Below, piece by piece: positions 1 to 64,000 of a DNA stretch of 64,000 bases; position 1 is the stretch's first letter; the number at the start of each line of letters is the position of its first letter. Source of the DNA: Acarospora socialis (Eukaryota > Ascomycota > Lecanoromycetes > Acarosporales > Acarosporaceae); assembly GCA_025617375.2 (NCBI GenBank), contig JAMYGW020000004.1, forward strand, positions 124,001 through 188,000, read 5' to 3'. The notes under the pieces are model-generated. The model worked only from the letters and a program-made list of their open reading frames with translations. It did no database searches and was not told the origin of the DNA. Made by a program: the position numbers and the translations under genes.

Positions 1-1620
1 GCCACCACCACTACCAGCCACATCACGTTTTGTGTGGAGTTCAACCTGCAGATCTGCGTATATCGCGCTTCAGGGGGCCCTCTAAATCAGAATTGCTTTT
101 TGAAAGCTGATAACCCTGTACACCATCAGATGAACTTCAGCAAAGAGAAGCAGACATGCGTCCATGCATGAGCCGGACTCCAGCCAATTATTTGACAGCA
201 CGGCAACTGAGTGGCACAAGAGGAGGAGCGACGGCGGCAGTTAATGGGGTCTGCTAGAGGACTTGGACGGATACAGTTATGGGTGCATGCAGCCTTACTT
301 CAACCGGCTGTAGAGCCTCGAAGACAATCGTGACGACCGCGGCTATACGGTCAATGAAGGCAATCGCCCTATAGTCGAGTTGTCGCTAATTTGTAAGGTC
401 GTTGCGGATACAGCAGCCTATAGCGACGTCATCCTTGTGAGTGTGTAGCTGTACATGCGGGTGATCGTCGAGTGACTGACATGCTGCATCTCAAGCCTTT
501 ACGCCTCACATGCATGCAGCTATATACAGTCAGCTGACAACGGCAACACATTTGATTCGTCGCTACACCCAAACTACCCACCTTATACGGCAAAGGCGCA
601 GAAGTAATACGGGGAGTAAAAAGCAAAACTGACAGCAACGGGCCGCAACGGCACGGAATACCACAAGCAAAATCCAAGCCTCGATGAAGGGACACTGCAG
701 CGCATCCGTCAGGTAGCATCCGTCAGAAATAAATAACTGGTACGGCAGCACAACTAGCCATACACTGTGGCACAAACATTGGATATCAATTTGATAGCGG
801 AGCCTGAAGGTTGCCTAATCAATACATAAATCAACTTCTTCATTTATTCGTGCCGCAATATCGCAAATGGCACAAACGCTGAAAGAGTTACCTCGTAGTG
901 TCCACCAGTGGCATCGCAGCTGGATCTTCAGTGGTTAATTGACAGTGGCATAACGGTTGCCGTCTTGGAAGCTCTTGGTCCCAATGTTGATGGATTCATT
1001 TCAATCGAGGAGGGACCCCAACGGAGCTATGTCTATGCACGGATCGGTAACCCTACTCGACACATACCAGACAATGAATCGTTCACACGTGGATAACAGG
1101 ATGGGCGGCTGCGGGAGAAGCCCGCATCCATGACCTTTACCGTACATTGATATTCCCGAGTGGCTGATCGTCAGATATCATCAAGGGTGGGGGGAAGACG
1201 TTGGCAAGGCAGTAAAGGGGTCCGACAAGAGTGCTGACTCTTACGGAAGGGTGTGGCCGCTGATGCAGCGGTTACAGTCCTCGGCGCTGTGTTTGAAAGC
1301 CACAGCATATTCGTAGATTATGCCGGCGCAGCTGATGATGATCATACGTGTTTGACACTCCACCCCGGACATTGTAGAGCGTGAGCAATAATACCTCTGA
1401 CAAATTTCCTACATTGTATTCAGTGCGACCCCAAGTTTCTCTTCGTTTCTTCGTTTTGACGGAGCTCCCTCGACGTAACCGTGTTGGTGGGGGTCGCTGC
1501 TTACTAAGCTAACTAACCCCAACAATAGCCCTTTATCCCGTCCCAAGCCATGTGTTGATATGATCTTTCGGCGAACGGAATCTCCACCAGCCACCTCGTC
1601 TTTACGCCGATGATGATGTG
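1..1620. other. Region without a supported gene
   Basis: No long open frame or recognisable domain was found on either strand. The best coding-like stretch is about 60 codons at 908-1096 (+). It lacks an ATG start and is bounded by stops, and I could not match it to a family, so it may be a decayed gene. The last 100-200 bases are presumably the MDM12 promoter and leader. Confidence 0.5.
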
Positions 1621-2871
1621 ATGTCCATAGATATCGACTGGGACAATCTCACCACTGGCGCTGATGGCCTGGCTCTCGCCGAGCGGGTACGAGACTTCAT
1701 CCATGACAAATTCCAGCAGGTGACACTGCCCCGTTTCATTCGGTCCGTTGAGGTCCATTCTTTCGAGTTCGGTACCGCTGCTCCTGAGATTGAGCTGAAG
1801 GACATATGTGACCCGTTTCCTGACTTCTACGAGGAAGAGGAGGACGACGGAGAAGAGGAAGATAGTGATGAGGGCGGTAATGAGGTGAAGGAAGGGCTAC
1901 AGATTAGCCAGACTCTCAGTCAAGGGCGACCAACCGAATATCCTTCAAGAGCAGAGACTGGCTCCGTTGGAGGCTCTAATTCACGACCACCGCCTTATAT
2001 AGATACCAGACTACCAGGGTTACGGCTGAACCTTGGACTTGCCGAGCAGATTGCAACTCCATTGTTGTCAAGGTCCAGCACTCCAGGCATCGCTGGCGGA
2101 ACGTCGAACCTGGGTTATTTCCATCTACCTCTCGGGACGGGACATTCCGGAAATCAGACGCCTTTGGCTGCTGTCGCTGGTGGAGGTTCCTATACTGCAG
2201 CATGGCTCGATCACTACTCTCGTTTTGGTGAAGGGGGTCATCCTGATCGGAACACTCTAGAGCATGACGATTCTGGATATACGGATCCACCAACCCGTCC
2301 AACGACAGCGCATTCACTGGCACAGTCTCCGTTTGTGGAACATAATTTGAGCGGTAAGGATGCACAGACTCCAGAAGGCTCCGAGTCCCAACACCAGATC
2401 AAGTATCGGGAGCAGCAGCCTGAGGATCTCCAGATTATATCGCGCGTGCGTTATTCTGGGAACATCAAACTCTCCCTGACCGCCGAAATACTGCTTGACT
2501 ATCCTATGCCCAGCTTCGTCGGTATCCCGTTGAAACTCAACATCACAGGCATCTCATTCGATGGTGTTGCTGTTGTCGCGTACATTCGCAACCGAGCTCA
2601 CTTTTGCTTTCTCAGCCCCGAAGACGCCGATGCGATGATTGGTGCGGAGGAAAGGGATTTGACCGAACAGAGCCGCAGTCACGGTAACGGACGACGGAAG
2701 GTGGGAGGATTGCTGCAGGAGATCAAGGTCGAGAGCGAGATTGGACAGAAGGAAAACGGGAAGCAGGTGCTGAAGAATGTGGGTAAGGTGGAGAAGTTCG
2801 TGCTGGAGCAGGTGAGGGGGATATTTGAGGAGGAGTTTGTCTACCCTAGCTTCTGGACCTTCCTGGTTTGA
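1621..2871 (+). CDS. MDM12: Mdm12, ERMES complex SMP-domain subunit
   Basis: Uninterrupted frame of 416 codons. The ATG at 1621 is chosen because the protein then opens with MSIDIDW, the signature start of Mdm12; the frame itself extends one GTG codon further up. The family's SMP lipid-binding domain is split here: an N-terminal part (about residues 1-70) ending in an acidic run, a long low-complexity insert (about 70-260), and a C-terminal part (about 265-416) ending in YPSFWTFLV. Mdm12 works with Mmm1, Mdm34 and Mdm10 in the ER-mitochondria encounter structure, where SMP domains carry phospholipids between the membranes. The gene converges with its neighbour, with under 300 bases between the stops. 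Family assignment is firm; the insert is of a kind common in filamentous fungi. Confidence 0.95.
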
Positions 2872-3143
2872 GCACAACCAGAAACCATCACCCGAGTACT
2901 CAAGTCCCTTCCTTTGCGTCCTTTCACTTCAGACCATACCGGAACGCCCTAGCTTATCACAAACCGCCCTCCCTCAAACATCATTATCCACAAAACAACC
3001 CTCAAAACTCCCCTTTCTGCCTCGTCCCATCCAAGCACTGGACAAACGCCACTCACCTAACCCTCAACCATCCTTTCCACAAAAATCAAAGTCACAAACT
3101 ACCCCTTCCCCTCACACAATCGACGCTCTTGGAACCACATCAC

Positions 3144-4020
3144 TCACGCATCCTCAATCATCTTCCTCTCCAAACTGACCCGCAACACCCTCTTCCCTTT
3201 TAACCCCACCACGCCCTTCAACCCATCATCCCCACGATCAAACCGCACCCCCCAAACGCCCTCCTCCTCCTCGGCCAGCACGAACCCCTCCCACCCCTCA
3301 AACACCAACCCATCCCCCTCCCCCTCCCCCTCCCCCTCCCCTTCATCTTCATCCTCCGCTTCCTTCGTCCAATCCCACGGTCCAACGAGATGTTCGCGAC
3401 TTTGCGTGCGATTCCCATACTTTAGCTCCAGCGTGTCCTTGTCGACGTAGATCCAGTTCAGCAGGGGCGGGTCGTCGCTGATAGTGCTGACGAGGCCGAG
3501 GGTCGGCGGGCGGTCTGGGTCCGGGTAGGCGATGTAGAAGGCCGTCACGGGGTGTGCGGGCGGGGCGGTGGGCGTCGAGACATAGACCTATGTTGTGAAG
3601 GTACAGCAACGCGTCAGTCGTTGCGGATACAGTCCTGTCTTGAGGAAATCGCAACCCTCGCTCTCTATCTCGTCTCCGCCTCGCCTCATCTCGGCCCTTC
3701 AACAGCCCCCATCCTCCCTCCACCCCAAACAGGGAAGAAACCAACAACCTTACCTTCCCGTCCCTCAACCCAAGCCTCCTTCCATGCACCTCCCTCTCCC
3801 CCTTCCCCTTCCCCTGGCTCTTCCTCTTTCCGTTGCTCTCCTCTTCCTCGTCGCCTCCCTCACAGTACACCTCGACCTGAAACTTGGCCATCCGCTTCTC
3901 GTCGTCTTTGGCGCTCTCGTTCTGTTTCCGCTGGTGAGAGACGCCTTCGGCGACGCCGATGGTCGTGGGCACGCCGGCGGCGATGGGGATGCCGAGGCCG
4001 AGGACTAGGCCGAGGATCAT
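3144..4020 (-). CDS. Conserved fungal protein of unknown function, N-terminal membrane anchor
   Basis: Two exons, 4020-3754 and 3587-3144, joined by a 166-nt intron (GTAAGG...TAG), give 236 residues. The join is in frame and turns GLRDGK into a continuous run with VYVSTPTAPPAHP. The first ~20 residues (MILGLVLGLGIPIAAGVP) are hydrophobic and suggest a signal anchor or membrane segment. A charged Lys/Glu/Gly-rich stretch follows, then a folded-looking part with PDPDRPPTLGLVSTISDDPP and LLNWIYVDKDTLELKYG, an acidic Glu-Gly repeat (about residues 155-175) and a closing part rich in Trp and Asp. I do not recognise a named domain. It has the look of an uncharacterised Pezizomycotina protein; a role at a membrane is inference from the N-terminus alone. 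Confidence 0.75.
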
Positions 4021-4411
4021 GGTTCGGTTGGGGGCTGTGGGTGTGAGGTGGGTGGGTGTTTGGATTGACTTGGGAGGTTGGGATGGGTTGGGGCGTAGAG
4101 ATACGAGGTAAAGGAGGTGCGGAGGGAGAGTGTTTTGGGTACTTGTTTGGGGGAGATGTTTCAGATGTCACTCTTGTTATGGCATGATGATCCGAGCTGG
4201 TGATGATGGTGATGTTGTCGAGTTGTGTAGATTATGTACCATGATATAAAGGTTTCATGTGCTTCTCTCTGCATGGCGATCTTGGGTACGGCTGTAGTGA
4301 AAGTACGGAAGCTAAAAGCATAGTCTCGAAAAGTTCTTAGCTCTGTGTCCAACACGTTGTTTGACCGCCTGCAGAAGTGATTCTTATTTTTGAAGAGGCA
4401 TATTCGTGTCT
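4021..4411. other. Intergenic region between two minus-strand genes
   Basis: It presumably carries the promoter of the gene ending at 3144 and the 3' flank of the methyltransferase gene. No coding or RNA signal was seen. Confidence 0.6.
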
Positions 4412-5499
4412 CTACAAGAATGGCCCGGCTTCAAGACTTGTCCATTCCCATACCCCCCACAAGCATCTGACTTCCTTCAGCCCACCGTCGTCACCACCAC
4501 CCCAATCGTCATACCCTGTTTCCTCTCCCTGCTCACGCACTTCCAGGCCTATAATACGCATTCTTTGGTAGAAATCAAGTATCTCTGGAGCATACGCCTC
4601 CCTCAGTGGTAATTCGACAATCACCCGAGCTTCTGCACTTCGCAGCAAGTAGCGTTTTATCGTCTGCACTAGTAAGGGAGGATGCTCTGGCGAGTAGAGC
4701 GGGTCGGCTGCGAGGATGATTGGGTATTGATCTTGGTCCGGGGATCGCCTGAAAGTATCTAACCAGTCCAGTACGCCAGTCGTAGCAACACCCCCACTGG
4801 TCTCGAACACTTGGCGGTTGTCCCAAACATTCATGGCAAGATTCGGCTCAATCTCAGGTAAGTCGGTAAGACGCACTTCGGCTCCCCATACCGCTGCGGC
4901 TGCGATTCCCACCAGACCGGTACCGGATCCCAGCTCCAACACCCGTCGTCGACTCCCAGCTATGGGTTCAGGCAATTGGATCAGGTGAAGTCGTTTCGCC
5001 AGGAGATAGGAAGATGCCCAAGTTTTCAAGCCGAGGTTGTCCTCCGTCAGAGAGGGCTCGTGCAGGACTATCTGGATGGTGCGGCTTCCCGTTGGGATTT
5101 GGAACGTCCGGGACACAGCAGGCATGCCGGTCCGTCCAGATCGCTCACTCAGCCTTGTGCTGGCCATCTCCCAGATCCTCTCTTTCTCTCCGTCGTCATC
5201 GATCCAAGCTAATTGGCTTGCGATGATGGAGGTCAAGTACTTGGCTATTCCGTCTGGGTTGACTCTCGGCTTGCTAGCATCTGCATGGCCGTCAGCCTCC
5301 CACGATGGAGGCTCAATCGCAAGGATATCAAGTGCACTCAAGAGCGCGCCAGCGGAAGGTCTAGTGTAGAGTTGTGGAAGGTCAAAGACTAAGGCACTTG
5401 GGTTGTAGTCAGCGTGTAGACTATGGCCCCGAGGATATCGGGCGTTTGTGTACCATGCAATGGCTCTCCTTCATCGCCATTCTTGCTGATTTCTGCCAT
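4412..5499 (-). CDS. SAM-dependent protein methyltransferase, family 16 (Efm2/Rrg1-like)
   Basis: Exon 1 is 5499-5454 and exon 2 is 5388-4412. The 65-nt intron opens with GTACAC, has a CTGAC branch site and ends TTAG. The product is 340 residues and begins MAEISKNGDEGEPLH, then VFDLPQLYTRPSAGALL. Without the intron the main frame has no ATG. Motif I, VLELGSGTGLVGI (about residues 165-177), is the SAM loop. LTDLPE follows as motif II, and ADPLYSPEHPPLL stands where this family has its DxxY-type motif. The preceding NLGLKTWASSYLLAKRL is the usual family-16 lead-in. Members methylate lysines on translation factors or chaperones; the N-terminal LPQLY region resembles proteins annotated in fungi as Rrg1 or Efm2. 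The substrate is inferred, not visible. Confidence 0.85.
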
Positions 5500-5896
5500 T
5501 CTTATGCCCCTTGCACAGTCCGGCTTTATCATCCCTTACATGACACAGCCCATGTGTGTTTTCTACACAGTAGAAAACGTGTGGCCGAAGCGAGACACAA
5601 GCTCCGATTGGCCAATGCATCATCAATCCACAGCACCCCATGATGTTATTCTCAAACCTCGACCGCAATTGCAACAGCATGTTGCTCCAGCAATAACATT
5701 CATAAAATGGGTTGAGATCACGCTCGATGAGGCTATGTTGGGAATGATTGGGTTCGGGTTCCGGTCCCGTTCTGTGGGTGAAGGTGTTGATCACCGCATG
5801 ATGACGACAGAACTGCAAATGTAAACAACCGTTTCTGGGCAAAGCCCCCTCACTACGATTCCTCCACACAAACCTTTGATTTCATTTCACCCACAA
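5500..5896. promoter_or_regulatory. Divergent intergenic region, methyltransferase / SDR
   Basis: Just under 400 bases separate two start codons on opposite strands, so both promoters lie here. The most visible element is the palindromic CCAAT box annotated separately. Confidence 0.6.
5607..5616. promoter_or_regulatory. Palindromic CCAAT box (ATTGGCCAAT)
   Basis: Two CCAAT pentamers overlap head to head, so either strand presents one to its own gene. CCAAT is the known site of the fungal CCAAT-binding complex (Hap2/3/5 type). Binding here is inference. Confidence 0.45.
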
Positions 5897-7358
5897 ATGC
5901 TAGCGAGGACAACTACACGACTCAGATTTTTCTCTTCAATAATAATCTCACCTCGTCCTCAACTATCAATACTTACAAGACAGCCTAAAGCCACAGTCTT
6001 CATTGCAAACATGTCTTCCGGTGCTGGTGAAGGGGGTACGTTCAAGGTCATTGATGCCTCTCAATCTCAGGATCAGCCTGGGTAAGACATGCTTGACTCT
6101 GTCATCGTGTGTTCAATGAACTGACAAACCATGTAGCAAGGAGGCCGACAATGTCCCTACTAGTGAGGCCACCAAGCTTGAAGGACCGACAAAATTCCTT
6201 GAGTACTCGGGAGTTGGTAAGCTGAGGAGGAAGAAGGTCATCATTACTGGAGGAGAGTATGTCTTCACTCTCTTATGATCATGTCTACAACATCATCGGC
6301 ATTAGTCTGGGGTTCTTGAGTCATCGTTTCGGCATCAATTACCGTTGTCTGTCGACTTATCCCTTGCTTCCCTCAGCTGACAGATTTGCTTAGCTCTGGC
6401 ATCGGTCGTTCAGTAGCTATTCTCATGGCTCGCGAAGGTGCCGATATCACCATCGTTTACCTCCCCGACGAGCAGGAAGATGCCGAGGACACCAAGAAAG
6501 CTATCGAGGCCGAGAACCAACAATGTTTGCTGATGCCCGGTGACCTCATGGAGAACGCGACTTGCAGGAAGGTTATCGATGAGCATGTCAAGAAGTCAGT
6601 TCTTGTCTTTTCTAAATGCCTGGAGCCATGTCTAACTGATCATCGAAGGTTCGGAACCATTGACGTCCTAGTCAATAACGCCTCCAAGCAAGTGATGTGC
6701 CCGAATTTCGAAGAGATTGATCTCGAAATGACCGAAAGCATCTTCCGAAGCAACATTCTTCAGATGTTCGCTATCACCAAATATGCGCTGCCCCACATGA
6801 AGAAGGGTGCCTCGTGAGACCACACACCCTGTACCTGTCTAATCATAGCTCATCTCTTCTTACAGGATCATCAACACCACTTCCGTTGTTGCTTTCCGTG
6901 GTACAGGGGCTATGGTCGATTATGCTGCTACCAAAGGCGCCATTGTTGGATTCACCCGTGCTCTTGCCAAGAACCTTGTATCCAAGGGTATTCGTGTCAA
7001 TGGTGTAGCGTAAGCCTCCTTCCTCCTTCATGCTAATCCCTTCACTTGCAGCGCACGTTTCCGTCGGGTTCTGTTGCTAATCTCCATAACTACTCCTCTT
7101 AGACCCGGCCCAGTTTTCACACCTATCCAAACTGCATCCCGACCCGCCGAGCAAATGGAAGGTTTCGGGGCCGGATCTCAGATCGGGCGACCAGGTCAAC
7201 CAAGTGAAATCGCACCGACATATGTGTTCCTGGCCAGCGCGGAGGCGGAGCTATATTGTAGGTCCCACACCTACCCTTTTCCGAGACTATTGCTGATGAC
7301 TGCGTCTTCCGCGACTGCAGACGGACAGATTATGCATCCATATCCGCTTGGAGACTAG
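5897..7358 (+). CDS. Short-chain dehydrogenase/reductase (YhdF/glucose dehydrogenase-like)
   Basis: Seven exons: 5897-6081, 6137-6256, 6394-6594, 6649-6813, 6866-7009, 7103-7257, 7321-7358. All introns are GT-AG and all joins keep frame. The NAD(P)-binding motif TGGDSGIGRS is split by intron 2. The later motifs are NNASKQ, the serine of TTSVVAF, the catalytic pair in YAATK, and the PGPVFTPIQ cofactor loop. The end, YGQIMHPYPLGD, is typical of this long-SDR group, which includes bacterial stress oxidoreductases. The first 38 residues (Arg-, Ser- and Thr-rich, no acids) look like a mitochondrial presequence, and a second Met lies at 6011 where related proteins tend to begin, so two products with different locations are possible. 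The substrate is unknown. Confidence 0.9.
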
Positions 7359-8805
7359 AGCTCTTCAACGCTTCACATCAACAGGGCTTCCAGTTGCTAA
7401 GGTCAATCTTGCTCTAATACACGAGGGCGAAATAAGTAGGTAGCTTATGCTATAATAATGGCGCGCAACCAAATAAACCAGTCGTACGAGCTCTGCACTG
7501 ATGGGTTACCATGGTCTCGAAGCATATAGGTAGCATGTGCTCAATACACAGAAGCTGGTACCCATTCGAGTACTCTATCCCTCTGCACTCCATTCAATCC
7601 ATCCAGCGTGCACCGAACTACAAGTCCCACAATTACTAAGGTATCTACAGTCTAAAGGATGCGGACTCAAAAAGCGTGGTGCACGGTCGATACACAACAT
7701 TGTAGTCATTATAGTGAAGGAGACATGTTGTGAATCGCAAGTCCCGTCAAAGTGCTCCCTAAAACGGTACCCAGCACCAGTATTGCCCTGGGATTCTACC
7801 AACGTTGGCCGCTAGATTCAGAAAAGAGTACCCTATGCCTGAGAAGCCCATTTCTACCAGGTAGGTAAGTTAAGCCTACACCTTACACATACTCTAGTAC
7901 GAAGAGTAGCTACCTCTTATATGCTACCATAGATGCATGTCTTCGGACCGACTTACCCACACTCAGCGCTCACCCCGCAATTGAGCCCTGTTTTCGTGCC
8001 TGACCTGACTTGTTTTGATATCTACCATTACTAGCTGACATACCCAATTACTCCGTATATCTGCCGAGGACTCCGAGCTGGATCGTACTCTACACATACG
8101 GGACTTGGTTCGTTGTCTATATAGTTCTAGGTTGGACAGGATCGCCAACTGCTACACATTAATCATATGGGGAGCCTCCCAATGTTACTTGTATAGATGT
8201 CAAAGACTCCAATTCTTAATTGAAACACTCTTCTGAAGCCCTCCGATGATAATTGTATTGTACGGATGCCTAGTTACCTTCATCGCATGGGAGCCAAAAT
8301 GGTGGGGAAAAGGTCACGACGTATACCTCCACGATGCTATCCCCACATCGCGCTTGGGGGGGAACCGTTGTCCCGCTCTCCCGTCCTTCTCCACTCCAAT
8401 TGGAGCAAAGGGCAAGAACTGCTCAAACTAGGTCTCGCCTGGTTGAACTTAGATGTATTCTACACTTTACTCCCCTACTTCTGGTACTCTTACTCTGTGT
8501 GTATCTTTGACTTTGGAATTGTGACCGGGGTAGCTCCGTCGGCGGGGGAAGCTGCAGAAGCTATGATGCAGCTTGTTTGGTGTCACTCCAACTACCGTAG
8601 CTATGGCTTTCTTTCGCCGGGAGCCTATATCATGCAGCCGTTTCCCTTCCCTGAGTCTTCTTTTCCTTTGTCTGTCTTTTGCTTTTCTTTTCTCTTTACT
8701 TGAGAGCTCCTCGTGCGATCCATTGGCATCGAAGTCAGACACCCTACATTTGTGCGTCTTTGGTAATGAGAGCTTGATAGCTGATTCAGGGCCAGATCTG
8801 CCAAT
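7359..8805. other. Intergenic region without a supported gene
   Basis: Only short frames occur, none with a recognisable motif. The last few hundred bases would be the promoter of the GH31 relic. Several short copies of TAGGTAGGTA- or ACCTACC-like motifs are present, as elsewhere in the intergenic DNA of this window. Confidence 0.5.
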
Positions 8806-10017
8806 ATGCGCACCTCGCCGCTGTCATGGATCGCTGCTCTTGCATGCTACACGGCGTCCTTCGCTCCTTTTGCGGGAGCGGAAAGCCCTGACGTCGACAC
8901 AACTTCCATCTCGTCTGGAGGAGCCTTAGGTCGGACGTCAGCGGCGCAAGTGGGAACGGCAAGCTCGGCGTCGGGGACTGCAGTTATCAGTGGTAGCACT
9001 ACAAGTTTTAGACCCATTTTCACCGTTCCGCCCGAAGCTGCCGTTGGTGCCCCGGTTCTACCCAACATCAATGACCCTAAAGCGATTGACGCCCAGACCG
9101 TCTGTCCAGGCTACATCGGTTCGAATGTGGTCCGGACGCAATCTGGCTTGACGGCGACCCTCAAGCTGGCCGGGAAGGCGTGCAATGTCTACGGTACTGA
9201 TATCGACACTCTCAACCTCACGGTTGAGTACCAGTCATATGATAGGTTGTCGGTCAAGATCGTCCCAGCTGTCATTAACTCGTCCAACACATCCCAGTAC
9301 ATCCTACCAGACAACCTGGTACATGAACCTACAGTTGATGACCAAGCGAATATTGAGAGCTTGACCAATGATCTTGGCTTCGTCTGGAGCAACGATCCGA
9401 CCTTCTCCTTTACAGTGATTCGGAAGAATACCGGGGACGTCCTGTTCAGCACCGAAGGAACCAAATTGGTGTTTGAGAACCAATTTCTTGAATTCGTTAG
9501 CCCCCTACCAGAGAACTACAATCTGTACGGATTGGGCGAAGTTATCCATGGTTTAAGACTTGGGAACAATTACACGAGGACCATTTACGCTGCTGACGTG
9601 GGTGATCCGGTCGATTAGTGAGATTTCCAGCCACCAGTGTAGCCTGGGTATCGGTTGCTGACTGCTTGAGATAGCAACCTCTACGGCTCGCATCCGTTTT
9701 ATCTTGAGACTAGATACTTTGAAGTCGATAATACCACCGGAAACTTAACCCTAGTAACCGGCAACTCAGGCACGGGAAACAACTATGTCTCGTATTCGCA
9801 TGGGGTCTACCTACGCAACGCCCATGGCCAGGAAATCCTCCTACGCCCCGAGAACATCACATGGCGGACGATTGGGGGGAGCATTGACCTTTACTTCTTC
9901 GCCGGCCCGACCCAGCAAGAGGTGACTGCAGGATATCAGAAAGGAGCCATCGGTCTGCCGGCGATGCAACAATATTTTAGCTTCGGTCACCATGGGCGTT
10001 CAGCAGAGAGCAAATAA
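8806..10017 (+). pseudogene. GH31 alpha-glucosidase, N-terminal part only
   Basis: Exon 1 is 8806-9617 and exon 2 is 9675-10017, with a 57-nt GTGAGA...ATAG intron carrying a CTGAC branch site. The frame opens with a clear secretion signal (MRTSPLSWIAALACYTASFA) and a Ser/Thr/Gly-rich linker. It then follows fungal GH31 enzymes closely: LYGLGEVIHG, NLYGSHPFYLETRYF, GVYLRNAHGQEILL, GLPAMQQYFSFGHH. Family enzymes run to about 850-1000 residues, with the catalytic Asp in a WIDMNE-type motif several hundred residues downstream. Here homology stops right after FSFGHH and a stop codon follows seven residues later. The product of about 385 residues has no catalytic centre. A later piece of a GH31 gene lies 1.4 kb away on the other strand. 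A secreted non-enzymatic remnant cannot be excluded. Confidence 0.85.
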
Positions 10018-11436
10018 AGCAAGATCTGAGTGGGTTCATTTCGAACAAGAAGTCTCTACAAGAAATATGGTTGAATGACTGAATCATTCTTCATCTCATT
10101 ATGGAGCTGTTCGGATCAGAGGGGACAACGCAGGTCTTTGACCCAACACTCATTACTGAAGCCTTTCAAAACAGGACATAAAGATGCTAAATATCGACTC
10201 CCACTCCAAACCCCTTGCAATACCGTGTCATATCATCAACCACTGGAGTCTGATGGCCATCAGCACTGGCAAGCACTTCGCTCAAGTCATGGCTTCATCA
10301 CTATAGACTAACTTACTATACCAGGGTTCTACGGGTAGCAGCTGCACAAACGTCGTAACAGAGATCCACAAAGCTTTACCTGATCAGAGAAAACCTTTTG
10401 CAGCAGAAATTATACTCTTCAATGAAGCTGTACGGCAGTTCATCATTCAGAGAGATTCACAAAGCTTTATCTGATCAGAGAAAATCTTTTGCAGCAGAAA
10501 TTATACTCTTCAATGAAGCAATACGGTGGTCCATCATTCAGAAGCATGTCAACAGCTATTATTGATACTTTGTGGAGAGCCAAGAAGATTTAGATAAATC
10601 CACAGTCAATGATAACAAGATCAAGGTCATGACAGCTCTCAAAACATTCTGTGCCGTGTTCTGTGACCAAGATGAGTTTCACGACGATCGGTGCGCAATG
10701 GCTTTTCTGAAGACCCCTGCCTTGGTACTGAGCTAGCGCACCTGAGCGCATCGGGCTACAGATGATTCCAGTTCTGACTTGTCCAGGGGGACTTCACTTC
10801 GTTCAAAACATCATTCTTCAGAGCACGATAGCTCAGGATGATCTGAGGATCTTCACAGCTCGCTGAGAGTTTGGCCAACGCCGGCTGCGCCAGCTCTATT
10901 CGGGGGGGGATACGAGGTTTCTTCCAATACAAACTTCAGACAGATGGCCTGGTGTGATGTGATGAAAACTCTGGGTTCGGGCGAGCTCGATGAACTGCCG
11001 GTATCGAGAACTGGTGTGTTCGACTTACAACGAAGGGCGCTGTTGGCGCCGGTCCTCGTTGAGGATGGGCGGGCAACGGGTCCAGGTTGAAGCTGGACAG
11101 TTGCTCCTCTGATAGGCCCAATTCGGAGCTATTCAAGGCTGAGCTAAGTGTTCCATGTCGGAAAGGAATGCGGTTGTGGCTCCTCACCAAGACTACATAT
11201 GTATGGAGTCCTCCTCGGCCTATGCATATTTGGTCAAATCGAATCCCGATTATTCAGCATGGAGAGCTCTATGTAACAAAGAAATCTACTCTCAAGAACG
11301 ATGTTCAGTTGGTGGTTTGATGTCCTGAAGCGCTTCATTAAATGATGAAGGATCCGTGATACAATAGACCCAAAACCCTAAATACATAAGACTGCATAAT
11401 TACTACTTGTAAACTACCCCTAATTAGGTAGTGGTT
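10018..11436. other. Rearranged region between two GH31 pieces
   Basis: No intact gene. It contains a 91-bp tandem duplication with a coding-like reading and short coding-like shreds on both strands (for example 10936-11190 minus) that I cannot assign. The middle of the GH31 gene is missing from here. Confidence 0.5.
10361..10541 (+). repeat. 91-bp tandem duplication with coding-like reading
   Basis: Two head-to-tail copies, 10361-10451 and 10452-10541, differ at about ten positions. Each can be read as EIHKALPDQRKPFAAEIIL-like peptide, and the copies are out of frame with each other because the period is not a multiple of three. This suggests a decayed gene with an internal duplication. Confidence 0.75.
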
Positions 11437-11690
11437 CTAGGCTTTCATCCTTAAATTCATGCCGCCTTGCCCGACGCCGGGAAAGACGCCGCCGACGGAG
11501 GTGGCGCCAGGAGTCAGGACTGGAGTGATCATACTGGCGGGTCCGAGAAGGAATTGGCGGTCAACGGCTGCGAGGGATGGGTTGTTCGGGAACTTCCAGG
11601 CCAGGGCCCGCTTGACGGCGCTGCCGGTCGTGTGGGCGAGGTAGAAGAGCGCGTACATGTAGGGCAGTATCTGCAACCGGTACCTTCGAG
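11437..11690 (-). pseudogene. GH31 alpha-glucosidase, later segment, inverted
   Basis: The minus strand reads RYRLQILPYMYALFYLAHTT and goes on with ALAWKFPNNPSLAAVDRQFL and GPASMITPVLTPGATSV, ending near VFPGVGQGG. This is the region after the catalytic centre in fungal GH31 enzymes, where families show LLPYMYTLF, HTTGS and VDTQFL-type motifs. Homology begins and ends abruptly with no start codon, so it is a fragment. It is in opposite orientation to the N-terminal piece at 8806-10017. The likeliest origin is the same gene, broken by inversion and loss of the centre; a separate copy is possible. Confidence 0.85.
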
Positions 11691-12034
11691 ATCTTAAGTA
11701 GTTACTGCTTGCTGTTAACCTATATTCTCAAGATATTTCAACTGCTTGAGTTGTAATCCTTCTTTAGCTATGTCTGTAATTTCTAGCTATGCTATAGTAG
11801 CCTCATCTCAATAGTACGACGCGCTTGCAGAAGATTTTCCACCAGAAGAGCTGAAAGAACTGGATAAACGCGAGTGCGAAGGAGCTGAAACTGTAAGAGA
11901 AAAAGCCATAACACCGGGGATGTAGTGGATCAAGGGTGCTGTAAGAGGAAATTTAACAGCAAACTGTGAGAAATCTACAACAGTAATGTGAAATCCCGCA
12001 GAAGAGACAGTTCACAGTGGGCGGTAAGAGGAAA
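11691..12034. other. Short intergenic stretch
   Basis: No gene seen. A short phrase, GTAAGAGGAAATT, occurs near 11942 and again near 12015, close to the 3' end of the GIY-YIG gene. Confidence 0.45.
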
Positions 12035-13870
12035 TTAGAGACTACGACGCAGATGAAACTGCTTATCGTGCTCCGCTTTCTCCGACTCTTTTGCAGCCTG
12101 CCAGTCTTCGAGAGTGCCCCATCTTGCTATTCCGTCCGATCTTTGTACACTGGGTGGTTTGCCCGCAGCTTCTGCTTTTCTCGAACGTCTCAGATGCGAT
12201 TCAAAGTACCGGTTCTTTTCGTGCTGATGTTGGGTCATTTTCGGCTTGTCTTTACGGGGTACCTGGTCCACAGATGGCTGGTCGGACAACGGAAGGGGCT
12301 CCTCTTCTTTTTTGGCAACGCGACTTTCCACGCTCCGGATCACTAAATTCGCCGTAGCAGCGGGGTCTATTTTGCGGCTGCTGCTTTGGAGCCAGACTTG
12401 TTGGACTGACTGTTGTGTTGCCTCGTTATAGCCAATGCACAATTGCACCCCAAGCTGATGAGCTCTGCCGGTTGTAACAGTAGGTGGTCCGATACCTTGT
12501 GCCCATTGTTCCGGGGTATTCTCGGTGTGGTCCTTCCAGACAAAGAGCCGAAACCACAGCTTGGTACCATCCTTCCCAGGTTTAAGACGGTATGTATTGA
12601 CCAGTTCGGTGGGAACACTGAATTCCACCACTATGTGGCCTCTCTGTTTTATCCCTTTTTCGTTCACATGACGCTCGATGGTGCCGTAGCGTATGTGGTA
12701 GCCTATGTGGTAGCCTGACCTTGACTTGGAGTTGCGATGCAGCGTAGTCCAATACCCGTGTAACCGAGCCTCAAAGTACTTTCTTCTCTTGGACCCGACC
12801 TCGTTTCCAGCTGCCGCCTTACGGAAAATATTAGGCGCACACGGTAATGCTCTGTTCAACCCCTCGTACACCGGCTTGGGCAGATTGACAGGGTGCGCTC
12901 TCTGTGCCAGACGTACAGTCAGGTCCTCATCGCTCGTGTAAGGGTTTTTGTAGGTTCCGAGAAGCACGACTAGGGTTGTTTCCAGCAGGTCAAGGAAATC
13001 GGAACCTGTCTTTCCGGGTGGGGTAACTGCAAGGATAACGGGGCAGACCTCGACGCCAGGCTGTGCAGCTTCGAAGTGAATAGCCTGTACGGCCATCTTT
13101 TGTTTGATCTCGTCCTGTGTTGCGCCTGCTTCTAGATATGCCCGCGCTCTTCTGATTGTGGATTCATGGACCCCGAGGCGCTTATGAAGTGTTACAGAGG
13201 TACTACCGACATAAACTGCTGACAGCTCGTTGTTTCGCAGAAGCAGCAACGCATAAACGCCTGCTCGATGATGAAGTTCATCCTCTGCGCCGGCCAAAGT
13301 CAAGGGCCGTAGGTCGTCGAGAGAGCAACTGGAGGTTGATCCGAGGGCACTTCTGGTGGCAGGGCGGATAGTTGAGTATAGCATGGCTACAAATCTCTGC
13401 ATAGCAGTCTCCTGTAAGAACCTCCAACAGCGCCGACTCAGTGCAGTTTCCTCTGGGGAGAAAAAGTTACAGTTACTGGTATACTTTTTAGCCTCAACAT
13501 AGAGAGCCTCGGCGATGAACTGAAACCGTTCCCGAAAGAGCTTCACCTCGGCTGAATCTGAGCTGGATGCTTTCGCAGCAAGGATCCCAGGTTCGAAATC
13601 AGCTACTGGCCTGGAAGTGGCCTCACTAAGCTCGCCCTCCGAGAGTTCGGAACAGGATCCATCGGAGTCGGGAATGGCCAGCTCCAACTTGGAACCGTCT
13701 GAAGAGGAGTCGTCCTTGGTCGGAGATTTGTTCTTGGTGACAGTTCTTACTCTCTTTGACCTGGGAAGCTCTTCCCAATCCGACTCTTTCAGGAGTCTTT
13801 CCGTCTCCTGTTCCTCATCCTCCGCAAGTTCATAACAGCCTAACCCTCGTTTCACACCTCTTGATCTCAA
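12035..13870 (-). CDS. GIY-YIG nuclease-like multidomain protein (copy 1)
   Basis: One open frame of 611 codons. The residue numbers here count from 13870, which is a TTG; the frame stays open to about 13955 with no ATG, so the true 5' end is unresolved and an upstream exon is likely. Residues 1-110 are acidic and Ser-rich with a basic patch (RSKRVRTVTKNK). A helical part follows (about 110-175). Then a GIY-YIG-like core: GVY at 204-206, YVG at 220-222, basic KRL near 231, His 235, and the metal-binding Glu candidate in FLDLLETTL near 297. A C-terminal beta-like domain (about 430-530) contains LWFRLFVWKDHTENTP and AHQLGVQLCIGYN, and the tail is charged. The key GIY-YIG positions are present, so nuclease activity is plausible but not shown. 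The gene sits among GH31 fragments. The gene at 26427-28183 shares its plan. Confidence 0.7.
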   Translation of the reverse strand: MRSRGVKRGLGCYELAEDEEQETERLLKESDWEELPRSKRVRTVTKNKSPTKDDSSSDGSKLELAIPDSDGSCSELSEGELSEATSRPVADFEPGILAAKASSSDSAEVKLFRERFQFIAEALYVEAKKYTSNCNFFSPEETALSRRCWRFLQETAMQRFVAMLYSTIRPATRSALGSTSSCSLDDLRPLTLAGAEDELHHRAGVYALLLLRNNELSAVYVGSTSVTLHKRLGVHESTIRRARAYLEAGATQDEIKQKMAVQAIHFEAAQPGVEVCPVILAVTPPGKTGSDFLDLLETTLVVLLGTYKNPYTSDEDLTVRLAQRAHPVNLPKPVYEGLNRALPCAPNIFRKAAAGNEVGSKRRKYFEARLHGYWTTLHRNSKSRSGYHIGYHIRYGTIERHVNEKGIKQRGHIVVEFSVPTELVNTYRLKPGKDGTKLWFRLFVWKDHTENTPEQWAQGIGPPTVTTGRAHQLGVQLCIGYNEATQQSVQQVWLQSSSRKIDPAATANLVIRSVESRVAKKEEEPLPLSDQPSVDQVPRKDKPKMTQHQHEKNRYFESHLRRSRKAEAAGKPPSVQRSDGIARWGTLEDWQAAKESEKAEHDKQFHLRRSL

Positions 13871-14363
13871 AGTAGGGGCTTTACAGACAGATCTTATTAA
13901 TTTACAGTTGACACTTGCTGCATATGGTAGGAGATTATCTTACGCATCTTTAATCTCTCTATATTCCGTGTAGCATATCATAGGCGTGGTACATCTATCT
14001 TGACCACCATGCGTTAGCAGTCCCTTCTTCTCAACTTGACAAGCTTCAAGGAATCATTAAATGCAATTTGAAGCAGTGTTTTTCATCAACCAATACAGTT
14101 CCCATAGAATTGAAGTGGTTCTAAAGAACGAACAGTCTTTTGACAGGCGAACAAGACCTGCTGTGCTGCATCACCATGAGATGGCCCAATTACAACAGAT
14201 AGCTAAGAAGAATGCTTAAGAAGATAACAAAGCTCACTTACAGATTGAGTACTGATAGCTAGATTGCTGATTGATATCTTGTCAATGGTTAGAGATGGTT
14301 GTGATTCAACGGCGAATACCGCAAGCCCTATGTGTAGCCGAGTCCCACCAAACTCATCTCCGC

Positions 14364-14552
14364 CCACCAGTCCCACCGACTTCACCTCCGCCGCCGCCAC
14401 AACCTCCACCACCAGCCGCACCAGGCCCACCGGTCCCACCAACTTCACCCCCCCCGCCGCCACAACCTCCACCGGCAGCCGCACCAGGCCCACCAGTCCC
14501 ACCGACTTCACCTCCGCCGCCGCCACAACCTTCACCGGCATCTGCACCAAAA
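14364..14552 (+). repeat. 63-bp minisatellite, three copies
   Basis: Units 14364-14426, 14427-14489 and 14490-14552 are very similar. In one plus frame each encodes a 21-residue Pro-rich block containing PPTSPPPPPQPPP. The period is a multiple of three, so the frame is kept across copies. Confidence 0.85.
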
Positions 14553-14792
14553 CGACCAATTCATCAAGACAACAACTGTCCGATCAGATGCGGGAACCAC
14601 GTTGAGTGGGTGCAGACGGAAAGACAGATAGTAGATGGATGTGACTTATATATGAGAGGTGGAGGCGGAAACACATCATCTTGGTGCTGTTCTAGCTTTT
14701 ACCTTGCTTGTCATTATTTTATGTGCTACATGCACAAATGTAAAGAGGCACACCTAAATGGGAAATATTGATTGAATTTATTGATCTACTTG

Positions 14793-15063
14793 CTTAGAGA
14801 GTGTGTTTCTGAAGTCATGTTAGACAACAGTGCTACGGTCTAGCAATTGTGCTAGAGAACAGCCGTAATCCTTTGCAAGAAGCATAAGTAAGGAAAATAA
14901 GGGGAGTGTGTCTCGATCTGCTCGTGTGCACTTGAATGAAAAGAAGCAATTGCATCTAAAAGAGTTGCTTGTATTAGGGATTGTCTCACTGAAGTCATAA
15001 TAGACAACAGTGCTACAGCGGAGTAAATTCTCCTAGCTGATAGCAGTAACTTTCGCAAGGACT
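14793..15063 (+). repeat. Diverged ~180-bp tandem duplication
   Basis: The phrase TAGACAACAGTGCTAC and its flanks occur near 14822 and again near 15001, with partial matches over roughly 90 bases around each (CTGAAGTCAT upstream, TTTGCAAG or TTCGCAAG downstream). Divergence is strong, so the event is old. Confidence 0.6.
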
Positions 15064-15145
15064 GGGGTCAAAAGAAAAGAAAGGAAAAGTGAGACCATGG
15101 TGCGGTCTCTATCCAGCAATTGCATACACTGATATGCATTGCTTT

Positions 15146-17618
15146 CTAGCCACGCGGCAGGACCTTATTGACAGCCTCTTCAAACTTCTTCGCATCATCT
15201 CTATAGCCCTTGTCCTCAAGCGTTCTGGTGAATTGCGTAGGTACTGAATTGAGAACAGAATCGGTAAGAGTGTCAACTGTTTCTTGGTGGTAGTGGCGTA
15301 GATTGCCAAGAATGACTCTATCCTCAGGCGAGAGACGCTGTGCAACATCATAGAGCCCCCTGTCCAGGGCCAGAGCCCTGGCATGAAAGGTGTTGCAAAG
15401 ATTGATGGTGCTTGTGACAGCGGCTGTTGCAGTGCTGAGAATTGTATTGGCTCGCTCAGCTTGTGGTGGTAGGGTTACTGGTGGTGGTGCTGGTAACCAG
15501 CCAGTAAGAGCTGCACGCCGTCGGAATTGACTTGGGGGAGAAGATGAAAATGCGCTTGAACCGATACCTGGTGTGGTTGGCCGGCTTGAGTGCGAGGTGA
15601 GATATGAGCTACCCGGAAGAATCGGGCTTGCAGGTGACCCTTCATCGGTGTTCCATAATCTCAGATAATCGTCGCGACTGGCTGAGGTGGTTGATGGTGG
15701 CGGATATTCTGGCCAGGGAGAACGTTGCTGGCTTGTAGTAGGAGGCTGACTGAGAAGTGCTAACTGTTAGCTTGATGCTTTATGATTTATTGAAGTACAG
15801 TTCTAACCTTGCAGTTGCCCGTGAGACATCAGGCCCAGGACGAAACATAGAGACATGCTCTTGTGAGTGTACCTGCAATTGCTGCTGATTTGAAGGCACT
15901 TGTACGTGAGCAGATCCATAGAAAGATAGAGGCTGTAGCGGTTGCTGCTGGTTAACAGGTGTTTGTAATCCAGCATATTCGCCGGGCAACGGAGGCTTTG
16001 GTGGTTGCTGTTGAATTGGAGGCGCTTGTAAACCAGCAGGTGGTGTTGGTGATTTCAGTCGATCTGGACGCTGCAGTTCTGTGGGAGGTTGATTGCAGGA
16101 GGTTTGTAATGGTGAGCGGATCTTCCCCTGTGGTATATCTCTAGGTGTTACAGATGAAGAAGTCGCAGTGTGTTTTGTTGCACTCTGTGTTGGCTTCTTG
16201 AGGATTGGTGACAGTTGCCACACTGCGTAATCACTTGCTTTCAGACCCGTTGTCTTTGCAAGGTTGCCCGCAAACGTTCTCATCGGTGGTTCTACCTGAT
16301 AACCCTCATCACCAACGAGCTGGTGTCCTCTATGCGCGACATAGTACCACCCAGCTCTGGCAGAGTCACTGGAAAATGTTTCCACAGCTTGCTCTTTGGT
16401 AAGATGCCACTTGTAAGACTCCCCTGCTGCCTTTCGTTTAAGGCGGATGAGTCCCTTCTGATCGAAATCTGCCGCCCATCGTACTGCTCGTTCAGGAGCA
16501 GTCACACCCACTTCTATCAACTGTCCCACGTTCCAGTCGCTCAGATGCACATTGGAAGGCGGCCAGGTAGTGCGGTCGGTTCTCGAGATTGGTTGCTGGA
16601 TCACATATAGCTTCCAGTCGTCGTAATCACTAGCTGTGATATTCGCTCCCGTCTTAGTCTCGACGTCCTCTCCCGAACCGTCACCTGGCTTCCAGATATC
16701 CCACAACATTCGGTGGCGTACACGCAGCGCATCTGGCTCGAGTCGAGTGAGAGGTGGTTCTGACGATACTTCTGGCCGTTTTCTCTTTTTCTTCTCGTCG
16801 CCAGCTACAGCTTTCTGGCTGCTCTTATCCTTATCCTTCTTCTTTGCACTAGCACCACTGCCTTTCCCCCGTTTCTCCGGCTTGCTCTTCTCCACATCTG
16901 GGTTATCAAGGCCATCATCGTCATCTATCACAGGCGATGGTCTTTCAGCCATCTCGCGTTCGGTGTCGTCCAGAGGATTTGGAAGAGGCGGTCCAAAGAA
17001 ATAGGTTCCTTTCAGGAACTCGTCTTCGCTTTCGTAATATTTGAAGATGGGGTTGCTGGTATTGTGGCGGAAGACGACGTTCCGGTGATAAGGATTGACT
17101 TCTAACTTGTTAGGTACAGGATATCTTCGAATTTCGTCTCTGATCTCTTCCGTGAAGTTGTTGTAGAGGTGTCGCTTGTTATCGTCACTCAGAGCAGCCC
17201 ATAATAGTCCGCGATAGACTCTAAGGTCGGTGGCTGCTCCGTTCGAGAAGTTGTAAATGATTTCGGAGAGTCGTTCTTCACTCTGTCCGGTCTCCTTTGC
17301 TAGTATATCAAGTAGTTGCTCGGAGTCTGGTAAGTGTCGTAAGGAAATATTCGGTCCTGGTCTGACAAGCGCCAGTTTGTTTGGTTGGTGAGGTGGCTTG
17401 CAACTCGGTTGAAAGCCTAGAACAGGTTTCTATTAGACAGGCCAAGACAAAGCAGTATGTCGTAAGCGTACCAGCAAAAGGGGAAGTTGTTGATGCGAGT
17501 AGCTTGAGGTCAAGATGAAGGCCTAGAAGAGGCGTCTGTCAGCAAGCTGAGATGCAAGCAAGGTGTTGTAAACGCACTGACAAGAGTAGAAGGTATTGAG
17601 AGTAGCTAAGGTAAAGAG
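15146..17618 (-). CDS. Large orphan protein, unknown function, 5' end unresolved
   Basis: Exons that keep one frame: 17618-17582, 17522-17472, 17416-15808 and 15749-15146, at least 766 residues. The last intron has a CTAAC branch site. No ATG occurs in the first two exons, so the start lies further up or is lost; the first internal Met (16952) is unlikely because clearly coding sequence precedes it. Features in order: an N-terminal helical domain (HLPDSEQLLDILAKETG, YRGLLWAALSDDNKRHLY), a PYHRNVVFRHNTSNPIFKYY block, a Lys-rich basic patch (EKRGKGSGASAKKKDKDK), two tryptophan-rich repeats of similar layout (SDYDDWKLYVIQQPISR; SDYAVWQLSPILKKP), a Gln/Pro-rich linker, and a C-terminal helical domain. 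The two SDY..W repeats suggest a duplicated small domain. I do not recognise the family. Confidence 0.65.
17417..17618 (-). repeat. Duplicated exon-intron unit at the 5' end of the orphan gene
   Basis: Two adjacent units resemble each other: 17618-17523 (exon 37 nt, intron 59 nt) and 17522-17417 (exon 51 nt, intron 55 nt). Shared phrases include a GCTACTC motif in the exon, ACAACA or ACGACAT with TGCTT in the intron, and a CTTCTAG or GTTCTAG acceptor. Confidence 0.5.
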
Positions 17619-18661
17619 CTAAAGGAGGTAGACGTTAGACAGGGTGCGGGTGCTGTTGACGGTGTATTTGTAGGAGGGGGGCGAGTCCAACGAAGAGGTT
17701 TCGGAGGCAAGGGATTGGAGGATGGAAAAAGTAGAAGATTGCGAAAGGAAATGTCCCGTAGATATAGTCCGAAGTGAAGTGAATTGTAGTAGAGTGAATG
17801 GAAATGTAGGCAGAGTGAATAGAATTGTAGGCTGAGTGAATGGAATTGTAGGCAGAGTGAATGCAGAGTGAATGGAACTGTAGGCAGAGTGAATGGAATT
17901 GTAGACAGAGTGAATCAGACCTAACTTGATATTGAGCGCACAAGTCAGATCAGAGGTTGGTGAATGTGAGATGTGCTTGACACTAAGCTCTAACAAGTGA
18001 TAGATGTTAGCCAAAGTGAGATGTAAGTGAGATCCCATTAGCTCACAATGAAAGCTTTGAATGAGTTGCTTGAGTAGATGGTTGAAGAGGAAGACAATAT
18101 TGAGAAGACTGTGAAGTGAATATGAAACCACAAACAACATAGAAGAGAAGATGAAGCTGAGGAAGGAAAGGCAGTTGCTCCCAGTTGGGAAGACCTCCAG
18201 ATCTCCTTGGTGTTCCTTCTCCACACAGGTTTGACGAACGGATATACATGTATGATCGATTGTATTCAATTTCGATGATTACCATTACACAAAACTTCCC
18301 TCTCATCCCATCCCACTGGAGTACTAACAAGGTGGTGCCGATGACACCTTCGCTTCCCTCAACAGCGCCGCCGATATGACGAGTGGTATTCTATCAACAA
18401 AAAAGAAGGGAAACGCAAAACCCAGAAAACACAAGACAAAGATCCGCTGCCCAAGGAAGGTCGCGAGCTAGGGATGAGTTCAAATCGGAACAGAACACGC
18501 TATCGCTATGACAAAGCCCCAGACGGGTATTGAGCCAACCACCAACTCCAATCCGGCCGATGTCTATGCACCATAGAAGAAGACCATCCCAGCACTACTC
18601 CTGGAGAGTATGCTTTGTTTCCCTTCATGTACTATTTGTACTTTACTGTTTCCGACTCTAG
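17619..18661. other. Region between the orphan gene and KIN4
   Basis: It contains the 21-bp minisatellite annotated below. The long minus frame 17619-18269 is hydrophobic and repeat-driven and is not called a gene. It may contain missing 5' exons of the orphan gene and the 3' UTR of KIN4. Confidence 0.45.
17773..17916 (+). repeat. 21-bp minisatellite, about seven copies
   Basis: The unit is close to GTGAATGGAATTGTAGGCAGA. Copies vary at one to four positions and one copy is shortened. The array lies just upstream of the first recognisable exon of the orphan gene. Confidence 0.8.
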
Positions 18662-21591
18662 TTAGGCTCCTGCTCTGGCCTTGCCGCGTCGGCGGAAAAA
18701 GTCCATGACCTTACGCGCAGCACCTGAGCTGCCGCCGTGACGCCCACTCCCACCAGAGGCGGGTTGTTGCTCCTGCTCGTAAGCATCAGCAAACTTTCGG
18801 TTGTTCTTCTGGAGAATCACGGGTCCTTTGGCAGGGCGGCTGTACTGCGTTGGAGGGACCCGCTCGTTGTTGTAGTTATTGTACAGTGGCGGATACATGG
18901 GTCGATCGTCAATAACGTTCACTGACGACCCCGATTCCGTTTGTGGAGGACTCTGACCTCGACCAAAGGCCATGGGCATGGGTTGGCGGCGAATAGCTGG
19001 CGGTTTACCGTCACCCGTGCGTTCTGTCGCTGGTCTCTCAGTGTTACTTTGGTCTTTGTTGCTCGACCCCGAACTTTTGAAAGAGAATCCGGCGGGGAGC
19101 AATGAAAACCTTCGCGGTTTGTCCCCTTGGGAAGACTCGCCGCTCTTCCCGCCAAAACCCCATGAAAAAGAGCGCCGCGAATCCGTGGACCGTCTCGGAG
19201 TGTCGGACCCGGTACCGTTGTTGTTCATGCTGACGGGAGGATACTTCTTGTTATTTCTCTCGTTGAACTGTGGTTGAGCAGTCTGCTCTTGCTGTCGGGA
19301 GCTGAAGATGGAGTTGGAACGACCAAATATCTTCTCCCCCATGGTGCTTGAACGCTTGTGTCCACGTGGAGGTGGGTGATGGATTGCCGTCGAAGGACGT
19401 GGAGAGAATGTAGGAGAGTTTTGTCGCACGATTCGCCCCTGCGCAGTGGTCGTGGCTACTGTTGGAGCCACAGGTTGACCGTAGGAACCACGGGACGGCA
19501 GTCTCACGTCCATCCTTCCGTTACCGTTCGAGCTCGTTGAACCGCTAGTATTGGGCCGCGGCATTAACGGTGCAGGAACCTGACTAGAGTCAAATGCCGC
19601 TGTCGAGTCCGACGCTGCCCGTGGGACGTCCCTGCCTGGTCGCACTGGTAGATGGTTCATCTGCCTTTGGGACTCTGGTCGCGTGTTTGGTCTGGATGGC
19701 CCCACATCTGCACCTCTCTGAGAACCGGCCGCAACGGGAGTAATGGGGGATGTTTGAGGCTCGCCTCGGACTATTTGCGACTGCGGGGCCATGTGTCCGG
19801 CTCGCGCTCTGGGTGACCCAGCATCTCCAACGGCATAAGATCCTGCCGCAATGGGAGACACCGGAGATTGCTGGGGTTCCCCTCGAACCGTCTGTGATTG
19901 AGGCGCCACATATTCTACCTGCACCGTCCGCCGCTTGGCCTCGCGCTGCGGTTTGGGTTTCTCGCCTTCTGAATCAGGCAGTATCGTGCCTTGCTGATGA
20001 TTAAGGCCACCGACCGGAGACATACTCGTCGGATTCGGTTTGGAGGGCTCCCTAACCGATGCGCTGCGAGCAAGAAGGGGAGCTTCAGGGTGATCTTCTG
20101 TGAGGCCGTCAGTCTGGGCTCTTGAAACCATACAGCGTGGTGGTCATCCACTGCATGTGGGGTGGATAGAAATAGACATAATACCAGGTAGAGATAATAC
20201 ATACCAGAAGTGACCGTAGTATTAGCAATGTCACCAACAGTCGTAGTGCTGCTTGTCACATGTGCAACAACATTCGCATACTCGATAAGCCAGCTATGTC
20301 GGGCCACTTCGAACAGATCTGCCCGCTTACGTGGGTCGGGGACAAGAATTCGCCGGAGTAGGTCACGGGCGTGAGGTGTAACGTACTCGGGAAAAGTGAG
20401 GGGAGTAGAGACGATGTATTTATACAAGAGATTGATGTTGTCACCTTCTGGATTCGCAGGGTCATCGTCGAACGGCAGGTATCCGGCTAACATTGCATAC
20501 TGGCGCGAGTAAGGTTAGCCTCGAAGCATTTGATGCTGTGATATGAATACAAGTCTTACCAGGATGACACCGCAACTCCATACGTCAACCTTACGACCCG
20601 TATACAAAGACTCACTCACGACGAGCTCAGGTGCCGCATAGCAAGGACTGCCACAGCTCGTCTGCATCAAATCGCCGCGTCGATGGCCATTCTCAAGAAC
20701 GCGCTCCAAGTCGAGTTTCTTGACGACATCTCGGTTCGCCAGGTTGTATTCGATCTCGTCCCCCAGTTCGTCCTTGGGGTCAAAAGTATTGGCGAAGCCA
20801 AAGTCCGTGATAATGATATTCCTGTTCTTGTCGAGCAAGAGATTCTCCAACTTCAGGTCCCGATGTACAATCCCCTTCTTATGCAGATATCCTACTCCAG
20901 AGACCAGCTGTGCAAACAGACGACGGGCCGGATTATCTTTCAAATAGCGGTGGTTCAGAATATAGTCGAATAGCTCCCCTCCCGAAGCGTACTCGAGGAT
21001 GATACCAATGTGACGATCTGTTTCGACCATCTCGTAAAGCCGAACAATGTTGGGATGAGACAGCTCGCGTAGGATGGAGATCTCCCGGTAGATTTTTGGG
21101 AGTCTGCTCGGGTTCGACCCAAGGCTCTCGCGTCTGATCAGCTTGATAGCGACCTGAACACTGCCATCCTTCTTCCAGCCAAGTTTAACCTTTCCGAATT
21201 CTCCCTCTCCAAGAGTCTGACCAAGTACATACTCCCCGAATCGGGTTTCTTTCCGCCGTGAGGCACTAGCAGAATGGTCTTGTCTGGATTTGATATTACC
21301 ACGTCCTCCATCGTTCACCCCTTCACTGCCTACCAGTCCAAGACCCGTGACACGAGTAACTTCCGCCGGAGTGACTGGTTGCTTGTTGGACGATGTCCTA
21401 GGCGGAGGAGGTATTGGGGGGCCCATCGTAGAGGGAGTGAGCTCTTTGGCCGTTGTAGTGGACACAATAGTAGATTTAGCCGCTTGCTGACTCGGCGTGT
21501 TCGAGCCGATGATTGATAAGATCTGGGCCTTTTGAGGCGTGTTCGTGGGGGTTCCCATAGAGGGATCCGGCGTCGAACTGATTACCTGCAT
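18662..21591 (-). CDS. KIN4: Kin4-type serine/threonine protein kinase
   Basis: Three exons: 21591-20560, 20499-20205 and 20118-18662; 927 residues. The intron-2 acceptor (CAAGAG at 20119) was chosen as the only one that keeps frame with the GTATGT donor. The kinase domain spans about residues 118-440: GEGEFGKVKLG loop, catalytic Lys in VAIKL, HRDLKLEN, DFG at 263-265, and a long insert in the activation segment before CGSPCYAAPE, as in fungal Kin4 relatives. The long tail is disordered and ends in KVMDFFRRRGKAR, a conserved C-terminal motif of this group. In yeast, Kin4 sits at spindle poles and holds back mitotic exit when the spindle is misplaced; filamentous-fungal relatives also act in septum plugging and growth. 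The start is uncertain: 21557 is a second in-frame Met. Confidence 0.88.
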
Positions 21592-24300
21592 AACCGCGAA
21601 CGAAGGAAGCTGGTGATTTGATGAACGACAGCTTCGTATTGGGCCGTGAAGTGTCCAGACACGAAGCAGGTGAGTGTCAGCCAGAAGCCCAGCCGGGTCA
21701 TACAAGCGCGGTAGAGATGGCAAGATGAGTAACGGAGGACGATAACTGATGGGACTGAGAGATCATCAAAATCTTCAGCACGTGGTAACAGTGCCCTTAC
21801 AGAGCGGACTCTGCGACCTGGCCGATGGAATTGGCGGTGGAGAGATCAGCACGAGGAAGCAGTAGAACTGAAGAAAGGTGAGGTAAGGTAGATGGTGTAG
21901 AGGGTAAGTTGATGTTTGTTTAGTTGCCGTGAACCTTAGCGGGAGCCGGAGCGAGAGGTAAGTCACAGAGTCGCAATTTCCCTTTTCGCCAGCAACAACT
22001 CGCGTTTGGAGTTAGTGGATATTATTCTCAGGTAGGGAAAGGGCCGACATGTGTAAAGCACAACTACATGCTCCTTGCATTATATCTCTATTTGATGTTG
22101 CTCTACAAATATTGTCATTTACAAACTGGATCGAGGATTAGGGGCGTTTCCCCATTGAGCTTCACTTTTAAGCTACCACTAACTTAAGTACTACTGTGTA
22201 TGTATGTACCTACCTAGACTTGAAGCATGGCTTGACCGACCGGGGGTTGGGTCGATAGTGGATGGGATGGCGCGGTTACGGTGTCGCGTAGTGCCTTGGG
22301 TAGGTGCATGCTGTTCGCTACCAGTGTTTCAGCAGGCGCGGTCCAGCATGGGATGAAAACAAAAAGGCCCCTCCCTAATGAGCCGACTTCTGTCGAAAGT
22401 TATTATTGACCATCTACCGCCACAACAAAGGATACAGAAAGAGCACCGAAACAACACTCTGGACGACTTAGTCACATCTTTCTACATGTGTTTGATCATG
22501 GCAGGAGGTCAAGCAGAAGCCAAAGGGGTAAAGATGTTGAAGTTGGGTTAGAGGCGTCGGAGATCCCCAGAGAATGATGTTTTCATGAGTAGAGCTATCA
22601 TTTGTTTTGATACTAGAAATCTTGAATATCCAAATCATGTGAGCTCGGTGATAGCCTGTCTACTCCTCAAACCATGACGCCATTTTCTTAAAGCACCTTC
22701 CTGCCACCCCATCAAACCTCCGACGTCAATAAGTCTACTACGAATGTTTCCATTCTATCCGCTCCAGCATCTGTCAACACCAAAGTTACAGAGTACTCGC
22801 AACCGGGATAGTGTCTGTTGGCCTGAGGCCATCCGTGGTCCTGGGCGAGTAGTCGTGGGCCGCAAACGATCGGTTGTTTGTTGGGCGAAGTTCTTGGAGA
22901 TGTGGATTGGTAACCCAAGAGTTGGGCTGCCCGTCCACAAGTTCCGTGGATGCACGTGCTATTAACGCACATCAGAAATAAACCCCAGAAACAACCAGAG
23001 TAGGCCAACGAGCACAGGTGCTATGGATCATTAGATCCACATTACCAAACTTCTCTTTTGAGCATGAGACTCACTTTTTATAGCATATCTACTTAGGCGG
23101 AGGAATTGGTGGGCCCGTCGTTGAGGGAGTGAGCTCCTTGGCTACCATGATGGGAACAGCTGACTTGCCCATTTGTCGGCTAGGCAAGTCCGAGCCTGTA
23201 ATCGACAATATCTATAACTACTGGCACATGTTATGTTGTCGGCCTCATGGAAAGGGCTCCCCAAAGGCGAATCTGCACTAAACCAGAAACCACCGAATCA
23301 GGGTCCTGTGAGCAGAGGTGCTGCTTTGATCAGCACTCAACTTCACAAACTCTTCCTGCACTATGAAACACACCTTCACGCGCCAGCTAACGACTCCCAC
23401 ATCTTCCGTCTTACTGAACCATAAGCAAAGGTCTTTTAAAGACATTGAGCTCCTGAGCACAGGCCTTCGCTGACCCGTTGGTCTGGGTCGTAATGTTTAT
23501 ATCATTCTGGTCAACACATATATAGATGCTCAAGAGAGAATATCTAGGGACATGCGAAGTGGAAGAAGATGAGGGTGGCAAAGAAGTTCTTGTAGCGTGA
23601 AGATGTTTTATATATACACATGAGAAGTAATTGCTATTCTTTATACAGAGCTGAAGCGAGATTAAGAGTAATCCAGCAAACCCGAAGGCAATAGCACTGT
23701 GATTAATGGTAGGTAGGCCCTCTACCCGGACAGACTTGGGTAGGCACGAGAAAGTAAAATGTGTAATCATAAGGTCGATTATAAAGCCCTACCCTCCTTC
23801 ATCTTCGTTCAGGGTAGGTAAGAGTATACTGGTGATATGGGACTTTAGGTAATTGCATGAGGATCAAGTTTTGCGGCTTTCAGTGTGATGTTGGGATGTG
23901 CTTGATACACTGAGGATATCGAGGCATCGGATGACAAATTTTGCCGCTTTTCGGGAAGCCCGCTATTTCCCATATAAGATGATGAAAGCGCATCGATTTT
24001 ATACAGTACAGTGTTCGGCTTGGTCCTCTTCCACCCGTGGCAGAGCTAAGTCATGCATCTTCCCGTCATGCATGGAAGACGCGTAGAAGGGTTTCGAACA
24101 AACGAACGAGCCACTTTTACGTAACAACTTGCATGTGTGGCGGAAGAACCTGTTTCGCAATTCGCGGAGTGTGCAACCCTATTGATCAAAGTTACGGTGA
24201 AGAAAGTCATAAGATACTTTAACCGGCTTCGTTCGATGACTCATTTACATCACCTCCTCCAGGAGCAAACACTTGAAAAACACACGCCTAGAATCCGAGT
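21592..24300. other. Long intergenic region with a KIN4 relic
   Basis: It holds the KIN4 promoter and leader, then about 2 kb with no intact gene. A 40-codon KIN4-derived fragment lies at 23092-23211. A diverged repeat pair flanks it, about 22965-23070 and 23270-23375, sharing phrases such as CAGAAA.C.ACC and AGCA.AGGTGCT. No RNA gene was seen. Confidence 0.55.
23092..23211 (-). pseudogene. Fragment copied from the KIN4 N-terminal region
   Basis: The minus strand reads ILSITGSDLPSRQ, then VAKELTPSTTGPPIPPP. This aligns without gaps to KIN4 residues 24-62 (ILSIIGSNTPSQQ and TAKELTPSTMGPPIPPP), 26 of 39 identical by hand. It is bounded by stop codons on both sides but has none inside. No kinase domain follows. 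It is a partial duplication of the neighbouring gene's first exon, about 1.5 kb upstream of it in the same orientation. Confidence 0.8.
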
Positions 24301-25944
24301 CTACCATTTGCCGGCAGTGTTTTGTCCCTGTAGCCCCTGCGCTCCGAGCGGCTCGCCCACGCCAGAGCCGTACGCAGGAGGAGCCGCGTTGCCAAACCCG
24401 ACCTGACCAACACCAGGTGCGTTGACACCGGGCTGGCCGGTTCCGGGGAGATCTTGATTTCCCATCGTAGGCTTCTCATTTCCTTGATGATGAGGCATCG
24501 TTCCAGGAGGGATGACACCACCATCCCCTCCACCAACGACTAGGTTTTGGCCGCCAGGCATCTTCCCGACCACCATACCTTTGGCCACTGATTTGACAAC
24601 CGCGCGACGAGAGACGCCGGCAGCGTCAACGTATACCAGTCCGACGTTTCGAACTCCTCCTGCAAGATCGGCGGCAACACCTCGAGCGTCCTCCCCGTAA
24701 CGGTGTCCTACGACAGTCGTTGCGGCAGTAGACCCAGAACTGAGGAGGTTTCGAGAGGCTTGATCGATGCCGTCAGCGATGGTGGAAAAGGCCATCATGG
24801 ACTTATTTAAAACTCCTGGCTTGTAGTTCTCGATCGGCTTGCCATCCTTGTCAAACCCTTTGGTCCTCTTTTGCTGCTCACCTCTCCTGGTCATGGTTGC
24901 CCCGAAGTTTTGAGCATACCTGCTCACTTGGCCAACAGTCTTGGCAGACAAGCCGACCGCACCCTGAGAGAGATTGTTAAGTTTTCTTACTCGTGCTTTG
25001 GTTGCAGGCGTGAAAGTCATAGGCTTCGGGTTTGGTTTCGTTTTCTGAGTGAAGGAGTCGGCCCCGGATTGCAGAGCATTTGCAAGGTAACCGGATCCAG
25101 TGACGATCAACCGAGAAGCAGTTGCTGCATTCTGCACAATCGTAGAATTTTTGTAGGCGGGATGTCGGGACATCTGAAGGTATTCTTCGGAGGCATTGTT
25201 GACACTAATCTGATTCCCCTGCCCCTCTTGAGGTAGCTGGATCTCAACGGGGTCTGTCGGGATTGTCAGTAGAGATAGGTAGCATCACCAAGTCAAGAAC
25301 ATACTCTTCGACCCAGCCTGAACACCAGCACCTTCGACTACATTGAACCCTTCGCCGAGTTCACCAACAACGCTACCGTCTTCCTCATCAACGAGCACGA
25401 TATGACCCTGCTTGTGTTCGCTTGATCCAGAACCTATGTAGCCCTCACCTGGCCCATAATGGGCGGGGTTGTATTGGCCTTGAGCGTGGCCTTTCGACCC
25501 TGGAGGGTGCGCACGCTCGAGGAATGATGTACATTGGGCAAGGATGGTCTCGAACGTATCAATATCTTCCTGGCTCACCTTTCCAGGTCCGCTACCAATA
25601 CCAGGAAATTCGATTCGGGTAAAGGCGCCACTGTCGGGGCCAAGATCCCAACGAGGAATCAGGTAGCTGCTCGGAGGCTGATGGTAGATCTGGGTAGTGG
25701 CCGGGAGAGGTAGATCAAGCTCGGGTGGGATATGTAGATGAAGGTAGAAGTCTTCCTCCGGTGCAGCGCTTTGAGGGTCGGCAGAAGAAAGGTCGGCAAA
25801 CGGTGAGGATGTCGGGACCATCAGTAGCGAGAGAGTTTGTGGCCCAGAGGTAGTAAGAGGTGATTCCTCGCCATTCTGGAGGTGATAGGCATGAATGCCA
25901 TTGACACTGTATAGAAGACGGGGTTCGTTGTGACCTGCAGACAT
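24301..25944 (-). CDS. Senescence-domain protein (spartin-like)
   Basis: Two exons, 25944-25305 and 25253-24301, with a 51-nt GTATGT...ACAG intron; 530 residues. The first half (about 1-210) is a beta-rich N-terminal region with YLHLHIPPELDLPLP and SYLIPRWDLG. The second half (about 230-430) is a senescence/spartin-type domain of small-residue helices: SRLIVTGSGYLANAL, QGAVGLSAKTVGQVSRYAQ, AAVVGHRYG-like and YVDAAGVSRRAVVKSVAKG. A Gly/Pro-rich tail follows. Animal spartin binds lipid droplets and endosomes and plant relatives bind membranes, so a lipid-droplet or endosomal role is a fair inference. Fungal members are conserved but little studied. Confidence 0.85.
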
Positions 25945-26426
25945 GACGTTGAATGAATGGTGGAGTTGTAGATAGGAATCAGGTGGTGGAACTAGAGTAG
26001 AAGGGAATCCGTAAGGTTCTTGAACAAGGACGATAGATGTTTAGCAGAAGGTACTCAAGTCAGTCATAGAATTGTTGAATCGAAATGAGTTGCACGTCGA
26101 GTAAGGTAGAGGGAAAGGATGTTCAGGCGGCTATAATCGCCCCACCAAGATGTTTTGGTTGAACCCTGGAATTGCGCCAAGCAAACGATGACGATCACCT
26201 CTGAGCAGGTACAAAAGCCTACTCAACAAGAGTTTCAGGATAATTCACTACCACACTTTAAGGATTTTGATGCTGATTTTGCCTGTAGCTTTCCTGAATG
26301 CAGAGTAGTATTCTGGTCTGTTCCCTCACAAAGAACATGCAGAAGCACAGGCTTCTAAGGCATTGCAGTGGTCAGAATACGTCATGGTCTGTCAAATAAA
26401 CTAAGCTACCTAGGTAAGTCGACGAT
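25945..26426. other. Intergenic region, spartin-like promoter / GIY-YIG 3' flank
   Basis: No gene or RNA was seen; only short frames occur. Confidence 0.55.
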
Positions 26427-28183
26427 TCATTCTCCTGATGTGTATCGTCCATGGGTGTGACCTTTGGACGGAGTTCTAGATATCCACCTTCTTGAGGTCT
26501 GCTCAATAATCTCTTGTGCTATCCCATCAAATTCATCAACAAAAGTGTTCATCTTCATGACTGCGAGTTGACCTCCAGTGCGTAGCCACAGGCCAAAACT
26601 ACTCCCATATGTATCTTTCCCTTCGATCCAGACGGCCAATCGATTTGATGGGTCGGAATCCCTCGCCTGCTCTGTGTAAACGTGTGGATGGGGTCCATCG
26701 TGCAGTTCGACCTTCAGTTGGATCTTGTCGCCAGGCTCAAGATGTACAAGCTTCCTACTGATATAGAGGTCATACTTACTCACACTAACTGTGACTCCAA
26801 TTTTTCTGCACTCTAAGACGGTTTTTTCTGTATTCTCAAGCGCTGCCGCTCGAGTTTTCGCCATCTTGCCCAGTCGCGCGGCCACATGCGATTTATCAAG
26901 ACAGTAATAGTAATAGTCACGGAGGGTTGCGTCCTGAGAGTTTCGCAACTCACAGAATTGGCGTCTCGCATTCCTCGCAAACTCCCGAACAGCCTTATCC
27001 TCCGACTGGAGCATGTCTGAAAATTTTCCCCTGGCATCCACCTCGTACTCTCCTTTATCCGAGAAGCTTTGCCATAATGGCAATACCACATTCAAGTGGC
27101 ATCCTGGACGCAAGATTTGGATGCCTTCAGGAAGATACATCTCCAGGTCCCTGGCCTGGAGATTTGGAAGAGACAAGCTGCCCACATCTCAAGTAGATTC
27201 AGGACGAATCCTTGAATAACAACTGGGATCATCTCGCAAGTACCCAGTAGGACGAAGGTAGAATCCATATCACCAGATTGCAGCACATAATAGTGGAGAC
27301 TGTTATTCTTAGACCGGTAATATGGGTTGGAATGTTTATCCACTCTTGCAGCAAGATCTCGACTCTGGCCCACATATAGAAAGAAGCGACCGCATATCTC
27401 TCTATCCCAAATAATGTGCATGTAAACACCGGATCTCTTTCTGGCGAGATCGCCTCCGAGGGACTTCAGTCTGTACGTGCATTTATGAGTGACTGTCGAA
27501 CAAGCAGGGCTTAGAGTAGCTTACGATTGTAGATCCATGTGTCCACCCTTGAATAACATCAAGACCTCTTGGCGCAAACACCCCTGCAGCCATTGACTGA
27601 TTTGGCTCATACCGTAGGTCTTGAAGAAGCCGCTATACCGCTCTTGATGGAATTGATGTGTTTGGTCAAGCATGTGATTCAATATGGCAACTGGATCAGC
27701 CAGGTTTGAGGTCGTTTTGGTGCTCAGTGCTTTACTATCTCCGTCTGCTAGGGTTTCCCACTTCTTGATCATGCAGGTTTTCTTGACCGTGCTTGCATGA
27801 GTCTCGCACTCTCTTGTTTCATGATGCTTTTCCGTTGGCTTGCTCTGGTGTTCAGGTTGCGCTCGACATAACGTGGTATTGCTGAATCTCCGGCTCCACT
27901 CGATGTAGAAAAGCTTGGTGAAATAGTCAAGTGCTTGAGTTTCGGTGATCTTCTGGAAGATCTCTGGGACCTCTCGTTTCAGATCTTGGATCCATAATCT
28001 CACCATTGTCACACGTTGGGTGCGAGACATATCGTCTTCGCATTCTTCTGACTCTCCGAATTCGGTCCCTTCATGTGTGTACTCACAGTCAAGGCTGCTT
28101 TGTATCAAGGACTGCATTTCTTGAAATAGCGATGGGTCAATGCTGCATATCTGCTCGAACAGGGGAGCTAAAGGTTGAGCCAT
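26427..28183 (-). CDS. GIY-YIG nuclease-like multidomain protein (copy 2)
   Basis: Exon 1 is 28183-27525. A 54-nt intron (GTAAGC...ACAG) leads to an exon starting at 27470. The ATG at 28183 opens MAQPLAPLFEQICSID. An N-terminal helical domain (about 1-220) precedes the GIY-YIG-like core: SGVYMHI with GVY at 234-236, FLYVGQSRDL with YVG at 252-254, Arg 262 and His 266, then a VLNLLEMWAACLF helix holding the candidate metal-binding Glu. Near 27190 the frame shifts. Either a very short intron lies there (50 nt from a GTCCTG donor, or 35 nt from GTGGGC) or the gene has one frameshift. The downstream frame 27185-26427 continues with MYLPEGIQILRPG, a helical linker, and a C-terminal beta-like domain (LEPGDKIQLKVELHDGPHPH, SNRLAVWIEG). 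The plan matches copy 1. Confidence 0.7.
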
Positions 28184-28727
28184 CTGGAAGAGATTCAGGA
28201 CATTGGTTTGCTTTCTTTGCTGGCTTCTTGCTGGTTTAAAAAGGCGAGATACAAATTCTGTGCAGAGGTTACAGTAATGCTTCGTTCTGCTATTCACTCA
28301 CGAATAGTAAAATTTTCAAAAAGTCAAAAGAATTGCAGCACTACGGATGAAAACAATGGAGGTTGGCATCTTCCAGTGAATTAGAGCGACAGAGTTTTGA
28401 AGACACAAGGAGAAAGACAGAACAAATCCATTGCCCACTTCTAGAATCAGTTTCAATCCTGACAGTGGATGAGGCAGCTCGCTGGATTTGTGTGTTGAAC
28501 TCACTGTACTGTGTTCACCGAGGTGGCATGATAACGGATGTGCCATTCAGTCACTTGTTCATTAGGGCATGATCATCAGCTGAGATAACGTAGTTCAACA
28601 GCAACACGTATGATAGCAACGCCAGCTCGCCGAGAGGTTACCCAGAGGGCATCCCGCAACTTCACAATAACTTTGCAGAACACAAATTGGCATAAAATGG
28701 TAGCAAGAATTCAAAAAAAAATTTGAA
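28184..28727. other. Intergenic region upstream of GIY-YIG copy 2
   Basis: No gene seen. The end nearest the tRNA carries its T-tract terminator. Confidence 0.5.
28713..28721 (-). terminator. Pol III T-tract downstream of the tRNA-like gene
   Basis: Nine T residues on the minus strand begin six bases after the tRNA 3' end, as expected for Pol III termination. Confidence 0.7.
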
Positions 28728-28863
28728 GCCCGATGCGGGGGTCGAACCCGCGACTTATGCTTTGGTTAGCTTTGTAATGAGGAGAATGGAATAAAGATGT
28801 CTTACCCTTGAGATCGACGTGATTACGTAAGAGTCTCACGCTCTGCCATTAACCTAATCAGGC
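28728..28863 (-). tRNA. tRNA-Lys(CUU)-like gene with two internal inserts
   Basis: The acceptor halves GCCTGAT and ATCGGGC pair (one wobble). The anticodon stem TGAGA/TCTCA closes a loop with anticodon CTT. The T arm GCGGG-TTCGACC-CCCGC is perfect and serves as a B box. Insert 1, 28815-28827 (13 nt), sits just 3' of base 37, the usual place for a tRNA intron. Insert 2, 28754-28805 (52 nt), sits in the variable arm; it starts GTAAGA, has a pyrimidine-rich stretch and GCTAACC, and ends ATAAG. Removing both leaves a normal five-base variable loop, AGGTC. The D arm is weak: position 11 is G where pairing and the A box call for C, so the gene may be decayed. A clean T tract follows. Whether it is expressed cannot be seen. 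Confidence 0.75.
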
Positions 28864-29794
28864 TACTTTGATGATAGAGAATCTCTTTAATGATCTATAA
28901 TATGTAGCACTAAATCTCAAGCAGCCAAGATTGTAGTACTTTAGATTTGCGGTGCAACGAAATCTTGCACCCTGCCTCGTTTTCAGGATAAATCTGGCCG
29001 GGAAGGGGCACGCAATCATGCGGACGTGCCGTAAGCGGCGGCGCACGTTAGGCATACCTCCAATATGAGTCCCAAAATAACAGTGAAAAAGACAAACAGA
29101 AGAGTCCCAGTTGTATTCAGTTTATCATCTACATAAATTAAGAAGACGCCTTGTTTGACCGATTATGGTGGTTGTTTAGGTAGAGTAATTCCCCTTCTAC
29201 ATACGGAGGTCCTCCGTACGTTCCGCAAAGTCCAACCGCCGCAGCAATAATCAAGGCCGACCTACGAGGGTTTAGTATTGAGTCGCGGCAGCACATAGAA
29301 TCAACACACAACAATAGAAAACCATACTTCTAAGTATATTCCTAATGAATATACAGTAAATATAAACAGTGGCTCCTCAGAGATGTGATTTGTGTAGTTT
29401 GTTGTGGATTTGTTTAAGATGCTTATCGTCTTGCTTGCTGTGTTGCCGCTTATGGTACGCCCCATGACCTATTACTAAATCCTCATACCAATGATGTTGA
29501 AAGCTCAAGTACATGTATAGCGTATTCTACTACCAAAACACCTCAAGTTATCAGGGAGTTTCAATAGAAAACAGACCTCTCCTGCATGCATGGCCATATT
29601 ATCAACGCCGTCATGGAAAGGCGGCGGCCTATCGCCTCGGTCAAAGATGGCCGGCACTAGCCGAAGCATCCAGCGGACAAGTGACGGCTCTACTACTTTT
29701 GCCTCACACCTCACGATTGAGTTCACTCGAGGTCGAACATCAGCGACAAGTACTCTCTGTCATTTCTGTATAGCTAGGTAAGGCTCACACAGCG
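28864..29794. other. Intergenic region upstream of the acyl-CoA dehydrogenase gene
   Basis: No gene is supported. Short frames exist on both strands near 29505-29781 but have no ATG-led coding character. Confidence 0.5.
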
Positions 29795-31248
29795 ATGGCG
29801 TCTTTTATTTGGTCATTACGGCCCCTCGCACGAACCGCCACCTCTTGCCCCTCCGCACTCAAATCAGCAACGTCAAGGACACCACGATGGTAAGCCAAAG
29901 TGCCTTCGCCCTTCCCAATGGTCACTAACAATGCTACAGCACACGAATACTCTCAACTACAATCCCAAGACAACACGCCGACGTGCTCGACATCACCTCC
30001 GTCCCCCCGACGCCCATAACGCACATGTCCGAAACGGAAGCCATGATGGCGGAATCAGTCTCCAAATTCGCACAAGAAGTGATGCTGCCGCGTGTGCGCG
30101 AAATGGACGAGGCGGAAAAGATGGACCCGGCACTGATCGAGCAGCTGTTCGAGCAAGGCCTCATGGGCATCGAGATCCCCGAAGAGTACGGTGGCGCGGG
30201 CATGAACTTCACGGCGGGGATCGTGGGCATCGAGGAGCTGGCGCGCGTCGACCCGAGCGTGAGCGTGATGGTCGACGTCCATAACACGCTCGTCAACACG
30301 GCCATTCTGAAGTACGGCACTGAAGAGTCGAAGCGGAAATGGCTGCCGAAACTCGCGACCGAGACGGTGGGGTCGTTCTGTCTCTCCGAGCCGGCTTCTG
30401 GTTCCGACGCCTTTGCGCTGCGGACGAAGGCGGAGAAGACGTCGTCCGGCTACAGGATCAACGGGTCGAAGATGTGGATCACGAATGCGATGGAGGCGAA
30501 ATTCTTCATTGTCTTCGCCAACCTCGATCCGAGCAAGGGCTACAAGGGAATCTCGGCCTTCATCGTCGATAAAGACACGAAGGGCTTCTCCATCGCCAAA
30601 AAGGAGAGGAAGCTGGGTATCCGTGCTAGTAGTACGTGCGTGCTCAACTTTGACGACCTCGAGGTTCCGCACGATCACTTGCTCGGCGAGGAGGGGCAGG
30701 GCTACAAGTACGCCATTGGCCTGCTGAACGAGGGCCGCATCGGCATCGCGGCGCAGATGACGGGCCTCGCGTTGGGCGCTTGGGAAAACGCCGCAGGGTA
30801 AGGAATGGGATCTTCTATCCATTTGGCCCCCTTTCCCAACAACCAAGTGATTGACTGACTAACTGACGACCTCCCTAACAGCTACGTCTGGAACGACCGC
30901 AAGCAATTCGGCCAGCTGGTCGGCGCCTTCCAAGGCATGCAACACCAGATGGCGCAAGCCTACACCGAGATCAGCGCCGCACGCGCGCTCGTCTACAACG
31001 CGGCGCGGAAGAAAGAGGCGGGCGAGGACTTTGTGCGGGACGCGGCCATGGCGAAGTTGTACGCGTCGCAGGTGGCGGGACGGGTGAGCGGGTCGGCGAT
31101 CGAGTGGATGGGGGGCATGGGCTTTGTGCGGGAGGGGATCGCGGAGAAAATGTGGCGCGATAGTAAGATTGGGGCGATTTATGAGGGCACGAGTAATATT
31201 CAGCTGCAGACTATCGCCAAGCTGTTGCAGAAGCAATATACGAAGTAG
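29795..31248 (+). CDS. ACADSB: Short/branched-chain acyl-CoA dehydrogenase, mitochondrial
   Basis: Three exons: 29795-29889, 29940-30797 and 30882-31248; 439 residues. The leader MASFIWSLRPLARTATSCPS is a good mitochondrial presequence. The core follows the family throughout: EEYGGAGMNFTAGIVGIEEL, GSFCLSEPASGSDAFAL (FAD and substrate contacts), GSKMWITNA, GRIGIAAQMTGLA, RKQFGQLVGAFQ, and YEGTSNIQLQTIAKLL, which holds the catalytic Glu at the position used by short- and branched-chain enzymes. The reaction is alpha,beta-dehydrogenation of short or branched acyl-CoA (for example 2-methylbutyryl-CoA), with electrons passed to ETF. It serves isoleucine breakdown and beta-oxidation. Exact chain preference is inferred from similarity to ACADSB. 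Confidence 0.92.
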
Positions 31249-31537
31249 TGTTGTGGAGTTGCTGCGATTGTTGGCTGACGTTATAAGTTGTGTGCTTGTC
31301 CTGTGAGGCTCAGTAGAATTGGTTGTAGAGTGTGAGTTGCTTACGATGCACTAGGTACTGACTTCCTGGTGGTATAAGTATCGGACTGAGGTCGACCACC
31401 TAAGGTAGAAGCCGCACCTCCAACGGACCGAAACCGAGACCTCCCGCATAACGTCTTGGAATCGACTTATGTTGACCACGACTTGTCGAGTATCTAAAAA
31501 TGAACACACACAATCCAAGACCACGGCGTAAATCCCC

Positions 31538-33099
31538 TTATAGTTTGATGGTGATATCATACACATCCAATCCAACCGCCATCGCCGTCAAAACCCCCGC
31601 ATACACACCCAACACACCCATAGCCTGGCCCCTCCCCATGCTCAGCGTCGGCAACGTCAAATTAACCACTCCGGTCAGCAGGTTCGCGAGCAGAAAGACC
31701 GCCAGCCCGTTGCGGTTGTACGCGTGCAGCACCCTACTCGTCGCTCTCGCGCTCTCCCTTTTCGCGGTCGCTTTGTCTAGTGCCTTGTGCACGCCTGGGA
31801 AGAAAAACGACTCGATGGCGCAGAAGGCGGTGAGCTGGGCGCAGTTGAAGGCCGTCACCCAGAGGAAGTACGGGAGGTTCGCGAGCCGGCGCGAGATGCG
31901 GAGGTTGAGACCGTAGGAGTAGTCTGTCGTGGCTAGTACGAGGACAGTCCAGACGATGGACCATGAGGCGAGGCGGGTAAGGAGGGCGACACGTTGTTGA
32001 TGCGCGGTGAGAGGCTGAGTAATTGGCTGGAACAGAGTCCGTGGGAGGAGATACATGCCGGTGGCTTGACCGCTGAGGAAGATGGATAGGTAGCCGATGA
32101 AAGAGAAGACGCCTTCACGGTTTTGGGAGACGAGGTTTGTACGAGGAGCGGTCAGGACGAAAGCTTTTAGAGTTGTGGTTTCTAGCAGCACTTGGTAGAT
32201 GCCACTGAGTAGTAAAGAAAGGAGCGCGTAAGATGGAATGAGGGAAAAGAGGGACTGGAACAGCGCCACGAATGGCGGGATAAAGGCAAGCGTGAAGAAA
32301 AAGTTCCAGTGCACGCCATATTCAGTAACGTGCTCGGCGTAGTCGAGTCCCTTCACGCTCCAGAGTCTCAGCAAGCCTAGAACAAGCAAGGGCAACGAAT
32401 GCCTCGCCGATCCATAGAGTCGAGGGCCTAGGCTTGCTTTGCGTCCTGTATATCTGTCCTTCAGGATCGGTCTTGCAGCCACGAGTCCTGCGGAGAATAC
32501 GAAAGAGCCGACCCCGAGATCCATAACTGATGTGCCCCACGTCTCCACTTTCGCAAACCTCCGAGGAAAGACACGAAAGTCAACCGCTAAGATAGCAAGG
32601 CATGTGACCACCATCATGGCACCGCGGTAGGTCGTAATGAACGGACGCACAGGAAATGGGTCGAGGTCATTCTGAGATTCAGTCGTGGCGGTGCCGTTGG
32701 ACGGCTTCACGGGGCCTGAAGGTTTCGAAGCATGTTGGTGCCGGGTTGTTGAGGAGCGAGAAAGGTATAGGGGCAATGCGGGCAAGAGGATCAAGACAGC
32801 AAGCAGAGTAGGCGAGGAAGAGTAGAGGGTCGTCGCAAGAAGAATGACGCCGACATTGAGCAGGAAGTCTGTGAGGAATGCCGACAAGGTGTATGGTAAG
32901 AAGAAGGAACGTCTCGTCTGGAGAGCTGACCAGAGAATCACGGCGGCCTATAGTACCCTCTCAGTGGTGGAGGCCAGCATCAGGGTGGTAGGGCTCTGCG
33001 TACTGGTGCCAGGGCCGTCACTTGATTGATCTCGAGGATGGTTCCACCTGTTAAGTTGGACACGAAACGTTCCTTCAGAGCTTTATAGCTGTTGGCCAT
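31538..33099 (-). CDS. GWT1: Gwt1, GPI-anchor inositol acyltransferase
   Basis: Exon 1 is 33099-33022 and exon 2 is 32947-31538, with a 74-nt GTGACG...ATAG intron; 495 residues. The protein starts [19 protein letters not shown] and continues [16 protein letters not shown] after the join. At least ten hydrophobic segments follow. Typical Gwt1/PIG-W motifs include [40 protein letters not shown] and [17 protein letters not shown]. Gwt1 adds an acyl chain to the inositol of GlcN-PI in the ER membrane, an early step in GPI-anchor synthesis needed for cell-wall mannoproteins. It is the known target of the antifungal manogepix class. The 3' end converges with the acyl-CoA dehydrogenase gene, about 290 bases apart. 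Confidence 0.95.
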
Positions 33100-33810
33100 T
33101 GCAGGCACCGGGAATCACTGAACGACTTGTGGGGTCCAGTTTTGCCCTGTCACTGGTTTGGCATCTTCGTCCACAAAGACGGAATGTTCCGCGATTAGTA
33201 TCAGATGCTCGGGGCGCAAACCCTGCCGATGCCTACCTTACCTCAAGACAGGTACGCATGGACATGCTGAATACCTGTCAGATTCTTAGACTGACGCATT
33301 CTACTTTGTATAGGAGGTGGTATTGTAGGTCTAGTTCTACCGTTTCCAATATCAAAGGGAGAAGCATTACTCGCGATAACAGATCACGAATATCAGCCTA
33401 CGTGATCATTACGCTACCCTAGGACTATACTACAAGAACCTCTCCATAGCCCTATCAGCGTGTCGCCAGCGGTGAGCAGTTCTTGCTGTAGGACACATCG
33501 AACGTGCAGGCCCGAGATTCACGTTGAAAGTACGGCTAGGGTGGTGACTGATATGGTGGATAGACGATTTCAGATGCTGGGATGCAGCAAGCCTCAAGCT
33601 CTTAGCAAGACAGGGCCTGAGATGGAACCCTGGTAAAGACGCCTCCCCAAAGTGGACTAAACGAAGGTGGGAGTCGTAGCAGTCTCGAAGTGAGTCTGTG
33701 ATTGTCGAAAGAGATATGAGACATGATGGTGGGAGTGTCGTTCCGTGCATTCGTGTATCACCGTTAGAGCTTAGAGCCGGCAAAGATGATAAGGGCCTGC
33801 GAACGTTTGG
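33100..33810. other. Intergenic region, GWT1 promoter / TOA1 3' flank
   Basis: A minus-strand frame near 33430-33783 has no family match and no supporting context, so it is not called. Confidence 0.5.
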
Positions 33811-35639
33811 CTACCATTCAAATTCTCCTTGGGCTTTGTAAAAGACATACCTGCGTTTTGTCAGCGCCGGTAATTCGCAAAAGAGAAGGAGCAAGAACGA
33901 ACTCTTTCCCGTTCGTAGTTAGTACGCCATCCTTCAGCGTACACTTCCACTTATTCTTGACGCGCTGCACCTTGTCATATGTGCACAACATGATCTGTCC
34001 TGCACCTTCATCATCCTCCTCCTCTTCACCAACGTTGTCGTTTGGGTCGTCAAGATCAGAGTTGATCGCGTCCTCGTCCGAGTCGTGCTTCACGATGGCG
34101 GCCTTATCATCCTCATCCGATTCATCGACGCCATCATATTGCGCGCGTCTCAAAGCTGGTAAGGATGAAGAAGACGACGTCGTGGGACTTCCTTCCATTG
34201 AATTTGTCGGTGCTGACGTAGCCAAGACCTTACGCTTCTTCGCTCTGAAGCTGGGTGCTCCTTCGTCGAGCGGAATCAGAAGACCGCCACCCTCCAACCG
34301 CTGTCCAATTTGCTCTACCTGCTGCCTGATCACTCGATCCGCATGCGCCCTACCAATATGCTGATTGATACCATCGGCTTGTGTCCGAGCTGCCACTGCA
34401 ATCCATGCATCATCAGATATGTCACCAGCTCCATCAAAATTGGCACTCTCGATATTGGCCCTTTGAGCCTGCTGAAGCTGCTGGTGATTTTGCTGCCTTA
34501 TTTGCTCCTTGCTCTGGGTCATTGGCATCTGGAGGCCTTGGGGCCTCTGTTGCCCGGGGAGTGCTATACCAGCGTGCAGCTGAGCAATCTGAGGACTACC
34601 TTGAGCGCCATACTTCTGTGCAATAAGAGCCGCTGCCCGTTGTTGTGCCGTTTGCACGTTCGCGACACCTGACAGCGACGGGCTCGTATGAGGCAAGCTT
34701 GGCAGAGGGTTTTCGTACCCTGGCTCGGTCTTGATTCGCACACTGGGGGAGCCATTAGACGACGGCACAGATGAAGGCGGGGGTCCGGACTGCTGCGGTG
34801 GCTGCGGTTGCTGTGACGGCGGTGGTGGATGTGAATGTGATGGTTGTTGAGGTCTGGCGACATTGGAAGGGAGTGTTGGCGTACTGATGATCGGCGCTTG
34901 AGGAGCAGGGTCCCATGGGAACTGGGCCACGCCGAGAGAGGAGAGCTTCTTCTGCCACACCTAGACATTGGACTTGATTCAGCACAGCTTCGTTTAACAA
35001 ATATAGTACATTAGGTCGATTGGGCAGGGAGACTGAAACATGATATGCATCTATAATGTAAAGTAGAGGTGATGAATAAATAATGCAAACAAGGCTTATG
35101 AAAGTGAAGTGGTGTCACAGAGTAAGCGAGCCAACAGACGGAGACGGACAGACTAAAGCGCAGCGAAGGCGAGGTATAAAGTAGCTCTTCAGAACTGGAG
35201 CAACCCCAAAAGCAGCTCGCCCCCGCCCCACTTTTCGCCAGTGAAAATGGGCGAGTTTTGAGTGTTGCGGTCAAACCCGTCCAGGAACACGCACAAACAA
35301 AAATAAGCATACATAATGATGATCACAGAGGACAAAGAGAGCGGAGTCTGAAGAGAAGGATATTTTCGAGCAAAGATTTGAGTTCATGAAGGGGTTCGCA
35401 AAGTATGCTGCGATGCGAAACACAAAAGGCGACAAACCGATCTCAGCTCATCCAGAGTATGCGGGTCTACACCAGTCTCCTCGAAGTCGACTTGCGAGTT
35501 CTGGATCACATCTTCGATGATGCGATGATAGATGGAACCCTGTCAAGGAAACTTGGATCAGCGCGTGCTGTTCCATCACTAGCCCATCCTGTCTCCTGTG
35601 CTTCAGTGACCGAAGACTGACCACAAGCTGGTTGGACAT
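33811..35639 (-). CDS. TOA1: Toa1, large subunit of TFIIA
   Basis: Four exons: 35639-35622 (18 nt, MSNQLV), 35539-35438, 34960-33903 and 33850-33811 (40 nt). The product has 405 residues. The N-terminal helices GSIYHRIIEDVIQNSQVDFE and LDELRSVWQKKLSSLG are the TFIIA alpha four-helix part. A long Pro/Gln-rich linker follows, then an acidic stretch (SDLDDPNDNVGEEEEDDE). The end, RVKNKWKCTLKDGVL then NGKE joined to YVFYKAQGEFEW, is the conserved TFIIA beta barrel. The last join needs a 52-nt intron with an unusual GTTCGT donor but a good CTGAC branch site and CAG acceptor. Intron 2 is long (477 nt). TFIIA steadies TBP on promoters together with Toa2. Confidence 0.93.
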
Positions 35640-36288
35640 GCTGAGGTCTAACGCCGGCAAAGAGCTTCCTTTGAGTGAGGCAGGTTTGACGAAGGCACGA
35701 CAGAAGTTCAGAGTCTCGACTGTGTTCTTGAAGACTGTCTCCCGATGCTCAGCAAATACGGTGAGCAAGATGTAGGTGATTATTGTGCTTCAACCGTCCT
35801 CTGTTCAGTCTCAAAAAGTTCTTTATGTATCTGATTCAGTCTGATTCACATACACCCAGTACTAGATGAGTATGACAATACTCCAGATCTCCTTACGAGG
35901 TTGTCGTGCTGCTTCCTATCCTCGCGGTGGCTCTGTGAAGATATGTTGCAACGGTTAAGTGTTGCCCACCTGTGGAATCTTTGACCTCAAGCTCGCTTAG
36001 TCAGCTGAGCCGCGTTCGTTCCGTAACACAATGGACCACTGTTTAGTGTAAAGAGACACCTATAACAACCCAGAGATCATGAGTGTTGTATGCGGTACTT
36101 ATGAGGCTGTAAAGAATGCAAATAAAGTACATAAACGCTACCAATCGTAACACCTCGACGTTGGCATTAGAACGCCATAACCATATTCGTTACCCGTTGC
36201 CCGCGGTCCCCGATAGCAAAACCGAACGACCACCCGCTAAAAGGCGAAGACACGATGATAAAGGTAGCGTAGTAGAAATAGGCCGAAG
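35640..36288. other. Intergenic region, TOA1 promoter / CDC20 3' flank
   Basis: No coding or RNA signal was seen. Confidence 0.55.
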
Positions 36289-38198
36289 TTATCTAATTGT
36301 CATCTGTTTGAGCATGTCCCCTCCTTTACCACCAATGATACCTTCCCTTGATGCCGACGAGGTAGACCCTGGCTTCTTCTCGAAAAGTTTCCAGAACTTC
36401 AAGCTCTCATCCGCAGCTACATGCCTGTCAGTATAGACCATCTGAGTAACAGGACAAACTTACCTGCTGTCGCGAGCATCTGACCATCGGGGCTCAAGCA
36501 GCTGTGTAGGACTCTTGTCTCGTGAGCGGGGATTTCTATGTTACGAACCAATGTCGGATAACTCCAGATGCTGAGAGAGTTGTCGGGGAATCCGCTCGAG
36601 CTGACGATCTCACGGTAATGCTTGCTCCACTGAAGACTCGTCACCTGCGAGCCGGTGTCGATGCTGTTCGTCCTCGCGCCGGTAGTGGTGTTCCAGAAGT
36701 GGATGTGACGATCGTATGATCCTCCTCCTGTTGCGAGGAGGTTCAACTGCCACGGACACCAGCTCAGAGCCTTGACAGCAGCCCGGTGATTTGTCTTCGA
36801 GAACTTGGGAGCGGCTAGCGAGCGAGCATCCCAGATGTTGACCAAGTTGTCGTTGCCACCGGTCGCCAGCTGAGCTCCGTCGGATCTCCACTCAAGGCCG
36901 CAGACCTCAGAAGTGTGAGACACGAGCTCGGCCACTTTGTGCTGGGCGACACGAACGTCGTGGTTGAAGATGAGACCGCTTCGCGCACCTGAGGATAGAA
37001 GATGCTTGTTCCAGCCCATTACACCAACACGGGTCTCATGTCCATGCATGCTTCGGAGCTTGGTACCTTCCTCGACATCCCAGATCTGAACCTCACCTGA
37101 TCCCAGACCTACACCGACGTAGGCGCCATCTCCACTCCACTTCACACTGCTGACGTAGTTGTCTGGGTTCGTCTCGAGAAGGCAACTGACGGTACCTGAC
37201 TCGGCTGACCAAACATAGACGTTACGCTCAAGACCAATAGCGACTTGGTTCCCGGAACTCCAGTCGAGTAGGTTGAGGTAGTAGTCGTCCACGAGACCAG
37301 GTGCGTCAAGCACACGCTCGGGCGCTGTCAAAACTCTTCGGCGAAACTGTGCGGAGGAAGCATTTGCGGGCTTCAGAGGACGATTGTATTGTGATCGTAG
37401 GTCGATCGGCTTGGATGACTCGGGCGGAGGAGGTTTGAAAGCTAAGATGCGAGTGTTGAGCGAGACGCCGCAGGCTGATGCAAGGGAGGACTCATAGGCG
37501 AGGGCATCTGGAGCGGGCCGTGCGTACGAGCTGCTTGGCTCATCGTCATCCAAGTTGAGCCCTTCGAGCGCTATGGTGGCGTCGTCCTCGGGTACGTGTC
37601 CATTGAGACCATAGGCACCAGCAGCGTTGGCAAGGACCGAAGAGCCTTCTCCGCCACTTGTCTTCGGTCGTTGGCTGTCACCGGTGGCTTTACCTGAACC
37701 GGCCGTTGCGAGTCCTTCGCTGGCAGTTCTATTAGGAATGAACCGATCGCCTGCGTTGACACGAAGGGTCGTCTTCCCAGATCTCTGTCGAAGGGGGCCT
37801 TCTCTCCTGGCCCGCTCCTTCGATGGTGTCTGACCAGCAGTAGGACCAGTACCGGTTAACGTCCAGTCCGAGATACCGAGCTCAAGGTGTTTAGGAGACT
37901 TCTTTGCCTTTGCAATGTTCGACTTTGGCGAATCGCGATATGCCGTTCTTGAGATTGATACGGACCTCGAGAAGTAGGAGGACAGATTGCCAGCGTACGA
38001 TGACTGTGAAGGCACACGGATAGTCTCCGTCGATTGTCTTGGTGGTGTGAAAGGAGAGCCGGTGTTGGAGACTGTGGTGGCTAGGCTTGCTGTACGTGTC
38101 CGAGGCGATGGTGTGAGAGGCATCCGCCCACCAGCGGTGACGGTTGAGAAGAGACCGTGGTGGGATTTGAGAGGTGTTGATACTGATGCAGCTGCCAT
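36289..38198 (-). CDS. CDC20: Cdc20/Slp1, APC/C activator
   Basis: Exon 1 is 38198-36464 and exon 2 is 36416-36289, with a 47-nt GTAAGT...GTAG intron; 620 residues. The C-box DRFIPNR lies at 151-157 and RILAFKP near 250 matches the Mad2-binding and KILR region of Cdc20. Seven WD repeats fill about 290-590, beginning RVLDAPGLVDDYYLNLLDWS, a Cdc20 rather than Cdh1 hallmark. The tail ends MTIR, the Ile-Arg motif that docks on APC/C. Cdc20 recruits securin and mitotic cyclin for ubiquitination at anaphase onset and is held by the spindle checkpoint. The N-terminus before the C-box is long and Ser/Thr-rich, a usual place for kinase control. Confidence 0.95.
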
Positions 38199-39026
38199 TT
38201 TGAAAAGTTGTAGTGATGATCAAATGGACAAATTAATGTATCGATCAAGTTTCCTGTGTGTAGAAGACCGTGAAGTCTTCTGGGTTAGTAGTAGTCGATT
38301 AACCAACGATTGATTGTCGAAGGTTCCTGTTCCGGTATATCGAGCGAGCTCCCAAGAGTCTCAATCAAATGGATCCTGGGTAGTTGGTTAGTAGTCGAAG
38401 TCTCGTTATGTCGGAGGTGGTTGAGTTAATCGAATAGCTCTGTGGAAAAGCTGTTGACAATCGGTGGGTCGATCGTTCTGGCTATCAATAGCGAGTATAT
38501 CAAGCGAAGAGGATCTGATGGACTGAAAAAGCTTTTGGATTGCGAGAGCAGAGCTATGAAGTGCAATGAAATGCACGAGAGCGAGTAGAGATTTGGAGGT
38601 TTGCGGTTTGAAGATGTGTTGTATGAAGAGAAGAGAAGTAAAGGTCACGTCGGATTCATTTTAACCTTGAGCCGAAAACAGTGTTGGCACGGTGATAACT
38701 TAGTTGACTTATATTTTGGTTCTGCCAGCTGTTACCGCTTTGATTCGAACTAGTTCCAAGTTCGGAAAGAAGCGATCCATCACCGACCGAAACCGGTAAG
38801 GCGCGCTCCTTGATTTTCCCGACCATCCAATCGGGTAAGGTACCCAGGAGGAAAGAGCTGCAGCCTCAGATTATTATTGTTCGTCTCATCTCGACTGATT
38901 CAAGAAAGCGCATTCAACTCCCCATATACAATACGTGGTGACTGCACGCTCAGGATGTACTTCTATGATCTCAATGCTCTGGTGAATGGACAATAACAGC
39001 ACCTCAATAGCCCACGTTAAGTGTCA
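38199..39026. promoter_or_regulatory. Divergent intergenic region, CDC20 / kelch-BTB
   Basis: About 830 bases lie between two divergent starts. A CCAAT pentamer is at 38826-38830. No gene is supported; the minus frame 38406-38648 has no ATG-led conserved character. Confidence 0.5.
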
Positions 39027-41409
39027 ATGGATCATCAGCCGTCGACACCCGCTGTTGGCAATACCAGTGCTTTGTTCGCCCAAAACCATTTGAGTGGTCA
39101 TCCATCAAATGGCTTTGGGAATTCTACCGGCACGCCACTTTCAGCAACTTCTTCGAACATGACCTTCCAGATGCCCATCAGTCCCGTCAAAGGACGTCGA
39201 AGTAGTGGTGATGGATACAGGCCAAAGATTGCACGGACCTGTGGACAGAGACCCGCATGCCTTGTCAATGCCTCTGTCACATACTGCGGAAACAACCAGA
39301 TCTATGCGTTTGGCGGCTTCGACCAATATACGGATGAAGGTACGCTCATCCAACACTCATTTCATATCTTCACCGTACCTAACACAAGAGAGTTAAGCTA
39401 ATGCATTGACCGTTTAGTCTACAACCATGTATTGAAATTGGATCTTGGGACGTTGCAATGGAACCTTGTAGATAACTATGGAGATATTCCTGGGGTTCGA
39501 ATGGGTGAGCTCTTGTCTCTACTCTTCACCGCTCTGAGCACTCACTAATTTGAAAGGGCATACTGCATGCCTGTGGGAAGGGGACAAGCTCTTGGTTTAT
39601 GGAGGGGAGAACGAGCACAGGGAATACCTGTCGGATCTTGTCATCTTCAATCTGCGGACTGCGCACTGGACACAGCCCGATGTTCGGGGACAAATCCCGA
39701 AAGGAAGAGCCCGACACGCCGCCGTTGTTCATAATGACAAACTTTTCATTATTGGAGGGCTGACGGGAAGTGATACATACACCCTAGACGACGTGTGCTA
39801 TCTTGACCTCAAAACATGGACTTGGTCTCGGGCGTGGAGTTTTGTGGGAAGGTTCGATCACTCGGCTTGGGTTTGGGGCGGCCGTTTGTGGGTATTCGGT
39901 GGGCTAGGTCCTGACATGGAACGTGGTGGTGAGCTGTGGTGGCTTGATATCAAGGGAAATCCTGCCTTCACGACAGCACCGACCTATGGCACGACTGAAG
40001 TTTCGAGTACCGGGGAACGGTTTGGACAAAGCCCACGGGTTTCATTCACCCAGCCTCTTCAAAACCTCCCCACGGGGACCAGCGGTTATACAGCCAACTC
40101 AAGCAGCGTCCAGGTCAGAGCTTCATCACTTGTCCCCAAACCGGTGGCTCCAGGCGCAATATCGACGGTAAGGTTCGTCTCGGGCGCCAACGTACCTTCA
40201 CAGGCGCTAGGGACCCATTTTCATGTGTACTCTTCCGGCACGTTGCTTGACTTCGTTACCCCTGCTGGCACTATCCGCCCTTCAGAGTGCAATCTCTCCT
40301 CATTGGAGCTGGATACATTACGCTGGCAGAAGTTAGCTGAAGGTCCGGAGATCTTCGACCCAACGTACAGATGGCACTACTGTGCTGTGAATGAAGATGG
40401 TACTAAAGCTTGGCTTCTCGGCTGTGCAACTGACCCCCCTGAGAATGGTGGGGGTGCCAACTTCGAGAATTATCTCAGTGATGTCCTGCCAGTCGATCTG
40501 AAGAGATTTGGTTTGCTGGGTAATCATGCCGTTGCAGAAACCGGATCAGGAAAGAGAAAGATGCCCGCAAGTGACCGCAACCCATCATCATCACTTGGCG
40601 CCCTCGGAACCGATCTTGCATCGATGTTTGATCAGATTCCTGAGTCCGGCAGCGGTGCAGACTTTGTCATTACAGGCGAGCGAGACGATGAGGACGATGA
40701 GAGATCCATCATGACACTGCATACAGCAGCCCAGGAGCAGGAGTTTGCCACGCCGAACACCTCGACTTCCGCTCCAATTCACGTGCACAAACTGATACTA
40801 CAGGCCCGCTGGCCGCATTTTGGCCGCCTCTATGCTTCACAGATGGCCGAATTTCACACCAAGAGAATGCACATACCCGAGCCGTACTCCGTGGTGCGAG
40901 CATTTCTTTACTATCTGTATACTGATAGTATAAGTTATCACTCAGAGTACTGTGCGGGTTTAAGCGATGTGGCGGGTATGCTTGTCATGGCGAACGTGTA
41001 TGACATGCCACGGTTGCGTCTATTGTGCTTGCATCGATTGAGCAGAGAGCTAGACGTTCAGCATGCTGCAGTGATCTGGGAGCGCGCGGCGACCGCGAAC
41101 GAAGAGTGGCTGAAGAGGAGAGCTTCCATTTACTGTATGACACATTGGGGCCGAGTGGTTCGAACGGAAGGCTTCCGGAGGCTAAGCAGACAAAGCTTGA
41201 TGGAGCTTTGTGAGGTCGTCGATATGGAAGGTCGCGTAGTAGGTGGTGAAGAGCTTGAAGTCTTTGGCGGATTAGGCGGTGGTCGAATCGGCGTTGGGGG
41301 AGTGGGGCGTGAAGGATACAAAGCCAGGGGTAGTCTTGCTGGGGCCCAGCCTGGGGAGGAAACCGAGGACGGGGACGGGGAAGAAGACGAGGGTATGGAT
41401 GTCAACTGA
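39027..41409 (+). CDS. Kelch-repeat protein with BTB domain (Ral2/LZTR1-like)
   Basis: Three exons: 39027-39339, 39418-39504 and 39557-41409; 750 residues. The first in-frame ATG (39027) is taken as the start. Kelch blades lie at about 75-340: QIYAFGGFDQY, HTACLWEGDKLLVYGGENEH, KGRARHAAVVHNDKLFIIGG, and HSAWVWGGRLWVFGGLGPD. After a Ser-rich spacer there is a BTB fold: GADFVITGE, an acidic insert, IHVHKLILQARWPHFGRLYA, and YSVVRAFLYYLYTDSI. BACK-like helices follow, and the tail is acidic. The kelch-then-BTB order recalls fission yeast Ral2 and animal LZTR1, both tied to Ras control, and BTB-kelch proteins in general serve as Cullin-3 adaptors. The link to Ras is inference from layout only. 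Confidence 0.82.
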
Positions 41410-42132
41410 TGATTGTCCATGACTCCATGAAGGTCTGGATTGGCGTTATGACTAAGATGGGGTTCACTGATTCCAGGTTGAGGCAAAGTTAGAGAGCGAA
41501 TGCATAGCAGAGGCGCCCGTATGGCCTGGGGGAGTCCTATTACCTGTTCGGTACTTATATCATACATGCTTCTCGTGTTTGGTTCTGCGTTCGCTTGTTC
41601 GGCTGCGAGACGTTGTAAACACATGGTGCAATATATTCCGTTTAGAGCGGCAATTTCGTCGACAGGGACTTAACCATTACGCGTCCAGAGGTGAACAGCA
41701 TCATCCGTTTGATGTATCATTATGTGGGGAAATAAGCTTTATGATAGAGATTTACATCCTCGGACGTAGACCCTTTGACCAGAACAAGCGCTACGGCCGC
41801 CGGCATGCTCTCCCGAGTAGGTAATCATATCCAAAGCCGTTAAGAAGTCTAGAAACTGAAGATCCTTACCCGTCAATAGAGAAAACCATTGCTCAAACGC
41901 ATTGAGATACCCGCATCGAGCCGCACCGCTGTGCGCTATCCCGTGATGCCCAAACACGGACGACTTGTGAGGGGCTGGTGGTTTCATCTCGGCCGGACGC
42001 CGTGAGAATGCCTCCCCCTTATATAGAACGATGAAGCCAAGGGACACCCCCTTGTGCCAAACTTCGTCTCTGTCCTTCCGTGGAAAAGTTATCAGATCAG
42101 ATCTGTCCGGCTACGAAATAAAAGTGGCCAAC
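41410..42132. other. Intergenic region upstream of the GH1 gene
   Basis: No gene is supported. Promoter elements of the GH1 gene are expected in the last few hundred bases. Confidence 0.55.
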
Positions 42133-43815
<1,683 letters not shown>

Positions 43816-44258
43816 TTTGGCAACATTGATCGCGGGTCCCCATATGGCACACCATCAGTAGGCCATCCTTGATCGAGTAAACTTAGGCTTGCTCAGTCCG
43901 TTTGGTATGGTGGTTCGCTGGACTGCGTTCTTCGAGGCTTGTTTAGTGCATATTTCTTTGTCTCTGTGTGGCTATTGTGCTTCCTCACGCAGACTCTGGT
44001 AGACATTGTAGGAAATCTAGCTTTATGTAGCGAATGCAGTTTATCTTATTCTGATTCGGTGCCCATCAAGAATATCATGCTCAGTCATATGAGCCGCACT
44101 TAGCTACCATAGCAAACAGGTCTTGAAGCTGAGCCGCGAATTGGGTAACTACCAGTAATGCTGAAGGGGTATCTCAAGCGCCGGAGGAAATCTCGAAAGC
44201 AACCAAGCGATCCGGGCGCCACCCTGTCGCGCAAGGCGAGAGTCCTTCTGTGAGAGAC
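43816..44258. other. Convergent 3' region, GH1 / MEI5
   Basis: No gene or RNA seen. Confidence 0.55.
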
Positions 44259-45123
44259 TTAATCAACCCACCTCTGTATCTCCTTATCGAAGCCGATGAC
44301 ATTGAGATCGATATTCAAACTGCGGAGCATCATATCCATTGTGAAAGTCTACACCCATCCACGTCAGTCCCAGACTCATACCCTTCCCACCTAAACCAGC
44401 ACAGGGTGACAGCGAGAAACCTACATCATCATCCACGTCCTCATCCTCCACCACCCCACCCCTCAGCCCCCTCCCCTCACCATCACCCTCCATTAAATCC
44501 TCCACCTCCGCCCTCCTCCTCTCCCTCTCCCCCTCACTCACCTCCCCCTCTTCCGCTTCGTCCCTGCCTCGCCCTCCGCCGTCCTCGAACCCCCACCCTC
44601 CACCCCTCCACTCCTCCCTCCGCCTCCCCATCTCCCTCCAAGCCCCCACGCCCCCCATCCGATTGACCCGATCCCTGACGTCGCCGAACACCTCCTCCGC
44701 CGCCTCGCGACTCGCGCCCTTCCATTTCCCGATCAGCGCCACGAGCTCGGCGTCGGAGTCGCTGCCCTCGATCTGGGCCGCTTGCGAGAGGGTGTCGATT
44801 TCGGTGCGCAGGGTGCGGAGGCGGAGTTCGAGGGCGCGGTGGGTTTTGAGCAGGGGGAGTAAGGCGGCGTCGGTGGGTGTTGGGTTGTGAGGGGATGGCG
44901 AGTGGCGGCTGAGTGTTTGTTTGGAGTTTGGTTGGGCGATGGTAGAGGAGGGGTGATTGAGCGGGGAGACGGTGGGAAGGCTGTCCGTGTCTGCGGTGGC
45001 TGGTGTGCCAGTTTGGATGGATGGGCGTTTCAGAGGCGTTTTGAAGGGCGAGACGAAGGGTTTGGAGAGGGTCGCGGAGGCGGTGTCGAGGCGGCGGCGT
45101 TTGGTGGCGGGTGTAGAGGCCAT
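44259..45123 (-). CDS. Mei5/Sfr1-like recombination mediator subunit
   Basis: Exon 1 is 45123-44425 and exon 2 is 44348-44259, with a 76-nt GTAGGT...GTAG intron; 262 residues. The start MASTPATKRRRLDTASATLS and SKPFVSPFKTPLKRP are typical of fungal Mei5/Dds20 proteins. A coiled coil follows (LLKTHRALELRLRTLRTEID). After a charged stretch, the join gives DEDVDDD then TFTMDMMLRSLNIDLNVIGF and DKEIQRWVD, the conserved C-terminus. The partner in other fungi is Swi5/Sae3; together they help Rad51 or Dmc1 filaments form during recombination repair and meiosis. The frame is open 118 codons further up, with in-frame Met at 45231, so a longer N-terminus cannot be excluded. Confidence 0.85.
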
Positions 45124-46623
45124 TCCGGTGCAGGAGGTGCTTGTCAGTGCTGTGGTGTTAGTCGCTTTGGATGGAGCAAAAATAACAGAATGTCTTCTGA
45201 ATGGTCCTGCATGACTCTGAAGGGTTTTCATGGTGCGAAAGTGGGTGGAAATCCGAAGGATCGCTTCATAGGGCTCGGGCTTGCGTGCGGCGCTCCGGGC
45301 CCGATATCCCGGTTTCTGGGGATTGTCGTCGAACGTCGCATGCTGCAACGCCATACTTAGCTTCCGTTGTGATAGGTTACCAGTCACGATTGTGATGACA
45401 GCGCTCTCCTCTACCTTATATAAATCACGATACTCTACGTTGTACACATACTGATCAAAGCCTTGCTGCTTACTCAAGTTCGGAGCTGGTTTGTGTTAAA
45501 CATTTCATCCATTCCTGTTTTCTCTTTCTCGCTGCCATCACGGCTGAAGTGGAACAAGTCGAACCGTTTCTCCATATATCAAAAGGAGGAGCGGAATCTC
45601 GTTCCTGATTTGTGCCACTTCAAGGACTTGTTCTAATCATCTGGAAAGTAGTAGTAGTTATATCAAGTATTTGTCTGACACCGGGTCCGGTATGCAGGGT
45701 AGGGTAGGATAGGCTACTGCCACTGCACAGCCAGCCGCGAGCCACCACGGCAACGTGCATCCAGCTTCTAGACCGGCCTCATTCAAAGCAAGCAAATGTG
45801 AGTTGTGATCGCTGTACCACGTCTTACAGTTCTGTAAGATACTGTTCGCAGGCTTCTTGTTGGATAGAATCACGAGTAATAATAAACTGTATAGGGTAGG
45901 CTACTCTTAATAAAGCCGCAGGATTTTGTTTGGTTAATTGGAGGATTCTTATTATACTTGACAGCATGATTGAATGGCCTGAAAATACTGAAAGCTGAAT
46001 GAATACTGGACTGTGGGACGATTCGATCGTATTGCATCGTAAGGTAACTTATCGTCAAGGGCGAGCGACACGGAACTGGGGCAAGCTTCGCGCTGACAAC
46101 TCCGGATCTACAAACAAGTCTTGCAGGTACTCGTACTCGTATGAATGGCCAAGATATCATCATACAAGTCGTCGTATACTCCAGTGCCATGGACTTCGGT
46201 AAGATCGACCTGTGGTATATGTAAAAAGGTATTCGGTCTTATCATTCATTTCGCTCTTGGCTCGATGATCGCAATCATCGATCATACTAGTAATCAATAT
46301 ATGCTTGTGCATAACCTTCCTTGACGCACGACTGAGGGGCTCCGCTTCCAAATCGACAACTCGTTGCAGAAACCTCCAAAGCGCAGGGCTGAGAGTAAGG
46401 GTACGAGTGCGAATGAATTCATCGGGACGTGACAGCTGGACTTGTCACTGCGCCTCAACATCCACGAAGGCCTCCCGGCCGTCATGCGATCCGACATACT
46501 ACTGAGGCCACGATAGCACATAATCGAACTGGGTCGTGTTCTCATCAACTCTCGGTTTCGCGCTTTTGTTGTGGTTGTCGATCATCATCTCCACCTCCTG
46601 ATCTTACAAGCGCTGACCTCGTG
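45124..46623. other. Intergenic region, 1.5 kb
   Basis: This is a divergent promoter area for MEI5 and the coiled-coil protein. No further gene is supported; short hydrophobic minus frames near 45870-46190 look like chance. Confidence 0.5.
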
Positions 46624-48132
46624 ATGGCACAACCGTCACCCAAACCACTGTCAGCTCACAACACTGGCGTCAGTACTCCATCTCAGTATTCGTCGACAAC
46701 AGACAGTATCTGGACGACGCAGGGCTACTCGAGTTCCGGGACATCGTACCCCGTATCGGATGTTTCCAACGAGTCTGGCGGCGGTCTGATTTGGAAGTAT
46801 CGCCAACCGATCTACTCGTCGCATTCGTCCTCGGCTTCGAAAATGGCAAAGATCAAATCCTCTGCAAGCCACGGCGCATTGGCTGCAGCAAGGACAGCAT
46901 CGAGTCATGGGAAACTCCACAAGCGCGCCGGTTCTGCATCGTCCGTCCAAAGTCCTTTGGCCGTGAGCGCACCCACTTTCGAACCTCAATATTCTTCCAC
47001 ATTCACTTTCAAAGGTTCATCAAACTCTCCAACCTCTTTCGGCGATACTTATTCTCCGTCGTCACCGGCATCAAAGACCAAAACCAAGATAAAACCTCTT
47101 TTGCGCAAAATCACCACGCAAGAGAAGAATTCACTCGATCTGTCGCGGACTGCCGCTGAGAACGAAGGCTTGGGCATCTACACTTCGTCTGATCTCGGAG
47201 GGCGGAGACCATCAGGTGATATACCCTTCACCGGAGTCGGTAGGTCCGTGTATCACAACCGCACGACCAGTGGAGCTTCGCAGTACTCCAGCACGACCAC
47301 CTCCAGTCATCACCGGCCAGGTGCTCCATACGTCCATCCGATGCGACAGACGCCGCGACCTTATACACCACCCTTGGCGCATTCGTATCAGAATTCGGTT
47401 GTCGATACTGAATATTCCGGAGAGGCTACTGGCTTTACACTCGAAGAGGAAAATCACTTGCGTCGAATTGTCCGAGACGCTTCCTATCGACCAGCGGCTG
47501 TGACCAAACCCCAACCTGCACTGCCACCATTGCATATTCATACTGGCTCGTCCACTCTTCTTGCCGGCAGCTCCCAGTCGAACCTCACAGGTACTCCTTC
47601 CTCCTCATTGCGGCGACCCAGAGCAGATACCATGAGCCCGGTGGACACCATGTCGCCCATATCTCGGTCATCGATCGAGATGGCCTTCCGACTGCGGAGT
47701 CGGGCAGACACCGATCCAGTCGCTCGTGCTGCATCGATCCAGGCCGCAAGGCAAGCATTCTCGGAGAAGGAGGCCGCAAAAGCCAAGAAGGCGGAGAAAG
47801 ACGAGCTCAGGGCGCTGGAGCGAGAGAACAGGAAACGTGAGAAGCGAGAAGAAAATCAGCGCAGGAAAGCTCAAGCTAAAGAACGGTCGGGACTGAAACC
47901 CAGCGCTTCAAATGAAAAGCAACCGGCAATCCAGTCGACGCTGTACAGTGATGTACCTCCAGCATCGAATCTAACGAAAGCAGCCGCATCGATGGGTGGC
48001 AATGGTAGAGTAAGGCGATCGAACACAAACCCATCGGTCACAGGCACGGCGAAAGGACGATGGGTACAGTTCTTGACATGGTTGAGGACCAAGCTATTCA
48101 AGATGGGGAAGAAGGTGTCATCTACAACGTGA
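46624..48132 (+). CDS. Conserved coiled-coil protein of unknown function
   Basis: Single-exon frame of 502 residues starting MAQPSPKPLSAHNTGVS. The frame is open 65 codons further up, but the earlier part is not protein-like. The first 330 residues are Ser/Thr/Tyr/Pro-rich and disordered, with several basic patches (KTKTKIKPLLRKITTQEKN). FTLEEENHLRRIVRDASYRP is a short helical motif. Repeated DTMSP phrases near 405-420 look like phosphorylation sites. A highly charged coiled coil lies at about 435-475 (KAEKDELRALERENRKREKR). The end is compact and basic (GRWVQFLTWLRTKLFKMGKK), a possible membrane- or nucleic-acid-binding amphipathic helix. It is of the kind conserved across Pezizomycotina with no known job. 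Confidence 0.75.
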   Translation: MAQPSPKPLSAHNTGVSTPSQYSSTTDSIWTTQGYSSSGTSYPVSDVSNESGGGLIWKYRQPIYSSHSSSASKMAKIKSSASHGALAAARTASSHGKLHKRAGSASSVQSPLAVSAPTFEPQYSSTFTFKGSSNSPTSFGDTYSPSSPASKTKTKIKPLLRKITTQEKNSLDLSRTAAENEGLGIYTSSDLGGRRPSGDIPFTGVGRSVYHNRTTSGASQYSSTTTSSHHRPGAPYVHPMRQTPRPYTPPLAHSYQNSVVDTEYSGEATGFTLEEENHLRRIVRDASYRPAAVTKPQPALPPLHIHTGSSTLLAGSSQSNLTGTPSSSLRRPRADTMSPVDTMSPISRSSIEMAFRLRSRADTDPVARAASIQAARQAFSEKEAAKAKKAEKDELRALERENRKREKREENQRRKAQAKERSGLKPSASNEKQPAIQSTLYSDVPPASNLTKAAASMGGNGRVRRSNTNPSVTGTAKGRWVQFLTWLRTKLFKMGKKVSSTT

Positions 48133-48778
48133 AGGGGCATGACACGGACCATGATGCAAGGGGTTACATGACACAACAGCGACATCATTTCGACCTACCC
48201 TTGGTTGATGAGCCAGGTAGGATGTACATACGGTGGTCGCTTTGGAGCATTCAGTTTATTCATTTGATCGGCGCATGGGGGCTTGGGGATATAACCATTT
48301 GGTGGACTGCACATAGCTCACGAGCACAGGATTGGCGCACTATTCAGCAATTCGAATTAGCGTGGGGTTTCGGTGGGATGTTTTCATGCCATTGAACGAA
48401 GGACTTTTCATGTTGTCATTCTTGGGCGGTACAACTTACAACTCTTCCACGATTTGAGGAGGTTACCTATGTAGATCTCAACGTGCACTCAGTCTATACG
48501 GGATCAACAACAATCCCAACTTCGATCATGGGTTGCTGTAAATTAGACAACTGTTAATCAAGCGCTCAAAAGGTCGGACCGGTCTGTATCTTCATTTACC
48601 ACTGTGTTGTTCTGATACAGTCGTAAAGTGAATTGCGCTCAGAGGCGTTCAAACCTGCTGTGTAAGCAAATCCTGGAGAGAGAATCTTACCAACCTCATC
48701 AAACTTCACCGCCCCAACTGTGAGACTTGAACAACGCGGCGCCCGTAGAAGCTCGACAACAACAACACCACCGCCAAA
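48133..48778. other. Intergenic region
   Basis: It holds the 3' flank of the coiled-coil gene and the promoter of the Clr5-domain gene. Nothing else was seen. Confidence 0.55.
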
Positions 48779-50724
48779 ATGGTTTACGATTGGGATGGCA
48801 AAGAGGAAGTGTGCTATCGGATGTATATCGAAGAGAAGAAATCGCTGGAGGATATTATGGAGTTCATGAAGACGGAGCACAACTTCGCGCCGAGGTGAGT
48901 CCGATACGGTTGTCCAAGCATCACTTCATATCAAGGCCTCTATGCGTTGCCGCAGAACACGACCGAAGCACCAAAGGTGCAGAAGTCCGACTTCCGTTTG
49001 TCCTTTGTCCCGCTTTGATCGAGCTTGATGTGTCGTATGAAGTCGAGGGTCGCTGACGTGATTATGGCCTCATCAGCAAGCGTGCTTTTCAGACCCAGTT
49101 CAAGCGCTGGGAGTTTCCCAGCAAGCAGAACCCAGCTCACAAAAATGCGCCGCTTGTCGCACGCGTCAAGGAATTGTGGGAGAACAATACCAGCCAGAGG
49201 GACATGCTTCGTATCCTGAACGAGGAAGATGGCTTCGACATCAAAGAGCGCGAGCTTATGCGTGTGAGAGCGAAGAATAGGTGGCTGTTGAGAGTGCCGA
49301 ATGGGATGAAGAGTAATTCTAGTGGGTCGTCGGCCAGGCGCGAGGACGCCAATGCTGCTTTACAAGAATTGGAACAAGCAATGTATCCACGTGAGGGTCC
49401 GCAGAGCGCGACAGAAGTACCGAGCAAAGATGTCATGGTTCCGAGAGCGCAGTCGCCGGAGCTGTCACCTGAGGTGATTGCGAAGCGCAAGGAGAGATTG
49501 GACAAGTTGGCAGCTGAGAGCGAAGAACGGTGGGCCACACGCAAGCGTCGGCGTCGCACCCGTGGATGGGCCGGACTACCGGCTGATCCTCCTGGACCGC
49601 CGAGGTTCCCGTCGGAGACGACGATCGACGAGAGCAAGCAGTTCTTGAGCTTGGATGCAGAGCTATATCGACAAGTCCGAGATCACTTTCAGAGAATCTG
49701 CGAGGAGTCGGGAGTCATCAAGAAGACGATTGCGGGCCCGGACAGATGGCAAGCGGTGAAGGACAGGCTCATCCATGAGTCGCCGCACCTGCAGTCGGTC
49801 TTCTGGGGGGATAATACTCAGCTGGACATGAAGACATTAGCTTTGGATGTGGTTTGTACTGATGTTACGAAGCGGATGCGTACGCTGGAGAGGAGGATGA
49901 CCATCGCGGAGGCGAAAAATGTCCTCGGTATCAATCCCGAAGAGAGTCGCCAGATCCGGAACGCTTTCTATCAGACGTTGAAGTCGGATCACTTCACAAG
50001 CAAACTTGAGGCAGGGGACGAACATTGGAAAGAACTCAAACAGCAGTGGATTGGAGGCTCAGAGCTTCTACAGTCTATCCTTGCGCCAGGAGACGCAGAT
50101 CCGCAGCACAGCTCCAAAGTTAAAGCAATGGAGGTCCTCTGTCGAGACGTCATGAAACGTCTACGTGACGATCAGACGAAGCGTGATCCATCTCGACGCA
50201 AGTCGCTACCGGCCAGCAATGGTATCAGTAACGGGATCAGCACGTTGGCATCTCAAGCGCTCGCAAGCGCTCCGGCGACACGCAACGACTATAGTGATCT
50301 ACAAATCGACCCGTCCCTCCTCTTGGCGGCTGCCAATGATCCCTCCCTGACCATGGGCCAACAACACCATTATCAGCCACAGCAATCGCCTACCTCCCCC
50401 ACGTTCGCTTCTCCATCGACACATCACGGATCATCCTTGAGTATACCCGTGTACTTTAGGCTGAGTCCCCTTTCGCAAATACAGCATCCCACGAAACTCT
50501 GGCTGGGCACCCTCACCTCTGGCTCGGTGAATGAGTTACGACAATTGGCCGTCTCAAAGCATCCTGATGCGAATCTAGTCAGGATTGAGGGAGTGGTTAG
50601 GGAGAGCAATGGCAACGAGGTCTCGTTCGAGATCGACGAGGATGATGAGCTGGGTGCTTACTTTGCGCATGTCAATGGGGGAAAGGCGACTTTTGTCGTT
50701 CAGCTTAATGGTGCTTATGCTTGA
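48779..50724 (+). CDS. Clr5-domain protein with duplicated helical repeat
   Basis: Exon 1 is 48779-48894 and exon 2 is 49077-50724, with a 182-nt intron; 587 residues. The N-terminal Clr5 domain (about 1-60) reads MVYDWDGKEEVCYRMYIEEK and, across the join, APSKRAFQTQFKRWEFPSKQ. Two tandem ~85-residue helical repeats follow: YRQVRDHFQRICEESGV...RWQAVKDRLIHESPHLQSVFW and SRQIRNAFYQTLKSDHF...HWKELKQQWIGGSELLQSIL, each ending VVCTDVTKRM- or VLCRDVMKRL-like. After a low-complexity linker, the last ~100 residues (PVYFRLSP, TKLWLGTLTSGSVNELRQLA, FEIDEDDELGAYF) look like a ubiquitin-like or PB1-like fold. Clr5 domains are named for a fission yeast silencing factor, so a chromatin or transcription role is plausible. 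The repeat assignment is by eye. Confidence 0.8.
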
Positions 50725-51008
50725 TCATGCAGCGATTTGCTGGCGATTCTGAAACCAGATGTCGCAAAGGGCTGAGTCTTTTACAGGTGGGGCCTCTCTG
50801 TACCCAGATGTTCGTCAGATCTTAGCACGATCTTCTAGAGCTCTTCTAGAGCTATGGTCCGCGTTTTCGGTTAATAACGGAGATATTCCCCGCATAGACC
50901 TCCACGGCCCGCGCCACAAGCCCGTGGCTTGGACGTAGATTCCTTAGATACAAAAGCGAATTGCTGTTTTGTGCAATGCTATAGTTATGTTTCTTGGCTC
51001 AGATCAAG

Positions 51009-53001
51009 ATGCCTAACCCACGAGTCGTTCCATGTCAATCACTCCTCCGGTCGTCTCTGAGGACATCACCTGGCCTACCATGCGCTCGCGAGTCCTTTCA
51101 GCCACTGTTACGGCAGCGGAGAAACTTCCGGGTTCTCAGATCCCTCCAAGAGGAAGAACGGTCGTTCAAGGGACAATTATATGAGAGCACCTCACAGCGA
51201 CTGCAGCGCGAAAGGGCGGAGCAACGCCGCTTCGCCAAAGAGCGCGGGGAGAGCAGCGGAGGTCGGAATGCCGCCATTACGTTCGGTATGTGTATCTAAA
51301 TGGAGGCAACGAGATCCCATCGGCCATATGACTGACAGTGTACAGTCGTCCTATTCTCGTCCTTGACATGCTACTACCTTGGCTCCCTCCGCCCCGCCAC
51401 CCCGTCCACCGCCTCCACCACCCCTCTTGCCGCGGTCCAACCGCCCAAACACAACACCGCCCCGGCAAACCTGCAGGCGGCCTGGGCAGACTTCGTCAGT
51501 GTCGTCGGTGAAGAGAACGTCTCGACCAAGGAGGGCGATCTCGACTATCATTCGGGCTCGGACTGGTCGAGCTACACGTCGAAGGAGCACGAGAAGCCTT
51601 TCTGCATCGTCTTCCCTTCCAGCACCGAGGAGGTCAGTCGCATCATGAAGGTATGTCATGAGAGGATGATCCCAATCACGGCGTACTCGGGTGGGACGAG
51701 TTTGGAGGGGCACTTTTCGCCGACGCGGGGGGGCATCTGCATCGATTTCGGGCGAATGAATAAAATCCTGAAGTTGAATAAGGCGGATTTGGATGTTGTC
51801 GTGCAGCCGGCTCTAGGGTGGGAGTTGTTGAACGAAGAACTAGGGGAAGAGGGGCTGTTCTTCCCTCCGGATCCCGGTCCGGGGGCCATGATCGGGGGCA
51901 TGGTGGGCACCGGCTGCTCGGGCACCAACGCATATCGATACGGCACGATGCGGGACTGGGTGCTCAGTTTGACGGTGGTAATGGCAGACGGCACGGTCAT
52001 CAAGACGAGACAGCGGCCTCGAAAAAGCAGCGCAGGCTACGATCTGACGCGGATGTTCATCGGAAGTGAGGGCACACTGGGGCTGGTCACGGAGGCAACA
52101 TTGAAGGTTACGGTCAAACCGAAGAGTACGAGCGTGGCTGTCGCAAGCTTCCCTACCGTTCGCGACGCTGCGGTATGTGTGGCCAAGGTCGTGGGAGAGG
52201 GCATACCCATCGCAGCCATCGAGGTGCTCGACGACGTGCAGATGAAATGCATCAACGAGAGCGGCTCCACAACTCGGCAGTGGAAAGAAGCGCCCACACT
52301 GTTCTTCAAGTTCACGGGGACGACGACGGGCGTGAAGGAGCAGATCAAGCTCGTTGAGAAGATGGCCAACAGTGCAAAGTCGAAGAGTTTCGAGTTTGCA
52401 AAGAACGCCGACGAAGCGGCCGAGTTGTGGAGCGCAAGGAAAGAGGCGTTGTGGAGCGTAATGGCAAAGAGACGGGATGACAGTGACCATGTGTGGACGA
52501 CCGACGTGGCCGTCCCGATTAGTAGGCTGCCGGATATTATCGAGCAGACGAAAGAGGATATGAGTAAGAGCGGTTTGCTCGGTACAATTGTGGGACATGT
52601 AGGGGATGGGAACTTCCACTGTGAGTACTTCAGATACGAAAGGGGATGCATGGGCTAAATACCATAGCAATCTTACTATTCAACGACAAAGAGCGCCAGG
52701 TCGCTGAGGGCCTCGTCCATCGGATGGTCAAGCGGGCCGTCGAGATGGAAGGGACAGTCACGGGCGAGCATGGGGTTGGTCTGATCAAGCGTGATTACCT
52801 GGCTCACGAGCTGGGCGAGACGACGGTCGATGTGATGAGACATGTGAGTCTTTGAACCCCAAACTCAGGCAACAGTTTCAGACCATCTGCTAACGCGCTG
52901 AAACGTAGCTCAAACAAGCATTTGATCCGCTGTCCTTGCTGAACTGCGACAAGATCGTGCGTGTCGAGAGGCCGAAGCCTGGCGAGGTGCAGGAATGGTA
53001 G
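51009..53001 (+). CDS. DLD1: D-lactate dehydrogenase (cytochrome), mitochondrial
   Basis: Four exons: 51009-51285, 51346-52620, 52668-52843 and 52909-53001; 606 residues. The first ~50 residues are Arg/Ser-rich with no run of acids, a mitochondrial presequence. A hydrophobic anchor (FVVLFSSLTCYYLGSL) near residue 95-110 fits inner-membrane insertion. FAD-binding motifs: CIVFPSSTEEVSRIMKVC, ITAYSGGTSLEGHFSPT, and GTGCSGTNAYRYGTMRDWVL. The C-terminal catalytic half has GTIVGHVGDGNFHS and VTGEHGVGLIKRDYL, carrying the metal-site His residues of this VAO-type family. The enzyme oxidises D-lactate to pyruvate and reduces cytochrome c, linking methylglyoxal detoxification to respiration. Joins rebuild the HVGDGNFH region exactly. 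Confidence 0.95.
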
Positions 53002-53391
53002 TGTACGTAAAGAACTATACACGAGCGCTGATAGAGACGAGACGCCAATGGGGTGGTTGAGCTTGGAGAGAAGCAAGAAGTAGAAGACAACTGACCAATT
53101 AGCCACTGTGCGGAGAAGGTAAAGTCACTAGGCATAAAGTATGTTGGAGGCGATCAGTTAAGATTCCGTTATTGTTCTTTGAGCTATATCTCGCTTTTCT
53201 AAGTATAATGACCAAACTGGATTGTCTCGCGGCCAATAAGCCATGGACCGAAGAGCCAACTCCGCTCCCGCGGTTGTAATTATACCCTCAGAACAGTCCA
53301 CTTCCCCACCCTCCCCCCTTTTCCAACACCAAGATCCAAAGCCCGGTCCCCCAAACTCCAACAAACCCAGCCCATCACACCACACCGAGAC
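53002..53391. other. Convergent 3' region
   Basis: No gene is supported between DLD1 and the small repeat protein. Confidence 0.5.
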
Positions 53392-53787
53392 TCAACGCCC
53401 CTTCTTTCCCCCCTCCAGCCCCTTCCCCTCCGCCGCCGCCGCCGCCGGCTGCTGCAACACATTCCCCACATACGTGCCCGGGCCCAAGTGCCTCTTCTCG
53501 AAGCTACAATTGACCAAGTCGGCGTGTTCGACCGTGCACGCCTGCAGATGGCTATTGACGACCTTGCTGAACTTGACGGTGCAGCCGGCGAGGAGGGCGG
53601 AGTTGGCGACGTCGCTCTGGGCGGCGGTGCTGGCGACGATGTCGGTGGCGCGCAGGGTGCTGGTTTCGACGGTGGAGCGCTGGATGTGCGAGTCGGTGAT
53701 GGAGCTGCGCAGGACGAAGGAGGCGGTCGCGGACGAGGAGGGGCTGAGGGTGGATTGCTGGATGACGTTTTTGGTGGTCGTCGTCAT
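53392..53787 (-). CDS. Small protein with beta-helix-like pseudo-repeats
   Basis: A frame of 131 residues starting MTTTTKNVIQQSTLSPSSSA. From about residue 10 to 95 it shows a five-to-six-residue rhythm in which a hydrophobic residue is followed by small polar ones: FVLRSSITDSHIQRSTVETS, ATDIVASTAAQSDVANSALL, AGCTVKFSKVVNSHLQACTV, EHADLVNCSFEKRHLGPG. This is the look of a short right-handed beta-helix, as in pentapeptide-repeat or bactofilin-like proteins. The tail is Ala/Gly/Lys-rich. No catalytic motif is visible. The opposite strand also has an open frame (53243-53953), but it is low-complexity and lacks such order. The gene is probably a conserved fungal unknown; the fold is inference. 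Confidence 0.65.
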   Translation of the reverse strand: MTTTTKNVIQQSTLSPSSSATASFVLRSSITDSHIQRSTVETSTLRATDIVASTAAQSDVANSALLAGCTVKFSKVVNSHLQACTVEHADLVNCSFEKRHLGPGTYVGNVLQQPAAAAAEGKGLEGGKKGR

Positions 53788-54289
53788 GGTTGCGGATGGG
53801 ATGGGTTGTGTTTGGCTATGCTGTTGTGGATGTTATGGTATGCGCGGGTGGGTGAGTAGTGTGGAGAGCATGGAGGAGGAGGAGGAGGAGTCCTCGAATG
53901 CTGGCTCTGGCATCGTGGAGGGCACCTTGTGTTACAGGGGGTGTTGCAAGTGACGTCCCATACCTGATCGGACCTGTCGCGTAAAACCTGATGCGGCCGT
54001 GGCTCTGCCAAGCTTAGAAGCGAGGTGGAAACGCTCCTCACCGCCCTGGATTTCTGCCGGTCTTTACCTTCGGGCTATCTCATGCGAACCAATCGATGCA
54101 CCGGAGTGACAAGCGCTTCTGTTAAAGCCGATTTAGAATTTCTGGAGCATCTTACGAACGCACGGTGTCATTGACTGCTTGCAATTGGCTCCTTGCATTG
54201 AGGACCATAGAGCGCCTTTGCACATAAAGCATCAGGAGACAGAAGGACAATGGCAAGTGAGCCAGACAGTCTCGAGACATTCTTTGAAT
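53788..54289. promoter_or_regulatory. Divergent intergenic region, small repeat protein / ACR3
   Basis: About 500 bases between divergent starts. Coding potential is open upstream of the ACR3 start but without a convincing ATG. Confidence 0.4.
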
Positions 54290-55586
54290 ATGGATACGGT
54301 TGAGCACTCTGTGTTGCAGGAACGCGTGGATGGTGCGGGAACGGGGAGATTTCATAATGAAAAAGGACTCGGGGACGTGGAGAGGGCAGCAGGTCCTGGT
54401 ATGCACCACAGACCACTTGATCAAAGCATCAGGGACGTGAGAGCTGATCTGTACTGTCTCACACCAGTGATGGACAACAGTACTGTCGACGTACCCCCTC
54501 TGAAGGGCCTATCATTCCTAGACCGATTTTTGGTGATCTGGATCATACTAGCGATGGCCATTGGCATCATCTTGGGGAATCTCGTACCTTCAACAGGCCC
54601 CGCGTTGCAGAAGGGACAGTTTGTGGGAGTGAGCCTACCAATCGGTATGTACTGCCCTCATCCTGCGCTCTATCGGGCTGGCTGCTAACGTCAGTATAGC
54701 CATCGGGCTACTTGTCATGATGTACCCCATCCTCTGCAAAGTCCGCTACGAGACCCTACATTTACTCTTCAAGGAACGGTCGCTATGGGTGCAGATCGGC
54801 TTCTCCTTCGTCCTCAACTGGATTTTCGCCCCGTTACTGATGTGCGGACTCGCATGGGCCTTTCTCCCCGATCGGCCCGATCTCCGCGAAGGACTCATCT
54901 TCGTCGGCATAGCACGGTGTATCGCGATGGTTCTCATCTGGACGGACCTCGCCAAAGGAGACGGAGACTACTGCGCCGTCCTGGTGGCGTTCAACTCGAT
55001 CCTGCAGATCGTGCTGTTTGCCCCGTTCGCGCTGTTCTACATCAAAGTAGTCAGTCACGAGAAGAACTCGGCAAACGTGAGTTACAGCCTGGTGGCTCAG
55101 AGCGTGGCCGTCTTCCTTGGGATCCCACTCGCGGCGGCCGTAATCACACGCCTGGGTCTGCGCTCTCTGCTCGGGGAGCGCAAATACCAGCTTTACTTCA
55201 TCCGCTTCATCGCGCCGTGGTCATTGATCGGGCTCATCTTTACCATCATCGTTCTCTTTGCTTCTCAGGGTCGACATGTCGTCTCCCAGATCACCTCCGT
55301 CCTCCGCGTCTGCGCGCCGTTGATCGTCTACTTCGCCATCGTCTTCACTATCACCGTGCTACTCTGTCGCCGCTTTGGATTTGGATACAAGGTCTCCTGC
55401 ACGCAAAGCTTCACGGCGGCGAGCAACAATTTCGAACTGGCGATTGCTGTCGTGGTGGCCGTTTACGGTGCCGGTAGCGGGCAGGCGTTGGCCAGTACGG
55501 TCGGGCCTTTGATCGAAGTGCCGGTTTTGGTTGCGTTAGTGTATGTGATGAAATGGGTCAAGAAGAGGTGGAATTGGGCCGATTAG
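54290..55586 (+). CDS. ACR3: Acr3-type arsenite efflux transporter
   Basis: Exon 1 is 54290-54644 and exon 2 is 54700-55586, with a 55-nt GTATGT...ATAG intron; 413 residues from the first Met, or 353 from the Met at 54470 (MDNSTVDVPPLKGLSFLDRF), which lies closer to bacterial Acr3 length. Ten hydrophobic segments fit the BART fold. Family motifs: MMYPILCKVRYE, FVLNWIFAPLLMCGLAWAFL, GIARCIAMVLIWTDLAKGDG with the key Cys, and FTAASNNFELAIAVVVAVYG in the conserved helix 9 region. Acr3 exports As(III), and in yeast also Sb(III), using the proton gradient at the plasma membrane. No arsenate reductase or ArsH gene is adjacent, so it is not in an arsenic cluster here. Confidence 0.92.
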
Positions 55587-56825
55587 GGGATTTGAATCAA
55601 TGATAGTACTCCAGAAGACCACCATGTTCGTAATGGAGTCTTCCCCTCGAATTGGCAAACCATAGACAGAAGGTCCTACGTTTAGAACACAGTCACCAAC
55701 TCCGAGCTCTCGTATGGCCTGTCGAGTCAGAGCCTTCCTTCCCTCTCTTACACCGGTTGAAAATTGCTGCGCATTGCTTCGTGAATATATGCTTCAGTCG
55801 AAACGTCCACCCTAGGAGACCTTCCTCCGTATCGTGGTCTATAATCTCGGCTAGCTACATGTAAGCAAAAGGAATTGCAGCATCAAGAGCAGGCAACTCA
55901 TTCATGAGACTAAGTGGTAGGGGACAGGCTGGAGTGCTCGCCTACCTAACAGGAGAGCGAAGAATATGTCTACTCGCCTAGCATTGCTTATCTCGTCGAG
56001 ACCAGAGCACCCCACGTTCTCCATTCTTCGAAGCTACCGGCTAAGGCAGAAGACTGCGTTCTTTCCAGTCAGTCGTCTAAAAATATCCCTGGTCGAAGCC
56101 AATTTCCTTTACCTTTGAATACCTAAGGTGATACTCCAATCAAGAGCTCAGTGGCTGGATCGGGTGGCTTGCGAATCTGCAAAACAGCGAGCCGTCCCGC
56201 GTGCCCGTCCCACACGCCGCAGGAAATGTGTGGGGCGTCATGGATTCCGAGAGGACAACAGCGGCAGAACCTTTCGCCCTTGCAGGAGGCATCATGACTT
56301 TGTGGATCTCGTGGGTGTCAAGAGACCTTTGATCTGTAGCAGCATCTCCGCTCCTAGAGGCTTAACGATGGTTCTGATCTGGCGCGTGTGGTGTAGGTTC
56401 AGGGGCTTCAGATTGCAGCATAAGTACTGTTTCAACAGGCGTTTTTGCGCTGGTGGGGTCCAATTTGTGAATGCAAATCATTGTTGGCTGCATGGAGAGT
56501 GGTGTGAAGACGGCCTTCGTTATGGTAGGCGTGAGCAGGGGGAACGGAGACAAACACACACGGTCACGGGGGTGGATACCCTCCCAGGCGCTTTCGATGA
56601 AGATCTCTCCAGTCAGGCCGTTCCACGGTATAGCCAGGTCGATCTGATGTGCAATTCCTTCTGCTGAGCGACAGGAGTACTGTTCTCGTGTCTATATGTC
56701 GCGAATTCCAGTTTCTCTTGCCATCTCCTCGTTCGACACGATCTGTCTCTGCATGGTGAAGTCGGCGTAGCTTGACTTACTGTTTCTTGCTACCTCTGTT
56801 CAATATATCTACTGGATTGGCTAAA
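55587..56825. other. Intergenic region, 1.2 kb
   Basis: No supported gene. An open plus frame at 56128-56667 is Cys/Arg-rich without family signs. The opposite strand (about 56362-56690) reads somewhat more protein-like but has no usable start, so neither is called. Confidence 0.45.
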
Positions 56826-58131
56826 ATGTTAAACCTTGATCCGGATACCAATCAGGGCCCAACTATCATCATCGTCAGCGTCGTTTTCTCCTTTCTAGCT
56901 GCTTTGGCCGTTGCTCTCCGCTTCTATGCCAGGAGGATCAAGGGTCTGCATCGAGGCGCTGATGATTATGTTCTTCTGCCCGCTCTGGTACACTACTTTC
57001 GCATTTGCCGTATTTTTACCCGATCATTTCATCCGCTGACCCTACAACCAGCTCTTTACAGTTGGAGTTTGCGCAGATGGCATCGTAGGTATGTGCAATC
57101 ATCGGGATATCCAGCAATGCTCCCAGCATGAAGCGCTGATCCTTCTTCCCTCTCAGGAGCTATCTACGGCGGTATTGGCCAGCACATGCAAGCCCTAACT
57201 CCGCATACAATAACAATATATCAACAAGTAAGCGCTCACTCGCCAATCCCCCATCCTCTTACCCATCGATTGGTTAACACGCAGATAATGTTTGCCTTGC
57301 AAATCCTCTACACGCTAACCCTCCCACTCATCAAACTCTCGATCCTTCTCCTCTACCGCCGCATATTCTCCACCCCTACCTTCAACCGGATCGTCACCAT
57401 CATCGCCACGTTCATCTTCGCATGGTGGATCGCCTTCACCTTGGCCTCTATCCTCCAATGCACACCCATCGCGCTGAACTGGGACCGCACTCTCCCCGGC
57501 TCCTGTACTAACTTCCTCATCATGTACTGGGTGCATGCGCTCACCAACATTGCAAGCGACATCGTCATCCTCAGTCTGCCGTGGCCGATGATCTGGCGTC
57601 TGCAGATGTATACTAGGCTGAAGGTCGCGTTGTCGGGGATGTTTCTTCTCGGCGGACTGTATGTCCCCCCTGTTCTTAACTGGACGTCGCGGCAGATCGA
57701 CTGACTGACCGTTTTGTTCTCCTTTTCAGAGTTTGCATCGCTTCGATCATCCGCTTTATCAGTATCCTTCACCTCGGTCCAATAGATTCGACTTGTACGT
57801 CCGCTACTTCCCTTCCCTTCCCAAAAGGCCCCTTTCTTTTCACCCCTCCATCCTTCATCTCTACATCGCACGGCGCGCAACAAATCCAACTGTCACTCAC
57901 TTGCTAAATCACATTAACAAAACAGACACAGCCACGCCCGCCGTCATCTGGACCTGCATCGAGCCCTGCCTCGGCATCATCTCCGCCTGCCTGCCAACCT
58001 TCCGCCCTCTCTTTGTCCGCTTGCGCCTTTCCTTCCCCTCCGTACGGTCGAAAGCGCACGAGGAGCTGGAGCTAGGTCCGGAAGGGCGGGAGATGCTTGT
58101 TCGGCGGGTGGGGCAAGGTGCGGCGAAGTGA
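56826..58131 (+). CDS. Rhodopsin-domain (SAT17-like) fungal integral membrane protein
   Basis: Six exons: 56826-56987, 57052-57088 (37 nt), 57157-57227, 57285-57658, 57730-57794 and 57926-58131; 304 residues. Every join keeps frame and rebuilds the family pattern: an N-terminal helix (IIIVSVVFSFLAALAVALRF) followed by ARRIKGLHRGADDYVLLPAL, then GIGQHM, LPLIKLSILLLYRRIF, WWIAFTLASILQCTPIALNW, and LPWPMIWRLQM. Seven helices are expected; the C-terminal ones include VCIASIIRFISILHLGPIDS and AVIWTCIEPCLGIISACLPT. The fungal rhodopsin-domain family is large, often sits near secondary-metabolite or effector genes, and its members are not shown to bind retinal. The ligand and role here are unknown. 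It is shorter than the typical 350-400 residues because the cytosolic tail is brief. Confidence 0.88.
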
Positions 58132-59469
58132 GCCAATAGGTACTCGGTTCGGGTTCAAATAGATTCATTGGTACTCTAGGCTTGGAGGGATTATATTCAA
58201 GGAGTTGGGGTAAAGTGGGAGGGAAGGAAGGAGGGAAGGAAGGAAGGTAGGAAAGGGAAACTGTACGAATACGGACCGGTTTAAGAGCGGAGTTGAGCGG
58301 ATTGGTTTGTATCAGTGCAGGAATGCCCGACGAGTCATGTCAGATACCTTCGTACATGTCCGTCCAGCCCAGCTCAGCATCATCGCGGAACGCCAAATCA
58401 AGCACTCACCACACTGCGCTGCACCATACTGCATCCCATTCCAGCTCAACAACCCCCTTTCTCCCTCCCTCCCTTTCTCCCTCCCTCCCTCCCTCCCTCC
58501 CTGTCACACCCGCTCCAGAACCACCCTCTCTATCCATCCGACAACATAGCTCTCCATCCGCTATAAGCTACCACATTCTCAGAACCACCATCTACAGATT
58601 CCACATGTGCGTGCGCGCGCGCGTGTGTCTATGTATGTGCCATGTACAAGTACATAGCATACATACGTAAAATCACACTCATCCCACTAACCCTACCCTA
58701 CCCTACATCACCTTCCCCCCCCCTCTACGGCCCCAACCAACCATGTACATCATAGCCTACAGTTTTCACAGCACAGCCCCGATCCGATCCGATCACTCGG
58801 TCCCTAGGTATTCCATCCCGACGCCCCAAAGTCACCCGTGGTAAAATAAGGTCCATCTGAGAGATCTCTCGACTCACTACTTCGGGGTAGAACGCCCCTG
58901 CGGACCGGCGGGCTGCGCTTAGGATAGGTTTCGTCCAGAGGGGGTTCCCTTATTTGCAACCCAATAACCCCAGGCAGAGCAAGTGAATGCCTACCTTGCT
59001 TCACCTGTGCGAATGGCGTGGAATTCTCGATGGACGCTCTCGCTCAAAGAGCACCTACCATACCTTCCTAAGATAGATGGGTCGCGTTGCAGGTCCATGC
59101 GGTAGAAGCGGGGTGTATAGCGTCAACACACCGCATGACATGGTGCCTGGTTGGGGAGAGAGGAGACTTTTTGACATTGTTCTGTACTGCAAGGGTTTGG
59201 TCGCGAGTAGGAGCGAATGTGGAAAGAGGATGTGTTTTCATTGCTGATGAGACTCTAGTCTAAGGATACATACGGTACTGACAATACCCATACATGTGCT
59301 TTATTCCCCTCGTATACTCCAACAATACAGGTCGCAAAGTCCGAAAAAAAGAGATATCCACCCGCCCGACGCCCGGTGTGAGATTCTATGCCATCCCATT
59401 CCCATACCCATACCGTACACACCACACCACAACAAACCGTCGCAACCAGGCGACGGGATGGTCAAATTT
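58132..59469. other. Low-complexity intergenic region, 1.3 kb
   Basis: No gene is supported. It holds a purine tract (about 58216-58250), a (CCCT)n pyrimidine tract (about 58460-58501) and a CG/TG alternating tract (58607-58628), plus CCCTAACCCTACCCTACCCTA-like sequence near 58690 that recalls telomere repeats. Confidence 0.55.
58460..58501 (+). repeat. (CCCT)n pyrimidine microsatellite
   Basis: CCCT units run almost without break. The complementary purine pattern (GGGA/GGAA) occurs 210 bases upstream at 58216-58250, so the two tracts could pair as an imperfect inverted repeat. Confidence 0.8.
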
Positions 59470-61412
59470 CTAGTAAGTGCCGAGCTTGAAGCCGCCCGGA
59501 AGAAGAGTCTGGAAGACGCCTTCGGGGTCATATTTCTTGGCGATGTCACGCAGTCTCTGATAATTCTTGGCGCCGTAGCCCGGGAATACGGCCTGATCTG
59601 GGCCGGCGTCGTTGAGATAGACATATTCGTTGTAGAGACCTTTCTGCTTGGCGGCAGCGACGGAGCGGTTGTACATGTTTTCGACCGCGGTTAGGACGGC
59701 CTTGTCGTCGGCTGCGCTGGCCCAGGTCCAGCTGAAGAGGATGACTGAGACAACATGTGAGTATGCGAATGATGAGACATGGGCTTGAGGTTGCTTACAC
59801 ATATACGGCCCGTCGGTCGGCACTGCGAAAGCGTCACCTCCGTTCTTGGTGAAGACCTCAGCGGGAGCGTCGAAGATGGCCTCAAACGAAGTCACGGCGC
59901 TGAGGCTGGTTTTGTTGCTGATACTGCCTAGTGCAGTGTTGATCTCTGAGGCCGAGATGTCGATGATCTCGGATTGTAGATCTGCGTTGTTCTTAAAAGT
60001 TGCAGTCATGAATCGTTGCCTAGTATCATCATATCAGCCGAGACTCTCATTCCAATAGGAACCTATCGTCATACCGGAGTCCTCGCGGATTAGTACTGGC
60101 AAGTTCATCGGTCATATTCGTGAGAGAAGCGATACGGGTAGTGTCCTCGAGTGTCTGGTTTTTAAGAGGCAGGAAATCGCTGTATATTGCCGGGTTGGCC
60201 TGAGGTTTAGCGTAGTCAAATATAGTGCTTGTCGAAAACTGTCCGCCTGCGTAACCGTAGCTCGCGATAATGGCCGCATCTGGGTCGGTGCTTGCTCTGT
60301 TGAGATAGCTTTCAAGAGCCTTGGTGAAGGTCCTATTCGTAGTGGGAGGGTAGACCCTCACACCTCCCCACATCAAACCTTGAGGATAGGTCTGCAAGTG
60401 AAACTTGGTGACAATGCCAAAGTTGTTAGCTCCTCCTCTTAGCGCGAAGTAGAGGTCAGGGTTTGATTCGTAGGTGACGTTCGAAATGCGTCCATCGGCC
60501 ATCACAACCTGCTGCAGTGAGAAACATGGTCGAAAAGATCAAGGCATTGAACCAAAGCATAACGAACCTCGAACATCGCCACATTGTCGGAAGAAAACCC
60601 ATACCGGCCGGAGAAGTATGACACACCGCCTACCAACTTTCAGTTAGTCAAAGCTGGACCGCAAATTTGGTCCACGGATCTTACCTCCGAGTATCAAACC
60701 TCCCACCCCAACATCGGAAACTCGACCACCGATAGCCGTTAGGCCCATCGTCTCTAGCTTGCTATAAACCGTGGACCATCTCGCTCCTAAGACCGAGTTA
60801 AAAATGCCACGACATCAGAAACAAGTGTACAGAAAACGTACCGGGTCCGACTGCAGTGGTCTGTTTATCCGAGGAGACTTCCACGGAGTTCAACAGACCC
60901 AGATCAAGAGTGACGCCTCCGGGGATGTTCGAAGCGTTGGGAACATCCGAGTGACCGCCACTCTTGACGGCAAATGGACAGAGTGTCAAGCGAGAGACCG
61001 TTATAACAGTTGAGACATCGTGGGCGCTTTGGGCCTGAACATAACAGGCTGGTGTAATGGAAGATTGCTGCTGAGCCCAGTAGCTCGACGATTCACTGCC
61101 GTAGCTCGTACTGCTGCTGTTGCTCACAGTGGCCTTGAGGACAGTACTGAGGATGTCACACTTTGAGAAATGACGATGTCAGAGGTGTTCCGTTTTCCAG
61201 CAGAACGACACGGTCCTATGGCATGGATGACTTACAGCAGCTTCACAGCGAGTAGCTTGGTTCCAACCCTTGGTCAGATTGGCGTCTTTGGCATAACTTT
61301 GCAGACCTGTATCTGCAAGAGACTTGTCGAGTGATTGTATGGTATAGTCTACTGCGGCAGCATAAGTGCTGGCGGCGGCGGCAGCAATAGAAAGGAGTAG
61401 CGACAGATGCAT
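59470..61412 (-). CDS. Secreted BBE-family FAD-linked oxidase
   Basis: Seven exons: 61412-61236, 61160-60842, 60786-60685, 60629-60568, 60511-60075, 60019-59799 and 59744-59470; 530 residues with phases that all close. The start MHLSLLLSIAAAAASTYAAA is a signal peptide. The FAD domain shows CPFAVKSGGHSDVPNASN, whose His is the flavin-linking residue; SDVGVGGLILGGGVSYFSGR; and YGFSSDNV. Bicovalent members have Cys in the last motif, so this one is probably linked through His only. The substrate and BBE parts include ALRGGANNFGIVTKFHL, NEYVYLNDAGPDQAVFPGYG and YDPEGVFQTLLPGGFKL. Family members oxidise carbohydrates or alkaloid-like substrates with O2. The substrate is unknown, and no biosynthetic cluster surrounds it. 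Confidence 0.92.
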
Positions 61413-62977
61413 AGTGCAAACGTGGACTGCTATACTCGATGAACAAAGAGAGACTATATGATAGCGATAGTGAACGGCAAAGACAAGATAGAGCAAGAAG
61501 GACGCTTCTTGGGGCAAGTTATATACTATCGAAGAAACCAGGAACCTAGCAAGACTGAAAAGAAAAAACCATCTCTCGGCTCACGGATCTCGAACGGTAA
61601 GATCAGCTCATCTCAGCTAGGCTAGACAGCTAGGCAGCATGTTCCCGTGTTGGCGTTTCTCCAATCGAGCGAGTTAGCTCGAGAGGTGGAAGTCGGCCAA
61701 GGCAGTCAAGACAGCCCCTAAGACACAGTACGAAGAGCCCGTCCAATGTCCAGGGACCGGTGGGTGGTAAGGTATGATTATGTTCTGGTTTGATTCATCA
61801 TTGTAACCGTTTCCCGTGTGGAACCGGGTACAGGGCTGAGAGGAGCAAGCCACCCAAAAACGTAATTCCCCTATGGCGGGTTACCTCCGGCGGCGTAGTT
61901 TGGAAAAATGCAGTGGTTGCTTCCTGAATTAAGGCTGAAGAAACTAAATCAACGGAATGAGCGGGTAGATTCCGGTATCTGGACCGTCGTTCAGCTCTTA
62001 ATTCTTCCAAGCTGCGGCAAGACCGTCATTGTATGACAGATTGTGGCTCTGACAGGGGGCGACTAGGCTCCGTCTACAAAAGATCGTGCGTAAAAATGCA
62101 GGTGCGTCTGACGGCCACGTTTCTGCCCTGAATCTGTAAGCATATTACCGTGTCTCTGGATTTTTCACCAGACCTTCGGAGAAATGAGGCGCAGGGTTGG
62201 TCGTACGAGAATGCGTGTTGTGTACCTTACGTACCTTACATATCATATCACCAGCTATACCGTAAGATTGCCTCGATGGCTTTTGGGGGCAGTGTTTGAG
62301 TAAAAGTCAGAGTATGACTATGAATACTCGGATGACTCTGAGTTTGGGTTGTCGAATCTTGTATTTGAGCTATGAGTAGATTTCGGTGTAAGCTTGCCAC
62401 GAGGTGATTGTGAGGTACAACCTCAGACAGTCGCCCTTCATGTACATGGGATAAGGTAAGTGAAGCAGAGTCTAAAGCAGCCCTGAGGATCGTTGGTAGC
62501 TGTCTATCATACCTTAGTATCTTTACCTTATCTACTCGTAGGGGATGAGGATGTATTATTATTTCTGACATCAGCCAATCGCAACGTTGCCGAGCAAGTT
62601 CGACAAATTTCCCCGATCAGTTTCGCCGATTACCGTACAGTGCAGTTCGAAACGCTGGGATACGCTGTACCTATTTATATCATCTGATCACACCACTACA
62701 TCATTCTTTCATCCCCGGGCAAAAATTGTCATACGGTCAGGTACCTACGTCTACTCTTCTCGTATGAAGGGGGCCGTACCTGAATAGAAACTAGGTACTC
62801 GGTGTCTATTATTCAGCCCTAGCCAAAAGAGTGGATTGAGCCTCCATCAATCTGGATCGCTAACCCCCACCATTACTCTTCACTCCTACGCCTGACGCCT
62901 AACGCCTAACGCCGTACACTCACTCACCCGGGACTCGCCCAGTTACTCACCGGGTGTCGGATCTCTTCTGGTCCGCG
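61413..62977. other. Intergenic region, 1.6 kb
   Basis: This is the divergent promoter space of the BBE oxidase and the GFA-fold gene. No gene is supported; short frames only. A near-perfect run of GCCTAACGCC- and GCCTGACGCC-type units lies near 62888-62912. Confidence 0.5.
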
Positions 62978-63787
62978 ATGAGTCGAGCGAGACCCCTTCG
63001 AGGCGCCTGCTCCTGTGGCAGGAACCAATATCTCATCGTCGTGCCACCGGATTCGACCGAGCAGGCGCGAGTCCTGTTTGATGAGAGTAGTGAGCACCGT
63101 AAGTCTCAGTCTACAGTTTCTTGCCCCTCTTCACTCTTCCTTCATTCCTTCCTTCTTCAACGCACTTTGCGTCTCTTTCTGAACCGCCTGTCAGGCCGTC
63201 ACGCTGCGGCCCCTGTGACCGCGTGGCTTCGCGTACCCCTCTCCTGGTTCCACTCTACGACTTTCTCGCTTTACCCGGACGAAACTCATGCCGCGATCCG
63301 CCGCGCTTTTACGCCCCTTCACGCGCCTCATACGAAACGCTACTTCTGCGGCTTCTGCGGTACCCCACTCACGTACTGGAGCGAACAACCCAGAGAGGAG
63401 AGTGACTTTTTAAGCGTGACCTTGGGAAGCTTACTTGGAGATGATCTGAGAGAACTCGGCGAGCTTGGGTTACTACCGCAAGGCGCGCTGGAAGGGGATG
63501 AGCAAAACTCAATCTCGCGGGAGCGTACGAGAACTGAAGAGGGAACCGAAACGCTTGGGCTACCTTGGTTTCAAGACATGATTGAAGGCAGTCAGTTGGG
63601 GCGGATTGGGAGAACTAGACGTGGTGGCGGCGTCAGTGCCGATGGCCGGACCAAAGTCGAGTGGGAGATTGTGGAGTTTGAGAATGAGGAGAACGGAAGA
63701 AGTGGCGGCATTGGCACAGCGAAGAGGAAAATAGGGGATATGGTCGGAGGAGAGGGCAAGGATGTCGAGATGAGTGGTGGTTCTTGA
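62978..63787 (+). CDS. GFA/CENP-V-fold protein, catalytic zinc site missing
   Basis: Two exons, 62978-63098 and 63195-63787, with a 96-nt GTAAGT...TCAG intron; 237 residues. It begins MSRARPLRGACSCGRNQYLI, giving the first Cys pair, and later has KRYFCGFCGTPLTYWSEQP, giving the second. These four match the structural zinc site of the GFA family. The middle Cys cluster (CHCxxC in Gfa), which forms the catalytic zinc and glutathione site, is absent: the matching stretch reads LFDESSEH then RRHAAAPVTAWLRVPLSWFH. The C-terminal third is Gly/Arg/Glu-rich and probably disordered. A structural or binding role is more likely than formaldehyde chemistry. Confidence 0.85.
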   Translation: MSRARPLRGACSCGRNQYLIVVPPDSTEQARVLFDESSEHRKSQSTVSCPSSLFLHSFLLQRTLRLFLNRLSGRHAAAPVTAWLRVPLSWFHSTTFSLYPDETHAAIRRAFTPLHAPHTKRYFCGFCGTPLTYWSEQPREESDFLSVTLGSLLGDDLRELGELGLLPQGALEGDEQNSISRERTRTEEGTETLGLPWFQDMIEGSQLGRIGRTRRGGGVSADGRTKVEWEIVEFENEENGRSGGIGTAKRKIGDMVGGEGKDVEMSGGS

Positions 63788-64000
63788 AAGCTTTCAATGT
63801 TGCAAGCCAAATGCATTGCCACTCATCTGCGTGCGGAATATCTGTCTGACATCTCAGCTTGCATCTTTGCTTCTTAGAGGTTTGCTGAGATACAAGCAAG
63901 AGAGGCATAGCCATGTTGCAGACCGATACACAGAGCTAAGTAGCCATCATCTTCAACGTTACAGATTTGAGTCTTCGAGTTTTCGATGAGGTGATTTGTT
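63788..64000. other. 3' flank at window end
   Basis: No gene seen in the last 213 bases. Confidence 0.5.

Follow-up and report, generated by a model that had tools for sequence, protein, structure and literature searches.

Introns in nuclear tRNA genes are, as a rule, regarded as substrates of the tRNA endonuclease. The locus described here raises the question of whether such a gene can also carry an intron of the type found in mRNA precursors. The locus lies within the 64-kb stretch of Acarospora socialis DNA that we analyzed (the window). An initial annotation had placed a tRNA-Lys(CUU)-like gene with two inserts at 28728-28863, without giving a strand. We found that the gene is real and lies on the minus strand, where it runs from 28863 to 28727 once the discriminator base is included. 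Up to an E value of 1, the 64-kb window has a single Rfam match, to the tRNA family RF00005, and it spans these same minus-strand positions. It scores 32.5 bits, against a gathering threshold of 29, with both inserts still in place. The identification of the gene (28727..28863) is based on this match and on the ARAGORN result after removal of the inserts.

The two inserts divide the gene into three exons, and all features of the gene given below are on the minus strand. Exon 1 (28828..28863) contains the 5' strand of the acceptor stem, the D arm, and the anticodon arm up to base 37, and it holds box A. The 13-nt insert that follows, CGTAATCACGTCG (28815..28827), is at the canonical 37/38 intron site, as judged by its position in the cloverleaf, and is the presumed substrate of the tRNA endonuclease. 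Exon 2 (28806..28814) is short, consisting of base 38, the 3' strand of the anticodon stem, and the bases AGG of the variable loop. The second insert, of 52 nt (28754..28805), lies in the variable loop and separates base 46 from base 47, with a possible shift of one base. Exon 3 (28727..28753) supplies the remaining TC of the variable loop, the T arm, the 3' strand of the acceptor stem, and the discriminator.

We ran ARAGORN on three variants of the gene: uncut, with the 52 nt removed, and with both inserts removed. With both inserts removed and artificial A20/T20 flanks added, the program called tRNA-Lys(ctt). The acceptor stem is then complete (7/7 pairs, one of them G-U), as are the anticodon stem (5/5) and the T stem (5/5), and the variable loop is the five-base AGGTC. 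These results bear out the annotation, which had claimed that exact removal of the larger insert restores a five-base variable loop and a perfect T arm. The product is 72 nt long with its own discriminator; the length of 74 reported by ARAGORN counts flank bases. When only the 52 nt were removed, the call was Val(tac) under all three settings. The uncut gene, with both inserts in, received no call under two of the three settings, and ARAGORN called no tRNA in the 64-kb window as a whole. At the loosest setting (-io -ps50), the uncut gene was read as Lys(ctt) containing one intron of 44 nt, and the anticodon stem of this parse has a mismatch. We dropped this one-intron parse because of that mismatch, as opposed to the complete stems and the five-base variable loop obtained with two inserts.

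The D stem is the weakest element of the cloverleaf, as the annotation had noted for the D arm. It has three of four pairs, including one G-U, and a G-G mismatch. On our reading of the Rfam alignment, the mismatch is G11-G24 in the standard numbering; ARAGORN places the stem in a slid register in which the G-G is outermost. In minimum free energy predictions, neither the precursor nor the mature form folds as a cloverleaf. These folds do not discriminate, because the mature form also misses the cloverleaf.

The 52-nt insert reads GTAAGACATC...GCATAAG and has the overall layout GTAAGA..GCTAACC..ATAAG. We predict that it is a spliceosomal-type intron, on the basis of its GTAAG start, its branch site, and its AG end. 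The donor GTAAGA (28800..28805) fits GTRWG, and the final T of GTRWGT is missing. A pyrimidine run, TTCTCCTC, is at 28779..28786. The branch site GCTAACC (28764..28770) has its branch A at 28766, and a further 12 nt remain before the insert ends. Its GCTAAC agrees with the fungal branch consensus RCTRAY, in sequence and in the expected distance of 6-36 nt from the acceptor (PMC5832005). The acceptor ATAAG (28754..28758) ends in AAG instead of the typical, though not obligatory, YAG, and a second, nearer AAG ends 6 nt past the branch A. By itself, the 52 nt folds weakly (-2.1 kcal/mol). The ends of the insert are fixed by the tRNA to within a one-base shift; therefore, neither a length nor a start was picked to fit the signals. 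The bases TAAG occur near both ends, inside the insert. By eye, we saw no transposon-style marks, neither inverted ends nor a target-site duplication exceeding a single base.

The window also contains intron-bearing eukaryotic protein genes, including those for CDC20/Fizzy, GWT1, a TFIIA alpha/beta subunit, an acyl-CoA dehydrogenase, a Kelch/BTB protein, a protein kinase, and a FAD-linked oxidase. Both the form of the introns and the set of genes are suggestive of a filamentous ascomycete. As reference introns, we used those with protein-family matches on both sides. The short-chain dehydrogenase (SDR) gene contains a 52-nt intron at 6814-6865. Its removal joins both halves of the gene, and the joined protein aligns without gaps to PDB 3i3o. 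The Kelch/BTB gene contains another 52-nt intron, at 39505-39556, which is supported by the continuity of the Kelch domain and has an AAAG acceptor. It appears, from the sequence of this intron, that an AAG acceptor is in use elsewhere in the window. The acyl-CoA dehydrogenase intron at 30798-30881 has the signals GTAAGG ... CTGAC/CTAAC ... ACAG and family matches on both sides. The annotation had likened the insert to mRNA introns of this genome, and the likeness is seen in the similar signals at 30798-30881 and in the AAAG acceptor at 39505-39556. An intron at 52844 in the FAD-linked oxidase gene has a family match on the upstream side only.

A list of 25 candidate introns derived from reading frames was used for no count, as it was mixed with chance matches and missed both of the supported 52-nt introns. 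A candidate at 9618, in what was first taken as a glycosidase gene, is without Pfam support. At this place, two long frames spanning 8785-10014 on the plus strand could be joined by an intron-like 57 nt, and they have no Pfam match. They are followed by broken-looking frames, possibly those of a truncated gene. The window also contains tandem repeats. A 91-nt unit occurs in two tandem copies with 91% matching at 10360-10542, where there is no clear gene; a 63-nt unit occurs in three copies at 14362-14549; and overlapping arrays with units of 21, 32, and 53 nt occupy 17773-17919.

A blastn search with the 52-nt insert found no real relative or second copy in the 64-kb window. The best other matches were 13 identical nt (E = 0.033) and 16 nt at 94% identity (E = 0.13). 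The other collections that we scanned for relatives were prokaryotic and viral; a pattern describing a tRNA-Lys whose variable loop contains a GT..AG insert was found in none of the viral contigs and in none of the prokaryotic genome contigs, and such misses say little about fungi. A longer pattern, with a fungal-type Lys(CUU) anticodon arm and 0-30 nt between its parts, had no match in the viral contigs. The anticodon-arm scan with a shorter pattern gave three matches in the prokaryotic genome contigs, and Rfam found no tRNA at any of them. A looser pattern of branch site plus T arm matched two viral contigs. ARAGORN found no tRNA at either match, and we read both as chance.

We then asked how far explanations other than an intron gained by a tRNA gene account for these features. 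Could the 52 nt be chance filler with intron-like letters? The insert is a single locus, which leaves room for such an accident. However, the signals are rare. Both strands of the 64 kb contain 127,898 windows of 52 nt, of which 471 have the form GT...AG, and 32 of those have a GTRWG donor. Adding the requirement of a branch site placed 6-25 nt before the end (the relaxed test) leaves four windows. The strict combination of GTAAG, a CTAAC branch at this same distance, and AG is found in one window of the 127,898, and this is the tRNA insert. Among the three other relaxed matches, two are homology-supported mRNA introns, also of 52 nt, and the third, at 12691, is on the opposite strand of a 611-aa open reading frame (ORF). 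A first-order Markov null model fitted to the local sequence (28600-28950) gave 5 relaxed and 1 strict match in 400,000; these numbers are to be doubled, as two registers are possible. Chance filler is therefore barely credible. We confirm that the observation is genuine and not chance, and the claim that an intron-like insert fits exactly into this tRNA is well supported by both the ARAGORN stems and the window counts. A second explanation keeps the insert within the tRNA world. It would be an ectopic intron of the kind seen in tRNA genes of the red alga Cyanidioschyzon merolae, with the tRNA endonuclease as the cutting enzyme. Eukaryotic tRNA endonucleases use the mature domain as their measuring point. 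The 52-nt insert forms, in one register, three of the four central pairs of a bulge-helix-bulge (BHB), with 2/3 and 1/3 pairs in the outer helices; in the other register, the central helix has 2/4 pairs and the outer helices have 0/3 each. The BHB is thus incomplete in both registers. The 13-nt insert has no complete BHB either (1/4, 2/4, and 2/4 central pairs in three registers), and the 52-nt insert comes closer to one in its better register, so the BHB test is weak. Because of this weakness, the case against removal of the 52 nt by the endonuclease rests mainly on the splice signals; GT, branch site, and AG would all have to be a coincidence. Ectopic introns do have precedents, BHB-mediated in C. 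merolae and, in the nucleomorph of the cryptomonad Guillardia theta, with many examples without a defined BHB (PMC3978253, a review of permuted tRNA genes). Even with these precedents, we regard this explanation as very improbable for the locus.

The two other explanations accept the 52 nt as a spliceosomal-type intron and differ from the preferred one in what the gene around it is. The annotation had offered transcription by Pol II, as part of a longer RNA, as an option. The tRNA-like sequence would then belong to the 5' leader of a downstream gene or to a non-coding RNA, and the 52 nt would be an ordinary leader intron. The mRNA type of the signals agrees with this proposal, as does a same-strand ORF (28297-27521) that starts about 430 nt downstream of the tRNA gene. 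No Pfam family matches this ORF, which may not be a real gene, and an ordinary leader intron would leave the exact restoring of a five-base variable loop unexplained. The sequences within and behind the tRNA gene also argue for Pol III. The consensus of box A is TRGYNNARNNG and that of box B is GGTTCGANNCC. The gene has a box A-like element, TAGGTTAATGG (28846..28856), with one mismatch (10/11), and a box B, GGTTCGACCCC (28738..28748), that matches perfectly. A scan for T runs found a run of nine, T9 (28713..28721), which has the form of a Pol III terminator and is separated from the tRNA by a gap of 5 nt. No other T run of 8 or more occurs on either strand of the 64 kb. With runs this sparse, one would fall within 20 nt behind any given point with a probability of about 0.00016. 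A TATA-like TATTATAG (28895..28902) is at about -39 to -32 from the gene; this is a weak match seen by eye, with no control. Internal boxes and a T-run terminator are the marks of a type-2 Pol III gene, and we would class the locus as a putative one. The Pol II option becomes less likely with T9 directly behind the gene, a perfect box B, and a near-perfect box A, and we now consider it improbable. More serious, although we still think it unlikely, is the explanation that the copy is dead, as the annotation cautioned, or dying. A tRNA-Lys(CUU) gene that was once normal would have been inactivated by the gain of the intron and would now be drifting, while the genome relies on other Lys-CUU genes; fungal genomes normally carry several. 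The G-G and G-U pairs of the D stem and the mismatch in box A suggest that the copy may be decaying. However, no pair is missing from the acceptor, anticodon, or T stem, and box B, T9, and all three intron signals are intact. There has been little drift, if any.

Most likely, on the present reading of the sequence, the locus arose when a tRNA-Lys(CUU) gene acquired an intron of spliceosomal type. In its fuller form, we think it probable that this is a nuclear Pol III-type gene with a 13-nt tRNA intron at 37/38 and a 52-nt GT-AG intron of spliceosomal type at 46/47. Whether it is a working gene, with a Pol III transcript that needs the spliceosome for the 52 nt and the tRNA endonuclease for the 13 nt, is in our judgment evenly balanced. 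The anatomy of the gene, the ends of the inserts, the splice signals, and the terminator are read directly; transcription, splicing, the order of the steps, and the function of the product are what we infer from them. The points against this explanation are the G-G and G-U of the D stem, the box A mismatch, the AAG acceptor, the nearer AAG, the last base of the donor, and the three of four central BHB pairs that the 52-nt insert has in one register.

We suggest the following course of events for a working gene. Pol III would read the gene from its internal boxes through to T9. The 52-nt intron, protruding from the variable loop of the transcript, would be removed by the nuclear spliceosome, by analogy with the Pol III transcript of fission yeast U6. 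The tRNA endonuclease and a ligase would then remove the 13-nt intron. As for its origin, a functional tRNA gene may have gained the intron whole, one conceivable route being reverse splicing into the tRNA and subsequent conversion back to DNA. The insert fits exactly, and no target duplication is visible by eye, which agrees with the insertion of a complete intron.

If this explanation is true, the spliceosome can accept tRNA precursors made by Pol III, and two splicing systems act in series on one 72-nt product. The locus would also be a clear record of intron gain, in an RNA for which every base of the uninterrupted form is known. It is possibly one of an overlooked class, as standard eukaryotic tRNA scans would ignore introns in the variable loop. 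In tRNAscan-SE 2.0, noncanonical introns are analyzed for candidates from the archaeal search model, and the available part of its description mentions no comparable step for eukaryotes (PMC8450103). More fungal genes of this kind could therefore be unseen or scored as pseudogenes. Further tRNA genes with variable-loop introns can be searched for directly in fungal genomes.

Among the open-licence literature matches listed, we found no title or opening of an abstract that describes a tRNA gene with a spliceosomal intron. According to its title, a 1993 paper deals with introns of mRNA type in the nuclear 18S rRNA genes of fungi. Those introns are likewise of mRNA type in a nuclear structural RNA, but their host is a Pol I transcript and not a tRNA. 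A tRNA of Thermofilum pendens is said to have an intron in the variable loop, again according to a title. It shares its position with the 52-nt insert; unlike the gene described here, it is archaeal, and its intron is presumably cut by the endonuclease. The string "spliceosom" is absent from the accessible part of a review of tRNA introns (PMC4090602). The extra introns of C. merolae and G. theta resemble the 52-nt insert in lying outside 37/38 in nuclear or nucleomorph tRNA genes. However, they are set in a BHB context, and none is described with spliceosomal signals in the portion of the review available to us (PMC3978253).

Spliceosomal introns themselves can be freshly gained in fungi, for example by way of introner-like elements (PMC8476143). 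Such elements are multicopy, near-identical introns. Within the 64-kb window, the 52-nt insert has no second copy. Among small structured RNAs, only U3 and U6 are known as often interrupted by introns, according to the accessible text of a 2017 survey (PMC5832005). The fungal U3 snoRNA introns differ from the insert in their average length of 92 nt and in their acceptors, which are YAG with a single exception (PMC5832005). Fungal U6 snRNA introns are alike in being mRNA-type introns in a small RNA transcribed by Pol III. In fission yeast, the U6 intron is spliced during maturation of the RNA and is thought to have arisen by reverse splicing (PMC10484740). Unlike a tRNA, U6 is itself a component of the spliceosome, which suggests how its intron found a way in; the tRNA-Lys host, in turn, also has a tRNA-type intron. 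On this comparison, the introns of U6 and U3 appear to be the nearest precedents for the insert in the tRNA-Lys(CUU) gene.
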